Shown here piece by piece: positions 1-64,000 of a DNA stretch of 64,000 nt; the first letter of the stretch is position 1; every line of letters begins with the position of its first letter. A model generated the notes under the pieces. That model made no database searches. It saw only the letters and a list, made by a program, of their open reading frames with translations, and was not told the DNA's origin. This stretch comes from Candidatus Ruthia magnifica str. Cm (Calyptogena magnifica). GTDB lineage: Bacteria > Pseudomonadota > Gammaproteobacteria > PS1 > Pseudothioglobaceae. The stretch is from assembly GCF_000015105.1 (NCBI RefSeq), contig NC_008610.1, forward strand, positions 1,054,001 to 1,118,000. The letters run 5' to 3'. The position numbers and the translations under genes were made by a program.

Positions 1-1144
<1,144 letters not shown>

Positions 1145-1215
1145 TTAAAAAACAAAAAAGAGACAGAAATAAAATGATAAAATTATACGCTTTATTATTT
1201 TATTCAAAGACTTAG

Positions 1216-3774
1216 ATGAAATCAGCCTATCTTCAACATGTTAATGAGCGTCAACAAAACAATTTACCACCACTTCCCTTAAATGCACAACAAACTAAAT
1301 CAATGGTTGAGCATTTAATCAAGGATGATGATGCACCTTTCTATCTTGATTTATTAACCCATCGGATACCGCCTGGTGTTGATGAATCAGCCTATATAAA
1401 AGCCAATTTTTTAAACAGTGTTGCTAAAGGTAAGCAAGCCTGTCCTAGTATTTCTCAAGCATATGCTACTTTTCTTTTAGGCACTATGATGGGCGGTTAC
1501 AACATTGAGCCTCTGATTGAACTACTGGATATTACTGCTACAAGAAAAAATGCACAAACAGCACTGGCAAACACCTTATTGATTTATGGAGCATATCAAA
1601 CTATTTTTGATAAATCTCAAACTAACCCTTACGCCAAGAGTGTTGTAGATAGCTGGGCAGATGCACAATGGTTTAACAAAAAAGCACCCTTACCTCAGAA
1701 AATTAAATTGAGTGTTTTTCGTGTTAAGGGCGAGATTAATACAGATGATTTATCACCTGCAACACAAGCTTGGTCACGCCCAGACATTCCTTTGCACGCA
1801 CAATCCATGTTGATTAAAAAAATGAATAAACCACTTGAGATGATTAAAAAACTCAAACAAAAAGGTCTACCATTAGTCTTTGTGGGTGCTATTGTTGGCA
1901 CAGGTTCTTCACGTAAATCTGCCATTAACTCAGTGCTTTGGCATATGGGTCATGCTATTGATTACGTACCCAATAAGCACAGTGGTGGTGTTCTATTGGG
2001 CGGTAAAATCGCACCAATATTTTTTAATACTGCCCAAGATTCTGGAGCCTTGCCAATTGAGTGCGACGTTACCAAAATGCAAATGGGTAATGAAATCACA
2101 ATTTATCCATTTGAGGGAAAAATTACCGATAGCAATAATGAAACCATTTCAACTTTTGAACTTTCGCCAACCACCCTATCTGATGAAGTGCGTGCAGGAG
2201 GGCGAATTCCGCTTATTATTGGCAGAGGCTTAACTGATAGAACTCGTCAAGACCTAGGCTTACCCATCTCAACTACTTTCTTACGTCCAAAAGACGTTAC
2301 CCAGAATAATATTGGTTACACATTGGCACAAAAAATTGTCGGCAAAGCTTGCAGTGTAGATGGCATTCGTCCAGGCACTTATTGCGAGCCACATATGTCT
2401 AGCATAGGCTCTCAGGACACTACAGGGGCAATGACACGCGACGAATTAAAAGAATTAGCCTGTCTTGGATTTTCAGCTGATTTAGTCATGCAAAGTTTTT
2501 GCCATACAGCTGCTTATCCTAAACCTATTGATTTAGAACTACAGCATTCACTACCTGATTTTATACACTCACGTGGCGGTGTGTCACTCAAGCCAGGTGA
2601 TGGTATTATTCATTCATGGCTTAATCGTATGTTATTACCTGACACAGTAGGTACAGGTGGTGATTCCCATACGCGCTTTCCTATTGGTATTAGTTTCCCA
2701 GCCGGGTCTGGGCTAGTTGCTTTTGGCGCTTCACTTGGCGTATTGCCATTGAACATGCCTGAATCTGTTTTGGTACGCTTTACTGGTACAATACAACCAG
2801 GAATTACTTTAAGAGATTTAGTCAATTCAATCCCGTATACAGCCATACAAAAGAGCTTATTAACAGTTAAAAAATCTACCAAGAAAAATATCTTCTCAGG
2901 TCGTATTTTAGAGATTGAAGGATTGAGTGATTTAAAAGTAGAGCAAGCATTTGAACTGGCTGATGCTTCTGCAGAGCGCTCTGCCAATGGTTGCACAATT
3001 AAGCTAAATAAAGAACCTGTAATAGAATATCTAAACTCTAATATTGCTTTATTATCTTCGATGATTAATAAGGGCTATGAGGATAAAAAAACTCTCGCTA
3101 GACGAATTCAGGCCATGAAAAAGTGGCTAGATATGCCAGAATTATTGATGGCAGATGTAGATTGTGAATATGCCGCAATGATTGAAATTAATCTTGATGA
3201 AATCAAAGAGCCAATTTTAGCGTGTCCGAATGATCCAGATGATGTCAAACTACTTTCAGAAGTAGCCAATACCAAAATTGATGAAGTCTTTATTGGCTCT
3301 TGCATGACCAATATTGGTCACTTTAGGGTAGCTGCACAACTATTAAAGGACAAGTCAGAGCTAATAACCGAATTATGGATTGCGCCACCCACCCGAATGG
3401 ACGAAACGCAACTTAGGGCAGAAGGTGTATACGATACATTTAACAAACTGACCAAACATACCGAAATTCCTGGTTGTTCTTTATGCATGGGCAACCAAGC
3501 ACGAGTCAAAGACAATGCTACAGTGATATCTACCTCAACACGCAACTTCCCTAATCGTTTAGGCGATAATGCCGATGTCTATTTATCTTCTGCTGAAGTA
3601 GCAGCAATTACCGCTAAACTAGGACACATTCCAACAAGAACAGAATATCAACAAGCAATAAAGGACATCAAACCAATGGAAACACAAATTTATCAAAATC
3701 TAAATTTTAACCAATTAGATGAATACAAAAATGAGGAAAATAATGTATCACCAGAAATCATCTTAAACTCATAG
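1216..3774 (+). CDS. acnB: Aconitate hydratase B (bifunctional 2-methylisocitrate dehydratase type)
   Basis: The 852-residue product has the AcnB architecture: an N-terminal HEAT-like helical region (about 1-155), then the swivel domain (about 165-370, with FRVKGEINTDDLSPA and GTGSSRKSA), then the catalytic domains. This order differs from AcnA, where the swivel domain is C-terminal. Length is close to E. coli AcnB (865). The [4Fe-4S] ligands are visible as Cys696 (GSCMTNIGHF) and Cys754/Cys757 (PGCSLCMGNQ). It interconverts citrate and isocitrate in the cytoplasm. The ATG at 1216 follows a long AT-rich leader with no clear ribosome binding site. It stands alone, with convergent rpmG downstream. 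Confidence 0.96.
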   Translation: MKSAYLQHVNERQQNNLPPLPLNAQQTKSMVEHLIKDDDAPFYLDLLTHRIPPGVDESAYIKANFLNSVAKGKQACPSISQAYATFLLGTMMGGYNIEPLIELLDITATRKNAQTALANTLLIYGAYQTIFDKSQTNPYAKSVVDSWADAQWFNKKAPLPQKIKLSVFRVKGEINTDDLSPATQAWSRPDIPLHAQSMLIKKMNKPLEMIKKLKQKGLPLVFVGAIVGTGSSRKSAINSVLWHMGHAIDYVPNKHSGGVLLGGKIAPIFFNTAQDSGALPIECDVTKMQMGNEITIYPFEGKITDSNNETISTFELSPTTLSDEVRAGGRIPLIIGRGLTDRTRQDLGLPISTTFLRPKDVTQNNIGYTLAQKIVGKACSVDGIRPGTYCEPHMSSIGSQDTTGAMTRDELKELACLGFSADLVMQSFCHTAAYPKPIDLELQHSLPDFIHSRGGVSLKPGDGIIHSWLNRMLLPDTVGTGGDSHTRFPIGISFPAGSGLVAFGASLGVLPLNMPESVLVRFTGTIQPGITLRDLVNSIPYTAIQKSLLTVKKSTKKNIFSGRILEIEGLSDLKVEQAFELADASAERSANGCTIKLNKEPVIEYLNSNIALLSSMINKGYEDKKTLARRIQAMKKWLDMPELLMADVDCEYAAMIEINLDEIKEPILACPNDPDDVKLLSEVANTKIDEVFIGSCMTNIGHFRVAAQLLKDKSELITELWIAPPTRMDETQLRAEGVYDTFNKLTKHTEIPGCSLCMGNQARVKDNATVISTSTRNFPNRLGDNADVYLSSAEVAAITAKLGHIPTRTEYQQAIKDIKPMETQIYQNLNFNQLDEYKNEENNVSPEIILNS

Positions 3775-3826
3775 CCAACAAAAAAGTTACAAAAATGGCT
3801 TTTTATTAAAATTTAATGAAAGTAAA

Positions 3827-3982
3827 TTACTTAATTTTTGCTTCTTTGTACACTACGTGCTTTCTAACAACTGGATCAAACTTTTTAATCTCTATCTTTT
3901 CTGGATGAAGACGCTTATTTTTAGTCGTTGTATAAAAATGGCCTGTTTTGGCTGATGATACTAATCTAATTTTCTCTCTCAT
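3827..3982 (-). CDS. rpmG: 50S ribosomal protein L33
   Basis: This 51-residue protein begins [20 protein letters not shown] and ends VVYKEAKIK, typical of proteobacterial L33. It lacks the few residues that precede REKI in E. coli. No zinc-binding Cys pairs are present, so it is the cysteine-free form. The start at 3982 is preceded by an AGGAG-like ribosome binding site. It sits 9 bases after rpmB, the conserved rpmB-rpmG pair, and ends convergently with acnB. Confidence 0.95.
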
Positions 3983-3991
3983 AACTAACTC

Positions 3992-4228
3992 CTAAACCTT
4001 TTCGCCACGTATACGAATTTTTGCTAATACAGTGTCAATACCTTTTTTATCGATAATGCGCAATCCTTTCGCTGATAGCTTTAATTTAACAAAACGATTT
4101 TCATTTTCCACCCAAAAGCGATGCGTATGAAGGTTTGGATAAAAACGACGACGCGTTCTATTATTCGCATGAGATACATTGTTACCACTTATTGGTCGCT
4201 TACCCGTAACCACACATACCTTCGCCAT
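3992..4228 (-). CDS. rpmB: 50S ribosomal protein L28
   Basis: The 78-residue product starts [20 protein letters not shown] and has the basic [13 protein letters not shown] stretch of L28. The open frame extends upstream to 4279, but those 17 codons match nothing in the family, so the ATG at 4228 is chosen. It is the first gene of the rpmB-rpmG pair. L28 is a small primary-binding protein of the large subunit. Confidence 0.96.
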
Positions 4229-4348
4229 AATCAACCTATCAAAAAATCTAAAAAGGGGATTATACTTAAAATTATTCAACTTTCAAAACTAAATTATACA
4301 AAAGCCCTATTTACTATTACTTGAACAGACTGTATTATACTCGTAGTT

Positions 4349-4438
4349 GGAGGGATGGCAGAGCGGCTGAATGCACCGGTCTTGAAAACCGGCAAGGGTT
4401 AATGCCCTTCTAGGGTTCAAATCCCTATCCCTCCACCA
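4349..4438 (+). tRNA. tRNA-Ser (anticodon UGA), CCA encoded
   Basis: A cloverleaf is visible. The acceptor stem is GGAGGGA paired with TCCCTCC, the anticodon stem-loop is CCGGT-CTTGAAA-ACCGG with anticodon TGA, a long variable arm follows, then a T-arm with GGTTCAAATCC, and an encoded CCA at 4436-4438. The long variable arm and UGA anticodon make it serine. With this acceptor pairing the discriminator base is A (4435), whereas most bacterial tRNA-Ser have G. A TATACT -10 box at 4336-4341 lies only 7 bases before the mature 5' end, so the transcript would be nearly leaderless. Confidence 0.94.
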
Positions 4439-4956
4439 TTAAAATCATAGGCCCTATACCACTCATCCAAATAACTGCGTTTACATTCGACGTAGGCTAA
4501 TGTTTAGCTATATTAGTTTGATGTGGTATTAAGCTTATTTTCATAAAAATTGCCAATTTATTTCGAGCCAACAAAAAATCCACCTAGTTGAAACTTTTTA
4601 TTAATAACTACGTTTACCACTTTTGGTGTGAAAAAATCCATCATTTTAAAGATACTGACTATCAAACTACCATAGTTGAATTTTACCTCTGAAGACTGTA
4701 GATAAATATCCTAACGAATCAAAACAAACACTATCAATAAAATAAAATTTCTCAAGTTTATACGTCACAAATCATTCAAAATGACAAAGAAGATAGAACT
4801 TAGCGCCACCCATATCTCTAAACTTTAAGACAACAAAATTTTAAACCATGATTTTATAGTACCTAATCACACTCAAAAAATCAGCAAAACGCTTTGCATT
4901 GTCAGTATGGGATCAGCACACCACATTCATTAAAACTAGTGGTAGTTGCTTTAACC
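4439..4956. other. Gene-free stretch, nothing recognised
   Basis: About 520 AT-rich bases between tRNA-Ser and the end of pyrE hold no open frame of useful length. I recognise no RNA motif and no readable gene remnant on either strand. It may be fully eroded former coding sequence. Confidence 0.6.
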
Positions 4957-5595
4957 CTAAACACCATAACAATCTCGATACACCTCAATGCGCTCAATTA
5001 ACGCATGGTCATTGCCTTGCTTTAAATAATCAACCAAGTGCGATAAATTAATAATACTTAAAACTGAAAGCCCAAAATTCTGCTCAACTTCCTGAATAGT
5101 AGATTGTTCACCCTTGCCTTTTTCCTGACGGTCAACCGCTACAATCACACCCTTGGCAGTTGCACCATTTGCTTTAATAATACTCATCGCCTCGATAATA
5201 GCAGTACCTACCGTGATGACATCGTCAATAATTAAAATATTACCCTCAAGTTGGTGACCAACAATATCTCCGCCTTCGCCGTGTATTTTGACCTCTTTGC
5301 GATTAAAACTATAAGGCACGTTTTTACTAAAACCATCATTAAGTGCTATAGTAGTTGCAGTTACAAGTGGAATACCTTTGTAAGCTAGACCAAACAAAAC
5401 ATCAAAATCTAAGATGCTATTTTCAATCGCTGTCGCGTAAAATTTACCCAGTTGAGAAAGGTGTTGACCCGTATTAAATGCCCCAGTATTAAAAAAATAA
5501 GGGCTAACACGACCAGATTTTAAGGTGAATTCACCAAATTTAAGCGCACCACTGCCCAACATAAAATCTACAAAATCTTTTTGATACTGTTTCAT
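4957..5595 (-). CDS. pyrE: Orotate phosphoribosyltransferase
   Basis: The 212-residue enzyme starts [13 protein letters not shown] and has [16 protein letters not shown] near the N-terminus and the PRPP-binding loop [13 protein letters not shown]. It joins orotate to PRPP to give OMP in pyrimidine synthesis. The open frame runs upstream to 5853, but the extra 86 residues are unlike PyrE and overlap xth on the other strand, so the ATG at 5595 is chosen. Length matches E. coli PyrE (213). It is divergent from xth with only 24 bases between starts, so their promoters must overlap the neighbouring coding regions. Confidence 0.96.
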
Positions 5596-5619
5596 GGGTT
5601 TTCCTATAAAATTATTTCG

Positions 5620-6390
5620 ATGAAAAGAATTATAACGGCTAATGTTAACGGGATTCGTGCCGCTGAACAAAAAGGTTTTTTTGATTGGATCAAAATCCAA
5701 AATGCAGATGTGATTTGCTTGCAAGAAACCAAAGCACAAGAAAACCAATTGGATGAGCGATTTTATCCAAAAGAATACCATTGCTATTACCAATCTGCCA
5801 AGAAAAAAGGCTATTCTGGAACAGCAATCTTTACCAAACAAGTCCCCATTCAAGTCATTAAAAAAAGCCCATGGGAAAACATTAATTTTGAAGGGCGATT
5901 TATTCGAGCTGACTTCGAAGATTTGTCAGTTATTTCAATTTACATACATTCAGGTAGTGTCAAACAAAAACGTCAAGATTTAAAAATGGCGTTTTTAACT
6001 GAGCGATTTATGCCTTACTTACAAGAAATTAAGATAAGCGGACGCAAGGTAATTATTTGTGGTGATATGAATATTGTACATCAAGAAAGAGATATTAAAA
6101 ACTGGAAAGCCAATCAGAAAAATTCAGGATGCTTACCAAAAGAACGTGCTTGGTTGGACGAGTTGTTTTTTGAAGTTGGTTTTATTGACAGCTTTCGTGA
6201 AGTCAATCAAGAAGAGAGGCAATATACTTGGTGGAGTAATCGTGGTCAAGCATGGGCGAATAATGTTGGCTGGCGTATTGATTATCAAATCCTCACACCG
6301 AATCTCAAAGACACTATTAAAAGTGTCAGCATTTATAAAGACGAGCGTTTTTCAGACCATGCGCCACTTATTATAAATTATAATTTATAA
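5620..6390 (+). CDS. xth: Exodeoxyribonuclease III (AP endonuclease)
   Basis: The 256-residue product is an endonuclease/exonuclease/phosphatase-fold enzyme. Visible motifs are [10 protein letters not shown] at the N-terminus, ICLQETKA with the metal-binding Glu, [16 protein letters not shown], and the C-terminal FSDHAPLI with the catalytic Asp-His. It repairs abasic sites and 3' blocked ends. The frame extends 13 codons upstream to 5581 inside pyrE, but family alignment favours [12 protein letters not shown] at 5620. It is probably transcribed alone. Confidence 0.94.
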
Positions 6391-6805
6391 AGAAATTTAT
6401 TCTACTGTCAATATTGATTGCTTTTAATGACTACGCCAATAATCATAATTCTACATTAAATACATAACTACCAATAGTTTAAACAAAGAAAATACAAAGT
6501 GATAAAAACAAGAGGCCTTGATTTAATAGCGACATTTGAACTCTTAATATTTCTAAAGACTGAGTTGCTCGGAGCAGTGGTAGTGTTAAATATTAATTGA
6601 TTGGTTCAACATTGTTAAATTAGTAATTAAGTGATGTATTGTGGAGAGATTATGACGCATATTATTCCCATATCTTACAAGTTTGAATAGCAAAGCTCGA
6701 TGATTACAGTTTATTTCATCAAGCTCGACACAAATAACTTGGTTAAAACCACTTAATGCTAACATTAATAGTTCTGTAACTGTATTAATTTTATGTGACA
6801 TAAGA
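6391..6805. other. Gene-free stretch, probably eroded sequence
   Basis: The stretch after xth contains a 71-codon open frame on the minus strand (6586-6801), with a protein sequence I cannot relate to any family. On the plus strand, a short hydrophobic run (about 6499-6590, including FELLIFLKTELLGAVVVLN) could be the remains of a membrane protein. Neither reading is strong enough for a gene call. Confidence 0.4.
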
Positions 6806-6991
6806 GTAAAAATCTACTACCTATAAGGTAGTAGATCTCATTTATCCATAAAAGGAGACAAGAGCTTATTAGCTTTAAAAAGTCTGTTCGATTCTCTTCA
6901 ACCTACCATAAACAATTTCGTCCATATTTATTTTAGATACGAAAAACCGTTGTAATAACAATAAGTAGGAACTCGTTCATTATATTTAAAA
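6806..6991 (-). ncRNA. Candidate small RNA bracketed by promoter and terminator
   Basis: No convincing open frame lies here. A consensus-like sigma-70 promoter sits just upstream (-35 at 7020-7025, -10 at 6998-7003), which would start a minus-strand transcript near 6991. A perfect 11-base-pair hairpin followed by a T run ends it near 6807, giving an RNA of about 185 nt. The size resembles 6S RNA, but I do not see the 6S consensus and do not call it that. It could equally be the leftover control regions of a lost short gene. This is inference from the promoter-terminator pair alone. Confidence 0.35.
6808..6836 (-). terminator. Rho-independent terminator-like hairpin
   Basis: A perfect inverted repeat, ATCTACTACCT / AGGTAGTAGAT with a 3-base loop (6812-6836), is followed on the minus strand by five T residues (6812-6808). 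The order stem then T run fits termination of minus-strand transcription. Confidence 0.5.
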
Positions 6992-6997
6992 CTTGTG

Positions 6998-7025
6998 AAT
7001 ATACCGTGTATTATTTAACTGTCAA
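6998..7025 (-). promoter_or_regulatory. Sigma-70 promoter, minus strand
   Basis: On the minus strand, TTGACA (7025-7020) and TATATT (7003-6998) are separated by 16 bases. The -35 box is a perfect consensus and the -10 box has one mismatch. No intact gene lies directly downstream. The hairpin at 6812-6836 follows about 155 bases after the predicted start. Confidence 0.5.
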
Positions 7026-7031
7026 ACGGTA

Positions 7032-7059
7032 AAATAACGTCGTGTTATTCATGAATAAC
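7032..7059. repeat. Clustered GTTATT inverted half-sites (operator-like)
   Basis: Three half-sites occur in a row: AATAAC, then GTTATT, then AATAAC. The last two form a perfect 16-base palindrome, GTTATTCATGAATAAC, at 7044-7059. It lies about 20 bases upstream of the -35 box of the minus-strand promoter, a usual place for an activator or regulator site. No binding protein is identified. Confidence 0.3.
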
Positions 7060-7176
7060 TTTTTATAAAAATTTGTTATTTTATTTTTTTGGTAACAGTC
7101 CAACTAAATACTGTTTATTATTTTTGCTAATATTTTGACAAACCAAAGAAGAATTCAAATTTTTGTACGCTATTCT

Positions 7177-7790
7177 AGCATGTTAACACTTGAGTAAAAA
7201 ACTGGGGGGTTGACTGAATTTTAGCACAAATTATGAGGTTGGATTTATCCAAAGATAAAATCAATTTAGATGCTTTGTTCGTCAAACAACAAAAAATTGA
7301 TTTTGACAATGGTGATAGTTTACTGAAAATAGCAATTAATATGCCTGATATAAATTTTTTAGACATTGAAATATACGAGACAAGTATTAATAGGCTAATT
7401 AATAAAACACATAAATATCAATTAAGCAATCTTAAAATTATTCAAGTAGATGCGCATACAAAAGACAATAATTTTGATAGTTTTCAGCTGTTTTTATCTG
7501 GTCCATGGTATAAGAAAAAATACCATAAACTCCGACTAGTGCAAACTGCATTTTTAGATTTATTGTCAAAAACAATAATACATAATGGAAAAATCCATAT
7601 AGCGACTGATTGGGTGCGTTATGTTACTACGATGATGAATGCCTTAAAAAATCACCTCCACTTTAAAAACACACAAAACGACCCTATCTATTCGCTAAGA
7701 CCTGGACATCGACCCATTACTAAGTTTGAACGACGAAGCCATAGGCCGGGACACGACGTTTTGGATTTAATTTTTAAAAACGAGAAATAA
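7177..7790 (+). pseudogene. trmB: Degraded tRNA (guanine-N7-)-methyltransferase
   Basis: An open frame from 7233 (185 codons) matches the C-terminal three quarters of TrmB, with HIATDWVRYV, RPITKFERRSHRPGH and DLIF at the end. TrmB is about 239 residues. The N-terminal part survives only as fragments in shifted frames with stops between 7177 and 7235 (TGGLTEF). The SAM-binding motif, normally EIGFGNG, reads KIDFDNG, so the acid and both glycines are lost. The normally conserved PDPWHKK region reads SGPWYKK. These changes argue for loss of function although most of the frame is open. Intact TrmB makes m7G46 in tRNA. Confidence 0.75.
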
Positions 7791-7791
7791 T

Positions 7792-8244
7792 ATGGTTTTT
7801 ACAATATTTGTAGTAATGACTTTGCTTGAAATTTATGTGCTTGCCTCAGTAGGTGATGCTATTGGTGGACTTTCAACAGTTTTATTAGTCATCATCACTG
7901 CGCTCATTGGATCTTTTTTATTAAAACAACAGGGCTGGTCAACAATGGCTAAAGCGCAAAATGCAATCGTAAATGGTCAACCGCCTGTCTTTGAAATGTT
8001 TGAGGGTGTGGTAATTTTGGCATCAGGTGTATTATTATTAACTCCTGGTTTTATTACTGATACGATTGGGCTTTTAGGTTTGTTACCTTTTTCAAGGACC
8101 TATTTTATTAATCAAATTTTGAAAAAAAATGCAAAAAAAATATTTAGTAAAAATCGTTCTGGTTTTTTTCAAAAAACCCAAAATACTCACCCTAAACAAC
8201 ATAATAAAGACAACACCATTGAGGGTGAATTTTGGGAAGACTAA
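7792..8244 (+). CDS. fxsA: FxsA family membrane protein
   Basis: The 150-residue product has the FxsA pattern: an N-terminal hydrophobic segment (about 1-18), a second one (about 25-45), then PPVFEMFEGVVILASGVLLLTPGFITD (third and fourth segments), a short LLPFSR turn and a charged cytoplasmic tail. In E. coli the overproduced protein relieves F-plasmid exclusion of phage T7; its normal role is unclear. The ATG follows the trmB remnant by one base, and the 3' end overlaps folC by 13 bases, so the two are probably co-translated. Confidence 0.9.
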   Translation: MVFTIFVVMTLLEIYVLASVGDAIGGLSTVLLVIITALIGSFLLKQQGWSTMAKAQNAIVNGQPPVFEMFEGVVILASGVLLLTPGFITDTIGLLGLLPFSRTYFINQILKKNAKKIFSKNRSGFFQKTQNTHPKQHNKDNTIEGEFWED

Positions 8245-9446
8245 ACACTTTAGATGATTGGCTAAATTTTCAAAAAAATCTACATTTTAAGAAGATTGAT
8301 TTAGGACTGGAACGTGTTACAAAAGTTTATCAAAAGCTTTTTCCAAAAGGTATTTCTTTTAAAGTAATCACGGTTGCTGGCACAAATGGTAAGGGCTCTA
8401 CCGCTGCTTTTATTAATGGTATTTACCAACAATCAAACTTTAAAGTTGCCAAATTTAGCTCACCACATATTCTTAAATACAACGAACGTTTTGTAATTAA
8501 TGACGCGCAAGCCACTGATGAGCAAATTTGCTCAGCATTTAATAAAATAGAGCAAATTAGAGGTAAAACCACACTCACTTATTTTGAATTTTCAACTTTA
8601 GCTGCACTAATTATTTTTGAACTAGAAAAAGTTAATATAGCTATATTAGAAGTGGGGCTAGGTGGTCGGCTAGACTCGGTTAATATTGTTGATAATGACG
8701 TGAGTATTATTACTAATATTGACATTGATCATGTGGATTATTTGGGTGATACTCGTGAATTAATTGGGTTTGAAAAAGCAGGCATCATGCGCAAAAATAT
8801 ACCTTGTATTTGTGCTGATATCAATCCACCCGCTTCAATTAGTCAATATGCTCATCAAATTAAGGCACAACTAGAATTCGTCAAACAAAGATACACAGGT
8901 AGTATTGGCTTAATTGGCAAGCACCAACAGCAAAATGCAGCCACTGCAATACTTACTGTGCAAAAATTGCATAAAACATTGCCAATTAGCACTATTGAAA
9001 TTGAAACAGGCATTAAATGTACACAACTTGATGCTAGATTTCAAATAAAAATCATTAATAATAAAACCGTTATTTTTGATGTTGCGCATAATGCGGCTGC
9101 CGTTAAAGTATTATCAGCAGAACTAGCAAAGCAAAAATGTTCTACTATCGCCATATTTTCAGCCTTAGAAGATAAAAATATTGGTTTGATGATTAATAAA
9201 ATTAGTGTGATTATTGATCAGTGGCTGTTAGTGCCACTTAATGTTAGTCGGGCAATAGGCATGAAAGCACTTAGCAACCAGTTTGATTTGACACAAAATA
9301 TACGCGTTTGCGATAATATGCAAGATGCTATTAATCAAGGGCTTAATGACAATCAACATCAGCGTATTGTTATTTTTGGATCATTTCATGTTATTGCTGA
9401 TGCATTGAAAATATTGACACCATTTAAAAAAAATGAAGAAGAATAA
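8232..9446 (+). CDS. folC: Folylpolyglutamate synthase / dihydrofolate synthase
   Basis: This is a 404-residue Mur-ligase-fold enzyme with the P-loop VAGTNGKGSTAAF, then SSPHILKYNERF, LEVGLGGRLDSVN, and TNIDIDHVDYLG in the metal-binding region. It adds glutamate to dihydropteroate and extends folate polyglutamate tails. The start appears to be TTG at 8232, inside the end of fxsA; no ATG fits before the conserved LDDWL segment. E. coli FolC is 422 residues. It is followed by cvpA and purF, the usual gammaproteobacterial order except that no dedD-like gene is seen between. Confidence 0.94.
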   Translation: MGRLNTLDDWLNFQKNLHFKKIDLGLERVTKVYQKLFPKGISFKVITVAGTNGKGSTAAFINGIYQQSNFKVAKFSSPHILKYNERFVINDAQATDEQICSAFNKIEQIRGKTTLTYFEFSTLAALIIFELEKVNIAILEVGLGGRLDSVNIVDNDVSIITNIDIDHVDYLGDTRELIGFEKAGIMRKNIPCICADINPPASISQYAHQIKAQLEFVKQRYTGSIGLIGKHQQQNAATAILTVQKLHKTLPISTIEIETGIKCTQLDARFQIKIINNKTVIFDVAHNAAAVKVLSAELAKQKCSTIAIFSALEDKNIGLMINKISVIIDQWLLVPLNVSRAIGMKALSNQFDLTQNIRVCDNMQDAINQGLNDNQHQRIVIFGSFHVIADALKILTPFKKNEEE

Positions 9447-9493
9447 ATCTTGTAAAATTATAATTAATTGCAAGCACCCATAGGAGGGATTTG

Positions 9494-10342
9494 ATGAATG
9501 AGTTTTTTGCCGATATTTGGACTATAATTGAACACTTAGTTTGGTCCGACTGGATAGTCATTGCTATTTTAACAATATTCCTAGTATTAGGCTTTAAACG
9601 TGGCATGGCAAAAGAGCTCATCAATTTAGGATTTTTATTGTTGGCCATTTTAATTGCGTGGCTGTTTTACCAAACATTGGCCACAAAGCCACTCATCACT
9701 TGGCTAATATTATCACACCAATCTCATTTAGCCATCTCATTTGGAATAATTTTTATTGGTGTTGTGATCATCAAAAAAGTGATTTACAAATTAACACATT
9801 TGTCATCAACCATTGATAATCCTTGTATACTGAATAAGTTGTTTACGCTGATGGTTATTTTAGTGGCAATCGCAATGTTTAGTTGGTATTACTTAGAGGT
9901 TGTGTCTAGGCTGGATATTTTGGAAATACTGATTAGCAATGAATCTATTCGCATTGGCTTGTCATTTTCAATTGTATTTGCCTTTACCTTTGGTGTTTTA
10001 ATTTTTATATCAAGTGTGCTAAATATTTCTATTGATGAAGCAAAACCTTGTTTCTTATCGCCTTTTTTTAAAAAAATACTTAAAATTTTGCAAGTAACCG
10101 ACATTAAGCTTAATGCCAGAAATATCAATAGCACTCAAAACAATTTACTAGGCTCAATTGTGGGCTTAATCAAGGGTAGTTTGACAATTTTAATCATGAT
10201 ATTTGTATTACAAAGTATCAGCCTGGTTTCACAAAAATATTATTGGATTGAGGCTCATGGTGCTTTAAGAACCTTTCAAAATATAGCTTCAAACATTAAA
10301 CCTAAGCTATCACAATACTTATTATTTATTGAAAACAATTAG
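9494..10342 (+). CDS. cvpA: CvpA family membrane protein with duplicated C-terminal half
   Basis: This hydrophobic protein of 282 residues lies immediately before purF, as cvpA does in many gammaproteobacteria. The N-terminal ILTIFLVLGFKRGMAKEL segment is typical of CvpA, and the C-terminal LLGSIVGLIKGSLTILIM matches its second conserved block. Usual CvpA length is about 160. The excess comes from an apparent repeat: residues about 75-130 and about 150-240 each hold a pair of membrane segments resembling the family's second half. A strong ribosome binding site (TAGGAGGG, 9481-9488) selects the ATG at 9494 over the TTG one codon earlier. CvpA is linked to colicin V production and envelope homeostasis; its mechanism is not settled. 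Confidence 0.85.
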   Translation: MNEFFADIWTIIEHLVWSDWIVIAILTIFLVLGFKRGMAKELINLGFLLLAILIAWLFYQTLATKPLITWLILSHQSHLAISFGIIFIGVVIIKKVIYKLTHLSSTIDNPCILNKLFTLMVILVAIAMFSWYYLEVVSRLDILEILISNESIRIGLSFSIVFAFTFGVLIFISSVLNISIDEAKPCFLSPFFKKILKILQVTDIKLNARNINSTQNNLLGSIVGLIKGSLTILIMIFVLQSISLVSQKYYWIEAHGALRTFQNIASNIKPKLSQYLLFIENN

Positions 10343-10352
10343 GAAATAACTT

Positions 10353-11870
10353 ATGTGTGGCATCGTTGGCATTTTATCTACCACTAAAAAAGATACAGCT
10401 GTTTATATTTATGATGCACTGACTATTTTACAGCATCGCGGTCAAGACGCAGCAGGTATTGTTACTTCTCATAAAGGGCGCTTTTATATGCGTAAGTCAA
10501 ATGGTCTGGTTAGAAATGTCTTTAGAACTAAACATATGACGCAATTGTTAGGCGATATGGGCATTGGCCATGTCCGTTATCCTACCGCAGGTAGCTCATC
10601 CAATGCAGAAGCACAGCCTTTTTATGTTAATTCGCCATACGGCATTGCGTTTGCACATAACGGCAACTTAACCAACACTGAACAATTAGCTCAAGAACTA
10701 TTTGAGCAAGACCTTCGTCATATCAACACCAACTCTGATTCAGAAATTTTGCTAAATGTATTTGCCAGTGAATTAACCAAATTACAAAAACAACGCATTA
10801 ACGAAACTGATATTTTTAACTCTGTTAAACAAGTACACAAGCGTGTACGCGGTGCTTATGCAACTATTGGCATGATTCCTGGATATGGTATTTTTGGTTT
10901 TAGAGATCCTAATGGTATTCGCCCATTAATCCTTGGTAAACGCACCACTAAAGGCGGTACTAAATATATGCTAGCCTCTGAAAGCGTAGCGCTTAGTGCA
11001 CTTGGTTATGAAATTATTCAAGATATCAAACCAGGTGAAACAGTCGTTATTGACAGGGCAGGCAATACATTTATTAAACAATGTGCGGAAAACCCCAAGC
11101 ACTCACCTTGCATCTTTGAATTTGTTTATTTTGCCCGTCCAGATTCGGTCATTGATAATATTTCCGTGTACAAATCTCGTTTAAGAATGGGAGAAAGGTT
11201 AGCTATAAAAATTCGTAAAGAATGGGATATTAATGATATCGATGTCGTTATTCCTATTCCTGACACCTCTAGAGTAGCTGCTTTACAACTGGCACATAAA
11301 TTAGACGTTAAATACAGTGAAGGCTTAATTAAAAATCGATATATTGCCCGTACTTTTATCATGCCAGGGCAAAAGCAGAGAAAAAAATCTGTGCGTCAAA
11401 AACTCAGCACAATTGAGCTTGAATTTAAAGGAAAAAATGTATTATTAGTTGATGATTCCATTGTACGTGGCACAACCAGTGAACAAATCGTACAAATGGC
11501 TCGCGATGCTGGCGCTAATAAAGTGTTTTTCGCCTCAGCCGCGCCTGCCGTGCGCCATCCAAATGTATATGGTATTGATATGGCTAGCAACAAAGAATTT
11601 ATTGCTCACGATAGAGACACCAATCAAATCTGCAAAGCCATTGGTGTAGACAAACTAATTTATCAAGATTTAGATGATTTAATTTGGTGCGTACAACAAG
11701 GTAACAAAGAAATTACCACGTTTGATTGCTCTTGTTTTAATGGTCAATATGTAACCGATGATATTGATAAAAATTATCTTGAACATATTAAATTTTTACG
11801 AGGTAATCTTGAGAAAGAGGGAAATAACACCTTTGAAGCCTCTGAATTGATTGGTAATGACGTAGAGTAA
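10353..11870 (+). CDS. purF: Amidophosphoribosyltransferase
   Basis: The 505-residue enzyme starts MCGIVGIL, where Cys2 becomes the catalytic nucleophile of the class II glutaminase domain after Met removal. RYPTAGSS and FAHNGNLTN follow in the same domain. The phosphoribosyltransferase domain shows the PRPP loop VLLVDDSIVRGTTS near residue 365. It catalyses the first committed step of purine synthesis, PRPP plus glutamine to phosphoribosylamine. It starts 10 bases after cvpA. In Pseudomonas-type genomes metZ follows directly; here 2.5 kb of decayed genes lie between. Confidence 0.97.
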   Translation: MCGIVGILSTTKKDTAVYIYDALTILQHRGQDAAGIVTSHKGRFYMRKSNGLVRNVFRTKHMTQLLGDMGIGHVRYPTAGSSSNAEAQPFYVNSPYGIAFAHNGNLTNTEQLAQELFEQDLRHINTNSDSEILLNVFASELTKLQKQRINETDIFNSVKQVHKRVRGAYATIGMIPGYGIFGFRDPNGIRPLILGKRTTKGGTKYMLASESVALSALGYEIIQDIKPGETVVIDRAGNTFIKQCAENPKHSPCIFEFVYFARPDSVIDNISVYKSRLRMGERLAIKIRKEWDINDIDVVIPIPDTSRVAALQLAHKLDVKYSEGLIKNRYIARTFIMPGQKQRKKSVRQKLSTIELEFKGKNVLLVDDSIVRGTTSEQIVQMARDAGANKVFFASAAPAVRHPNVYGIDMASNKEFIAHDRDTNQICKAIGVDKLIYQDLDDLIWCVQQGNKEITTFDCSCFNGQYVTDDIDKNYLEHIKFLRGNLEKEGNNTFEASELIGNDVE

Positions 11871-11895
11871 ACAGCATCTAAAAAATAACTTAATT

Positions 11896-12701
11896 ATGAA
11901 CAAAATTAAGCTAAAACTCATAAGAGTAAATAGTAAGAAAATATAAAAAAATGCACATGACTTAGATAAGTTAGTACTCTCTATGTTAGAGAGCGGATAT
12001 TTTTAAGCAGAGCCTAATAGTTGTTATTCCCAAAGATAGTGAATTTTTTAAGATCAGCACAGTGAAAATAAAAATAGTGAACACATAGTTGTTGAAGGCA
12101 ATAGAAAACCTTCTACAATTCAAGGAATATTAAATTAAAGTATGCCGTTACTGACACCTTTAGAAAAGATTCTAAAAAACTACCTGTTACTTTATCCGAA
12201 AAGAAATGATATTTTAGATTTTTTTAGAAGTGCATTATTCATTAGGTGTCAGAAAATAGAATATTTATGAGAGGGCTAAATTTATTGTATTTTTTAAGTA
12301 TGATAAAAACCTATCTATTTATGAAATTCAAAAGTCTATTGGAGATAGAAGAAATTCAGTAAAACAAACTTATAGGTGTTACTGCTTAATAGAAATATTA
12401 TAGGGTGATGATGAAAGTTTCAAAAAGATTTTCTTTTTTACAGTAACTGGATAAGAGTTAATTAAAAAATTTAGGATTAAAAAGCTGTAAAAATGTTGAA
12501 AAACTAATTCCAAAGGGCTAAGATTTTAATATTTTAAAAGAAACTTTAAATGTTGATAATACTTATGACATGATAGGTAGAGAGTTAATAGGTATTAATA
12601 AATTATCCAATCTAATGGACATAAGCAGTATTATTACTTCCGATGAAGGTAAAAAATTAAAAAATATTGTTAACGATATTAATAGTAAATTTGGAAACTA
12701 A
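11896..12701 (+). pseudogene. Remnant of a ParB-like N-terminal-domain protein
   Basis: Read across frames and stops, this stretch keeps a ParB/sulfiredoxin-fold nuclease-like layout. It starts MNKIKLKLIRVNSKKI (stop), then HDLDKLVLSMLESGYF, VVIPKD, and VVEGNRKPSTIQGI, the EGNRR-type motif. After about 120 bases come YERAKFIVFFKYDKN, then YEIQKSIGDRRNSVKQTYR (helix-turn-helix-like) and a clean C-terminus ending KKLKNIVNDINSKFGN. A TAG replaces a likely Trp codon near 12255. Such ParB-domain proteins occur in mobile and restriction loci. A dead methyltransferase lies downstream, so I infer this was part of the same acquired operon. The next remnant starts two bases after its stop codon. Confidence 0.65.
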
Positions 12702-12703
12702 TA

Positions 12704-13380
12704 ATGAATTTTAATATAGAATAAGAGTAAGACTTACTTGATAACTCATATATTTCTAAACATAAATTACGCAGTAAATTAACAATAAAAACTGCGACAT
12801 TAAAAAAATACTTAATTTTTTTGGATACAGTATTTGTTTTTTGATGACACAATTCAAAAAATTGAATTAAAGTAAGGATGCCTATTGTGTTTATCCATTA
12901 TGAGGGAAATGATGAGCATAAAAAATAGTTACTTTTCTGAAAAAATTGTCGCTAAAGCTCTATTTTTTTTATTTTGTAATAACCCAGAGTATGAGTTTTG
13001 TGATTAGTCTAGAAATAACCCATTCTCCATAGAAACATTGACAAGTAAAATGGGTGAAGTTTTTCATAGAAAATTGAAAAATGATAGTAGCATACAAGAA
13101 AGAGATGGGTACTGTTATTTTGTATTTTAGAAAAAAATTGATGATAAGCCAGGAAGCTTAATCGTATTGACACAATGTAAATTTAAAAGATAATGAGTAA
13201 AGGTAAGGTGGTATAATTCAGATTATGGACGATATAATTATTGAGTCTTTATTAATCCAACTGTAACATACACAATAACTGATTTATTAACAAAAGAACA
13301 GACAAAATTAAAGGTGTTATGTTCAATAGAGTAAGAATAATAAAACCTCTTACAAGCTTTAATAGTAAAAAATTCAAAAA
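12704..13380 (+). pseudogene. Unidentified gene remnant between ParB-like and methyltransferase remnants
   Basis: Starting ATGAATTTTAATATAGAATAA, a frame broken by many stops and shifts runs about 220 codons up to the methyltransferase start. Readable pieces are YISKHKLRSKLTIKTATLKK, YFSEKIVAKALFFLFCNNPE and GEVFHRKLKNDSSIQERDGY. I cannot assign a family. Its place upstream of a DNA methyltransferase makes a restriction endonuclease or accessory subunit possible, but that is context only. The boundaries are approximate. Confidence 0.4.
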
Positions 13381-13385
13381 CTTCA

Positions 13386-14428
13386 ATGAAGTTCATAGAT
13401 TTATTTGCAGAACTTAGCGGTTTTCATATGGTTTTAGAAAATCTAAGACACAAATGGTATGTTTACAAGTAAAATTAAACTGAATTTACAAAAACTTTAT
13501 GAAAAAACTGACATTCATAAAAAACATACCAAAGCACGATATTTTATGCTGATTTTTTGTTGCCAACCTTTTTCTAAAGCAGGTAATCAACAAGGTTTAA
13601 ATGATAAAAAATAGAAACTTATTCAAATATATTATTGAAATGTTAGAAACATTATTAGTCATGATAATAAGGAAACAATTAACACATAAAAAATAAATTA
13701 ATAGAATTGAAGTGTACAATTGATAAAAATATACATCCCCATAACTATACAAAAATTTAACAATACAGAAAAATATTGTTTATTATAAATTCTAAATTTG
13801 GACTAGCTAATTTCAATTAATCTTAAAAAAATTAAAGTTATTGAATTATAGAAAGAATTTCTACATATGCCAATTTAGAGCATGGAGCTCGGTGTAACCT
13901 ATCCATTTTAAAAAGAACATTTTATACAACAATAAATTTAAAGGTGGTTTTGATAGAATTCTTAAAAAGAAAGACGAATAATTAAAATTATTACTAAGGC
14001 ATGCAAGAAAAAGAAATAGAATTTACAAATTGAAAAAGAAATACATAAAAAATAATAGGCAGTTTTACAAAAAACATAATAAAATTTTAAAATAAATTAC
14101 CAAAGTAGTAATATCTTTTTTTTCATAAAAAGTTTTCAAAAATTTGAATGGAATAAAAAATGGTAGAAATATTAATCAGAATTTAATATAATTTAGAAAG
14201 TCTAGGCATAATAGTGAAAAACAAATTTTTCCCTTCATTTATAACTGTTGGAACGCAAATTTCCATCATAGGTTAAGATATGCGTTATCTAATAAGGGAA
14301 GAAAGAGTAAAATTATATTTTTTATATAAAAAATATAATTTTACCGCAAGATTTAGCAACTTGTTTTTCAACATTGGATAAGTACGGTAGATGTTGTTAG
14401 AATCATCACAAAAAAATTTCTAAAATAA
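13386..14428 (+). pseudogene. Remnant of a cytosine-C5 DNA methyltransferase
   Basis: The landmarks of a C5 methyltransferase remain in order. The SAM-binding start is MKFIDLFAELSGFHMVLENL (family FxGxGG altered). LNLQKLYEKTDIH follows. The catalytic PCQ loop is visible as CCQPFSKAGNQQGLND near 13560. Then come SHDNKETINT, IHPHNY and INSKFGLANF. The C-terminal FEWNKKNGRN region near 14142, with KNKFFPSFITVGTQISIIG, and VDVVRIITKKFLK match the late motifs. Many frameshifts and stops separate them. The final TAA (14426-14428) abuts the metZ ATG. Size (about 1.04 kb) fits a full-length gene decaying in place. Confidence 0.8.
14307..14344. repeat. Perfect 38-base palindrome
   Basis: The arms GTAAAATTATATTTTTT and AAAAAATATAATTTTAC (17 bases each) flank ATAT, which is itself palindromic, so all 38 bases read the same on both strands. 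It lies in the 3' part of the dead methyltransferase, 85 bases before metZ. It could form a hairpin or cruciform and end transcription, or be a chance product of AT drift or a rearrangement scar. Confidence 0.8.
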
Positions 14429-15592
14429 ATGAACACAAAATTCAATACCAAAGCCATACGCACAGGGTACCGAACCACCACTGAACAGGAGCATTCTGAA
14501 GCAATATTTTTAACCTCTAGTTTTGTTTTTGATTCAGCTGAACAGGCAGCCAACTGCTTTTCTAAAAATGAGCCTGGAAATGTATATTCACGTTTTACAA
14601 ACCCTACAGTAGACGCTTTTGAAAAAAAATTAGCCGCACTTGAAGGTGCACAAGCATGTGTTGCAACTTCATCTGGCATGGCAGCAATCTTTGCCACCAT
14701 CATGGCGCTGCTTAAATCAGGTGATCATATTGTTGCTTCTCGTAATATGTTTGGCACCTCAATTGTGTTACTAAACACCATTATTACTAAATTTAATATT
14801 GATATTAATTTTGTAGATTTATCTGATTTGTCAGCATGGGAAGATTCAGTAAAAAACAACACAAAACTTTTTTTACTTGAAACACCATCTAATCCACTGG
14901 GTGAGGTTGTAGATATTGCTATGCTTAGTAAAATATCAAAAGCCAATCATATTCTTTTGACGGTTGACAATACAATTTTAAGCCCTGCGCTACAAAATCC
15001 TATTGCCTTAGGCGCTGATATTGTGATTCACTCAGCCACTAAATATATTGATGGTCAAGGCAGATGCCTAGCGGGCGCCGTAGTCGGAAATGTTAATATT
15101 ATTGAACAAGTTCGTGGATTTGTGCGCACTACAGGCCCGAGTTTAAGTGCTTTTAACGCCTGGATTATGCTTAAAGGGCTAGACACCCTAAGTCTTAGAA
15201 TGAGAGCGCACTCAGACAATGCACTTAAACTTGCCTTCTGGCTTGAAGCCCAAGATCAGATAGAAAAAGTCTATTATTTAGGTTTACCTTCGCACCATGA
15301 TTACAACTTAGTCAAATCCCAACAATCTGGTTTTGGTGGTATTGTATCGTTTGAAATTAAAGGTGGGAAAAAGTCAGCCTTTAAAATAATCAACGCCACC
15401 AACATACTTTCCATTACTGCTAATTTAGGTGATACGAAATCTACAATCACCCATCCAGCAACCACAACACACGGACGCTTAACCGATGAAGAAAGACTTG
15501 ATGCTCATATAACTGATGGATTAATCAGAATATCCGTTGGTCTAGAAGACATTAAAGACATCATTACTGACATTAAGCAGACAGTGGTATAA
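14429..15592 (+). CDS. metZ: O-succinylhomoserine sulfhydrylase
   Basis: The 387-residue protein is a Cys/Met-metabolism PLP enzyme. Visible are YSRFTNPTVDAFEKKLAALEG, SSGMAAI, the PLP-binding Asp in TVDNTILSPALQNP, and SATKYIDGQGR with Lys205 as the PLP lysine. It makes homocysteine from O-succinylhomoserine and sulfide. The residue pattern and the purF-proximal position, conserved in Pseudomonas-type genomes, favour MetZ over MetB or MetC. The ATG directly follows the stop of a dead methyltransferase, so its promoter must lie inside that remnant unless it is read from purF. Confidence 0.9.
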   Translation: MNTKFNTKAIRTGYRTTTEQEHSEAIFLTSSFVFDSAEQAANCFSKNEPGNVYSRFTNPTVDAFEKKLAALEGAQACVATSSGMAAIFATIMALLKSGDHIVASRNMFGTSIVLLNTIITKFNIDINFVDLSDLSAWEDSVKNNTKLFLLETPSNPLGEVVDIAMLSKISKANHILLTVDNTILSPALQNPIALGADIVIHSATKYIDGQGRCLAGAVVGNVNIIEQVRGFVRTTGPSLSAFNAWIMLKGLDTLSLRMRAHSDNALKLAFWLEAQDQIEKVYYLGLPSHHDYNLVKSQQSGFGGIVSFEIKGGKKSAFKIINATNILSITANLGDTKSTITHPATTTHGRLTDEERLDAHITDGLIRISVGLEDIKDIITDIKQTVV

Positions 15593-15620
15593 TCTAGGAA
15601 AAATTTTTACATAAAACACA

Positions 15621-16130
15621 ATGCAAAATTCTTTTTCCTATGATGAATTAATTAAATGTGGCAATGGTAAATTATTTGGGCCAGGCAACGCTCAACTGCC
15701 AAAGCCACCAATGTTGATGTTTGATCGCATTAGCCATATCTCTAGTAAGGGTGGCGAATATGGCAAAGGTGGGGTTATTGCCGAATTAGACATTAACCCT
15801 TATTTATGGTTTTTTGAATGTCACTTTAATGAAGATCCAGTTATGCCTGGCTGTTTAGGGTTAGATGCTATGTGGCAATTAATTGGCTTTTATCTAGGCT
15901 GGTTAGGTGGTCGTGGCCGTGGTCGTGCGCTTGGCGCTGGCAATATTAAATTTGTCGGTCAAGTATTGCCCAGTGCAAAGAAAATCACCTATAAAATTGA
16001 CTTATCACGCGTTATTGCACGCAAATTGTACATGGGTGTTGCTGATGCAACCATGGAAGTGGATGGAAAAATCACTTACGAAGCCACCAACCTTAAGGTT
16101 GGATTATTCGCAGATACTAGAAAAATGTAA
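15621..16130 (+). CDS. fabA: 3-hydroxydecanoyl-ACP dehydratase/isomerase
   Basis: The 169-residue hotdog-fold enzyme has [19 protein letters not shown] near residues 20-38 and the active site [20 protein letters not shown]. The catalytic His is residue 68, and the Asp of LGLDAMWQL is the partner. It dehydrates 3-hydroxydecanoyl-ACP and isomerises trans-2 to cis-3-decenoyl-ACP, the entry to anaerobic unsaturated fatty-acid synthesis. Its stop overlaps the fabB start by one base (ATGTAATG), so the two form a translationally coupled pair. Confidence 0.97.
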
Positions 16131-17347
16131 TGAACAGAGTTGTTGTCACAGGAATGGGAATTATTTCTAGTTTGGGTGCAAACTGCATGGAGGTTTTAAC
16201 CTCTTTAAAAACGGCAAAATCAGGCATTAAATTTGATGAAAACCAAGCGCAAATGGGGCTTCGTTCACACGTCTCTGGCGCCATTGCTGAATTAGATTCT
16301 AGTGAAGTTATTGACAGAAAAATGAAACGCTTCATGGCTGATGCTGCCATTTATAATGCAGTTGCCCTGGATGAAGCAATTAAACAATCAGGATTAACAC
16401 CTGAACAAACATCAAATGAACGTACTGGACTTATCATGGGTTCTGGTGGCGCTAGCAACCAAAATGTAGTAGAAGCAGCCGACATCTTAAGGAAAAAAGG
16501 CATTAAACGAGTCGGCCCTTATCGCGTACCACGCACGATGGGCTCTACAACTTCAGCTTGTCTTTCAACCCTGTTCAAAATTAAGGGCATTAATTATTCA
16601 ATTAGCTCTGCATGCTCAACCTCTACACACTGTATTGGCAATGCTATGGAACAAATTCAAATGGGCAAACAAGATGTGATGTTTGCTGGTGGTGGTGAAG
16701 AGCTAAACTGGTCGCTCACCATGTTATTTGATGCAATGGGCGCTTTATCTTCTAAATACAACCAAACCCCTTCAAGCGCTTCTCGTGCCTTTGATACGAA
16801 TCGTGATGGTTTTGTTATTTCTGGTGGTGGTGGTGCGTTAGTACTTGAATCATTAGAATATGCACAAGCTAGAGGTGCAATCATTCTTGCAGAACTCACA
16901 GGCTATGGCGCATCGTCTGATGGCTATGATATGGTTGCACCGTCAGGTCAAGGTGCTAAACGTTGTATGCAACTTGCCATTTCAACCGTTAAGGGTCCGA
17001 TTGATTATATCAATGCACACGGCACTTCTACTCCTGTGGGTGATATTAAAGAATTAAGCGCCATTAAAGCAGTGTTTGGCAATAACATACCAAATGTAAG
17101 CTCAACCAAATCCCTTTCCGGACATGCATTGGGTGCAGCAGGAGTGAATGAGTCAATTTACTCATTACTAATGCTACAAAATGATTTCATGACAGAATCT
17201 ATTAATATTAAAAATCTTGATAAAGCGGCTGAAGGTGTACCAATTGTACGAACAACAACCAAACAATCACTCAAGAGAGTCATGTCTAATAGCTTTGGCT
17301 TTGGCGGTACAAATGCTTGCCTAGTCTTTGAAAAATTCAAGCAATAA
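16130..17347 (+). CDS. fabB: 3-oxoacyl-ACP synthase I
   Basis: The 405-residue condensing enzyme has the thiolase fold. The nucleophile is Cys162 in [10 protein letters not shown], and the two catalytic histidines lie in [11 protein letters not shown] and SGHALGAAG. The terminal [13 protein letters not shown] glycine-rich motif is intact. It elongates cis-3-decenoyl-ACP made by FabA, so the pair supplies unsaturated fatty acids. It is convergent with secF. No obvious strong terminator is seen in the 39 bases between. Confidence 0.97.
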
Positions 17348-17386
17348 ACGAAAAAACTTCTTAACAAACATTCAAATATTACTTAA

Positions 17387-18313
17387 CTATGGTCGTGAGT
17401 TAAGTGCTTTCTTTTCTTTTTCAGATGGCAATAAATCTTCCTTAGTAATGCCTAATGCAAGAATTATTGAACTGGCGACATAAATAGAAGAATAAGTGCC
17501 CACCACCACGCCAATTAGTAATACTAAAGCAAAATTATGGATAATTTCACCACCTAAAAAGAACAGCGCTAACAATACCAATAAGGTAGTTAAAGAGGTC
17601 ATTATTGTTCTAGATAATGTTTGATTAAGTGCATCATTAATAATCTTAGGAGAATCAACATAACGTGTTGATAAGAAATTTTCACGAATTCGGTCAAACA
17701 CTACAATAGTATCATTTAAAGAATAGCCAATGACAGCTAATATAGCAGCCAACACCGTTAAATCAAACTCAATTTGAAATAATGAGAAAAAACCTAGGAT
17801 AATAATAACATCATGAATAAGGGTAGCAATTGAGCCTAATGAAAAACGATATTCAAAACGTATTGTCACATAAATCAAAATACCAATCAACGCATATAGC
17901 ATTGCTAAACCACCATCATTAGTGAGTTCATCGCCCACTTTAGGGCCTACAAATTCGATTCGACGAATATTAACATCATCGCCTAATAAATGGATGATTT
18001 TTGAACTTAGTTTAGCACTAGAAATTGATTGTGGCTCTAGGTGAATTAAAACCTCATTAATTGAACCAAAATATTGGACATTGGCTCCTTTAAAATTTGC
18101 CTTAGCCAGCATGGCTCTAATCTCAGATAAATCAACATCTTGTTGATAGCCTACTTCAATTAAAGTACCGCCAGTAAAATCAATACCTAGCTTAAATCCG
18201 TTCATGGTCAATGAAACAATACTAGCAGTAACCAATAACACCGAAAATATAACGGCATAAGTGCGCTTACCAATAAAGTCAATCGTTGGAATGTTTAGTG
18301 CTTTTAAGCTCAT
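17387..18313 (-). CDS. secF: Protein translocase subunit SecF
   Basis: The 308-residue protein has an N-terminal membrane segment, then FKLGIDFTGGTLIEV opening the periplasmic domain, then five C-terminal membrane segments with YSLNDTIVVFDRIREN, the signature of the RND-like SecD/SecF family. It works with SecD and YajC to complete protein export using the proton gradient. Its start overlaps the secD stop by four bases (ATGA). The gene order yajC-secD-secF is conserved in gammaproteobacteria. Confidence 0.97.
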   Translation of the reverse strand: MSLKALNIPTIDFIGKRTYAVIFSVLLVTASIVSLTMNGFKLGIDFTGGTLIEVGYQQDVDLSEIRAMLAKANFKGANVQYFGSINEVLIHLEPQSISSAKLSSKIIHLLGDDVNIRRIEFVGPKVGDELTNDGGLAMLYALIGILIYVTIRFEYRFSLGSIATLIHDVIIILGFFSLFQIEFDLTVLAAILAVIGYSLNDTIVVFDRIRENFLSTRYVDSPKIINDALNQTLSRTIMTSLTTLLVLLALFFLGGEIIHNFALVLLIGVVVGTYSSIYVASSIILALGITKEDLLPSEKEKKALNSRP

Positions 18314-20157
18314 ATTGAAATCTCCTCTAACTTTTTACCACCGTATATTTTATTAATGATTGCACGTGAGACAATAATGGCTGTAAACATGGAAGTAACA
18401 ATACCAATTGACAAGGTAATCGCAAAGCCTTTAATTGGCCCGGTACCAAAACTAAATAAAACTAATGCTGCAATTAATGTTGTAATATTAGCATCTGCAA
18501 TGGTCAGTAACGCTTTATCATAGCCGTTTGAAATGGCTTTTTGAATTTTGCTATTTACGCACAATTCTTCTTTAATACGCTCAAAAATTAATACATTGGC
18601 ATCTACCGCCATACCTACTGTGAGTACAATACCTGCAATACCTGGCAATGTCAGTGTGGCTTGTAATAAAGACAAAACAGACACAATCATCACCAAATTA
18701 AATGTCAAAGCCACATTGGCCACAATTCCAAATATACGGTAACGTATAGCCATAAATAACAAAACCAAAACAAACCCAACCAATACTGATGTCATGCCTT
18801 TAGTAATATTATCCGCACCAAGACTTGGGCCAATGGTGCGTTCCTCAATAATTTCAATTGGTGCCGAGAGTGAGCCTGCCCTTAATAATAACGCTAAATT
18901 ACGAGCTTCCCGAGCACTGTCAATCCCTGTAATTTGAAATCGTGATGAAAACGCACTCTGAATTGTGGCAGCATTAATAATATCTCTAGTGGTGGTATGT
19001 TTCTTAATGGTTTTTCCATTTTTAATTATGGTTTCAACCTTATTTTCAATAAAGACAACTGCCATACGATGATGTAAGTATTTTTTAGTTGTGTTAAGCA
19101 TTGCTCTACCACCAATACTATCAAGTGTGATATTCACCATTGGAATGTTATTTTCTTGATCAATACTAGACGCCGCACCCGTAATATTCTCACCCGTTGT
19201 GATAACGCGATCCTTTAACAATAAAGGGCTGCCATCTTTAAAATAATAGAGTTTTGAACCAATTGGCACACGTCCCGATTGGATGGCAATTTGTGGGTCA
19301 TTTTTTTCATCAACCAGTCTAAATTCTAAAGTTGCCACCGTACCTAAAATCTCTTTTGCTCTGGCTGTATCTTGTACACCTGGCAGTTGGACCATAATAC
19401 GCTCTGAGCTTTGTTGAATAATTGGTTCTGTCACGCCTAACTCATTAACTCGATTACGCAATGTTGTAATATTTTGTTTAAGTGCACTTTTTTTAGCTTG
19501 TCTTTGTGCACTTTCGCTAATACCTATATTTAACGATAATTCATCCGAATTATTATCAAGCATCACTAAATCACCCAATTCTAATTTAATTAACTGAGCT
19601 GCTTTGTCTTTTAATTCAGCGTGTTTAAAACGAATAACAATACTACCATTTTCTTGCTTGATACTCTTGTATAGTCTATCCTTACGCAATAAAACACGAA
19701 GCTCATTATATACTTTGTTCATTAAAGCTGAAATTACCGTCTCCATATCAACTTCTAATAAGAAATACACACCGCCCCTAAGGTCCAAACCAAGCGACAT
19801 GGCTTTACCGCCAAGGATTGTCAGCCAAACTGGCACAGAAGGCGCTAAATTTAACGCCACCACGTAACGACGGCCTAATGCCTGCTTAAGCACGTCTTTA
19901 GCTAAAAGCTGTTGTGTATTATCCTTAAACCGCACCAAAATTCTTTGATTGGTTAATTCAACAGATTTAAACTCAATTTGTTGAGCTTTTAATACATTTT
20001 TAATTTTATTCAAATCTTGGTCAACAATCAAAGTATTTCCTACACTTGATACTTGAACTGCTAAATCAGAGCCGAATATATTTGGCAACGCGTACAACAT
20101 TGAAAGCAATAAAACAAATATAATCAATGCATTCTTAAGCCTTGAGTAATGATTCAT
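18310..20157 (-). CDS. secD: Protein translocase subunit SecD
   Basis: The 615-residue protein has an N-terminal membrane anchor, a large periplasmic part beginning after MSLGLDLRGGVYFLLEVD, and six membrane segments toward the C-terminus with GMAVDANVLIFERIKEE, the paired motif to that in SecF. ELGVTEPIIQQ and RIMVQLPGVQD are typical P1-domain stretches. Length equals E. coli SecD (615). It lies 16 bases after yajC and is coupled to secF. Confidence 0.97.
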   Translation of the reverse strand: MNHYSRLKNALIIFVLLLSMLYALPNIFGSDLAVQVSSVGNTLIVDQDLNKIKNVLKAQQIEFKSVELTNQRILVRFKDNTQQLLAKDVLKQALGRRYVVALNLAPSVPVWLTILGGKAMSLGLDLRGGVYFLLEVDMETVISALMNKVYNELRVLLRKDRLYKSIKQENGSIVIRFKHAELKDKAAQLIKLELGDLVMLDNNSDELSLNIGISESAQRQAKKSALKQNITTLRNRVNELGVTEPIIQQSSERIMVQLPGVQDTARAKEILGTVATLEFRLVDEKNDPQIAIQSGRVPIGSKLYYFKDGSPLLLKDRVITTGENITGAASSIDQENNIPMVNITLDSIGGRAMLNTTKKYLHHRMAVVFIENKVETIIKNGKTIKKHTTTRDIINAATIQSAFSSRFQITGIDSAREARNLALLLRAGSLSAPIEIIEERTIGPSLGADNITKGMTSVLVGFVLVLLFMAIRYRIFGIVANVALTFNLVMIVSVLSLLQATLTLPGIAGIVLTVGMAVDANVLIFERIKEELCVNSKIQKAISNGYDKALLTIADANITTLIAALVLFSFGTGPIKGFAITLSIGIVTSMFTAIIVSRAIINKIYGGKKLEEISI

Positions 20158-20173
20158 AATGGTTATCTTTTAA

Positions 20174-20515
20174 TTAAATTTTAGCACTGCCTTTTGGCAT
20201 TTTTTGGTTAATACCTTGCTTTTGCAGCTTAACCACAATACCATCAGCAATTTCCAATATTGCAAAAGATTCATCCACAGAAATAACTTTACCAATCACA
20301 CCACCATTAGTAACAACTTCATCGCCCTTTTTTAATGTTAGTAATAACGTTTTATGTTCCTTGGCGCGTTTTTGTTGTGGTCTGATGAGTAAAAAATACA
20401 TCAACACAAACATAACTAATAAAAACGGCAATCCACCCCATGGATCTGAAATACTACCCTCTGATACTGAACCTTCTGCAAATACAGGTGCAATGATTAA
20501 ATCTAGTAAATTCAT
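20174..20515 (-). CDS. yajC: Preprotein translocase subunit YajC
   Basis: The 113-residue protein has one membrane segment (FLLVMFVLMYFLLIRPQQK) preceded by a short outer stretch and followed by KGDEVVTNGGVIGKV, both typical of YajC. It associates with SecDF in the inner membrane. It is the first sec gene of the cluster, lying 21 bases after serS on the same strand, so all may be one transcript. The usual upstream tgt and queA are not present here. Confidence 0.96.
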   Translation of the reverse strand: MNLLDLIIAPVFAEGSVSEGSISDPWGGLPFLLVMFVLMYFLLIRPQQKRAKEHKTLLLTLKKGDEVVTNGGVIGKVISVDESFAILEIADGIVVKLQKQGINQKMPKGSAKI

Positions 20516-20536
20516 TTTATTTCCTTATGTAAAAAA

Positions 20537-21862
<1,326 letters not shown>

Positions 21863-21910
21863 CTAATTATACTAGGTTTGACTTTAAAAACTAACTTCGA
21901 AAATTATACT

Positions 21911-22198
21911 ATGTTTAATTCATTTTCAAGTAGTGATGCTTGTAAACTGTTAGCTAATGGTGCTCAATTAGTTGATGTTCGTTCTAGTAGCGAATTTGCC
22001 CAAGGCGCATTACCAAATGCAATCAATCTGCCACTACAATCCATCATGAGTGCTGACCAAATCATCGACCGTAACAAAGTCATTATTCTTTATTGCGTTA
22101 CAGGCACTCGCTCATCAATTGCTAAAAATTATTTAATTCAAATAGGTTATGAAAATGTTAATGATTTAGGCTCCTTTAAGAACTATAACTGCGAATAG
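21911..22198 (+). CDS. Single-domain rhodanese-like protein
   Basis: The 95-residue product is one rhodanese domain: LVDVRSSSEFAQGALPNAINLP, then the active-site loop YCVTGTRSSIA with the catalytic Cys. It resembles GlpE/PspE-type sulfurtransferases that move sulfane sulfur to thiols or cyanide. The frame opens earlier at a TTG (21878), but the ATG at 21911 gives the normal rhodanese start. No signal peptide is seen, so it is cytoplasmic. The physiological acceptor is unknown. In a sulfur oxidiser it could help handle persulfide (inference). Confidence 0.85.
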   Translation: MFNSFSSSDACKLLANGAQLVDVRSSSEFAQGALPNAINLPLQSIMSADQIIDRNKVIILYCVTGTRSSIAKNYLIQIGYENVNDLGSFKNYNCE

Positions 22199-22227
22199 TA
22201 CACACAATAATGGTATAAACTAGTACC

Positions 22228-22860
22228 ATGAGAGTTAAAAGCACTTGGCACAAAACCCAAGTTAAAACCATTGACGATATTGCCGGTGCGTTAGCATTTA
22301 ACTCGTGGCGTATTACTAAAAATCATTTAGAAGATCTAATTAACGAAGCTTTCATAATTGAAAAAGCACAAGTATTTGACATAATTTCTGAGTACTTATG
22401 CTTTCTAATTCAGTGTATTGATAGATTAGTATTTAACAAATTAGATGCTAAGCAACGTCAATTATTGATTATCAAGTTAACCAAACAATTAGCTATTTAT
22501 TTTCACGAAAACAAACAAGATCGTATTGGCCCAGGTAAATTTTGGAAGGATTTTATTCAAATTTATAATGCTAGGTCTCAAGATTACGCCAATTATGAAT
22601 TTACAAATAATAAGATTAATTATCACTTCTTAAGATATTTTGCAGAGAAAATTAAAAAAGCCATGACTCATGCCGATTCAGAATGGATTGTCCAACAAAT
22701 TATTGAAATCCAAGCCCCAAAAGCCTTTAAATCAATCAAAAAAAGCGTTAAAAATTTAGTAGCAGTTGAAAAAATAATATCCAAAACTGAACAAATAAAA
22801 AATAAAAAAAATAAAATTCCCAGATCTAAACGCAAATCAACCTACCCTGACTTGCAATAA
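22228..22860 (+). CDS. Conserved-looking protein of unknown function
   Basis: I do not recognise this 210-residue protein. It is rich in Lys and Ile, has no signal peptide or membrane segment, and ends in a basic tail (about 180-205) that could bind nucleic acid. TIDDIAGALAFNSWRITKNHLEDL and KFWKDFIQIYNARSQDYANYE look like structured helices. The intact frame beside eroded sequence suggests it is under selection. It follows the rhodanese gene by 29 bases and could share its transcript. Confidence 0.7.
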   Translation: MRVKSTWHKTQVKTIDDIAGALAFNSWRITKNHLEDLINEAFIIEKAQVFDIISEYLCFLIQCIDRLVFNKLDAKQRQLLIIKLTKQLAIYFHENKQDRIGPGKFWKDFIQIYNARSQDYANYEFTNNKINYHFLRYFAEKIKKAMTHADSEWIVQQIIEIQAPKAFKSIKKSVKNLVAVEKIISKTEQIKNKKNKIPRSKRKSTYPDLQ

Positions 22861-22993
22861 ACCCAATCCACCCAGATAATGCTCAATGATATCAAAGCTA
22901 ACATAATTGCAATATGCTAAATTGTGGCGGGCATAACAACATTCTAAATGCAAAAGTCTAATTTATAACGAAGAGTGCATTCATAATTTATAT

Positions 22994-23245
22994 GAATGGG
23001 TGTACAACTAACTCGTTCAATAGAAAAAAATGATGAATTACTAGTGGTTGATTTTTGGATAACTTAATACGGGCTGCAAAACATTCGCCCCATTTTTTTA
23101 AAAATTCGATTTATCAAAATAAAAACTGCATCTCCAGCAAAGCCCAATATTAGTCATCTTTAAAAATGGTAAAGAAATAGACCGCATCTCTAGCGCTAAG
23201 TGTACTAGATTTTACTAATTGAATTAATCAACATATACAGGAAAA
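22994..23245 (+). pseudogene. Remnant of a thioredoxin
   Basis: TRSIEKNDELLVVDFW is followed by ITxYGLQNIRPI (x is a stop), which aligns with the thioredoxin stretch VDFWAEWCGPCKMIAPI; both active-site cysteines and one Trp are gone. Further on, ILVIFKNGKEIDRI matches the TLxxFKNGE segment after the cis-Pro. Frameshifts and stops separate the pieces. The boundaries are approximate. It lies between the unknown gene ending at 22860 and the 5S rRNA. Confidence 0.72.
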
Positions 23246-23264
23246 ACCATTTAGGAAATAAAAA

Positions 23265-23381
23265 CCTAGCAATGTCCTACTCTCACATGGGGAAACCCCA
23301 CACTACCATCGGCGCTAAGTGGTTTCACTTCTGAGTTCGGGATGGGATCAGGTGGGTCACACTCGCTATTGTCGCTAGGCA
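23265..23381 (-). rRNA. rrf: 5S ribosomal RNA
   Basis: On the minus strand the sequence begins TGCCTAGCGACAATAGCG and ends CATTGCTAGG, whose ends pair. The conserved internal CCGAACTCAGAAGTGAAAC and GATGGTAGTGTGG segments are present. It is the last gene of the rRNA operon, about 160 bases after the 23S 3' end. The ends are estimated to within a few bases. Confidence 0.95.
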
Positions 23382-23542
23382 AACTGGCTTTTAAAAAAAA
23401 TTAAAAAGTTTTTATATCTTGGCTACAAGTAAACCAGAAGATATAACAATTAAACACATTACACAAAGTTTATAGCTTATCAGCGTATTGCATGACACAT
23501 CAGCACAAAAATTACAGATTCACTCAAATAATTTAGATGTTA

Positions 23543-26452
<2,910 letters not shown>

Positions 26453-26774
26453 AACTCTAAAGTATCTGTTATGGCTAGTATTTCACCCTGAAGTCACAAA
26501 TTGTGATAAATCACAATCGGTGAATTCTTTACTTCATTGCTAGTTTTTACACTAGCGATGAGAATCCATATTTTTTGAAATTGTTATGTCAATGCAATAC
26601 ACCAATGAAAACTGTCATCACAACAGTCTTTCGCGTTGTTATATTGTATATTTATAAACTTTACTTCATGTATTAAATTGTTAAAGAGCTCCATACCCGA
26701 AGGCATGGTATAAAAACTTAAACAAAGCAACGATTTAAAATTGTCTTGTTTAAGTTTTTAAATAAAAGAATATT
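26453..26774 (-). other. Spacer between tRNA-Ala and 23S rRNA
   Basis: About 320 bases hold no gene. They contain a boxA antitermination signal (26679-26690) and, near 26453, the 5' side of the 23S processing stem. Confidence 0.7.
26679..26690 (-). promoter_or_regulatory. boxA antitermination element before 23S
   Basis: On the minus strand AGCTCTTTAACA followed by ATTTAATA closely matches the boxA consensus TGCTCTTTAACA of rRNA operons, where NusB-S10 binds to prevent Rho termination. Confidence 0.75.
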
Positions 26775-26850
26775 TGGTGGAGCCAGGGAGGATCGAACTC
26801 CCGACCTCTTGCGTGCAAGGCAAGCGCTCTCCCAGCTGAGCTATGGCCCC
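26775..26850 (-). tRNA. tRNA-Ala (anticodon UGC)
   Basis: Minus-strand cloverleaf of 76 nt, starting GGGGCCATAGCTCAGCTGGG, with anticodon loop CTTGCACG (TGC), T-loop GTTCGATCC and encoded CCA. The 16S-Ile-Ala-23S arrangement is the common gammaproteobacterial one. Confidence 0.97.
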
Positions 26851-26974
26851 TCACTTGTCTATTTTTCATTCTACGTGACTACAGTAAAAATTGTAATCCT
26901 GTATTTTACAAGAAAGACTCAACTGGGCTTGTGTTAAAGTTATTGAAAGTCTGACATGGTTAAAACGCAAAATT

Positions 26975-27051
<77 letters not shown>

Positions 27052-27268
27052 AAAATTACTTGTCTATTTTTCATTCTTCTACGTTATTTTCTTCACTCAG
27101 TTTGCTATATAGCTATTACCACACTCCTACCTTCACTAAAAAAAATGCCTTGAATAATAAAAAAATATCCTACGTAATTACTATAAAAGTTATCATGAAA
27201 AGTGTAATGTAATTCTTCTTATCTTTATAATCATCAAACAACTTGTTGTGGACACTCATACTCTTTAT

Positions 27269-28812
<1,544 letters not shown>

Positions 28813-28965
28813 TCAATTCTAACTATTTAGAACATTAGCAATATTTAAATGAATGAATTTGCTTTACGTTCAATTTTTTTAAAAGCTTATTTGCTTTAGT
28901 TTTTAAATGTGCACTTGCACAATTTTATTGTACGAGTGCCCACACAAGTTGTTTGATAGTTTTTT

Positions 28966-28976
28966 TTTAAAGAACA
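28966..28976 (-). promoter_or_regulatory. boxA in the rRNA leader
   Basis: On the minus strand TGTTCTTTAAA lies in the leader about 155 bases before the 16S 5' end and matches the boxA core. It pairs functionally with the second boxA before 23S. Confidence 0.65.
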
Positions 28977-29025
28977 ACTACAACATAAACAGTCAAAGCA
29001 ATTTTTGATGCAATTAAAGTTCGAA

Positions 29026-29053
29026 AGTATACAGCTAACTGATAATCTGTCAA
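29026..29053 (-). promoter_or_regulatory. rRNA operon sigma-70 promoter
   Basis: On the minus strand TTGACA (29053-29048) and TATACT (29031-29026) are separated by 16 bases, a near-consensus promoter. Transcription would start near 29019, giving a leader of about 205 nt before 16S. The 28813-29152 region holds no gene; this promoter and boxA are what I see in it. Confidence 0.8.
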
Positions 29054-29152
29054 GCGTTATTTTAAACTTTTATTTTTCGACTTCCTTGCATTAAAAACAA
29101 AGATTGTTTATGAACAGTGAAAGTGCAGAATTATACTAAGAAAAACACTGGC

Positions 29153-29653
29153 TCAAGTGTTATTAACATTGTTTTTACAAGGAGTTAATTTATCTTCTGA
29201 AACTACTCTATTAAGCCATTTATCGGCTTCGTCAATATCAACAATTGTATGATTGACATTCACCATTTCAAAATCATTATCGTTCCAACCCTTAATGCCC
29301 ATTTTTAATGAACGTACCTTAGTAAAACCCATTTGTTGCATAGTAAAGACTGTAAGTGTGCTACGATTACCTGAGCGGCAAATTACAACAATATTTTGGT
29401 CTCTTGCTTGTGCCAACTCGGGCACAGTGTCATCATAATTCCAAACACAAGCGCTCTCAAGTACGCCCCTAGGTACATGAATTGAACATTTAATGTGCAT
29501 CGTATCAAATTCATTTTGCTCGCGAATATCTAGTAATATTAAATCGGTATTGTGCTTAATTTCTTCTTCCAAATTCCATGGAAACACTTCATCCACTGTT
29601 GCTAGTGCTTGTGCCACTAGTTTTTGATATCCATCCATTGACTCTATTTGCAA
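29153..29653 (-). CDS. Rhodanese-domain protein in the two-component operon
   Basis: The 166-residue protein has a rhodanese domain (about 30-125): LILLDIREQNEFDTMHIKCS, then the loop VVICRSGNRSTL with the catalytic Cys, then GIKGWNDND. An extra N-terminal helix and a C-terminal tail containing one Cys (TPCKNN) flank it. No signal peptide is seen. Its start overlaps the response-regulator stop by ten bases, so it is co-translated with the kinase and regulator. This suggests a sulfur- or thiol-linked role in that signalling unit (inference). It differs from the shorter rhodanese at 21911. Confidence 0.85.
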   Translation of the reverse strand: MQIESMDGYQKLVAQALATVDEVFPWNLEEEIKHNTDLILLDIREQNEFDTMHIKCSIHVPRGVLESACVWNYDDTVPELAQARDQNIVVICRSGNRSTLTVFTMQQMGFTKVRSLKMGIKGWNDNDFEMVNVNHTIVDIDEADKWLNRVVSEDKLTPCKNNVNNT

Positions 29654-30273
29654 TAGTCTTTTTGTGTCACCATGACTGCCACTTCAACGCGTGAACTAAG
29701 TGATAATTTTTTAAGAATTGACTTAACGTGAAGTTTGACTGTGCCATCGGAGATGCCTAACTCTCTAGCAATAACTTTATTGCTATAACCACTAGATACT
29801 TGACAGGCAACTTCTTTTTCTCGACTAGTTAAGGAATCAAACGAAGGTTCATTATCGGTTAATTCGTCTCGCAGAGCTTTTGCTAGTATATATGTCATGT
29901 CTTGTGCAACAACAATTGAGCCTTTAACAACTTCATTTAAAGCATCGACCAACTCATCTGGATCCATATCCTTTAATAAATAACCTTGGGCACCATGTTT
30001 AAGACAATTACGTAAATCATACTCTTGAGTGCTGGTGGTTAACATTACAATTGGTGTAGTGATATTTTTTTCTTTAAGCGTTTTTAATACTTCGAGTCCA
30101 GACATTTGTGGCATACGTAAATCTAGTAGAATAATATCCACTGATAAAGAAGGGATTTCTGCCAAACCTTGTTCTGGAGAAGCAGCGGCACTGGCACTAA
30201 TTTGTTTAGACTCTAATAAGGCAATGAGCCCGTTACGAAATAAAGTGTGGTCGTCAATAATATAGATTTTCAT
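29644..30273 (-). CDS. NarL/FixJ-type response regulator
   Basis: The 209-residue protein has a receiver domain (1-120: IIDDHTLFRNG, phospho-acceptor Asp51 in IILLDLRMPQMSG, Thr in MLTTSTQ, Lys in YLLKDMD). A LuxR-type helix-turn-helix follows (about 145-205: LTSREKEVACQVSSGYSNKVIARELGISDGTVKLHVKSI in outline). The frame opens earlier at 30303, but the ATG at 30273 gives the standard receiver start. Its start overlaps the kinase stop by four bases. The partner is the NarX-like kinase, so it may respond to nitrate, redox or another respiratory signal. No target site is known here. Confidence 0.9.
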   Translation of the reverse strand: MKIYIIDDHTLFRNGLIALLESKQISASAAASPEQGLAEIPSLSVDIILLDLRMPQMSGLEVLKTLKEKNITTPIVMLTTSTQEYDLRNCLKHGAQGYLLKDMDPDELVDALNEVVKGSIVVAQDMTYILAKALRDELTDNEPSFDSLTSREKEVACQVSSGYSNKVIARELGISDGTVKLHVKSILKKLSLSSRVEVAVMVTQKDYCK

Positions 30274-31754
30274 GATAATTTCGGAAGGTTGACGATAACG
30301 CATGTACCTTCATCGACTTCTGATTCAATTTCAATACTAGCACCAATTCTTATTGCTCGTTCTTTCATAATATTCATGCCAATATTATTCCCCATTATTT
30401 CGCTTTCATTTTGGTCTTTTTCAAATCCAATGCCATCATCCTCAATAAGCAATTGACAATTAGGTTCTACCAAAAGCAAAACACGCACATTGCGAGCTTT
30501 GGCGTGTTTACGTATATTAGATAATGCTTCTTGAATAATACGCATAATTTGCATTTCTACTTCTGGGGATACTTGCAGCTTACCCTCAACTTGTAAATAA
30601 GTAGTAATGCCTTCTTCTGACATAAATCGATTGAGTAAGTTTGTCAAAGAAACCTCAATCCCTTTAGGGTCTAATGGCATACGAAAATTACACATCAGTT
30701 CACGCAACTCTTGATTTGCTTGAGTAATATTAGACTGTAAACTCAATACTTTGTCACTCGCATCAGATTTTTTGCCTGTTTTAAGCATATTCCCAAGTAC
30801 CGTTACTTGCAATTTTAAACTGTAAATAGTTTGAGCTAATGAATCATGTATCTCTTGTGATAAAAATAAACGTTCTTGTGACAATTCCATGCGTTTGGTT
30901 TGAGCATCTAGGCGGGCTTTATCTAATGCAATAGCGATATTTTCAGCAATAGAACTAAGAAGCGCACGTTCATCAAAAGTCAGTGAGGGCAATGTATCAA
31001 AAAATAAATTAAAAGTGCCCAGTGTTTTTCCATGATACTTAAGTGGAATAAATATCGTACCAACACTTGCTTTGGTTTGAGATTTTTTACCAACGCATTG
31101 TGCACAAGTATGTACACTAAATTGCACATAAGTATCACTTGCCATAGCGATTTCGCCACAAAAACAATCTGCACTTAATACATCTGTCACCTGACCTTGT
31201 CTATCAATAACACCTTGTGTCGCAACCAGATGGAGCTGACCATCGTCAGATAAACTGCGTGCAGCACCTGATGAAGCGCCAATCATATTAATAAAAATAT
31301 GTAAAAAGTGTGTAAATAATTCGTCAATCGAATGCATTTTATTAAGTTTTGATGACACGCTATACAGTGTCTCTAAAGAAGCAGATTTTTTACTTAAACG
31401 TTGAATTTGCTTGTTTAAAATGCTTTCCATGTCATCATATAGATGTTGATTTTCATCAATCAAATGATTAATGGCTTTTGCAACAGGCTGAAATGTGGTT
31501 CTTTGATGATCGCTTAAACGTACGCTTTGATTAGATTTATAACCATCTATCCAACTTTGTAAATCACTAAATGGTGATAAAAAATCTTGACGAATGGACA
31601 AGTAAAGACCTAAATAAACCAACAGAATTAGGACAATCAATAACATATCCACGATATTAGTCATTGTATAAGCAAGCACCACTTCATACATCAACAAGGG
31701 CGAGAACAAAATCGTGACCAAAAAGTAAATATAAAATTTTATTTTAATATTCAT
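30270..31754 (-). CDS. NarX-like sensor histidine kinase lacking a periplasmic sensor domain
   Basis: The 494-residue protein has two membrane segments (about 6-28 and 34-54) with almost no loop, a HAMP-like linker, a coiled coil (about 95-130), then a GAF-like domain (about 130-290). It ends in a HisKA_3 box with His303 in LSQEIHDSLAQTIYSL and an ATPase domain (IIQEALSNIRKHAKA, DDGIGF). NarX and NarQ carry a nitrate-binding periplasmic domain between the membrane segments; here it is absent. The GAF region holds Cys197, Cys199, Cys217 and Cys220, a spacing suited to metal, cluster or thiol sensing. I infer cytoplasmic redox or ligand sensing. Confidence 0.88.
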   Translation of the reverse strand: MNIKIKFYIYFLVTILFSPLLMYEVVLAYTMTNIVDMLLIVLILLVYLGLYLSIRQDFLSPFSDLQSWIDGYKSNQSVRLSDHQRTTFQPVAKAINHLIDENQHLYDDMESILNKQIQRLSKKSASLETLYSVSSKLNKMHSIDELFTHFLHIFINMIGASSGAARSLSDDGQLHLVATQGVIDRQGQVTDVLSADCFCGEIAMASDTYVQFSVHTCAQCVGKKSQTKASVGTIFIPLKYHGKTLGTFNLFFDTLPSLTFDERALLSSIAENIAIALDKARLDAQTKRMELSQERLFLSQEIHDSLAQTIYSLKLQVTVLGNMLKTGKKSDASDKVLSLQSNITQANQELRELMCNFRMPLDPKGIEVSLTNLLNRFMSEEGITTYLQVEGKLQVSPEVEMQIMRIIQEALSNIRKHAKARNVRVLLLVEPNCQLLIEDDGIGFEKDQNESEIMGNNIGMNIMKERAIRIGASIEIESEVDEGTCVIVNLPKLS

Positions 31755-31787
31755 ATTTTTAGTTTCAAACTAAAAGGCAATTTTCCC

Positions 31788-33131
31788 TTATTTCCCAATA
31801 CAAAAAGAAGAAAATATTTCACCAAGCAAATCATCTGATGAAAACTCTCCAGTAATACTACCCATGAATTGACCAGCAAAGCGCAAATCTTCAGCCATTA
31901 ACTCTACTACGCCATTTTCTAATTGCATAATAGCGTTGTCAATAGATGCTAATGATTCTTCTAGAGCAATGATATGACGCTTTCTGGACAGCACAACTCC
32001 TTCTGAAAAATCTTCTAATCCTGCAATATCGGACAACTCTTTTCGTAACAGCTCCATACCTTTTGAATGCTTAGCTGAAATTGACAATTGAACGATATTG
32101 TTAATCATTTCTTTCTTAACAGCACCACTTATTAAATCCACTTTATTTTTGATTAGCAATAAAGGTTGATCATCTATATTTTTAGGCAGTATTGAAAAAT
32201 CTGGCTTGTCATCTTGCGCATCAAACACCATTAACACTACATCAGCACGCTCAATTTCAAAATGCGCTCTTTTGATACCTTCTTTTTCTATCTTATCATC
32301 ACTATCATGAAGACCTGCTGTATCAATAATATTAAGCGGCATACCATTTACACAAATGGTTTCTTTTAATACATCACGTGTTGTACCTGCAATATCAGTC
32401 ACAATAGCGCTAGATTCTTGTGTGAGCGCATTCAGTAATGAAGACTTGCCAGCATTGGGCTTGCCAGCAATAACAACATTTAGCCCTTCTCGTAAAATTA
32501 CGCCTTGTGTGGCAGATTTTAAAATAGTTTCAACCGCTTGTTTAATACCTTTTGCTTTAAGTTTAACTTGTTCAAACTGTAAAAAATCAATTTCCTCATC
32601 TGAAAAATCAATAGTCGCTTCAACAAAAACTCGAAGTTCGACAATAGATTTGGTAAGTGCATTCACTTGATTAGAAAACTCGCCTGACAAAGACCTAAAT
32701 GCTGACTTGGAGGCACGTTTTGAATTGGCATTAATCATATCTGCCACCGCTTCTGCTTGCACCAAGTTCATTTTTCCGTTTAAAAAAGCACGTTTTGAAA
32801 ATTCACCTGGATCGGCCGGTTTTGCACCCATCGATATAACAGATTCTAATAAACAGCACATTACACTCATACCTCCATGACCTTGAAATTCTAATATATC
32901 TTCGCCTGTAAATGAATGCGGCTTAGGGAAAAAAAGAGCAATACCTTTATCTATTTCATCGTTTTCTTGGTCAAAAAATAAACCATAATGCGCATAACGC
33001 GGCTTGGGAACAAATCCAAGCATTTTTTTTGCAATCACTTTGCATAACGGCCCTGATACACGTACCACACCAATACCACCTTTACAAACACCACTAGCCA
33101 ATGCACAAATTGTTGTTTCACTACTGTTCAT
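31788..33131 (-). CDS. mnmE: tRNA modification GTPase MnmE
   Basis: The 447-residue protein has the N-terminal tetrahydrofolate-binding domain (DTICALAS-like start, EFQGHGG), a helical domain, the GTPase domain with the P-loop AGKPNAGKSSLLNAL, DIAGTTRD (switch I) and DTAGLHD, and the C-terminal CIGK with the essential Cys. With MnmG it makes 5-carboxymethylaminomethyluridine at U34. It lies 33 bases before the kinase gene and 7 after gshA, all on the minus strand. The usual oxaA/yidC neighbours are absent. Confidence 0.97.
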   Translation of the reverse strand: MNSSETTICALASGVCKGGIGVVRVSGPLCKVIAKKMLGFVPKPRYAHYGLFFDQENDEIDKGIALFFPKPHSFTGEDILEFQGHGGMSVMCCLLESVISMGAKPADPGEFSKRAFLNGKMNLVQAEAVADMINANSKRASKSAFRSLSGEFSNQVNALTKSIVELRVFVEATIDFSDEEIDFLQFEQVKLKAKGIKQAVETILKSATQGVILREGLNVVIAGKPNAGKSSLLNALTQESSAIVTDIAGTTRDVLKETICVNGMPLNIIDTAGLHDSDDKIEKEGIKRAHFEIERADVVLMVFDAQDDKPDFSILPKNIDDQPLLLIKNKVDLISGAVKKEMINNIVQLSISAKHSKGMELLRKELSDIAGLEDFSEGVVLSRKRHIIALEESLASIDNAIMQLENGVVELMAEDLRFAGQFMGSITGEFSSDDLLGEIFSSFCIGK

Positions 33132-33138
33132 TAATTTT

Positions 33139-34692
33139 TTAGATATTTTTAAAATACTCAGTTAAAAATATATCAAAGTCCACTAAATCAGAGGCTTCAA
33201 TCTGTTGCTGCTTTTTGCATGAAATTTTTGCCTCATGATCCAAATAATCAAAGTGTTTTTGATTGATTGTATTAGATAAAAAATCACTTCTATACTGCTT
33301 AGATAATAAATTAGTATAATCAAAAAATCCCTTGTTACACTCTTTCATATGGCTAAGTATTATCGCAGAAGGAGTTAAATCTGGATTATTAATACGACAT
33401 GCTATATTCCGAACAGACACTTGATGGCTTTCACTTAGTAAGATTGCACATTGCTCAATTTTAGTCATAATATCGTTTCCCCACTTTTGAAGTGAAGTCT
33501 GTTTACCTCTATGCATTAACATTAATTTAGGGTTACGTCCCTCATGGGCAACTAATTGGTCATTAGTGTTAATTTCAAACTGCCCTGAGGTAGAAATAAC
33601 ACAGGATGTCTCAAGTAAACAAAACAACATAAAGGCCTCTAGAAAATAAATTTGTGTCTTATCGATACCTAGTGGCAAGAGTTGATTGATATCTATTGAT
33701 CTTAACTCAACATAACCAATACCACTACCACTTAACGTATCTAGAGGCTTTTTATCTAACTCAACCAGTGGTTTTGGGCGTACAGAAGCATAATACTCAT
33801 TTTCAATCTGCAAAATATTGGCATTAAGTTGTTGATATTTCCCATGGCGCTTTAAACCAATCGTTTCATACTCAGAACAAGAGGTTTGCATGCCTACTTT
33901 AAGACTATTTATATAATGGCTCAAACTATTGTAATTGGCCTTAACACCTGCCTCATTCTCAGCCAAATTCTGATAGCCAATATCCCCCATACGTAAAGAA
34001 GTGGCATAAGGCTCATACAAAGTTGACTCATTAAACTCAATCAGTGAATGAGCATGATAGCCTTTTAAAAATGATTTACACACAGCAGGCGATGCGCCAA
34101 ATAAATAAGGAATTATCCAACCATAACGCACTATATTACGGGTTAAGCCCATATAGCTATTATCAATAAATGACCTTAATGCCTCTGTAGGAGCGAACAA
34201 CATTTGATATTTTTGCCAAAACTCATGAGAAAATGAATAATTAAAATGGATACCTGCAATAATTTGCATCACACTGCCGTAACGATTTGCCAGCCCTTGA
34301 CGATAAATTGTTTTCATCATGCCTTGGTTAGAAGTACCATATTGAGCAATAGGAATGGTGGTTTCACCACGGATGGCACAAGGCATGCTTGTCGGCCAAA
34401 AGTTTTGATCCTTAGGCAAATGATAATACAAATAATGCTGTGTGTCTTCTAAAAAAGACAGCATTTCTACCGCATTACTAAACGGTGGCGTTACCAATTC
34501 TATTAATGACTCAGAAAAGTCCGTAGTAATATTAGGGTGTGTTAATGCACAACCAAAAGTTTGAGGATGTGGCGCTTGAGAAATACCACCCTTTCTTGAC
34601 ACACGTAACCCTTCTTTTTCTAGACCCATTAAATTGCCCTTCAATAGCCCATTATATGGCTTTAATTGTTGAATTTTTTCCTGTAATTGCAA
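33139..34692 (-). CDS. gshA: Glutamate-cysteine ligase
   Basis: The 517-residue protein matches the gammaproteobacterial GshA type in length (E. coli 518) and in NLMGLEKEGLRVS, TDFSESLIELVTPPF and YVELRSIDINQLLPLG, which hold the glutamate- and metal-binding acidic residues. It catalyses the first step of glutathione synthesis. It is first in a minus-strand run gshA-mnmE and is divergent from the MutT-ThiE gene with 48 bases between starts. Confidence 0.95.
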   Translation of the reverse strand: MQLQEKIQQLKPYNGLLKGNLMGLEKEGLRVSRKGGISQAPHPQTFGCALTHPNITTDFSESLIELVTPPFSNAVEMLSFLEDTQHYLYYHLPKDQNFWPTSMPCAIRGETTIPIAQYGTSNQGMMKTIYRQGLANRYGSVMQIIAGIHFNYSFSHEFWQKYQMLFAPTEALRSFIDNSYMGLTRNIVRYGWIIPYLFGASPAVCKSFLKGYHAHSLIEFNESTLYEPYATSLRMGDIGYQNLAENEAGVKANYNSLSHYINSLKVGMQTSCSEYETIGLKRHGKYQQLNANILQIENEYYASVRPKPLVELDKKPLDTLSGSGIGYVELRSIDINQLLPLGIDKTQIYFLEAFMLFCLLETSCVISTSGQFEINTNDQLVAHEGRNPKLMLMHRGKQTSLQKWGNDIMTKIEQCAILLSESHQVSVRNIACRINNPDLTPSAIILSHMKECNKGFFDYTNLLSKQYRSDFLSNTINQKHFDYLDHEAKISCKKQQQIEASDLVDFDIFLTEYFKNI

Positions 34693-34740
34693 AAGAGACT
34701 CAAATGCTAAAATAGAGTTATTTTACATCAGGAGAAACTT

Positions 34741-35664
34741 ATGGAAATAATCAAGACAGTTGTGGGTGTTTTACGCAACAAAAACCAAGAAATACTCATT
34801 TCAAAACGTAAAAAAGAACAATTTATGGGTGGCTTTTGGGAGCTTCCTGGCGGCAAAATTGAAACTGGAGAATCGCTAAAACAGGCTATCATAAGAGAGT
34901 TAAAAGAAGAATTAGGCATACAAGTTAATCAATTAACCCTTCATAAAACTATGATGCATAAATATGAAGATAGAGCTGTTCAATTAAGTATTTATAACAT
35001 AAATGAGCACCAAAATACGCCTTTAGGTATTGAAGGTCAAGCAATATCTTGGGCTAGTGTTGATGAATTAAATAACTATAAACTATTGCCCACCATGAAA
35101 GCATTTATTAGCTCTATCACCTTGCCCAATAAATACTGGATCACTCCATCAAGCAATCACCAAAGTGATGAATGGATGGGAAAATTTAATCAAAAGCTCA
35201 ATTCAGACATAACACTGCTTCAACTGAGAAGCAAGATAGAGTTAGATAACTCCTTTATTAGAGAGCTTAACAACAAATGTAAGAAAAATAACATCAAATT
35301 ACTGCTTAATACCATTAATAAAACCTTCAATGAACCCTATTGCGATGGTTGGCATCTCACCACTACTGAAATGCTTAAATTGAGTAAAAGACCTTGCGCT
35401 GATAATAAACTATTGGGCGTATCCACACACAATCTAACTGAAGCACTAAAAGCTCAAACAATGGGTGCTGATTTTGTTGTCATCTCCCCCGTACAAACCA
35501 CCAAAACTCATCCAGACACTATTTCTCTCGGCTGGGATATAGCCAAAGAAATCGTAGATAAACTCAATATTCCTGTGTACTTTTTAGGCGGAATGGCACT
35601 TAAAGACCTAGAAAAAACCCAACAACTTGGTGCGCAAGGGATTGCAGGAATTAGTGCTTTTTAG
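34741..35664 (+). CDS. MutT (Nudix)-ThiE fusion protein
   Basis: The 307-residue product joins two domains. Residues 1-128 form a MutT-type Nudix hydrolase: the box G38-x5-E44-x7-R52-E53-L-K-E-E-L-G-I60 is perfect. This family clears 8-oxo-dGTP. Residues about 130-307 match ThiE/TenI phosphoribosyl-fold proteins (LLQLRSK, GWHLTT, GVSTHN, FVVISPVQTTKTHP, PVYFLGGMA). ThiE joins the thiazole and pyrimidine moieties of thiamine, but this shortened domain is more TenI-like and may not be a true synthase. Such fusions are known in gammaproteobacteria. It uses the ATG at 34741. Confidence 0.88.
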   Translation: MEIIKTVVGVLRNKNQEILISKRKKEQFMGGFWELPGGKIETGESLKQAIIRELKEELGIQVNQLTLHKTMMHKYEDRAVQLSIYNINEHQNTPLGIEGQAISWASVDELNNYKLLPTMKAFISSITLPNKYWITPSSNHQSDEWMGKFNQKLNSDITLLQLRSKIELDNSFIRELNNKCKKNNIKLLLNTINKTFNEPYCDGWHLTTTEMLKLSKRPCADNKLLGVSTHNLTEALKAQTMGADFVVISPVQTTKTHPDTISLGWDIAKEIVDKLNIPVYFLGGMALKDLEKTQQLGAQGIAGISAF

Positions 35665-35673
35665 AAATACCAA

Positions 35674-35898
35674 TTAAAGACGCTTATAAACACCTTTTGA
35701 TGTCCGACTTTCACCACCAAAATAACCAATCTATCATTATTAATTTCATAGATAGTTCGATAAAATCGATTATTATCTTTAGTTTAATTGTACTGGAACT
35801 TTTTGTAAGATTTTCAATTTTATTTTGAATAAATTATGTTTTACAAGTCGTTTTAAACACTTAATAACACTAGATCTAAATTCAATTAAATATTGCAT
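35674..35898 (-). pseudogene. Remnant of a RelE-family toxin
   Basis: From ATG at 35898: MQYLIEFRSSVIKCLKRLVK matches the RelE N-terminus. After a short damaged middle with stops, NRFYRTIYEINNDRLVILVV and VGHQK match the RelE core (YRVIYEI...LVILVVKVGHR). A one-base loss then shifts the frame; in the shifted frame GVYKRL and a stop complete the expected C-terminus. RelE cuts mRNA in the ribosome. I see no matching antitoxin gene upstream. Confidence 0.75.
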
Positions 35899-35904
35899 CT
35901 AGAC

Positions 35905-36519
35905 TCCTAACTGTACCCACATCTTTGAGAAAAAATATTATCATCATACGTTGCCAAAGCTTTTTTGTATTTTCAATAGTAGCAAAATCCTTTATAACAT
36001 CTGCCGTAAAACCATTTGAAAATTCTTCAGTCACTTCAGAATGAACTGCACTTCCAAATGTTGGAATATCATTAGTTTTAGCTCTATTATCCAAACACCA
36101 TGGTCAGTAGCTACATTAATACTAATAGTTGAGTCACTACTTTTAAAAGAATAGTTTGCACATCCATAATCTTGATTTGATTTTTGGTTAAATAAATTCT
36201 ACCATCAATAATGTCAAATGAAGTTCTACAATCATACTGGTCTGTGTCTTCTTCGACACTTTTAACTAATATTGCTTTTAAACCATCGTTAAATTTATTT
36301 TCATACATTGATAATGTTGTAGTCATTCCACTCTTTTTCTCTACCTCAGTGTATAATGCACATGCCTTCGCAAGTTTTTTTCTGTGTTTCTATTCTATTA
36401 AAAAATAATTCGTTATCAACTCTACTTTTGCGTTTTTAATATAGCCCTATAATGCCCAGTAAGATGAATTTTTTACCAGGATTTTCTTTCTTTATTTGTT
36501 TAACATTCCTAACCACCAT
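35905..36519 (-). pseudogene. Unidentified gene remnant
   Basis: Read in shifting frames, a protein-like sequence runs from MVVRNVKQIKKENPGKKF and a short hydrophobic piece (ILLGIIGLY) through RIETQKKLAKACALYTEVE, AILVKSVEEDTDQYDCR and SDSTISINVATDHGVW to SEVTEEFSNGFTADVIKD. Stops and at least three frameshifts break it. I cannot name the family. An N-terminal hydrophobic stretch and the following layout could fit a small anchored or pilin-like protein, but that is a guess. Confidence 0.4.
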
Positions 36520-36725
36520 TAGGTAGCAGACGAAATGTACTTATCTCGTTCAATCATTGGTAAATAGAAGTGCAATATTTTCAAACTTACTAAGGTATTA
36601 GATGTATCGTTTGAATGGATAGCAACTGGCGTAGAAAATGAACCCTAAACAAAGGGGCTCTAGTAACTTTTTAAGTGCTACAACCGCTTAGGGTTATGTC
36701 CTTTACAAACATATTCTTTAGAATA

Positions 36726-37320
36726 TTAAGCTCTAGTTAAGATAAATACATCATAAAATTCAACGTCAACCTTGGTGACAGTTTTTACTAGTTCATTAAA
36801 GTCAGAGCCAATAATCATGACATCATCAACCAATAAAACTTTTTTACAAAACATAACTTGTATACTAAATACTCCTTTAATTTCTTTTTTTCGTTACTCT
36901 AGATTTAGTGATGATAGTGGTTTGGTGACCTTTATACGCCTAGCACTTTGCGTGTCAATAATTGTATTAGTATTTTTAATAATGGCTCTATAGTAGTTCA
37001 AGTTATAGCCTCGATCTTTGACTTAGAGACAAGGAAATAATGACATCATAATTACTGTTTTTTTAATTATTGAACGGTATAAATCATATAATTAATGGGT
37101 AAAATAATCATCAATACACAATTGGTGTTTAATAAACTGTACACAAGCGTGAGAATAACCATAGAAAACATAAGTTTTGTAAAAGGTAGGAGAGTTTTGG
37201 ATCAAATACTCGTCATAAAGGCTTAAATTAGAGGAAAGTTTAACTACGAAGATTATCATTAACAACAAAACTAGATTCGCACGTTTTACACACACAAAAC
37301 TTTGCAGTTTCGAAGCAAAG
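36726..37320 (-). pseudogene. comF: Remnant of the competence protein ComF
   Basis: Pieces match ComF in order. A Cys-rich start contains CVCKTCESSFVVND. SPTFYKTYVFYGYSHACVQF follows. RGYN begins the phosphoribosyltransferase part. Then come KEIKGVFSI and KKVLLVDDVMIIGSD, the PRPP-binding loop, and it ends DVFILTRA. Several stops and frameshifts separate them. ComF supports DNA uptake in competent bacteria, so this is a lost natural-transformation function. Confidence 0.78.
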
Positions 37321-37340
37321 TAGGTAAAATTTATTGGGAA

Positions 37341-38075
37341 TTAACCTCTGATAAAAACCCATATTGTATCATCAGACATATCTGTTCTAAATTGATAATC
37401 TTCTTTGTCAAAACTTTTCAAATCCTCTGATTGGGTGGTTCTGTTTTTCCTCTGGCGCGCTTAACATAAATACCAAATAATTTTATAAGCATTATTTTTA
37501 AACTCTTTAAAAACGACGCTTATGATTTTGGCATTCAAGGCTCTTTGATCAATACCTTTAGAATATTCATTAGAGGTAAGATTAATGATGATGTCGGTTT
37601 CATTTTCATTTAATATAGTTGAAATCTCACCACTCCAAAACTCATATAAACTTTTACCCTTAGTGTTGTTTTCAAGCCGAGCCCCAATCTCCAAACGATA
37701 GGGCTGAATTAATTCAAGTGGACGAATTACGCCATATAAGCCTGACAACATGCGTAAAGTATTTTGCGCAAATTCTAAATCTATCTTTGATAAAGAGAGG
37801 GCATCAATGCTATTATAAATATCGCCCTTGAATGCAAGTAATGCTTACTTAACATTGGTCAGATTAAAAGAGATTGAAAATGTTTGAAAGCGTTCATGGT
37901 TTAAACTTGCCAGTTTATTACTAATTGACATCAGCTCCGCTATCTCATCTTGGGTTTTGTCTTTGAAAAGATCAATTAATATTTTAGATTGTTTAATTTG
38001 GCATATTTACGTGTATTTATCAATGTTAAAAGTAGAAAAATCTTGGATTTTTGAAGGGTAAATAATGGCTAACAT
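37341..38075 (-). pseudogene. yaaA: Remnant of YaaA (peroxide-stress protein)
   Basis: From ATG at 38075: MLAIIYPSKIQDFST, a stop, then SNKLASLNHERFQTF, LLAFKGDIYNSIDA, and a long open piece (37461-37751) with LSGLYGVIRPLELIQPYRLE, GKSLYEFWSG and NAKIISVVFKEFK. The C-terminus continues in another frame (KRARGKT) and ends DDTIWVFIRG. The order and content match YaaA (about 258 residues). YaaA limits iron-driven damage during peroxide stress. The remnant lies just upstream of gltB on the opposite strand. Confidence 0.88.
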
Positions 38076-38216
38076 TAGATAAAAATTGATTGACATTTTT
38101 ACCTTAATATTTTTAATAAATACATCATTAAAATGGTACATTAGAGCTATTAATAGAATATTTTATACGTTATAATTAGGAGATTTTTTTAATTTTTATT
38201 TTGTAGATTTTAACCT

Positions 38217-41200
38217 ATGAGCACCCAATTATTACACCCACCTAAAGCATACGGCCTTTATCATCCAAATAATGAAAAAGAGAATTGTGGCATAGGTTTT
38301 ATCGCCCATATTAAAGGCGAATCTTCACATCAAATTACCCTTGACGCTTTAGAAATGTTATCCAGAATGGACCATCGTGGCGGTTGTGGTTGTGAAACTA
38401 ATACAGGTGATGGTGCTGGTATTTTAACCAACATTCCGCACAGGTTTTTTATTCAAGAAATTAAGCGTTTATTTGGTGTATCGGTTGAAAAAAGTGCTTA
38501 CAGTGCTGGTAATATTTTTTTACCACAAGACGACAAGCAAAGAGCACATTGTATGGATTTGTTAGAAAAATCTGTTGCACGCGAGGGTCAAACTTTTATT
38601 GGCTGGCGTGATGTTCCTATTAATACTGATAAAGCCGATATTGGCAATATTGCTAGAAAATCCCAACCCATAATCAAGCAGTTAATTATTGCGCGCGCCG
38701 AGAAAATTGACACGCCAGCTTTTGAACGCGCACTATTTATTATCAGAAAACACACCTCAAATATCATTAGAACAGATGAAACTTTGTCCCAAGCATTATT
38801 GTTCTACATTTGCAGTCTGTCAAGTAGTCTTATTGTTTACAAAGGTATGTTGATGGGCTCTCAAATACTTGATTTTTATCAAGACTTATCTGCTATTGAA
38901 TATTCAACCTATTTAGCAATGGTGCACTCACGTTTTTCGACCAACACATTCCCTTCATGGGATAGAGCACAACCTTGTCGCTATATGTCACACAATGGTG
39001 AAATTAACACTCGCCAAGGTAATTATAACTGGATGCATGCTAGAGAAGGCGTACTGAAAAGTGACCTCTTTAAAGATGACCTGAGTAAAACTTTGCCTGT
39101 TATTGAAACTGAAGTATCTGATTCTGGCAGTTTTGATAATGTGTTAGAATTTTTGATGATGAATGGCCGTACTTTACAAGAATCAGTACTAATGATGGTA
39201 CCAGAAGCTTGGCAAAATGACAACAATATGAGTGCTTCAAAGAGAGCGTTTTATGAATATTTCTCTAACGTTATGGAGCCTTGGGATGGACCTGCCTCCA
39301 TCGCCTTTACAGATGGCGCTTATATTGGTGCAGTACTTGACCGTAACGGCCTTCGCCCTTCACGCTACTATTTAACTCATGATGGGCGTGTTATCATGGC
39401 AAGTGAGGTGGGTGTGGTTGATGTGGCAACTGATAATATCAAAACCAAGGGTAGATTACGTCCAGGCAAGATGTTTTTGGTTGATTTTGACAAAGGAAAG
39501 TTGATTGATGATGAAGCGATAAAATCTGAATTTTCCTCAAAAAATCCTTACCAAGAATGGTTAAATGATCAACAAATATTCTTATCAGAATTACACTGTG
39601 AAATTGAGACTCATGGCTTTCATCCAGAATCATTAATTCATCGTCTAAAAGCATTTGGCTATAGCACTGAAACCTTACAATTTATGCTGTTACCGCTAGT
39701 TAACGAACTACGTGACCCTGTAGGCTCTATGGGTAATGACTCAGCGCTGGCGTGTTTGTCTAACCAATCACGCATTATTTATGATTATTTTAAGCAGTTA
39801 TTTGCACAAGTAACCAATCCAGCAATTGATTCTATTCGTGAAGAAGTGGTAATGTCATTACGTTGTTCTATTGGACCAGAAGGCAACTTATTAAACGACA
39901 ATGCTGAAAATGCACACCGCTTAGTTATTGACCATCCAATTTTAACTAATGAGGAGACCGCCGCATTAAGACACTGCAATCATCGTGGTTGGACAAGCAA
40001 AACTATTGACATAACTTACGATATTAATGAAGATAAAAAAGTATCTGAATTATTAGATAATATCTACGCTCAAGGTTCTCAAGCTATTAAAGATGGACAC
40101 AGTTTAATTGTATTGTCTGATCGTAATATTAGTAAAAATCGTGTTGCAATATCTAGTCTATTAGCCTCTTCTGCCCTACACAGATACTTAGTTGCCAGTG
40201 CTAAACGTACTCAAGTAGGTATTATTGTTGAAACGGGCGAAGCTCGTGAAGTTCATCATTTCTGTCTGATGATAGGTTTTGGTGCGGATGCGATTAACCC
40301 ATACCTTGCATTTGAAGCATTATGGCAAGCGCGTTGTGATGAAATCATTGACATTGAAAGTGATGATGCTATTATATCTGCCTATCGAAAAGGCATTGCC
40401 AAAGGCATGCTAAAAGTCATGGCAAAAATGGGCATTTCTACTTTAGAGTCTTACAAAGGTGCACAAATTTTTGAAGCAGTAGGTCTAGCTCCAGAAGTGA
40501 TGGATAAGTGTTTTTTTGGCACAGCATCTCGTATTGATGGCGTTAATTTTGACATCTTGCAAACAGAGAGTGAAAAACGTCATCAATACGCTTACCAAAC
40601 ATACTCTTTGGATAATTTAGGTCAATACCATTGGCGTAGTGGTGGTGAAAAACACATGTGGAACCCACAAGCAATCTCCAATTTACAATTAGCAGCGCGC
40701 AACAATGATGAATCAGCTTATTGGGCATTTTCCAAACACGCCAACGAACAAGGTACACACAACTCAACATTGCGTGGTTTGATGTCGTTTAAAAAATCCA
40801 ACCCAATTTCTATTGATGAAGTTGAAGGTGTTAAAGAAATTGTCAAACGTTTTGCCACAGGCGCGATGAGTTTTGGCTCTATTTCAGCAGAATCGCATGA
40901 ATCATTAGCCATTGCTATGAACCGATTAGACGGCAAATCAAACACTGGTGAGGGTGGTGAAGATACCAAACGCTGGACACCAGATACTAATGGCGACTCA
41001 CGCCGTAGTGCTATTAAACAAATAGCTTCAGGGCGTTTTGGTGTTACTATTGACTACTTAAATAACGCAGATGAAATTCAAATTAAGGTCTCACAAGGTG
41101 CAAAACCTGGTGAAGGTGGTGAGTTACCTGGTGCAAAAGTAGATAAAAGTATCGCCTCAATACGTCACTCCACACCTGGCGTAGGACTTATTTCCCCACC

Positions 41201-42716
41201 GCCTCATCATGATATCTATTCAATTGAAGATTTGTCGCAACTTATTTTTGATTTGAAACGCTCTAATCCAGATGCACGCATTAGTGTGAAGCTGGTTGCA
41301 GAAGTAGGTGTGGGCACGATTGCTGCAGGCGTTGTTAAAGCAAAATCTGATCATATTGTTATCGCTGGTCATGATGGTGGTACCGGTGCTTCACCACTTA
41401 CTTCAATCAAGCATGCGGGTTTACCATGGGAATTAGGCTTGGCTGAAACTCATCAAACACTAGTGATGAACGGCTTACGCTCACGCGTGGTTATTCAGAC
41501 AGACGGACAGTTAAAAACAGGTAGAGATGTTGCCATTGGTATTCTTTTGGGTGCTGAAGAGTTCGGATTTTCAACCGCACCATTGATCACCCTAGGCTGC
41601 ATTATGATGCGTAAATGCCACCTAAATACTTGCCCGGTCGGCATCGCTACACAAGACAAAGAATTACGTAAAAAATTTACAGGCAAGCCTGAATATGTGG
41701 TGAACTACTTATTTATGGTGGCACAAGAGTTGCGTTTAATCATGGCAAAACTTGGTTTTAAAACCGTTAATGAAATGATTGGCCGTGTTGATATGCTAGA
41801 AACGAATCAAACGCTTAACCACTGGAAGCAAGAAACAATTAATCTAGACGCCTTATTAACACCTGCTAAAAAGTCCAATAAAGACACAGGCACTTATCAA
41901 ACCATTGCTCAAGACCATCAATTGGAACAACAAATTGACAATATATTAATTAAACAATCAAAATCAGCCATTAACAATGCTGAAAAAGTTTGTATTAACT
42001 CTATTATTACCAATGTTAATCGTGCTGTAGGCACAATGCTCTCATCACACATTGTAAAAACACGAGGTGGCAATAATTTAAAAGATAACACCATTCATAT
42101 TAATTTTAAAGGCTCTGCGGGTCAATCTCTTGGCGCTTTCTTAGCAAAAGGCATCACCATAGAAGTTGAAGGCGACGCCAATGATTATGTTGGAAAAGGA
42201 CTTTCAGGTGGTCACATTATTGTTTATCCACCTAAAGATTCAACCTTTAATGCTGAAAATGAAATTATTGCTGGCAACGTTTGTGGTTACGGCGCAACAA
42301 GTGGTGAAATGTATTTATCAGGTTGCGTATCTGAGCGATTCTGTGTACGTAATTCAGGTGCTATTGCTGTAGTAGAAGGGGTTGGTGATCATGGTTGTGA
42401 ATATATGACAGGCGGTCACGTTATTATTTTAGGCGAAGTGGGTCGTAACTTTGGCGCTGGTATGAGTGGCGGTATTGCTTATATCTACAATCTAAATCAT
42501 ACATTTGAATTTATGGTCAACCCAACCATGATTGATCTTGATCCGATGGATGATGAGGCACAAATAAGATTGAAACAATACATTAACAATCATGCTAAAT
42601 ATACTGATTCAAAAGTAGCTAAACGTATTCTTGACAACTGGAACGATGAAATCATGCATTTTATCAAAATCATGCCAAAAGATTTCAAGCGTGTTTTGAC
42701 TCAAAACTCTAACTAA
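38217..42716 (+). CDS. gltB: Glutamate synthase, large subunit
   Basis: The 1499-residue protein has a 23-residue propeptide, then Cys24 (KENCGIGFIAH), the glutaminase nucleophile after cleavage. The glutaminase domain is followed by the central domain, the FMN-binding synthase domain (GEGGELPGAKVDKSIASIRH, HDGGTGASPLTSIKHAG) and the 3Fe-4S ligands Cys1128, Cys1134 and Cys1139 (C-x5-C-x4-C). The C-terminal GXGXG beta-helix domain closes it. A TATAAT at 38171-38176 may be its -10 box. The small subunit gltD, normally adjacent, is not in this window. Confidence 0.96.
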   Translation: MSTQLLHPPKAYGLYHPNNEKENCGIGFIAHIKGESSHQITLDALEMLSRMDHRGGCGCETNTGDGAGILTNIPHRFFIQEIKRLFGVSVEKSAYSAGNIFLPQDDKQRAHCMDLLEKSVAREGQTFIGWRDVPINTDKADIGNIARKSQPIIKQLIIARAEKIDTPAFERALFIIRKHTSNIIRTDETLSQALLFYICSLSSSLIVYKGMLMGSQILDFYQDLSAIEYSTYLAMVHSRFSTNTFPSWDRAQPCRYMSHNGEINTRQGNYNWMHAREGVLKSDLFKDDLSKTLPVIETEVSDSGSFDNVLEFLMMNGRTLQESVLMMVPEAWQNDNNMSASKRAFYEYFSNVMEPWDGPASIAFTDGAYIGAVLDRNGLRPSRYYLTHDGRVIMASEVGVVDVATDNIKTKGRLRPGKMFLVDFDKGKLIDDEAIKSEFSSKNPYQEWLNDQQIFLSELHCEIETHGFHPESLIHRLKAFGYSTETLQFMLLPLVNELRDPVGSMGNDSALACLSNQSRIIYDYFKQLFAQVTNPAIDSIREEVVMSLRCSIGPEGNLLNDNAENAHRLVIDHPILTNEETAALRHCNHRGWTSKTIDITYDINEDKKVSELLDNIYAQGSQAIKDGHSLIVLSDRNISKNRVAISSLLASSALHRYLVASAKRTQVGIIVETGEAREVHHFCLMIGFGADAINPYLAFEALWQARCDEIIDIESDDAIISAYRKGIAKGMLKVMAKMGISTLESYKGAQIFEAVGLAPEVMDKCFFGTASRIDGVNFDILQTESEKRHQYAYQTYSLDNLGQYHWRSGGEKHMWNPQAISNLQLAARNNDESAYWAFSKHANEQGTHNSTLRGLMSFKKSNPISIDEVEGVKEIVKRFATGAMSFGSISAESHESLAIAMNRLDGKSNTGEGGEDTKRWTPDTNGDSRRSAIKQIASGRFGVTIDYLNNADEIQIKVSQGAKPGEGGELPGAKVDKSIASIRHSTPGVGLISPPPHHDIYSIEDLSQLIFDLKRSNPDARISVKLVAEVGVGTIAAGVVKAKSDHIVIAGHDGGTGASPLTSIKHAGLPWELGLAETHQTLVMNGLRSRVVIQTDGQLKTGRDVAIGILLGAEEFGFSTAPLITLGCIMMRKCHLNTCPVGIATQDKELRKKFTGKPEYVVNYLFMVAQELRLIMAKLGFKTVNEMIGRVDMLETNQTLNHWKQETINLDALLTPAKKSNKDTGTYQTIAQDHQLEQQIDNILIKQSKSAINNAEKVCINSIITNVNRAVGTMLSSHIVKTRGGNNLKDNTIHINFKGSAGQSLGAFLAKGITIEVEGDANDYVGKGLSGGHIIVYPPKDSTFNAENEIIAGNVCGYGATSGEMYLSGCVSERFCVRNSGAIAVVEGVGDHGCEYMTGGHVIILGEVGRNFGAGMSGGIAYIYNLNHTFEFMVNPTMIDLDPMDDEAQIRLKQYINNHAKYTDSKVAKRILDNWNDEIMHFIKIMPKDFKRVLTQNSN

Positions 42717-43133
42717 CAAATCTTAAATAAAATAAACATGGTAACAACAAAAACATCCACCATACTGGGTTAATAGCCTCAAAACTTGAAGAAAGTTCAG
42801 ATTTTTTTAGCTCCGAGCTGAAAAAAGGTACGTAGAAATAAAGCATACACGGCTATTTTTATTAGTGATGCATATTTTTTGACTAGTCAAATCAAAGAAG
42901 ACACATCAATTTCAATCAGCCAGCCTATACAGCACTTAAAATTAAAAATGAATAGAGTCTAAATACATTCTACCAATAATTATTAAATAACAACGTTGAT
43001 TTTGAATTCTCATCAGCTCAATAAGGACAAGAGACCGCCAAACATATAATGTGTTATGAGCCAAGTGGTATTCTAGTGAAATTTATTATTCAAACAATTA
43101 AATTGTTACTTCAACAATAGGTTATGTTAACTT
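42717..43133. other. Gene-free stretch between gltB and folA
   Basis: About 415 bases without a gene. On the plus strand AIFISDAYFLTSQIKEDTSI reads open for about 35 codons, and other short pieces appear in other frames, but no family can be named. It may be eroded coding sequence downstream of gltB, where gltD might once have been, though nothing here resembles GltD. Confidence 0.4.
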
Positions 43134-43625
43134 CTAGTGTATACTTTTTTGTAAGATCACAAAATTATGAGCGTGTAGATTTTTCTCATCAGGTTGATGA
43201 GATTCACGACTAAGTTCGCTAAATTTAGTGCGGTCAAATTCTGGAAAGTACGTATCACCATCAAATTTACCATTAACTTCTGTGATATAGATTCTATCAA
43301 CCTTATCTATCATTTGTTCGTAAAAAGATACACCACCCATAATCATTAGTTCATTAGCGCCATTAACCAGATTTAATGCTACGTTAATGCTACCAACAAC
43401 CTCACAACCATCAACTTTAAGTTTTGTATTGCGACTTACAATAATATTGCGACGATTAGATAGTGGTCTGCCAATGGAGTCATAGGTTTTACGTCCCATT
43501 AAGACAGCTTTACCTATTGTTGTTTTTTTAAAATAAGCCAAGTCAGCTGGCAAATACCAAGGCAAAGCATTATTTTTACCAATCAGCTGATTGTCATCCA
43601 TTGCAACAATAATAGATAATTTCAT
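43134..43625 (-). CDS. folA: Dihydrofolate reductase
   Basis: The 163-residue protein starts MKLSIIVAMDDNQLIGKNN and has LPWYLPADLAYFKKTT, VLMGRKTYDSIGRPL, MIMGGVSFYEQM and YITEVNGKFDGDTYFPEF, all standard DHFR blocks. It reduces dihydrofolate with NADPH. The open frame continues upstream to 43673, but MKLSII at 43625 is the family start. It is divergent from the maf gene with 53 bases between starts. Confidence 0.96.
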   Translation of the reverse strand: MKLSIIVAMDDNQLIGKNNALPWYLPADLAYFKKTTIGKAVLMGRKTYDSIGRPLSNRRNIIVSRNTKLKVDGCEVVGSINVALNLVNGANELMIMGGVSFYEQMIDKVDRIYITEVNGKFDGDTYFPEFDRTKFSELSRESHQPDEKNLHAHNFVILQKSIH

Positions 43626-43678
43626 AGGGAAAGTTTTAAATAAAGTAAAATACGGATATTTTACAAAAATCACTCACC

Positions 43679-44284
43679 ATGGTGCCACTAATTCTTGCCT
43701 CAAGCTCACCTTTTAGAAAAATGTTACTTTCCAAGCTAGGTCTGGTCTTTAATACATATTCGCCAAAAATTAATGAATCAAGGGAAAAAGGTGAAACACC
43801 CAAACAATTGGTTTATCGTTTAGCTCAGGAAAAAGCCAAAGAAGTTGCAAAAATACACATTGGCTTGATTGTTGCTTCTGATCAAGTAGCAACACTTAAT
43901 GATGGCCTTAATGCTGATGATAAAATACTGACTAAGCCAAAAAACCATGAAAATGCCATTAAACAACTACAGCAAAGTTCTGGAAATATAGTAACTTTTC
44001 TTACAAGTTTGACACTTTTAAATACAAATACCAATAATATACAAACTAAAGTTGAAACTTTCAAAGTGATTTTTAAAGATTTGAGTATTGAACAAATTGA
44101 ATATTATCTTAAAAAAGATACTCCTTATAACTGTGCAGGTAGTTTTAAATCAGAAAATCTAGGCATTAGTTTATTTAAACAAATGACTGGTAATGATTCA
44201 AATAGCTTGATTGGCTTGCCACTTATTCAACTCATTACAATGCTAGAAAATGAAGGTATCGATATTCTAACTAACAATAATTAA
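43679..44284 (+). CDS. Maf-family nucleoside triphosphate pyrophosphatase
   Basis: The 201-residue protein has the Maf start LILASSSPFRKMLLSKLGL, an ESREKGETP segment, IGLIVASDQVA with the conserved Asp, and NCAGSFKSENLGISLF. The residues match the YceF subgroup (m7GTP pyrophosphatase) better than YhdE, but I cannot settle this by eye. It hydrolyses non-canonical or modified NTPs. It is followed 5 bases later by mfd and could be co-transcribed with it. Confidence 0.88.
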   Translation: MVPLILASSSPFRKMLLSKLGLVFNTYSPKINESREKGETPKQLVYRLAQEKAKEVAKIHIGLIVASDQVATLNDGLNADDKILTKPKNHENAIKQLQQSSGNIVTFLTSLTLLNTNTNNIQTKVETFKVIFKDLSIEQIEYYLKKDTPYNCAGSFKSENLGISLFKQMTGNDSNSLIGLPLIQLITMLENEGIDILTNNN

Positions 44285-44289
44285 GCGTC

Positions 44290-47200
44290 ATGCAATATCT
44301 CTATCCTGATAAGCTCAAATGCTTTCAATCGAATCAAAAAACCTATTGGGGCTCACTGTACGGTAGTGCAGATGCACTAGCATTAATTGAATTTACAAAT
44401 CAACAACAGCAAGTTATTTTAGTCATTACTGATGACACTGGACATTTTGACAATCTTTATAAATCTTTAAACTTCTACAACACAAACTTAGAAATTTTAA
44501 AATTTGATAGTTGGGAAGTGCTCGCCTATGATCACTTTTCACCTCATCCTGATATCACATCAAGTCGATTAAAAACCTTATCAAAACTTAAAAATCTTAA
44601 AAATGGTATTATTATCACTACATTAGAATCATTATTTTCATACTTATGCCCGTTAGAGTTTAGCGAAAAATATAGCTTTAATATTAATATTAATGACAAT
44701 ATTAATATTAAAGCTTTTAGTAAAAAACTACTAAAAATTGGCTACAACCGTGTAACCACCGTAATGGAACATGGTGAATTTAATATTCATGGCTCATTGA
44801 TTGATTTATACCCAATGGGTGCAAAAACACCTTACAGAATTGATTTGTTTGATCAAGAAGTAGAGTCTATTCGCACCTTTGACACCTCAACTCAACGCTC
44901 TAAAATGGAAGTGTCTAAAATTATGCTATTGCCTGCCAGGGAGTTTGCCACAGATAGTACTAGTATTGAACGCTTTAAAGTCAATTATCAAAAAGCATTT
45001 AATGACGATGGCTTTATTTATACTGAAGTTAGTGAAGGTAGGTTACCAAGTGGTATTGAATTTTATTTACCACTCTTTTTTAACACAACCAATACCTTGT
45101 TTGATTATCTAGTGGATAACGCCATTATTGTCACATCAAAAGGGTTTTCAAGTTTAGTGGATAAGACCTATAGCGAGATACATGAACGATTTGAAAATGC
45201 TAAAAAATCATTAGATAGGGCGCCACTTGATATTCATAAAGTTTTTCTGTCCAAAGAATTACTATTTAGAGAAATCAAACAAAAATCACAGCATATCATT
45301 AGCACATCAAAACTAGAAAATAAAAACCAGAATTTTAATTTTAACTCAAGCTTATTGCCCTCAATACGTATTGAACCACAAACAAAAAACCCATTAAGAA
45401 AATTTTTAGCCTTTGTTAAAAAATTCACTAACAAAAAAATATTAGTTGTTTGTGAATCGCGTAGCAGGCAAAATGTGCTCAGAGATTTATTCACTAGTCA
45501 TCAACTTGATACCCATAACGTTAAAAACTGGTACGAATTTAGTAAAAGTAGCAAACTGCTTAACATTACTAATGAAAATCTTACCAATGGCTTACTCACT
45601 GATGATATTGCCATTATTACTGAAGAGAATTTATTCGGTCAAGAAGTGGTTCAACAACAACGTCGTCGTGTCAAGCACAAAGATTTTGATGAAGCAATTA
45701 AAAGCCTAGTTGAGATTAAAATGGGTGATGCTATTGTGCATGAAAATTATGGTGTAGGTAGGTATTTAGGGCTTAAACCCCAAATCTTTGATGATCAATC
45801 ACAAGATTTTCTTACCCTAGAATATGCTGATAATGCAAAATTAATGGTGCCAATAACCTCACTCAACCTAATCTCCAGATACGCTGGAATCTCATCGGAG
45901 AATGCTCCATTACACAAGCTAGGAACAAATCAATGGAGCAAGGCTAAGAAAAAAGCAGGTGAGGCTTTGTTTGATGTGGCAGCTGAATTATTAGAAATTT
46001 ATGCCAAACGAGCCTCTAAAATAAGCTTTGCTTTCCCTAAGCCGAATGATGCTTACTCCTCATTTGTTGCTAGTTTCCCTTTTGAGGAAACACCAGACCA
46101 ACTAAAAACCATGGATGAAGTTTTAGCAGATATGCAATCATGCAGGCCAATGGACAGATTGGTCTGTGGCGATGTTGGTTTTGGTAAAACTGAAATTGCT
46201 ATGCGTGCGGCATTCTTAGCGGTTGAAGCGGGGAAGCAAGTGGCAATTTTGGTTCCAACCACGCTATTATCTAACCAGCATTATCAATCATTTGTTGACC
46301 GCTTTATTAACCACCCTGTTGAAATTGCAGCGCTTTCAAGGTTTCAAACTCAAAAAGAGAAAAAACTAATTATTAAAAAATTAAATCAAGGAACAATTGA
46401 CATTATCATTGGTACTCACACAATTATTCAAAGCACTATTAAATACAAAGATCTTGGCTTGATTATTATTGACGAAGAGCATCGTTTCGGTGTTAAACAA
46501 AAAGAGGCATTGAAAAAAATACGGGGAGAAAGTGACATTCTGACCATGACTGCCACCCCTATTCCACGCACATTGAATATGGCGCTAGGTTCATTAAGAG
46601 AGCTGTCCATTATTGCCACCCCCCCTGCCAAACGTAGTGCCATTCAAACGTTTGTACAAGAGTGGAATAACAACAACATCAAAGAGGCAATTACACGTGA
46701 AATGCACCGTGGCGGTCAGGTATTTGTACTACATAACGATATTGATTCAATTGACAAAATGGTAGAAAATCTCAAACAAATTATGCCAAAAATTCACGTT
46801 CGTATTGCCCACGGACAAATGCCAACGCGTGAACTAAAAAAAATTATGAGTGATTTTTATCACGCACGTTTCCAAATTTTGGTTTGCACCACAATTATTG
46901 AAACAGGGATTGACATTCCAAATGCTAATACCATCATTATCAATAATGCACAAAATTTTGGTCTGGCACAATTACACCAGCTACGAGGTCGTGTTGGTCG
47001 TTCCCATCATAGGGCTTATGCCTATTTAATTATTAAATCTTATCAATTATTATCCAAAACAGCCAAAAAACGTCTAGATGTCATTGAATCTTTAGAAGAG
47101 CTTGGTGCTGGATTTATACTAGCCAATCACGACCTTGAAATTCGTGGTGCGGGTGATTTATTGGGCGATAATCAATCTGGAAAAATTAACGAAATTGGCT

Positions 47201-47718
47201 TTAATCTTTATCATGATTTATTAAAACGTACCATTGACACCCTGCGTTCTGGCAGGAAAATTAACTTTGATGATCCAATCAGTCATGAAGTGAAAATTGA
47301 TTCTGGTTTGCCATCTATCATTCCAGAGACGTATATTTTTGATGTACACCAACGACTTGTACTCTATAAACGTATTGCAAGTTGTCAAAACAATAAAGAA
47401 CTTAAAGCATTACAAATTGAGATGATTGATCGTTTTGGATTATTACCAGATTCAACCAAAAATTTATTTGCCAATACTAAACTCAAGCTCTTTTCACAAA
47501 AAATTGGCATTGATAAAATCAGTCTCTATGAAAACAAAGCTATCATCACCTTTGGCAATAAAAATACCATCGAACCAATAAAAATAATCAACCTTATTCA
47601 AAAGCAAACGAAAAAATATCAGCTAAAGGATCAAAACCAATTAATTATTAAAGAAGAGATGCCTGAAGATATTAGACGAATCGAGTTGATAGAAAACCTA
47701 TTAAAAACACTAAGTTAA
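44290..47718 (+). CDS. mfd: Transcription-repair coupling factor
   Basis: The 1142-residue protein has the expected domains. The N-terminal UvrB-homology modules come first (about 1-340). The RNA-polymerase-interacting domain follows (KMGDAIVHENYGVGRYLGL, about 475-545). The RecG-like helicase comes next: CGDVGFGKTEIAMRAA is the Walker A region, IDEEHRFGVKQKE is the DEEH box and TMTATPIPRTLNMALG is motif III. GRVGRSHHRAYAY and the C-terminal autoinhibitory domain close it. E. coli Mfd is 1148. It removes stalled RNA polymerase at lesions and recruits UvrA. Confidence 0.97.
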   Translation: MQYLYPDKLKCFQSNQKTYWGSLYGSADALALIEFTNQQQQVILVITDDTGHFDNLYKSLNFYNTNLEILKFDSWEVLAYDHFSPHPDITSSRLKTLSKLKNLKNGIIITTLESLFSYLCPLEFSEKYSFNININDNINIKAFSKKLLKIGYNRVTTVMEHGEFNIHGSLIDLYPMGAKTPYRIDLFDQEVESIRTFDTSTQRSKMEVSKIMLLPAREFATDSTSIERFKVNYQKAFNDDGFIYTEVSEGRLPSGIEFYLPLFFNTTNTLFDYLVDNAIIVTSKGFSSLVDKTYSEIHERFENAKKSLDRAPLDIHKVFLSKELLFREIKQKSQHIISTSKLENKNQNFNFNSSLLPSIRIEPQTKNPLRKFLAFVKKFTNKKILVVCESRSRQNVLRDLFTSHQLDTHNVKNWYEFSKSSKLLNITNENLTNGLLTDDIAIITEENLFGQEVVQQQRRRVKHKDFDEAIKSLVEIKMGDAIVHENYGVGRYLGLKPQIFDDQSQDFLTLEYADNAKLMVPITSLNLISRYAGISSENAPLHKLGTNQWSKAKKKAGEALFDVAAELLEIYAKRASKISFAFPKPNDAYSSFVASFPFEETPDQLKTMDEVLADMQSCRPMDRLVCGDVGFGKTEIAMRAAFLAVEAGKQVAILVPTTLLSNQHYQSFVDRFINHPVEIAALSRFQTQKEKKLIIKKLNQGTIDIIIGTHTIIQSTIKYKDLGLIIIDEEHRFGVKQKEALKKIRGESDILTMTATPIPRTLNMALGSLRELSIIATPPAKRSAIQTFVQEWNNNNIKEAITREMHRGGQVFVLHNDIDSIDKMVENLKQIMPKIHVRIAHGQMPTRELKKIMSDFYHARFQILVCTTIIETGIDIPNANTIIINNAQNFGLAQLHQLRGRVGRSHHRAYAYLIIKSYQLLSKTAKKRLDVIESLEELGAGFILANHDLEIRGAGDLLGDNQSGKINEIGFNLYHDLLKRTIDTLRSGRKINFDDPISHEVKIDSGLPSIIPETYIFDVHQRLVLYKRIASCQNNKELKALQIEMIDRFGLLPDSTKNLFANTKLKLFSQKIGIDKISLYENKAIITFGNKNTIEPIKIINLIQKQTKKYQLKDQNQLIIKEEMPEDIRRIELIENLLKTLS

Positions 47719-47750
47719 TTTAGTGTCAAAAGAAATAACTATTGTCTTAA

Positions 47751-48692
47751 CTAAAACAACGATTCACCATAATTATCTTGATAGCGATTTCCAATATCAG
47801 CCATATCAAGCTCATGGTTTTGCGTACCTAAATGCGCCATCTTAATGGCGCCCAATAACCCTGCTAATTGACCAATCGTTCTCCAATTCATATCATGCAT
47901 TAAACCGTACAACAACCCGGCACGATAAGCATCACCACAACCTGTAGGATCTTGCATACTATCTGCCTTAGCAGGGATAATATTAATTAATTTACCATCG
48001 GTATGAATTTCTGAACCCTCGTTACCTTTGGTAATAATCAAAGCGTCAACTTTGGAAGCAATGGTTGACAAATCTAGCCCAGTTTTAGTTTGTAACATTT
48101 GTGATTCATAATCATTGAGTACTATATAAGTAGCTTTCTTAATAAAATTAACCAGCTCTTTGCCTGAGAACATTAGCATGCCCTGACCTGGATCAAAAAT
48201 AAATGGAATTTTTAATTGTTTAAATTGTGTCGCATGCTCAATCATCCCAACACGTCCATCAGGAGATACAATGCCAATATCAACCGCACTGACATCAGAT
48301 ACCTTATTTTGGTGCGATTGATCCATCGCACCAGGATGAAAAGCAGTAATTTGATTATCACTCATATCAGTGGTAATAAATGCCTGACCTGTATATTGAT
48401 CTTTGAGAATTTTTATATATGAGGTATTCATACGATGCTTTTTCATCCACGTTAAATAGGGCGTGAAATCACTGCCTACTGTTGCCATTGGCACTGAATT
48501 AGCGCCCAATAAATGCAAATTATAAGCAATATTGCCAGCACAACCACCAAACTCTTTGCGCATAGTTGATACTAAAAATGACACATTGAGCATATGCACC
48601 TTATCTGGTAAAATATGATTTTTAAAATGATCACGGAACACCATAATACTATCAAAAGCGTACGAGCCACAAATTAATGCTGTTTTTTTCAT
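47751..48692 (-). CDS. PfkB/ribokinase-family sugar or nucleoside kinase
   Basis: The 313-residue protein has the family's FGGCAGNIAYNLHLLGA near the N-terminus and the C-terminal signature DPTGCGDAYRAGLLYGL, in which GCGD carries the catalytic Asp. Substrate-specific residues cannot be read with certainty. Proteins of this type in proteobacteria are often annotated as adenosine kinase, so that is one possibility. It is convergent with mfd and lies downstream of ispH on the same strand, 62 bases away. Confidence 0.85.
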   Translation of the reverse strand: MKKTALICGSYAFDSIMVFRDHFKNHILPDKVHMLNVSFLVSTMRKEFGGCAGNIAYNLHLLGANSVPMATVGSDFTPYLTWMKKHRMNTSYIKILKDQYTGQAFITTDMSDNQITAFHPGAMDQSHQNKVSDVSAVDIGIVSPDGRVGMIEHATQFKQLKIPFIFDPGQGMLMFSGKELVNFIKKATYIVLNDYESQMLQTKTGLDLSTIASKVDALIITKGNEGSEIHTDGKLINIIPAKADSMQDPTGCGDAYRAGLLYGLMHDMNWRTIGQLAGLLGAIKMAHLGTQNHELDMADIGNRYQDNYGESLF

Positions 48693-48754
48693 GTTATTTT
48701 TAAAAATAGGTCAACGTCTTTGTCTAAACTTAGTTTATTTATTAAAAAAAAATC

Positions 48755-49675
48755 TTATCTTAATTCTTTTGGTACTGGAAAATGAATATTCTCCTTCGCG
48801 CCATTTACTTCAATAACTTTAGTGACGCCCTTGTCACACAAATAATGAATGACTTCTTGAACCAAAACCTCTGGCGCCGAAGCACCTGCGGTTACACCTA
48901 TTGTGTTCACGTCTTTAAGCCACAACTCATCAATTTCATCAGCGTCATTAATCAGATAGGCAGGAATATCCATTTTTTCCGCAATTTCTCTAAGACGATT
49001 TGAATTAGATGAATTACTAGAACCTAATACTAATAATATATCAGAAGATTGCATCAAAATTTTAACACCATCTTGACGATTTTGTGTGGCATAACAAATA
49101 TTATCTTTCTTAGGTGCATCAATAGTGGGAAATTTTGATTTTAAATAATCCACAATATGTTTAGTATCATCAATCGAAAGTGTGGTTTGTGTTGTATAAG
49201 AAATAGGGGTATTTTTTGATAAATTCAAACGTCCAACATCCTCAATTGTTTCCACTAATTGAAGCTCCTCATTAGATTGCCCTAACGTGCCTTCAACCTC
49301 TGGATGGCCTTTATGGCCAATCAAAATAACTTGATGTTGTTGTTTTTGTTTTCTGATAACTTCTTTATGCACCTTAGTCACCAAAGGACAAGTGGCATCA
49401 TAAATAGTTGCGTCTATATCCTGAGTTTGCTTGCGTACTGCCATTGACACACCATGTGCACTAAAAATAACCACTTGCTCATTAGGTACATCAGCAATAT
49501 CTTCAACAAAAATAGCACCTTTGGCCTTTAGTCCATCAACTACAAATTTATTATGCACCACTTCATGACGAACATAGACAGGTGCACCATGTAACTTTAA
49601 TGCACGCTCCACAATTTCAATTGCACGATCAACACCAGCACAAAAACCACGTGGATTTGCCAGTAAAACTTTCAT
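48755..49675 (-). CDS. ispH: 4-hydroxy-3-methylbut-2-enyl diphosphate reductase
   Basis: The 306-residue protein has the three Fe-S ligands of IspH/LytB: Cys12 (ANPRGFCAGVDRAI), the Cys of YDATCPLVTKVH near 96, and the Cys of NICYATQNRQ near 197. The VRHEVVHNKFVV His and GHKGHPEVEGT are also present. It makes IPP and DMAPP in the last step of the MEP pathway. Its start overlaps the stop of a dead fkpB by one base, keeping the ancestral fkpB-ispH order. Confidence 0.97.
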   Translation of the reverse strand: MKVLLANPRGFCAGVDRAIEIVERALKLHGAPVYVRHEVVHNKFVVDGLKAKGAIFVEDIADVPNEQVVIFSAHGVSMAVRKQTQDIDATIYDATCPLVTKVHKEVIRKQKQQHQVILIGHKGHPEVEGTLGQSNEELQLVETIEDVGRLNLSKNTPISYTTQTTLSIDDTKHIVDYLKSKFPTIDAPKKDNICYATQNRQDGVKILMQSSDILLVLGSSNSSNSNRLREIAEKMDIPAYLINDADEIDELWLKDVNTIGVTAGASAPEVLVQEVIHYLCDKGVTKVIEVNGAKENIHFPVPKELR

Positions 49676-50042
49676 TATTTTTGAAAGATTTTTACCTGAA
49701 AAGAAACATCACTACTTGCCAGTGAATTATTAAAATTAACGATAATATTGCCTCCATCAATTTTATCAATACAAACCACGTAAGAATCCCCTAGGTATTT
49801 TAAACTTAACAACGATTCTACTCAATTACCATAATTTGTAGAAAATATGAACGCTTTCATAACTTGAAAAGTTTTTTCTATTTCATTACAAAATACCTTT
49901 AATATACTTAAAAGAAGGATTTTCAATTTACTCACTTGAGCATCAATAACACAGGACTCTAAGCACGAATTCTCACCCAAGACTCGTCAACCAAAGCGCC
50001 ATTTACATGACCAAGCTTGTAGAGGATTTTGTATTTAGCCAT
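49675..50042 (-). pseudogene. fkpB: Remnant of FKBP-type prolyl isomerase FkpB (SlpA)
   Basis: From ATG at 50042 (overlapping the accD end by 8 bases): [20 protein letters not shown], a stop, then frames with CVIDAQVSKLKILLLSI. The end, LGDSYVVCIDKIDGGNIIV followed by NFNNSLASSDVSFQVKIF, matches the FkpB C-terminus ([21 protein letters not shown]). The active-site middle is scrambled by stops. It sits between accD and ispH, and fkpB-ispH adjacency is conserved in E. coli, which supports the call. Confidence 0.78.
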
Positions 50043-50883
50043 TATTAAACGTTATAGCGCTTAATATTTTATGTACTTGAGTGCGCAACTCAGACCGGTG
50101 CACAATCATATCAATCGCACCTTTTTCTAACAAAAACTCACTACGCTGAAAACCTTCTGGCAATGACTCTCGAACGGTTTGTTCAACCACTCTAGGGCCA
50201 GCAAAACCAATCAACGCATTTGGTTCAGCAATATGAACATCACCTAACATGGCAAAACTAGCAGAAACACCTCCCATGGTTGGATCAGTTAAAATCGAAA
50301 TAAAAGGTACTTTTTTATCACTCAGCAATTTAATCATTAAAGCTGTTTTGCTCATTTGCATCAGTGAAAACAAACCTTCTTGCATACGCGCGCCCCCTGA
50401 AGCTGAAAAACAAATCAGTGGTACATTGGTTTCAATGCTTATTTTTGCAGCACGAACAAACTTCTCTCCAACCACAGAACCCATAGAGCCGCCCATAAAT
50501 TTAAATTCAAAAGCAACGACCATGACTTTTATGCCGTTAAGTGTTCCTGTTTTAACCACAAGCGCATCTTTTTCATGAGTAGTCTTTTGTGCTTGTAAAT
50601 AGCGGTCTTTATATTTTCTTTGATCTTTAAATTTTAAAGGGTCAACTGGGCTCAAATTAGCAGCAATTTCTTCTTGTCCCTGCTTGTCTAAAAAACTATC
50701 AATACGCGCCCTAGCAGTAAGGCGCACGTGATAATCACACTTAGGACAAACATAATTCAACGCTTTTAACTCTTCTGAATAAAGTGTGGTTTCACACTTA
50801 GGGCACTTACTCCATAAACCTTCTGGAATATTTTTCTTCACTACACTGGTAATAGAAGGTAAGATTTTTTCTAACCAACTCAT
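50035..50883 (-). CDS. accD: Acetyl-CoA carboxylase carboxyltransferase, beta subunit
   Basis: The 282-residue protein has the N-terminal four-Cys zinc ribbon ([10 protein letters not shown] and VCPKCDYH), then the crotonase-like carboxyltransferase domain with [20 protein letters not shown] and [16 protein letters not shown], and [13 protein letters not shown]. With AccA it moves carboxyl from biotin to acetyl-CoA to make malonyl-CoA. It follows trpA by 19 bases. The trpA-accD order is the gammaproteobacterial one, but folC, which usually follows accD, lies 41 kb away. Confidence 0.97.
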
Positions 50884-50902
50884 ACGCCTTTCCTTATTTT
50901 AA

Positions 50903-51700
50903 TTATTTAATTGCAGTAGAAATTTCATCTGCAAAATATCCAACATTTGCTAACATTTTATTCCTATCATTTGCATATTGTTCAACAAACGCAACCAGTA
51001 ATGAACCTACAATAACTGCATCTGCATACTTAGACACTGCTTTTGCACTTTTAGCATTTTTAATACCAAAACCTACCCCAATAGGCAAATTAATCATTTT
51101 ACGAACTCTTAAAAGGTACATTTTTACTAAATCAACATCCAAATGCTCTGCACCTGTCACACCTTTAAGGGAAATAAAATAAATAAAACCTGAGGCAATG
51201 GTAGCTAAAAATGCCAAGCGTTCATCCGTTGTTGTTAGTGCAACCAAAAAGATAAGGTCAATATTAACATCATCAAGACTCCGCTTTAAATCATGCGCCT
51301 CTTCTGGTGGCATATCTACCACCAACACACCGTCAACAGCGCTTTCACTAGCAGCATTAGCAAAGGCTTGATAACCAAAAGCCTCAATTGGATTAAGATA
51401 GCCCATTAACACAATGGCGGTTGTATCGTTGCTTTGTCTAAACTTTTTAACTAGACTTAGCACATCACACAAACCCACCCCATCTGCCACCGCTCGTTCA
51501 TGAGACTTAGCAATTATAGGGCCATCAGCTATTGGATCTGAAAATGGCACACCCAATTCAATCACATCCGCACCATTTTTGACCAAAACTTGCATTAGTT
51601 CAAAAGTATTATCAAGCCCACTATCCCCCGCAGTAATAAAGGGAATAAATACTTTTTTGCCAACAGGAAGCTGGGTAAAAATTGTACTTAACCTTGACAT
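50903..51700 (-). CDS. trpA: Tryptophan synthase, alpha subunit
   Basis: The 265-residue TIM-barrel protein shows FITAGDSGLDNT, the catalytic Glu in VIELGVPFSDPIADGP, the catalytic Asp in GVLVVDMPPEEA, and GVGFGIKNAKSAK for phosphate binding. It releases indole from indole-3-glycerol phosphate for TrpB. It starts 6 bases after the hemE stop. Its partner trpB is not adjacent but lies about 6 kb away near 58 kb, which is unusual because the subunits act as a complex. Confidence 0.96.
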   Translation of the reverse strand: MSRLSTIFTQLPVGKKVFIPFITAGDSGLDNTFELMQVLVKNGADVIELGVPFSDPIADGPIIAKSHERAVADGVGLCDVLSLVKKFRQSNDTTAIVLMGYLNPIEAFGYQAFANAASESAVDGVLVVDMPPEEAHDLKRSLDDVNIDLIFLVALTTTDERLAFLATIASGFIYFISLKGVTGAEHLDVDLVKMYLLRVRKMINLPIGVGFGIKNAKSAKAVSKYADAVIVGSLLVAFVEQYANDRNKMLANVGYFADEISTAIK

Positions 51701-51706
51701 TATGCG

Positions 51707-52750
51707 TTATCTTTTACTAAATTCATGTACAACATCTACCAGAACTTTCATGTGTTCAGGATTTACATCAGGAGAAATGCCATGACCTAGATTAAACACA
51801 TGGCCTGTATCACCTTGAAATTGTGATAAGATTTTTTTGACTTCTTCGCGTATTTTTTCAGGAGATGCATACAAAACACAAGGATCTAAATTACCCTGAA
51901 GTGCTACCTTAGCGCCAATACGTTGTTGTGCATCATTCAACTCCACTGTCCAATCCAATGCTACGCCATCACAACCACTGTTTGCAATTTGCTCTAGCCA
52001 CATTGCACCACCTTTCGTAAAGAGGGTAATTGGAATGGTTTTACCATTAAATTTACGCTTAATTCCATTAACAATCTTGGTCATATATTGAAGTGAAAAG
52101 TCCTCATAACTTTGCTTATTCAACAAGCCACCCCAGGTATCAAAAATCATCACCGAATCTACGCCTACTTGAATTTGACCATTTAAATAGTCAATAATTA
52201 TATCTGATAATTTATCTAATAACTGGTGCATGTACACAGGATTTTCATACATCAGCCCTTTAACTTTAACAAAGTTCTTACTTGAACCACCTTCAACCAT
52301 ATACGTGGCTAATGTCCACGGACTGCCTGTAAATCCAATCAATGGCACCTTGTTATTTAAAGCTTTTTTAATGACTGATACAGCGTCAGTGACATAAGAC
52401 AATTCGTTACCTACATTGGGCTTTTTTAATTGTTCAATGGAGGATAATGTATTGAGTGGATTTGAAAATTTAGGGCCTTCGCCTTCTAAAAAATACAAGC
52501 CTAAGCCCATTGCATCAGGAATAGTTAAAATATCTGAGAATAAAATTGCTGCATCTAAATCAAAACGATCAATAGGCTGCATAGTGACTTCACATGCCAG
52601 CTCAGGTGATTTACATAACGTTAAGAAATCACCTGCTTTTATACGTGTTTCTCTATATTCTGGTAAATAACGACCTGCTTGGCGCATCACCCAAATAGGC
52701 GTGCGTAAAGTAGGTTTTTTTAATAAGGCATTAATATAATCAAACAACAT
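51707..52750 (-). CDS. hemE: Uroporphyrinogen decarboxylase
   Basis: The 347-residue protein has the signature [17 protein letters not shown] with the substrate-binding Arg residues, [15 protein letters not shown] with the catalytic Asp, [17 protein letters not shown], and [16 protein letters not shown] at the C-terminus. It decarboxylates uroporphyrinogen III to coproporphyrinogen III in heme synthesis. It appears to head the run hemE-trpA-accD-ispH on the minus strand. Confidence 0.97.
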
Positions 52751-52859
52751 GAGCCTTCAATATAAAAAGTAAACGCTGTAATTATAATGATTTTGATTGT
52801 ATATCTTTATCAACCAGTGGAAAGCAACTTTCGCAGTTTTTTTATTGAATTTTGTATTT

Positions 52860-53072
52860 TTATCTCTTAAAACTAGCATAACGCGATTTAAACTTCTCAA
52901 CACGACCAGCGCTATCCATAATCTTTTGCTTACCTGTATAAAAAGGATGACAATTAGAGCATACATCTAAGTATAGCTCTCTTTTGTCAAGAGTTGAACG
53001 TGTCTCAAAAACATTGCCACACGAGCAAGTTACTTCAACATCATTGTAATTAGGATGAATATCTGTTTTCAT
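52860..53072 (-). CDS. rpmE: 50S ribosomal protein L31 (zinc-binding type)
   Basis: The 70-residue protein starts [20 protein letters not shown] and carries four cysteines (CSCG and [12 protein letters not shown]), the zinc-binding form. The open frame extends to 53135, but MKTDIHP at 53072 is the family start. It lies between the copper ATPase and hemE on the same strand. Confidence 0.95.
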
Positions 53073-53144
53073 GTTATGTAAACCATTTCTAATAATAAAA
53101 GAGAACAAATTATATGCTATTTGAAACTTATTCATATGCTATTT

Positions 53145-55547
53145 TTACTTGTTTCTTAGACGCGCAGCATTGCCAATCACAATTAATGAACTAATCGGCA
53201 TAACAATGGCTGCAAATAGTGGCGTAACCTTTGCCATCATAGCTAATGGTACCATAAAAGCATTGTATAGTAACGCAAAAATAATATTTTGTTTAATAGT
53301 GTTGTTAGTGTGTTTTGCTAAATTAATCAGCTCAATAATTGAACTAAGTGTGGGTTTTAAGATAACTAAATCTGCACTATTAATCGACACATCACTACCT
53401 GCACCAATCGCAATACTAATATCAGCCTGTACCAAGGCAGGTGCATCATTCACACCATCACCCACCATAAGCACCGTATGATTTTGTTGCAATTGTTTTA
53501 TATAATCAGCCTTATCTTTTGGCAAGGCCTGCGCAATTACATGTTCAATCCCCAGTTTTGAGGCAATTGTTTGGGTGACTATTTCGCTATCACCACTTAA
53601 TATACTCACTTGTTTACCTATGAATTTAAGCTGATTAACAACCTCAGCAGTATCTGATTTAATTTGATCTTTTAAAGCAATAAAACCCAATACATTAGAT
53701 TCGTTAGCACACCAAATACAGATCACACCTTGTTGTCCTAGTAGTCTGGATTTATTTAACAAATTAGCATCCACTTGATGTTTGATATCTACATAAGACA
53801 AATCACCGATTTTATAACTTTGCTGATTAATAACACCGCGTACACCCTGGCCATGATCGGCATAAAACTCACTCACTTCTAAAGTACTATTGGCCATATC
53901 GACGCCAACAATTGCTTTAGCTAAAGGGTGTTCAGAATGCTTTTCAATGCTGACCATGATATTGATAAAATTGATTTTATCAATCAAAGTTTCAATATGA
54001 CTGATACTAAATTCACCCTTGGTGAGTGTGCCAGTTTTATCAAAAACAACCCAATCTACCTTGCCTAGCACCTCAAATACGTCATTATTTTTAATGAGTA
54101 TTTTTTTTTTAATTGCCGCGCCACTTGCAACTGCAATACTCATTGGCGTAGCCAACCCAAACGCACAAGGACAGGTGATAATTAGCACACTGGTGGCACT
54201 TAACAATGCCAAATCAAAATCATATGGATACCAATAAATAAAAGTTACTATTGCTAAAAAAATAGTCGTACCAACAAAATAGGGAATAACCTTATCCAGT
54301 GTGCAAATAATTGAGCTCTTATTGTACTGCATGCTTTCAACCAAGCTAACAATTTGCCCTAAAGCCGAATTATTTAAAGTTTTTGTTACCCTAATCATAA
54401 GACTACCACTGGTATTAATCGAACCAGAAAAAACTTCATCACCAAATTGCTTCCTAACTAATAAAGACTCTCCTGTTAATAGTGACTCATCCACTTCACT
54501 ATCACCTGATAAAACAATACCGTCCACCGCTAAACGTTCTGCAGGCTTAATCAACACAGTCTCATCTATTTTAATTGCACCTACTGGTGTAATTTTTACC
54601 TCGTCTTTACTGACCACATAAGCAACCTTAGGTTGTAACTGTTGCAAAGCGTTAGAAGCCGATAGCGTGGATTTTTTGGCTGAACCTTCAAAATAACGAC
54701 CAATTAAAATCACAAAGATAAAATTAACTACCGTATCAAAATATACCTCATTTTTAGTAGACACCCCCAATAGCACATACACAGAATAAAAATACGTACT
54801 CAACACCCCAATACTAATCGGCACATCCATATTCATAAAACAATTTTTAAGCCCAAAAAAAGCATTTTTAAGAAACGGCATGCCCGCATAAAATAAAGTA
54901 GGTGTGGCCAATGTAAAACCCAGCCACTGAAAATAATTATGATATTCCCCACCTGCTGCACCTGTATACATGGCAATTGAAATCCACAATAAATTCATCA
55001 TCGTAAATGCGCTAAAACTAATACGATAAAGCATGGCTTTATTAGCTTTATTGGCAATAGACTCGGCTATATTTTGCTCGTACGGCATAGCTGCATATCC
55101 AAGATCTGCTAATCTTTTCATAATAACAGACAGTTGAATATCAACATCAACCCAACTAAGACGAATACGCTTATTAATTAAACTTACTCGCACCCAAATA
55201 ATCCCATCAAGTGTACCAATTGCTCTTTCAATTAGCCACACGCAAGCAGCGCAATGAATGGTATCGCTAATCAGAATGATAGTTTTAGTCCTCTCATCAG
55301 AAAGCTCTAAAAAAGACTGTTGAAAAGCATCTGCATCATAAAATTCTACTGGATATTCCAAATCAACAGCAGGCAGCAATGAATTGGTTTGTTGATGATA
55401 AAAAGAACCCAAACCGTTCAAATAAATAGTTTGACATACGTTTGCACAGCCAGCACAACAAAAGTCTTTTTGCTTGTTTTCAATCGACATTTGGACTTTA
55501 TTATGGTTAGTAACTTCTAATCCACAGTGATAACAGACATTGCTCAT
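53145..55547 (-). CDS. ccoI: CcoI/FixI-type copper-exporting P-type ATPase
   Basis: The 800-residue protein has a Cys-rich N-terminus (CYHCGLEV, DFCCAGCANVC), a metal-binding domain with HCAACVWLIERA, eight expected membrane segments, the CPC metal site at Cys459-Pro-Cys461 (TCPCAFGLATP), the phosphorylated Asp503 in DKTGTLTKGE, and the hinge GDGVNDAPALVQAD. The extended Cys-rich N-terminus marks the CcoI/FixI class, which supplies copper for assembly of cbb3-type cytochrome oxidase. The cco structural genes and ccoS are not in this window, so the symbol is by class. Confidence 0.88.
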   Translation of the reverse strand: MSNVCYHCGLEVTNHNKVQMSIENKQKDFCCAGCANVCQTIYLNGLGSFYHQQTNSLLPAVDLEYPVEFYDADAFQQSFLELSDERTKTIILISDTIHCAACVWLIERAIGTLDGIIWVRVSLINKRIRLSWVDVDIQLSVIMKRLADLGYAAMPYEQNIAESIANKANKAMLYRISFSAFTMMNLLWISIAMYTGAAGGEYHNYFQWLGFTLATPTLFYAGMPFLKNAFFGLKNCFMNMDVPISIGVLSTYFYSVYVLLGVSTKNEVYFDTVVNFIFVILIGRYFEGSAKKSTLSASNALQQLQPKVAYVVSKDEVKITPVGAIKIDETVLIKPAERLAVDGIVLSGDSEVDESLLTGESLLVRKQFGDEVFSGSINTSGSLMIRVTKTLNNSALGQIVSLVESMQYNKSSIICTLDKVIPYFVGTTIFLAIVTFIYWYPYDFDLALLSATSVLIITCPCAFGLATPMSIAVASGAAIKKKILIKNNDVFEVLGKVDWVVFDKTGTLTKGEFSISHIETLIDKINFINIMVSIEKHSEHPLAKAIVGVDMANSTLEVSEFYADHGQGVRGVINQQSYKIGDLSYVDIKHQVDANLLNKSRLLGQQGVICIWCANESNVLGFIALKDQIKSDTAEVVNQLKFIGKQVSILSGDSEIVTQTIASKLGIEHVIAQALPKDKADYIKQLQQNHTVLMVGDGVNDAPALVQADISIAIGAGSDVSINSADLVILKPTLSSIIELINLAKHTNNTIKQNIIFALLYNAFMVPLAMMAKVTPLFAAIVMPISSLIVIGNAARLRNK

Positions 55548-55651
55548 GGTGGTTGATTTTATTGTATTTATGCCTCTAAGCGTTTACAATATCAGCCCAG
55601 ACTTATTAACTTTGATACAATTTATGCAACACATAAAACAACGATTTTTTA

Positions 55652-56413
55652 ATGATGACTAGTCGCCCCTCTTGCTTTTTAAACAAAAAGCTATACTCTG
55701 CACTTTTTAGGCATATAAATCAACCCTTTGCACCTACCACTGTGCATAAATTTTCCATAAAACTTGTAACACTACTTAGTTTGTTATTAATTAGTACTCA
55801 AAGTATCTCTAAATCACCAATTCGTCTTTACAAACAATACCTAATTGGCACGCCAAAAGTATATTTACAAAAGTCGTACCCATTAAAAGATTGCTCTGCA
55901 AAATACGAAAAAGGAACACTGTGCATGCAAAAACATTCATTAGCCGGAGAAGAAGCTGAAATTGCTTTTCGATTCTTAAACGACAGGCTTATATCAATTG
56001 TTCTAATAATGCCACTAGCTGATATCAGCAAAGTTAAGAAAATATTCTATGCACTAAAAACGCAGTTTGATTTAGTATTAATCGAACAAGGCAATAATAA
56101 ATTAGATATTATCAAAATTAGCACCAACACTTTTAACAAGCATAAACTTGCTAAAATAATTGCTGATTTTGAAAATGAAGCCTACCAAAAACACAATATT
56201 AAATACACATTCATCAGTAAAAAGGATTTTATTATTCAATCACGTAAATCACGCAATTTTACTGATATTTTTAAGAATACACCCATGCAAATGCGCGCCG
56301 CAACTTACAGCATAGTCTGGAAAAATAGGCAAGTGATTGGCACTATTAGTTTTATTGTGCCTAATATTACTCAATCTTATCTTGATCAAAACCCAATTGT
56401 AGAGGACTTCTAG
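55652..56413 (+). CDS. Predicted exported protein of unknown function
   Basis: The 253-residue frame is not recognised. A hydrophobic stretch FSIKLVTLLSLLLISTQSISKS near residues 33-55 looks like a signal peptide but is too far from the ATG. Starting instead at the GTG at 55742 gives a normal signal peptide with the cleavage site after the Ser-rich end, and I think that start likelier. The mature part has two cysteines (DCSAKYEKGTLCMQ) that could form a disulfide, then mixed alpha/beta sequence. It lies 8 bases before glmU and is divergent from ccoI. Confidence 0.65.
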   Translation: MMTSRPSCFLNKKLYSALFRHINQPFAPTTVHKFSIKLVTLLSLLLISTQSISKSPIRLYKQYLIGTPKVYLQKSYPLKDCSAKYEKGTLCMQKHSLAGEEAEIAFRFLNDRLISIVLIMPLADISKVKKIFYALKTQFDLVLIEQGNNKLDIIKISTNTFNKHKLAKIIADFENEAYQKHNIKYTFISKKDFIIQSRKSRNFTDIFKNTPMQMRAATYSIVWKNRQVIGTISFIVPNITQSYLDQNPIVEDF

Positions 56414-56421
56414 GCTATTTT

Positions 56422-57780
56422 ATGAAAAATATTCACGCTATTATTTTGGCCGCAGGCAAAGGCTCGCGTATGAACTCATCTAAACCAAAAGTTTTGCAAA
56501 CCTTATCAAATAACACCTTATTGGGGCATATTTTGTCTCAAGTTAAAGGCTTGTGCGATAAAGTTCATGTAGTTTATGGCTTTGAAGGCAACCAAGTACA
56601 ACGAAAAATTAACGATTCCAATATCAACTGGGTAGAGCAAACCGAACAGTTAGGTACTGGACACGCCGTTGCTCAAGCAATGCCACATATTGAGGACAAT
56701 TCAATTTCACTCATATTATATGGTGATGTTCCTCTGATTAAAAAATCCACACTAGCTGATTTAATTCATAAAGCACAACAAAGTGGCCTTTCTTTATTGT
56801 CTGTAATTTTAGACAATCCAACTGGATATGGACGTATCATTCGTAAAGACAAGCAAATACAAGCCATTGTTGAACAAAAAGATGCAACTAATACGCAACT
56901 AAATATTAATGAAGTGAATACGGGCATTATGGCTGTTCACTCACAATTATTAAAACAGTATTTAAGCAAAATCAACTCAAGCAACGCCCAAGGAGAGCTT
57001 TATTTAACCGATATTATTGCTTGCGCAATCACTGATGGACAAATTGTTTCATCCATTATTAGCAAAAATAAATTTGAGATAGCGGGTGTAAATGATAAAG
57101 TACAATTGGCAGAATTAGAACGTATTTTCCAAATAAATCAAGCAACACAATTTATGCAACAAGGGCTTAGTTTAAAAGACCCAAATAGGTTTGATTGTCG
57201 AGGTGTATTCACCTTTGGGAAAGATTGCGAGATTGACATTAACGCGCTCATTGAAGGCGAGGTAGTACTAGGAGACAATACTATAATTGCACCGAATTGT
57301 ATTATAAAAAACTCCAAAATAGGCAATTGTATATCAATTTTATCAAACTGCGTTATTGAAGATTGCGTTATTGAAGATGGCGCCACTATTGGTCCATTTG
57401 CACGCATTCGTCCAAACACTCACATCAAAACTTATGCCAAAATTGGTAATTTTGTTGAAGTTAAAAAGTCCATCATTGGTGAAAACACCAATGTTTCTCA
57501 TTTAAGCTATATAGGCGATGCCATTATCGGCAAGAACGTCAACATTAGCGCTGGTGTCATAACTTGTAATTACGATGGTATTAACAAACATCAAACCATC
57601 ATTGGCGATGGTGCATTCATTGGTTCTGATTCTCAACTAGTTGCACCCATCAAAATTGGTAAAAATGCCACAATTGGTGCAGGTTCCACCATCACTAAAG
57701 CAGCACCTGATAATCAATTAAGTTTAAGTCGTACCAAACAAATCAGCCTAAAAAATTGGCAACGTCCGACTAAAAAATAA
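56422..57780 (+). CDS. glmU: Bifunctional GlmU (GlcN-1-P acetyltransferase / uridyltransferase)
   Basis: The 452-residue protein has an N-terminal uridyltransferase domain (LAAGKGSRMNSSKPKVLQ, QLGTGHAVAQAMP, YGDVPL) and a C-terminal left-handed beta-helix of hexapeptide repeats with the acetyltransferase residues in GNFVEVKKSIIGENT, HLSYIGDA and NYDGINKHQT. It makes UDP-GlcNAc for peptidoglycan and lipopolysaccharide. E. coli GlmU is 456. It is probably co-transcribed with the preceding exported protein. Confidence 0.97.
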   Translation: MKNIHAIILAAGKGSRMNSSKPKVLQTLSNNTLLGHILSQVKGLCDKVHVVYGFEGNQVQRKINDSNINWVEQTEQLGTGHAVAQAMPHIEDNSISLILYGDVPLIKKSTLADLIHKAQQSGLSLLSVILDNPTGYGRIIRKDKQIQAIVEQKDATNTQLNINEVNTGIMAVHSQLLKQYLSKINSSNAQGELYLTDIIACAITDGQIVSSIISKNKFEIAGVNDKVQLAELERIFQINQATQFMQQGLSLKDPNRFDCRGVFTFGKDCEIDINALIEGEVVLGDNTIIAPNCIIKNSKIGNCISILSNCVIEDCVIEDGATIGPFARIRPNTHIKTYAKIGNFVEVKKSIIGENTNVSHLSYIGDAIIGKNVNISAGVITCNYDGINKHQTIIGDGAFIGSDSQLVAPIKIGKNATIGAGSTITKAAPDNQLSLSRTKQISLKNWQRPTKK

Positions 57781-58001
57781 ATGCACTCTGTCTCACATTT
57801 AACATAGGCTTAAATATCTTTAAGATAGGTTTTTTATAAATAGTCAGGGCTTATGTGATCCTATCATTTTTTCTTGACGCCTCTTGTTAAGATTTATTTA
57901 AATAAAATTTATAGCGCTTTAAACAACTCATTTTAAAAAAGATACAAATTGATACTATCAAAACAACCTTCTTAGGGGATATTTTTTATTTTTCAAATAA
58001 A

Positions 58002-59207
58002 TTAAAATTCAATGCCTTCAATTTGTGCAATAGTATGAATATCCTTATCACCACGGCCTGAAAGGTTAATAATGATATGTTTATCTTTACCTAATTCTTT
58101 TGCAAGTTTAATACCATAAGCCACAGCATGAGAAGATTCCAATGCTGGCAAAATACCTTCAACTTTGGTGAGTACATGAAATGCTTCTAATGCCTCTTTA
58201 TCAGTAATTGCCACGTATCGTGCACGCCCACTATCTTTTAAATATGCATGTTCTGGACCAACACCAGGATAATCAAGACCTGCCGAGATTGAATGTCCTT
58301 CAATAATTTGTCCATTTTCATCTTCCATTAAATAAGTACGATTACCGTGTAAAACACCCACACTACCTGCACAAAGTGGAGCGGAATGTGCAGTTGGACC
58401 TTTTTCTAAACCATATCCTGCTGCCTCAACACCATAGATTTCAACTGAGGCGTCATCAATAAATGCATGAAACAAACCAATCGCATTTGAACCACCACCC
58501 ACACAAGCTACCAAAACATCAGGCAAACCACCCACTTGTGCAGCAAATTGTACTTTTGTTTCTTTACCAATAATACTTTGAAAATCTCGTACCATCATTG
58601 GGTAAGGATGTGGACCTACGACTGTACCAATAATATAGAACGTATCATCAATATTCGTCACCCAATCGCGCATCGCTTCATTAATTGAGTCTTTAAGTGT
58701 TTTTGAACCTAAAGTAACTGGAATAACCGTAGCACCTAACAACTTCATGCGAAAAACGTTGAGCGCTTGGCGAGCCACATCCACCTCACCCATATAAACC
58801 ACACATTCTAGCCCCAGACGCGCTGCAACCGTTGCCGTTGCCACTCCATGCTGACCAGCACCCGTTTCAGCAATAATGCGTGTTTTACCCATACGCTTAG
58901 CAAGTAGTGCCTGACCAATGGTGTTGTTAATTTTATGTGCACCCGTATGATTTAAATCTTCACGTTTAAGATAAATCTGAGCGCCATCCAATTTCTTGCT
59001 TAAATTTTGTGCATGATAAAGTGGCGTTTCACGACCTACATAATGCTTTAAATCCTGTTCAAACTCACGAATAAAATCTTCATCATCTTTAAACTTAGCA
59101 TAAGCATCTTTGAGTTCAGTAACAGCTATCATGAGTGTTTCTGCAGTAAAAATACCGCCATATTGCTCAAAATGACCCTTATCATCTGGTAAATTGTAAC
59201 TACTCAT
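58002..59207 (-). CDS. trpB: Tryptophan synthase, beta subunit
   Basis: The 401-residue PLP enzyme has [20 protein letters not shown], in which the Lys after His binds [23 protein letters not shown], and the glycine loop [10 protein letters not shown]. It condenses indole with serine. The start overlaps the trpF stop by four bases (ATGA), so the two are coupled. Its partner trpA lies about 6 kb away on the same strand. No trp leader or attenuator is seen. Confidence 0.97.
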
Positions 59208-59812
59208 AGATTTGCTTTTTGCATAAATTGTTTAATCTTGTTAATATCTTTAATACCTTTTTCACTTTCAACACCACTTGACACATCAACCGCATAAGGA
59301 TGTACTTGGTCAATAGCATCAGCCACCGTATTAGGGCTAATCCCGCCCGCTAAAATAATAGGCAGATTAATATCAACTTTAGCCAAGTGCCAATCAAAAT
59401 GCTCGCCTGTACCGCCATAAATATTTTTGTTAAACGTATCTAATAACAAACCACTAGCCTGATGGTACTCATCTGCCATTTTAGTGATATTAGTATGCTC
59501 ATTCACACGCAAAGCCCTAATAAACGGCATGGCATATTGAGCGCACTCATGTGCTGACTCATCGCCATGAAATTGCAAAGTATCCAGTGGCACTTCACAC
59601 AATACTTCATCAATAAAGTATGCATCCGCATTCACAAACAAGCCCACACGATTCACAAAGGGGGGTAATACGCTTACAATATCAATCGCAGTTTCGATAT
59701 CAACACAACGTGGAGATTTGTCATAAAACACCAAGCCAATTGCATCAATACCAAGTATGGTAGCTTGATTGGCATTATCTGCATTAGTAAATCCACAAAC
59801 CTTAATCTTCAT
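59204..59812 (-). CDS. trpF: Phosphoribosylanthranilate isomerase
   Basis: The 202-residue TIM barrel starts [17 protein letters not shown] with the catalytic Cys of [40 protein letters not shown] (with the catalytic Asp) and AGGISPNTV follow, then AVDVSSGVE. It is monofunctional, not fused to TrpC. Its start overlaps the preceding gene stop by one base. Confidence 0.96.
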
Positions 59813-60519
59813 TACTTACCCTCAGCATCTAATTTTGCTTTAATCTTATCTCTATCAACCCACCAATCATCAGCCACTAACTGGTCAATAGCACCTGAAA
59901 GTTTTTTCAAAAATACTTTTGGCTTGTCTAATTGTAAGGTTTTACGCCATAAATCAAAAGCTGATTGATTAGTAACATGAGAATGCTCACCCGCAACAGA
60001 TGCCATCATTTGTGATGCAAAAAAAGTTAAATCATCATCCGCACCACAACGCATGGAAGTAATATAATTCGCCGTTGCAGCGGCAATAGCGCAAGTATCT
60101 GCCTCTTTTGGCGACTCCTCAACCAAATATTGTAACATTACAACAGTCAACTCTGGGTTAATTGGAAAGGTAACACCTAACCACAACGCATGACCTAAGG
60201 CTTTCAAAGCATCTGGTCCTTCGGATAAAAACATTACATCACAGGCTTCAACCGCCAACTCCCAAAGCTCATTATCCCTTGCGATATCAAAAGCACTAAA
60301 TGCCTTTTTCCAAGCATCTGAACCCTTATAACGCTCAATTTGGATTCTACCAATCTCTAATAAATTTTTAATTTTCTTCTCAGCAGGCGTATCTGCAGTT
60401 TGCGCTTGGATTTGTTTTTCAAAAAAATCCAGTCTAGACTGAAGTTGCTCTTCATTGGCATATAAATCCTCACCACTTTCAGCATCAAAAATCTGCCCTT
60501 TATTTAAGTATTTTCCCAT
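59812..60519 (-). CDS. Unknown soluble protein upstream of trpF
   Basis: I do not recognise this 235-residue protein. It starts MGKYLNKGQIFDAESGEDLY and is rich in helices, Asp, Glu and Ala, with no signal peptide or membrane segment. The middle (ELAVEACDVMFLSEGPDALK) has a helical-repeat feel. Four cysteines are scattered rather than clustered. It ends at the trpF start (one-base overlap), so it is co-translated with trpF-trpB, and it follows a 60-residue protein by 10 bases. The intact frame indicates selection. Role unknown. Confidence 0.75.
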   Translation of the reverse strand: MGKYLNKGQIFDAESGEDLYANEEQLQSRLDFFEKQIQAQTADTPAEKKIKNLLEIGRIQIERYKGSDAWKKAFSAFDIARDNELWELAVEACDVMFLSEGPDALKALGHALWLGVTFPINPELTVVMLQYLVEESPKEADTCAIAAATANYITSMRCGADDDLTFFASQMMASVAGEHSHVTNQSAFDLWRKTLQLDKPKVFLKKLSGAIDQLVADDWWVDRDKIKAKLDAEGK

Positions 60520-60529
60520 CAGCTGTTTC

Positions 60530-60712
60530 CTAATAAAAGGCCGCCTCTAAACGGTCCTCCCAATTATCAGGCACATCCACATAATCAGGCTTCACATCCA
60601 TCTTAAAAAACCGCTCATTGGATACTTTAGACACTTGCTTCAAAACTATAACCAACACCTCAAAACTTTCAACCTGTGGATTAGCAATAATTACTTCACT
60701 CAACAATAACAT
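60530..60712 (-). CDS. Small protein upstream of the trpF-linked unknown gene
   Basis: The 60-residue product has a beta-rich first half (LLSEVIIANPQVESFEVLVI) and an acidic C-terminus (DVPDNWEDRLEAAFY). I recognise no family. It sits 10 bases before the 235-residue unknown gene in the same direction, which supports it as real. Context suggests the two are expressed with trpF-trpB. Confidence 0.6.
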   Translation of the reverse strand: MLLLSEVIIANPQVESFEVLVIVLKQVSKVSNERFFKMDVKPDYVDVPDNWEDRLEAAFY

Positions 60713-60717
60713 TTTAC

Positions 60718-61005
60718 CATATATTCATATAAATATCTTTGATTCATGATTTGTATACAATCTTCATATTCATCTACCTTTCCAGCAAGAAAATTTTTTA
60801 CCATTAACTTGACTGTATCTACACATAAATTCTGTAAATTTTCTATTAAAATAAAGTTGGTTGGTTATTTATTGTTATCAATATATTCATATCCAATATC
60901 TAAACAATCGACTTCAAACAGTTCATCCTTTTCATCAAAATCTGAACATATAATTTTGAATAGAAAATAAAAATTATAATTACATTCTATATATTTAATA
61001 CTTGT
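60718..61005 (-). pseudogene. Unidentified gene remnant
   Basis: On the minus strand, reading with one stop, IICSDFDEKDELFEVDCLDI is followed by GYEYIDNNK (stop), then NLQNLCVDTVKLMVKNFLAG and DEYEDCIQIMNQRYLYEY. The amino-acid texture looks like a former real protein of at least 85 residues. No family is recognised. It lies directly upstream of the 60-residue protein, so the promoter of that operon must be in or before it. Confidence 0.4.
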
Positions 61006-61009
61006 TCTT

Positions 61010-61391
61010 TTATAATCTTCTTATTTGCCTTATTTTATATTTTCCACGACTTTGAAATTCAAGATAATTTTTATCTCTTAAAATTTATAACTATTACCTT
61101 ACCATTGCTTGAATATTATTATTTTCTGTATATTTCAACTTTAAAAATTTCTAAAATTGATAAATACCGTTCAAATTAAAACTATTTTTATCATAATTCA
61201 AAAAAGCTTAGGTTTAAGTCATTTTACAATCCTTCTATCATTGTTAAATATACACCATCAATAATTTTATTTATCCAGCTTTCACTTAAAGCCATTATTT
61301 TTTGAGAATTACTATTATATACATTGGCAATAGATGAATAAAGATTCAAACTCATTGTTACTTTGGAAGTAGTGTTTTCAAAGATCGGCAT
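61010..61391 (-). pseudogene. Remnant of a DpnI-family restriction endonuclease
   Basis: The N-terminus MSLNLYSSIANVYNSNSQKI followed by ALSESWI matches the DpnI start (ETYKSNSQKARILTEDWV). The next block, NKIIDGVYLTMIE, matches the DpnI segment STINDGAYATMM; the zinc-finger and ELKSKK catalytic stretch between them is deleted. NYDKNSFN follows. The C-terminal wing, NNNIQAMVR and then ILRDKNYLEFQSRGKYKIRQ, matches the DpnI winged helix (ILRDKEIIEFKGRGKYRK). Stops and frameshifts break the frame. DpnI enzymes cut G-m6A-TC. Confidence 0.75.
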
Positions 61392-61412
61392 AATTCATAA
61401 TTAAAACTGAAT

Positions 61413-63746
61413 CTATTTTTTAATAACTTTTTTCTTTTTTCTAGGCTTAGCTTTGGCCTTTATTTTTCCAGAAACGGCTTTTTTGCATTCTTTAAGAGTT
61501 AAGTCGACTGGATTTTTATTGCCGAAGACTTTTTTAATGGTGATATTTTTTTGACCTTTTCCTTTCTTTTTTCCGTTCCAGATATAAGGGCCAAAGCGGC
61601 CTTTGAGGACTTTGATATTGGAATCATCAAAGGTTTTAATTATACGTTCGGCGTCGAATTTCTCTTTATAAGCAATCAATTCTAGTGCTTTTTCTAGGCT
61701 AACTTTTTCTGGGATATCTTCTTTGAGTGAAACGTATTTTTTGTCATATTCGATGTAAGGGCCAAAGCGGCCATAGTTGGCTTTTATGGTGCCAAAATCA
61801 TCAGTTTCTCCGACGGTACGTGGCATATTGAATAATTCTAAAGCTTCATCAAGAGTGATACTTTCAATGTCTAATGAGTCTCTGAGTGATGCAAAAATTG
61901 GTTTATCTTCGTCGTCTTTATGGCCGATTTGGGCGAAAGCACCGTATCTACCAAAACGTACGCTAACGAGTTTACCACTTTTTGGATCTGTACCGAGTTC
62001 ACGCATGCCGTGTGTTTCTTCTCTGGAAATATCAGCAGCATCTTCTATTTTTTTATGAAAAGGAGTATAAAAATTCTTAACCACACCTTGCCACGAAATA
62101 TTTTGTGTGGCAATGGCATCAAAATCATTTTCAAGTTTAGCAGTGAATTCATAATCAATGATATTATTAAAATATTTGACTAAAAAATCGGTGAGTAAAT
62201 AAGCAACATTAGTTGGAAATAGTTTATTTTTTTCAGCACCAGTTACTTCACTTGGTTGTGATTGAATGATTTGGTTGTCTTTGATTTCAATAAGTTGATA
62301 CCCACGCTCCACACCTTCTCTAGTCTCTTTTGTGACATAATTTCTGTCTTGTACTGTAGATACCATAGTGGCAAATGTTGAAGGCCTGCCGATACCCATT
62401 TCTTCAATTTTTTTCACCAATGAAGCTTCAGTATAACGTGGCTTGGCCCTTGAAAAACTCTCCCTGGCTTTAAAACTAGCTAAACTCAACATATCTTCCT
62501 TGTTTAAATCAGGTAATAATTTATTTTCTGACGAGAAATAATCATAAACTCTTAAAAACCCTGGAAATGTCAATATTTCGTCATTAGCTAAGAATTTTTC
62601 ATCAAGCCCTGAAATATTGATTTTTATTTGAGTTTTTTGTAATTGAGCATCACTCATTTGGCAAGCCAACGTGCGTTTGTAAATAAGGCTATACAATTTA
62701 GCGGCTTGATCTTCAATACCAAAAATACTAGGCTTAGTTAAATTAGTTGGACGAATTGCCTCGTGTGCCTTTTGTGCGCTTGTATCTTTGGTTTTATATC
62801 TTCTTATGTGATGATATTCACTGCCAAATTCTTTTACAATAATTTGACCAGTTACATCAATTGCTATTTCTGAAAGCGTAAATGAATCGGTTCGCATATA
62901 AGTAATAAAACCTTCACGATACAAATTTTGCGCCAAGGTCATGGTCTGTTTAACTGAAAAGCCTAATTTTTGAGAAGCTTCTTGTTGTAAAGTCGAAGTA
63001 ATAAAGGGTGGTTTTGGTGAACGTTTATAGGACTTTTTCTCAATTGATGTAACGGTTAAATTGGCTGATAAAAAGGCATTAATAAAATCCAACACTTTCT
63101 TTTTAGATTCAAACTCTTTGCTCAGTTTAACCTCAAACAACCCACCACCTTCACTCGTCAGTTCTGCTTTAACTTTATAAGTAGAATTTGTGATATGTTG
63201 GCTAATTTCTCGCTCTCGTTCGACAACAAGGCGCATCACTGGAGATTGCACCCTACCAGCGGAACGTGCACCCGAAATTTTGCGCCATAGAACAGGAGAT
63301 ATTTCAAAACCCACCAATCTGTCAATAATACGGCGTGCTTGTTGAGCATCAACAAGCTGATAATCAACCGTTCTAGGCTCTACAATAGCATGAGTAATTG
63401 CACTTTCGGTAATCTCATGAAAGACAATTCTTGGAGTGTCTTTGGGTAAATTGAGCGCTTCTAGTAAATGCCAAGCAATGGCTTCACCTTCGCGATCCTC
63501 ATCCGTTGCGAGATAGACTTTTTCTGCTGCTTTTACAGCCTTACGTAAATCAGCGACAACTTTTTTCTTATCCGTGGTAATTTCATAGGTGGGGGCAAAA
63601 TTGTTTTCAATATCAATGCCCATATTTTTCTTGGGCATGTCACGAATGTGACCAATACTAGATTTAACGCTAAAGCCCTTGCCTAAAAACTTTTCAATGG
63701 TTTTAGCTTTAGCAGGAGACTCAACAATAACAAGATTTTTTTCCAT
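61413..63746 (-). CDS. topA: DNA topoisomerase I
   Basis: The 777-residue type IA enzyme starts MEKNLVIVESPAKAKTIEKF (Toprim domain), with DEDREGEAIAWHL as the metal-binding motif and the catalytic Tyr283 in FITYMRTDSF. SGARSAGRVQSPVMRLV and GIGRPSTFATMV are further core motifs. The C-terminus lacks the Cys4 zinc fingers of E. coli TopA (865 residues). It carries instead three repeats of the FGRYGAFAQIG / FGPYIEYDKKY kind and a Lys-rich tail. It relaxes negative supercoils. Its start overlaps the smg stop by one base. Confidence 0.96.
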   Translation of the reverse strand: MEKNLVIVESPAKAKTIEKFLGKGFSVKSSIGHIRDMPKKNMGIDIENNFAPTYEITTDKKKVVADLRKAVKAAEKVYLATDEDREGEAIAWHLLEALNLPKDTPRIVFHEITESAITHAIVEPRTVDYQLVDAQQARRIIDRLVGFEISPVLWRKISGARSAGRVQSPVMRLVVEREREISQHITNSTYKVKAELTSEGGGLFEVKLSKEFESKKKVLDFINAFLSANLTVTSIEKKSYKRSPKPPFITSTLQQEASQKLGFSVKQTMTLAQNLYREGFITYMRTDSFTLSEIAIDVTGQIIVKEFGSEYHHIRRYKTKDTSAQKAHEAIRPTNLTKPSIFGIEDQAAKLYSLIYKRTLACQMSDAQLQKTQIKINISGLDEKFLANDEILTFPGFLRVYDYFSSENKLLPDLNKEDMLSLASFKARESFSRAKPRYTEASLVKKIEEMGIGRPSTFATMVSTVQDRNYVTKETREGVERGYQLIEIKDNQIIQSQPSEVTGAEKNKLFPTNVAYLLTDFLVKYFNNIIDYEFTAKLENDFDAIATQNISWQGVVKNFYTPFHKKIEDAADISREETHGMRELGTDPKSGKLVSVRFGRYGAFAQIGHKDDEDKPIFASLRDSLDIESITLDEALELFNMPRTVGETDDFGTIKANYGRFGPYIEYDKKYVSLKEDIPEKVSLEKALELIAYKEKFDAERIIKTFDDSNIKVLKGRFGPYIWNGKKKGKGQKNITIKKVFGNKNPVDLTLKECKKAVSGKIKAKAKPRKKKKVIKK

Positions 63747-64000
63747 TATTGAATAGTGCGATTGTCATCAAGAAACACGATAGATTCTAGCCATTGCGCT
63801 GATATTTCGTTATCAACACTATTACCTAATACCATCATAACTACCCATTTAAGATCTTCTAAAGAGATACTGGCACTACCCAATGACATAATTTGATCAA
63901 TAATCATTTCTCTCTGATTGGCATCTAATTGTCCAATATTTTCCATAAACAACAAAAATCCTCTAGATTTTGCATTGAGTTTTATTTTTTCAGCCTCAGT
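63746..64000 (-). CDS. smg: Smg (DUF494) family protein, cut by the right edge
   Basis: The frame is open to the right edge and the C-terminal part (about 84 residues) is visible: SRGFLLFMENIGQLDANQRE, then DLKWVVMMVLGNSV and ending in an acidic LESIVFLDDN. This matches the C-terminus of Smg proteins, which lie next to topA in many gammaproteobacteria. The function of Smg is not established. The internal ATG at 63955 is not the true start, since conserved sequence continues upstream of it. Confidence 0.85.
   Translation of the reverse strand, partial: TEAEKIKLNAKSRGFLLFMENIGQLDANQREMIIDQIMSLGSASISLEDLKWVVMMVLGNSVDNEISAQWLESIVFLDDNRTIQ

What the first reader, a model, noticed from the sequence alone, without database searches (positions are those of the whole stretch)
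29153..31754. NarX/NarL-like system without a nitrate-sensing domain, coupled to a rhodanese
Kinase, regulator and rhodanese overlap by 4 and 10 bases. The kinase keeps two adjacent membrane segments but no periplasmic sensor, and has four cysteines (197, 199, 217, 220) in a GAF-like domain. A sulfurtransferase encoded in the same unit suggests a signal tied to sulfur, persulfide or redox state rather than nitrate.
Basis: partly seen in the sequence, partly recalled or inferred. Interest (0 to 1): 0.6.

Follow-up and report, generated by a model that had tools for sequence, protein, structure and literature searches.

The report
Likely regulator of bacterial sulfur oxidation
A kinase-regulator pair that looks like a nitrate sensor without its nitrate-sensing part occurs mainly in bacteria that oxidise sulfur with the Dsr enzymes, and a matching DNA site usually sits in front of the first dsr gene, so it is probably the switch for that pathway.

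Summary
In detail: three overlapping genes (sensorless NarX-like kinase, NarL-like regulator, rhodanese) and four GAF cysteines, which are conserved in 29 of 29 family kinases. Across Gammaproteobacteria three of the four usually persist, and the rhodanese is common but dispensable. The wider context is new. In many free-living relatives the unit ends the dsr (reverse sulfite reductase) cluster, after dsrK-L-J-O-P-N-R. In 369 class genomes kinase and DsrK co-occur: 109 both, 11 and 18 alone, 231 neither; narG shows no comparable link. Upstream of dsrA lies a 16-bp palindrome of NarL-type (7-2-7) spacing, TAYCC-N6-GGRTA: all ten scored positions in 39 of 60 regions, against 0 of 60 inside dsrA, 0 of 58 further upstream, 0 of 30 before aprB, and 0 of 7 dsr-bearing genomes without this kinase family. 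In the window's genome the site lies 118 nt before dsrA, one position short of perfect. I conclude this is most likely a transcriptional regulator of dsr. The signal is unknown; cysteine-based redox or sulfane-sulfur sensing is plausible but unproven. No binding or mutant test was possible.

The parts
30270..31754 (-). sensorless NarX/NarQ-like histidine kinase, 494 aa
   Evidence: ORF; domain matches (GAF_2, HisKA_3, HATPase_c; NarQ model 151.8 bits against a cut-off of 553)
31692..31748 (-). membrane segment 1 (residues 3-21)
   Evidence: hydropathy scan
31599..31655 (-). membrane segment 2 (residues 34-52)
   Evidence: hydropathy scan
30921..31334 (-). GAF domain (residues 141-278)
   Evidence: Pfam GAF_2 E 4e-10
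31095..31166 (-). cysteine loop C197-x-C199-x17-C217-x2-C220 inside the GAF domain
   Evidence: all four C in 29 of 29 family kinases; 25, 24, 24 and 0 of 26 in distant relatives
30675..30875 (-). HisKA_3 dimerisation/phosphoacceptor domain (residues 294-360; H303)
   Evidence: H303 invariant in the 52-row alignment A2
30279..30557 (-). HATPase_c catalytic domain (residues 400-492)
29644..30273 (-). NarL-like response regulator, 209 aa; D51 phosphoacceptor; recognition helix GTVKLHVK
   Evidence: NarL structure 1a04, E 1.3e-46; best regulator match per locus, 103 of 110 loci matched, D51 in 103 of 103, helix K/L/K in 101 of 101 covered
29153..29653 (-). single-domain rhodanese, 166 aa; active-site loop CRSGNRS with C92 (codon 29378-29380)
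   Evidence: Rhodanese E 2e-17; C92 and C69 conserved in 26 of 26
31788..33131 (-). mnmE, directly upstream (33 nt before the kinase); neighbour, not part of the system

Best explanation
The kinase and regulator form a two-component system dedicated to the oxidative dsr pathway (reverse dissimilatory sulfite reductase). Proposed mechanism: (1) the membrane-anchored kinase has no periplasmic sensor and reads an intracellular signal through its GAF domain; the conserved cysteines make a redox, sulfane-sulfur or metal/Fe-S signal the likeliest kind (inferred). (2) It autophosphorylates at H303 and passes phosphate to D51 of the regulator (from family knowledge). (3) The regulator binds a 7-2-7 inverted repeat, typically TAYCCC-N4-GGGRTA, upstream of dsrA, and activates the dsr operon (site shown by comparison; binding and sign of regulation inferred). 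(4) The rhodanese is a probably co-transcribed sulfurtransferase that more likely serves the same sulfur-relay pathway than senses (inferred). In the window's genome the unit lies about 160 kb from dsr, but a near-perfect site before dsrA is retained.
For: Synteny: among 80 loci of the named collection, gene clusters identified from one representative each as dsrN-type occur in 55, dsrR-type 46, dsrP 35, dsrL 32, dsrO 31, dsrJ 29, dsrK 25 (identities; order). In 61 of 109 genomes with both, the kinase lies within 20 kb of dsrK, median 8.2 kb. Co-occurrence: 109/11/18/231 in 369 genomes; 51 families with both, of 56 kinase and 60 DsrK families. Within the window's family: 29 genomes have kinase and dsrA, 6 neither, 1 and 1 discordant, of 37. 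Site: 39 of 60 perfect, 51 of 60 with at least 9 of 10 positions; of these 60, only G018 had no kinase match. The 30 regions had not been seen when the pattern was written and gave 20 perfect of 30. Controls: 0 of 60 inside dsrA, 0 of 58 at -900 to -450, 0 of 30 before aprB. Of 11 dsrA regions from genomes first scored kinase-negative, 2 were perfect, and those two carry a GAF-less form of the kinase and a NarL-like regulator; the 7 without such a kinase gave 0. The presumed DNA-contact residues are K/L/K in 101 of 101 regulators covered.
Against: No binding, transcription or mutant data. Fisher tests ignore phylogeny. Nine of 60 dsrA regions score below 9. Half of the 60 helped to shape the pattern. 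Seven system-free genomes are a small control, chosen after the sites were seen; one (G106) scores 9. Of the four genomes with a GAF-less kinase, one scores 9 (G133) and one 8 (G321). The palindrome could belong to another regulator. In the window's genome the unit is not near dsr, and its site departs at one of the ten scored positions (TATTCCCTAAGGGATA; shuffle p 0.045 alone). 11 of 120 kinase-positive genomes lack DsrK at its cut-off; two of them (G143, G270) have the hit within 8 kb of narG and are probably true NarX. 18 of 127 DsrK genomes had no kinase at the threshold used.
Confidence: 0.78

Rival explanations
1. It is a NarX/NarL nitrate-respiration system that lost its sensor domain and still regulates nitrate or nitrite genes.
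For: Closest named models are NarQ/NarX and NarL. 7 of 10 relatives have HAMP and 10 of 10 GAF, as in NarX. E. coli NarX has its own cysteine cluster in the same region.
Against: No sensor domain in the window kinase or in 10 of 10 relatives scanned. The window's genome has no narG match at E up to 1e-60. Kinase and narG: 30 both, 90 and 30 alone, 219 neither, about as weak as DsrK with narG (30/97/30/212); inside DsrK-positive genomes p 0.24. napA and other nitrate genes were not tested.
Confidence: 0.07
2. The dsrA palindrome is bound by an unrelated regulator, and the kinase-regulator pair only hitchhikes in the dsr cluster.
For: No binding data. Site and system are both inherited with dsr, so they would co-vary in any case. 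One genome without this kinase family (G106) scores 9 of 10.
Against: The site has NarL geometry and NarL-like half-sites (NarL consensus recalled). It is not perfect in any of 7 dsr-bearing genomes without the kinase family, and perfect in two of four with a reduced form.
Confidence: 0.13
3. One reading: the rhodanese loads sulfane sulfur onto the GAF cysteines, so the kinase is a persulfide sensor.
For: Adjacent overlapping rhodanese with intact active-site cysteine; conserved cysteines. Two reduced genomes have a different sulfurtransferase-like ORF after the regulator (one of them matched).
Against: Cysteine motif and rhodanese are not coupled across 61 loci (29/20/9/3). GAF-less kinases occur in dsr-bearing genomes. 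The cysteine loop is of low confidence in the model, so no geometry.
Confidence: 0.3
4. Compatible with dsr control: the GAF cysteines bind an Fe-S cluster or metal and sense oxygen or redox state, by analogy with NreB.
For: Three or four conserved cysteines. The NarX/NarQ review states that GAF domains can bind Fe-S clusters (PMC8199190, passages).
Against: Usually three cysteines outside the family, and 15 of 80 loci lack the full three-cysteine motif. [quoted passage not shown] No structure or metal data.
Confidence: 0.3

Closest known systems
NarX/NarQ with NarL/NarP (E. coli nitrate two-component systems)
   Same: Membrane kinase with GAF-like, HisKA_3 and HATPase_c; NarL-type regulator with similar recognition helix and 7-2-7 inverted-repeat sites (NarL site consensus and contact residues recalled); NarX also has a central cysteine cluster (PMC3519889, passages).
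   Different: No nitrate-sensor domain; cysteines spaced differently; linked to dsr, not nitrate reductase; companion rhodanese.
NreBC of Bacillus licheniformis (PMC9918477, abstract, outline and passages)
   Same: Two-component system responding to sulfide and activating sulfide-oxidation genes, in a cluster with a rhodanese-like protein. That NreC is of the NarL family is recalled.
   Different: PAS-domain kinase in a Gram-positive; controls sqr and pdo, not dsr.
sHdrR/SoxR of Hyphomicrobium denitrificans (PMC12423496, start of abstract and passages)
   Same: Regulators of sulfur oxidation responding to sulfane sulfur.
   Different: ArsR-type repressors; sHdr/Sox instead of Dsr.
DsrR (IscA-like protein of the dsr cluster)
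   Same: [quoted passage not shown] its gene directly precedes the kinase in many loci here.
   Different: Not a two-component system; no DNA-binding role seen in what I read. The primary paper is not held.
RsrS-RsrR of Acidithiobacillus caldus (PMC5093147, search listing only)
   Same: Two-component control of a sulfur-oxidation pathway.
   Different: Tetrathionate pathway; other genes. Relationship not tested.

Membership tests
NarX/NarQ nitrate-sensing kinases | NarX-like N-terminal nitrate-sensor domain (the defining feature per PMC8199190, passages) | tested here: not met
   none in the window kinase or in 10 of 10 relatives; two membrane segments 12 residues apart
NarX/NarQ nitrate-sensing kinases | NCBIfam equivalog cut-off | tested here: not met
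   NarQ 151.8 of 553 bits, NarX 117.1 of 578 bits
NarX/NarQ nitrate-sensing kinases | GAF-like + HisKA_3 + HATPase_c transmitter | tested here: met
NarX/NarQ nitrate-sensing kinases | HAMP domain | tested here: inconclusive
   not found in the window kinase; found at E up to 0.01 in 7 of 10 relatives
NarL response regulators | receiver + GerE/LuxR-type helix-turn-helix | tested here: met
   NarL structure E 1.3e-46
NarL response regulators | NCBIfam NarL equivalog cut-off | tested here: not met
   224.3 of 250 bits, a narrow miss
NarL response regulators | binds 7-2-7 inverted heptamers (recalled) | not testable with these tools
   candidate sites found; binding not measured
NreB oxygen sensors | PAS domain with four Fe-S cysteines (recalled) | tested here: not met
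   GAF, not PAS, found by Pfam; Fe-S binding not testable here
dsr-linked sensorless NarXL group described here | kinase + NarL-like regulator, no sensor domain, co-occurring with dsr, palindrome before dsrA | tested here: met
   in the window's genome the unit is unlinked from dsr and the site scores 9 of 10

The most novel reading that the evidence does not exclude
This is the dedicated transcriptional activator of the oxidative dsr operon across most dsr-bearing Gammaproteobacteria, kept even in symbiont genomes of 1.0-1.2 Mb. It senses cytoplasmic sulfane sulfur or redox state through a GAF cysteine cluster in place of the lost nitrate sensor, and acts through a conserved TAYCCC-N4-GGGRTA operator.
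Probability: 0.4. Interest if true: 0.85.

Novelty: new variant of a known kind. Interest (0 to 1): 0.72.

Why it matters
Dsr-based sulfur oxidation is used by SUP05, clam and mussel symbionts and many sediment bacteria (recalled in part). In the papers seen I found no DNA-binding regulator assigned to dsr; DsrR is reported to take part in regulation (PMC11406059, passages). A two-component system plus a predicted operator gives a directly testable regulator, with sites and residues to mutate. It would show how a nitrate-sensing architecture was re-purposed, and would explain why a strongly reduced symbiont keeps this system.

Tried and rejected
Nitrate sensing: rejected on missing sensor domain, no narG match in the window's genome and no specific narG association. 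Rhodanese as obligatory signal partner: weakened by the 61-locus table. A regulon beyond dsr: an exact scan of 14 kinase-positive genomes for TAYCCC-N4-GGGRTA gave 17 sites, 8 of them before dsrA; the reversed-pattern control gave 3. Of the 9 others, 8 were held: 5 fall inside ORFs of a mechanical list, L226 and L228 lie between ORFs and were not followed, and L221 (G070) lies between aprBA and a molybdopterin oxidoreductase gene. Four of the 14 genomes had no exact site. The aprB lead failed: 0 of 30 perfect and 1 of 30 at 9 of 10. Those 30 are the loci held of 42 matches; G070 was not among them; L245 was out of frame at the assumed start; aprB may often not be first in its operon, so it is not a promoter-matched control. 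A 15-bp form of the site was tried first and replaced by the 16-bp form. Viral contigs: no relative found with six peptide patterns, which reach close relatives only. Kinase structure model: mean pLDDT 80.5, but the cysteine loop is low-confidence and I had no coordinates, so cysteine geometry was not tested. The fold search listed generic histidine kinases in its top 50 (DesK, HK853, VraS, phytochromes and others).

Limits: at most 4 first-look candidates per genome were scored, at most 2, so some genomes may be wrongly negative. Papers: six searches bearing on dsr regulation listed nothing that I saw assigning this two-component system to dsr; I opened passages of eight papers on this question, not whole texts. 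Most subscription papers are not held, including two on regulation of dsr genes and on DsrR in Allochromatium vinosum, seen only as citations. PMC4136832 (passages) reports a NarL/NarX homologue and a full dsr cluster in one sulfur oxidiser without linking them in what I saw.
Full report
WHAT IS THERE. The three minus-strand genes are as described: kinase 30270-31754, regulator 29644-30273, rhodanese 29153-29653, with overlaps of 4 and 10 bases. The rhodanese start is a TTG; an ATG at 29638 would remove its overlap. The window is part of one 1,160,782-base contig, a size I recall as that of Candidatus Ruthia magnifica, a clam symbiont; no call names it. Upstream lie mnmE, 33 nt away, and gshA; downstream is the rRNA operon.

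DOMAINS. The kinase has two close hydrophobic segments (residues 3-21, 34-52), GAF_2, HisKA_3 and HATPase_c. It falls far below the NarQ and NarX equivalog cut-offs. The regulator is NarL-like (224.3 bits against a cut-off of 250; NarL structure 1a04 E 1.3e-46). The rhodanese has an intact CRSGNRS loop.

CONSERVATION. Of 37 genomes in the window's family (f1), 30 have a kinase match; G013's is a fragment at a contig end, and G017 and G028 are partial. In 29 family loci the four cysteines are C in 29 of 29. All three genes are found in 25 of 29; L015 lacks regulator and rhodanese on the stretch held, L027 lacks the rhodanese, L028 and L029 are cut. In four of the 25 (L003, L005, L006, L007) a gap of 263-575 nt separates regulator and rhodanese. 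In 26 distant kinases C197, C199, C217 and C220 are present in 25, 24, 24 and 0. In 80 named loci (the best 80 of 397 confirmed candidates, ranked by similarity to a distant member, with the candidate list itself capped) the C-x-C-G...C motif is in 65, a regulator is adjacent in 77, and the rhodanese follows within 2.5 kb in 38 of the 61 loci with at least 1.8 kb left. Cysteine motif against rhodanese in those 61: 29 both, 20 cysteines only, 9 rhodanese only, 3 neither.

THE DSR LINK. Clustering neighbours of the 80 loci gives seven gene clusters, upstream of the kinase in the listed orders, present in 55, 46, 35, 32, 31, 29 and 25 loci. NCBIfam and Pfam on one representative each identify DsrO and DsrK over their cut-offs, DsrP and DsrJ below cut-off, a CobB-like protein (DsrN), an IscA-like protein (DsrR) and an NAD(P)-binding protein (DsrL); the names DsrN, DsrR and DsrL rest on the cluster order described for Allochromatium vinosum (PMC3368242, passages). 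A siroheme-synthase-type gene occurs downstream in 13 loci. So in many free-living sulfur oxidisers, with records named Thiohalomonas, Thioalkalivibrio, Thiothrix and others, the unit is the 3' end of the dsr cluster. Not all loci show it: many contigs end too soon, and some (for example L072, L094, L101) show other neighbours.

CO-OCCURRENCE. In 369 class genomes the kinase (E up to 1e-40, 120 genomes) and DsrK over its cut-off (127 genomes) coincide in 109; 11 have only the kinase, 18 only DsrK, 231 neither. Five genomes with DsrK matches below cut-off were counted as negative. Fisher p 2e-60 is not corrected for phylogeny. Of the 109, 61 have kinase and dsrK within 20 kb; of the other 48, 6 are on one contig but further apart and 42 on different contigs. 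By family: 56 with kinase, 60 with DsrK, 51 with both. narG over cut-off (60 genomes): 30 both, 90 and 30 alone, 219 neither; within DsrK-positive genomes p 0.24. Within f1: kinase and dsrA in 29, neither in 6, kinase only G016, dsrA only G018 (81% complete), of 37; one dsrA (G027) is below cut-off. In the window's genome dsrA and dsrK lie about 160 kb away, with K, L, J, O, P, N and R all matched, so the unit is separate from dsr there.

THE SITE. Aligning dsrA upstream regions of the family revealed a conserved inverted repeat. Its 16-bp form, TAYCC-N6-GGRTA with 10 scored positions, fits the 7-2-7 spacing of NarL sites (spacing and heptamer recalled). In 450 nt before dsrA: the set that shaped the pattern (25 of f1, 5 other genomes) gave 19 of 30 perfect and 26 of 30 at 9 or more. 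A second set, 30 of the 109 genomes, each of a different family, whose upstream sequences I had not seen when the pattern was written, gave 20 of 30 perfect and 25 of 30 at 9 or more; 21 of 30 had shuffle p up to 0.05. The first set includes G018, where no kinase was found; it holds 30 of the 35 dsrA matches less L151 (too short), plus the window's genome. Controls: inside dsrA 0 of 60 perfect and 5 at 9; at -900 to -450, 0 of 58 perfect and 2 at 9; before aprB 0 of 30 perfect and 1 at 9. In 27 genomes where both genes were read, dsrA was perfect in 18 and at least 9 in 23.

KINASE-NEGATIVE GENOMES. Of 18 genomes with DsrK but no kinase hit, 12 have a dsrA match and 11 could be read (L214 too short): 2 perfect (G075, G215), 4 at 9 or more. 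A profile search then gave strong matches (E up to 6e-67) to a kinase lacking the GAF domain in G075, G321, G215 and G133, and a partial one at a contig end in G103. By reading the ORFs, each of the four follows a dsrR-like ORF and precedes a NarL-like regulator; G133 has a rhodanese-like ORF after it, and G075 and G321 a different sulfurtransferase-like ORF. Only G075's were searched: IscA-like and 3-mercaptopyruvate-sulfurtransferase-like, both below cut-off. Leaving those four, 0 of 7 are perfect and 1 of 7 (G106) scores 9; Fisher p 0.0014 against 39 of 60. Four of the 7 have weaker profile hits (E 1e-24 to 1e-29), which I took for other histidine kinases without further test. This split was made after seeing the sites, so it is a consistency check rather than a blind test.

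IN THE WINDOW'S GENOME. The first, 15-bp family pattern (up to 2 mismatches) hits once in the genome, on the minus strand; read as 16 bp it is TATTCCCTAAGGGATA at C1:927603-927618, 118 nt before the dsrA ATG. The reversed control pattern hits three times, so the single hit is weak evidence by itself and the argument rests on conservation. A TACCACT heptamer and a TATAAT element follow. The window itself holds no perfect site and five at 9 of 10.

MECHANISM. Shown: the genes, their conservation, the dsr association, the conserved palindrome, D51 in 103 of 103 and K/L/K recognition-helix residues in 101 of 101 regulators covered (best match per locus, 103 of 110 loci matched). Inferred: phosphotransfer, binding, activation, and the nature of the signal. 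Because some lineages have a GAF-less kinase with the regulator, and two of four of these a perfect site, the cysteines cannot be required for the dsr link as such; they may define or tune the signal where present. The rhodanese fits a metabolic role: a study of A. vinosum supposes a yet unknown sulfurtransferase feeding DsrEFH (PMC3397948, passages).

NOVELTY. The architecture is a variant of NarXL; its dedication to dsr is what I did not find in print in the library searched. DsrR is the one dsr-cluster protein that I saw reported as taking part in regulation (PMC11406059, passages). The nearest functional parallel seen is NreBC of B. licheniformis, a two-component system that senses sulfide (PMC9918477).

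Against the calls I corrected: how often the 10-base overlap recurs, which sites lie inside ORFs, the dependence of the first site set on pattern discovery, the status of the 7 control genomes, and the mention of DsrR.

Noticed in passing
L231 (G075) 1270-2826; L232 (G321) 1267-2867: Two genomes of about 1.1 Mb carry a GAF-less kinase, by eye without a hydrophobic N-terminus, plus NarL-like regulator, after a dsrR-like ORF and followed by a sulfurtransferase-like ORF (3-mercaptopyruvate sulfurtransferase type in L231).
   Followed up: partly
L221 (G070 C1:101744-101759): A perfect copy of the palindrome lies between divergent aprBA and a molybdopterin oxidoreductase gene, possibly a lineage-specific extension of the regulon to sulfite oxidation.
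   Followed up: partly
L226 (G097 C3:305261) and L228 (G070 C1:498560): Two further exact copies of the palindrome lie between ORFs of a mechanical list; targets not identified.
   Followed up: no
window 23264-28814: rRNA operon (16S, two tRNAs, 23S, 5S) on the minus strand directly downstream of the rhodanese.
   Followed up: no
window 31755-31787: Only 33 nt separate mnmE and the kinase, so in this genome the system may be transcribed from the mnmE promoter.
   Followed up: no
L054 and L036 kinases: A few distant kinases have a longer N-terminus (672 and 695 aa in all); L054 has its two predicted membrane segments about 135 residues apart, so some relatives may have an extra N-terminal domain.
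   Followed up: no
L112 16167-16532 and 25 other loci: A LexA/UmuD-like peptidase S24 gene (one representative searched) on the opposite strand recurs downstream of the unit in 26 of 80 loci.
   Followed up: no
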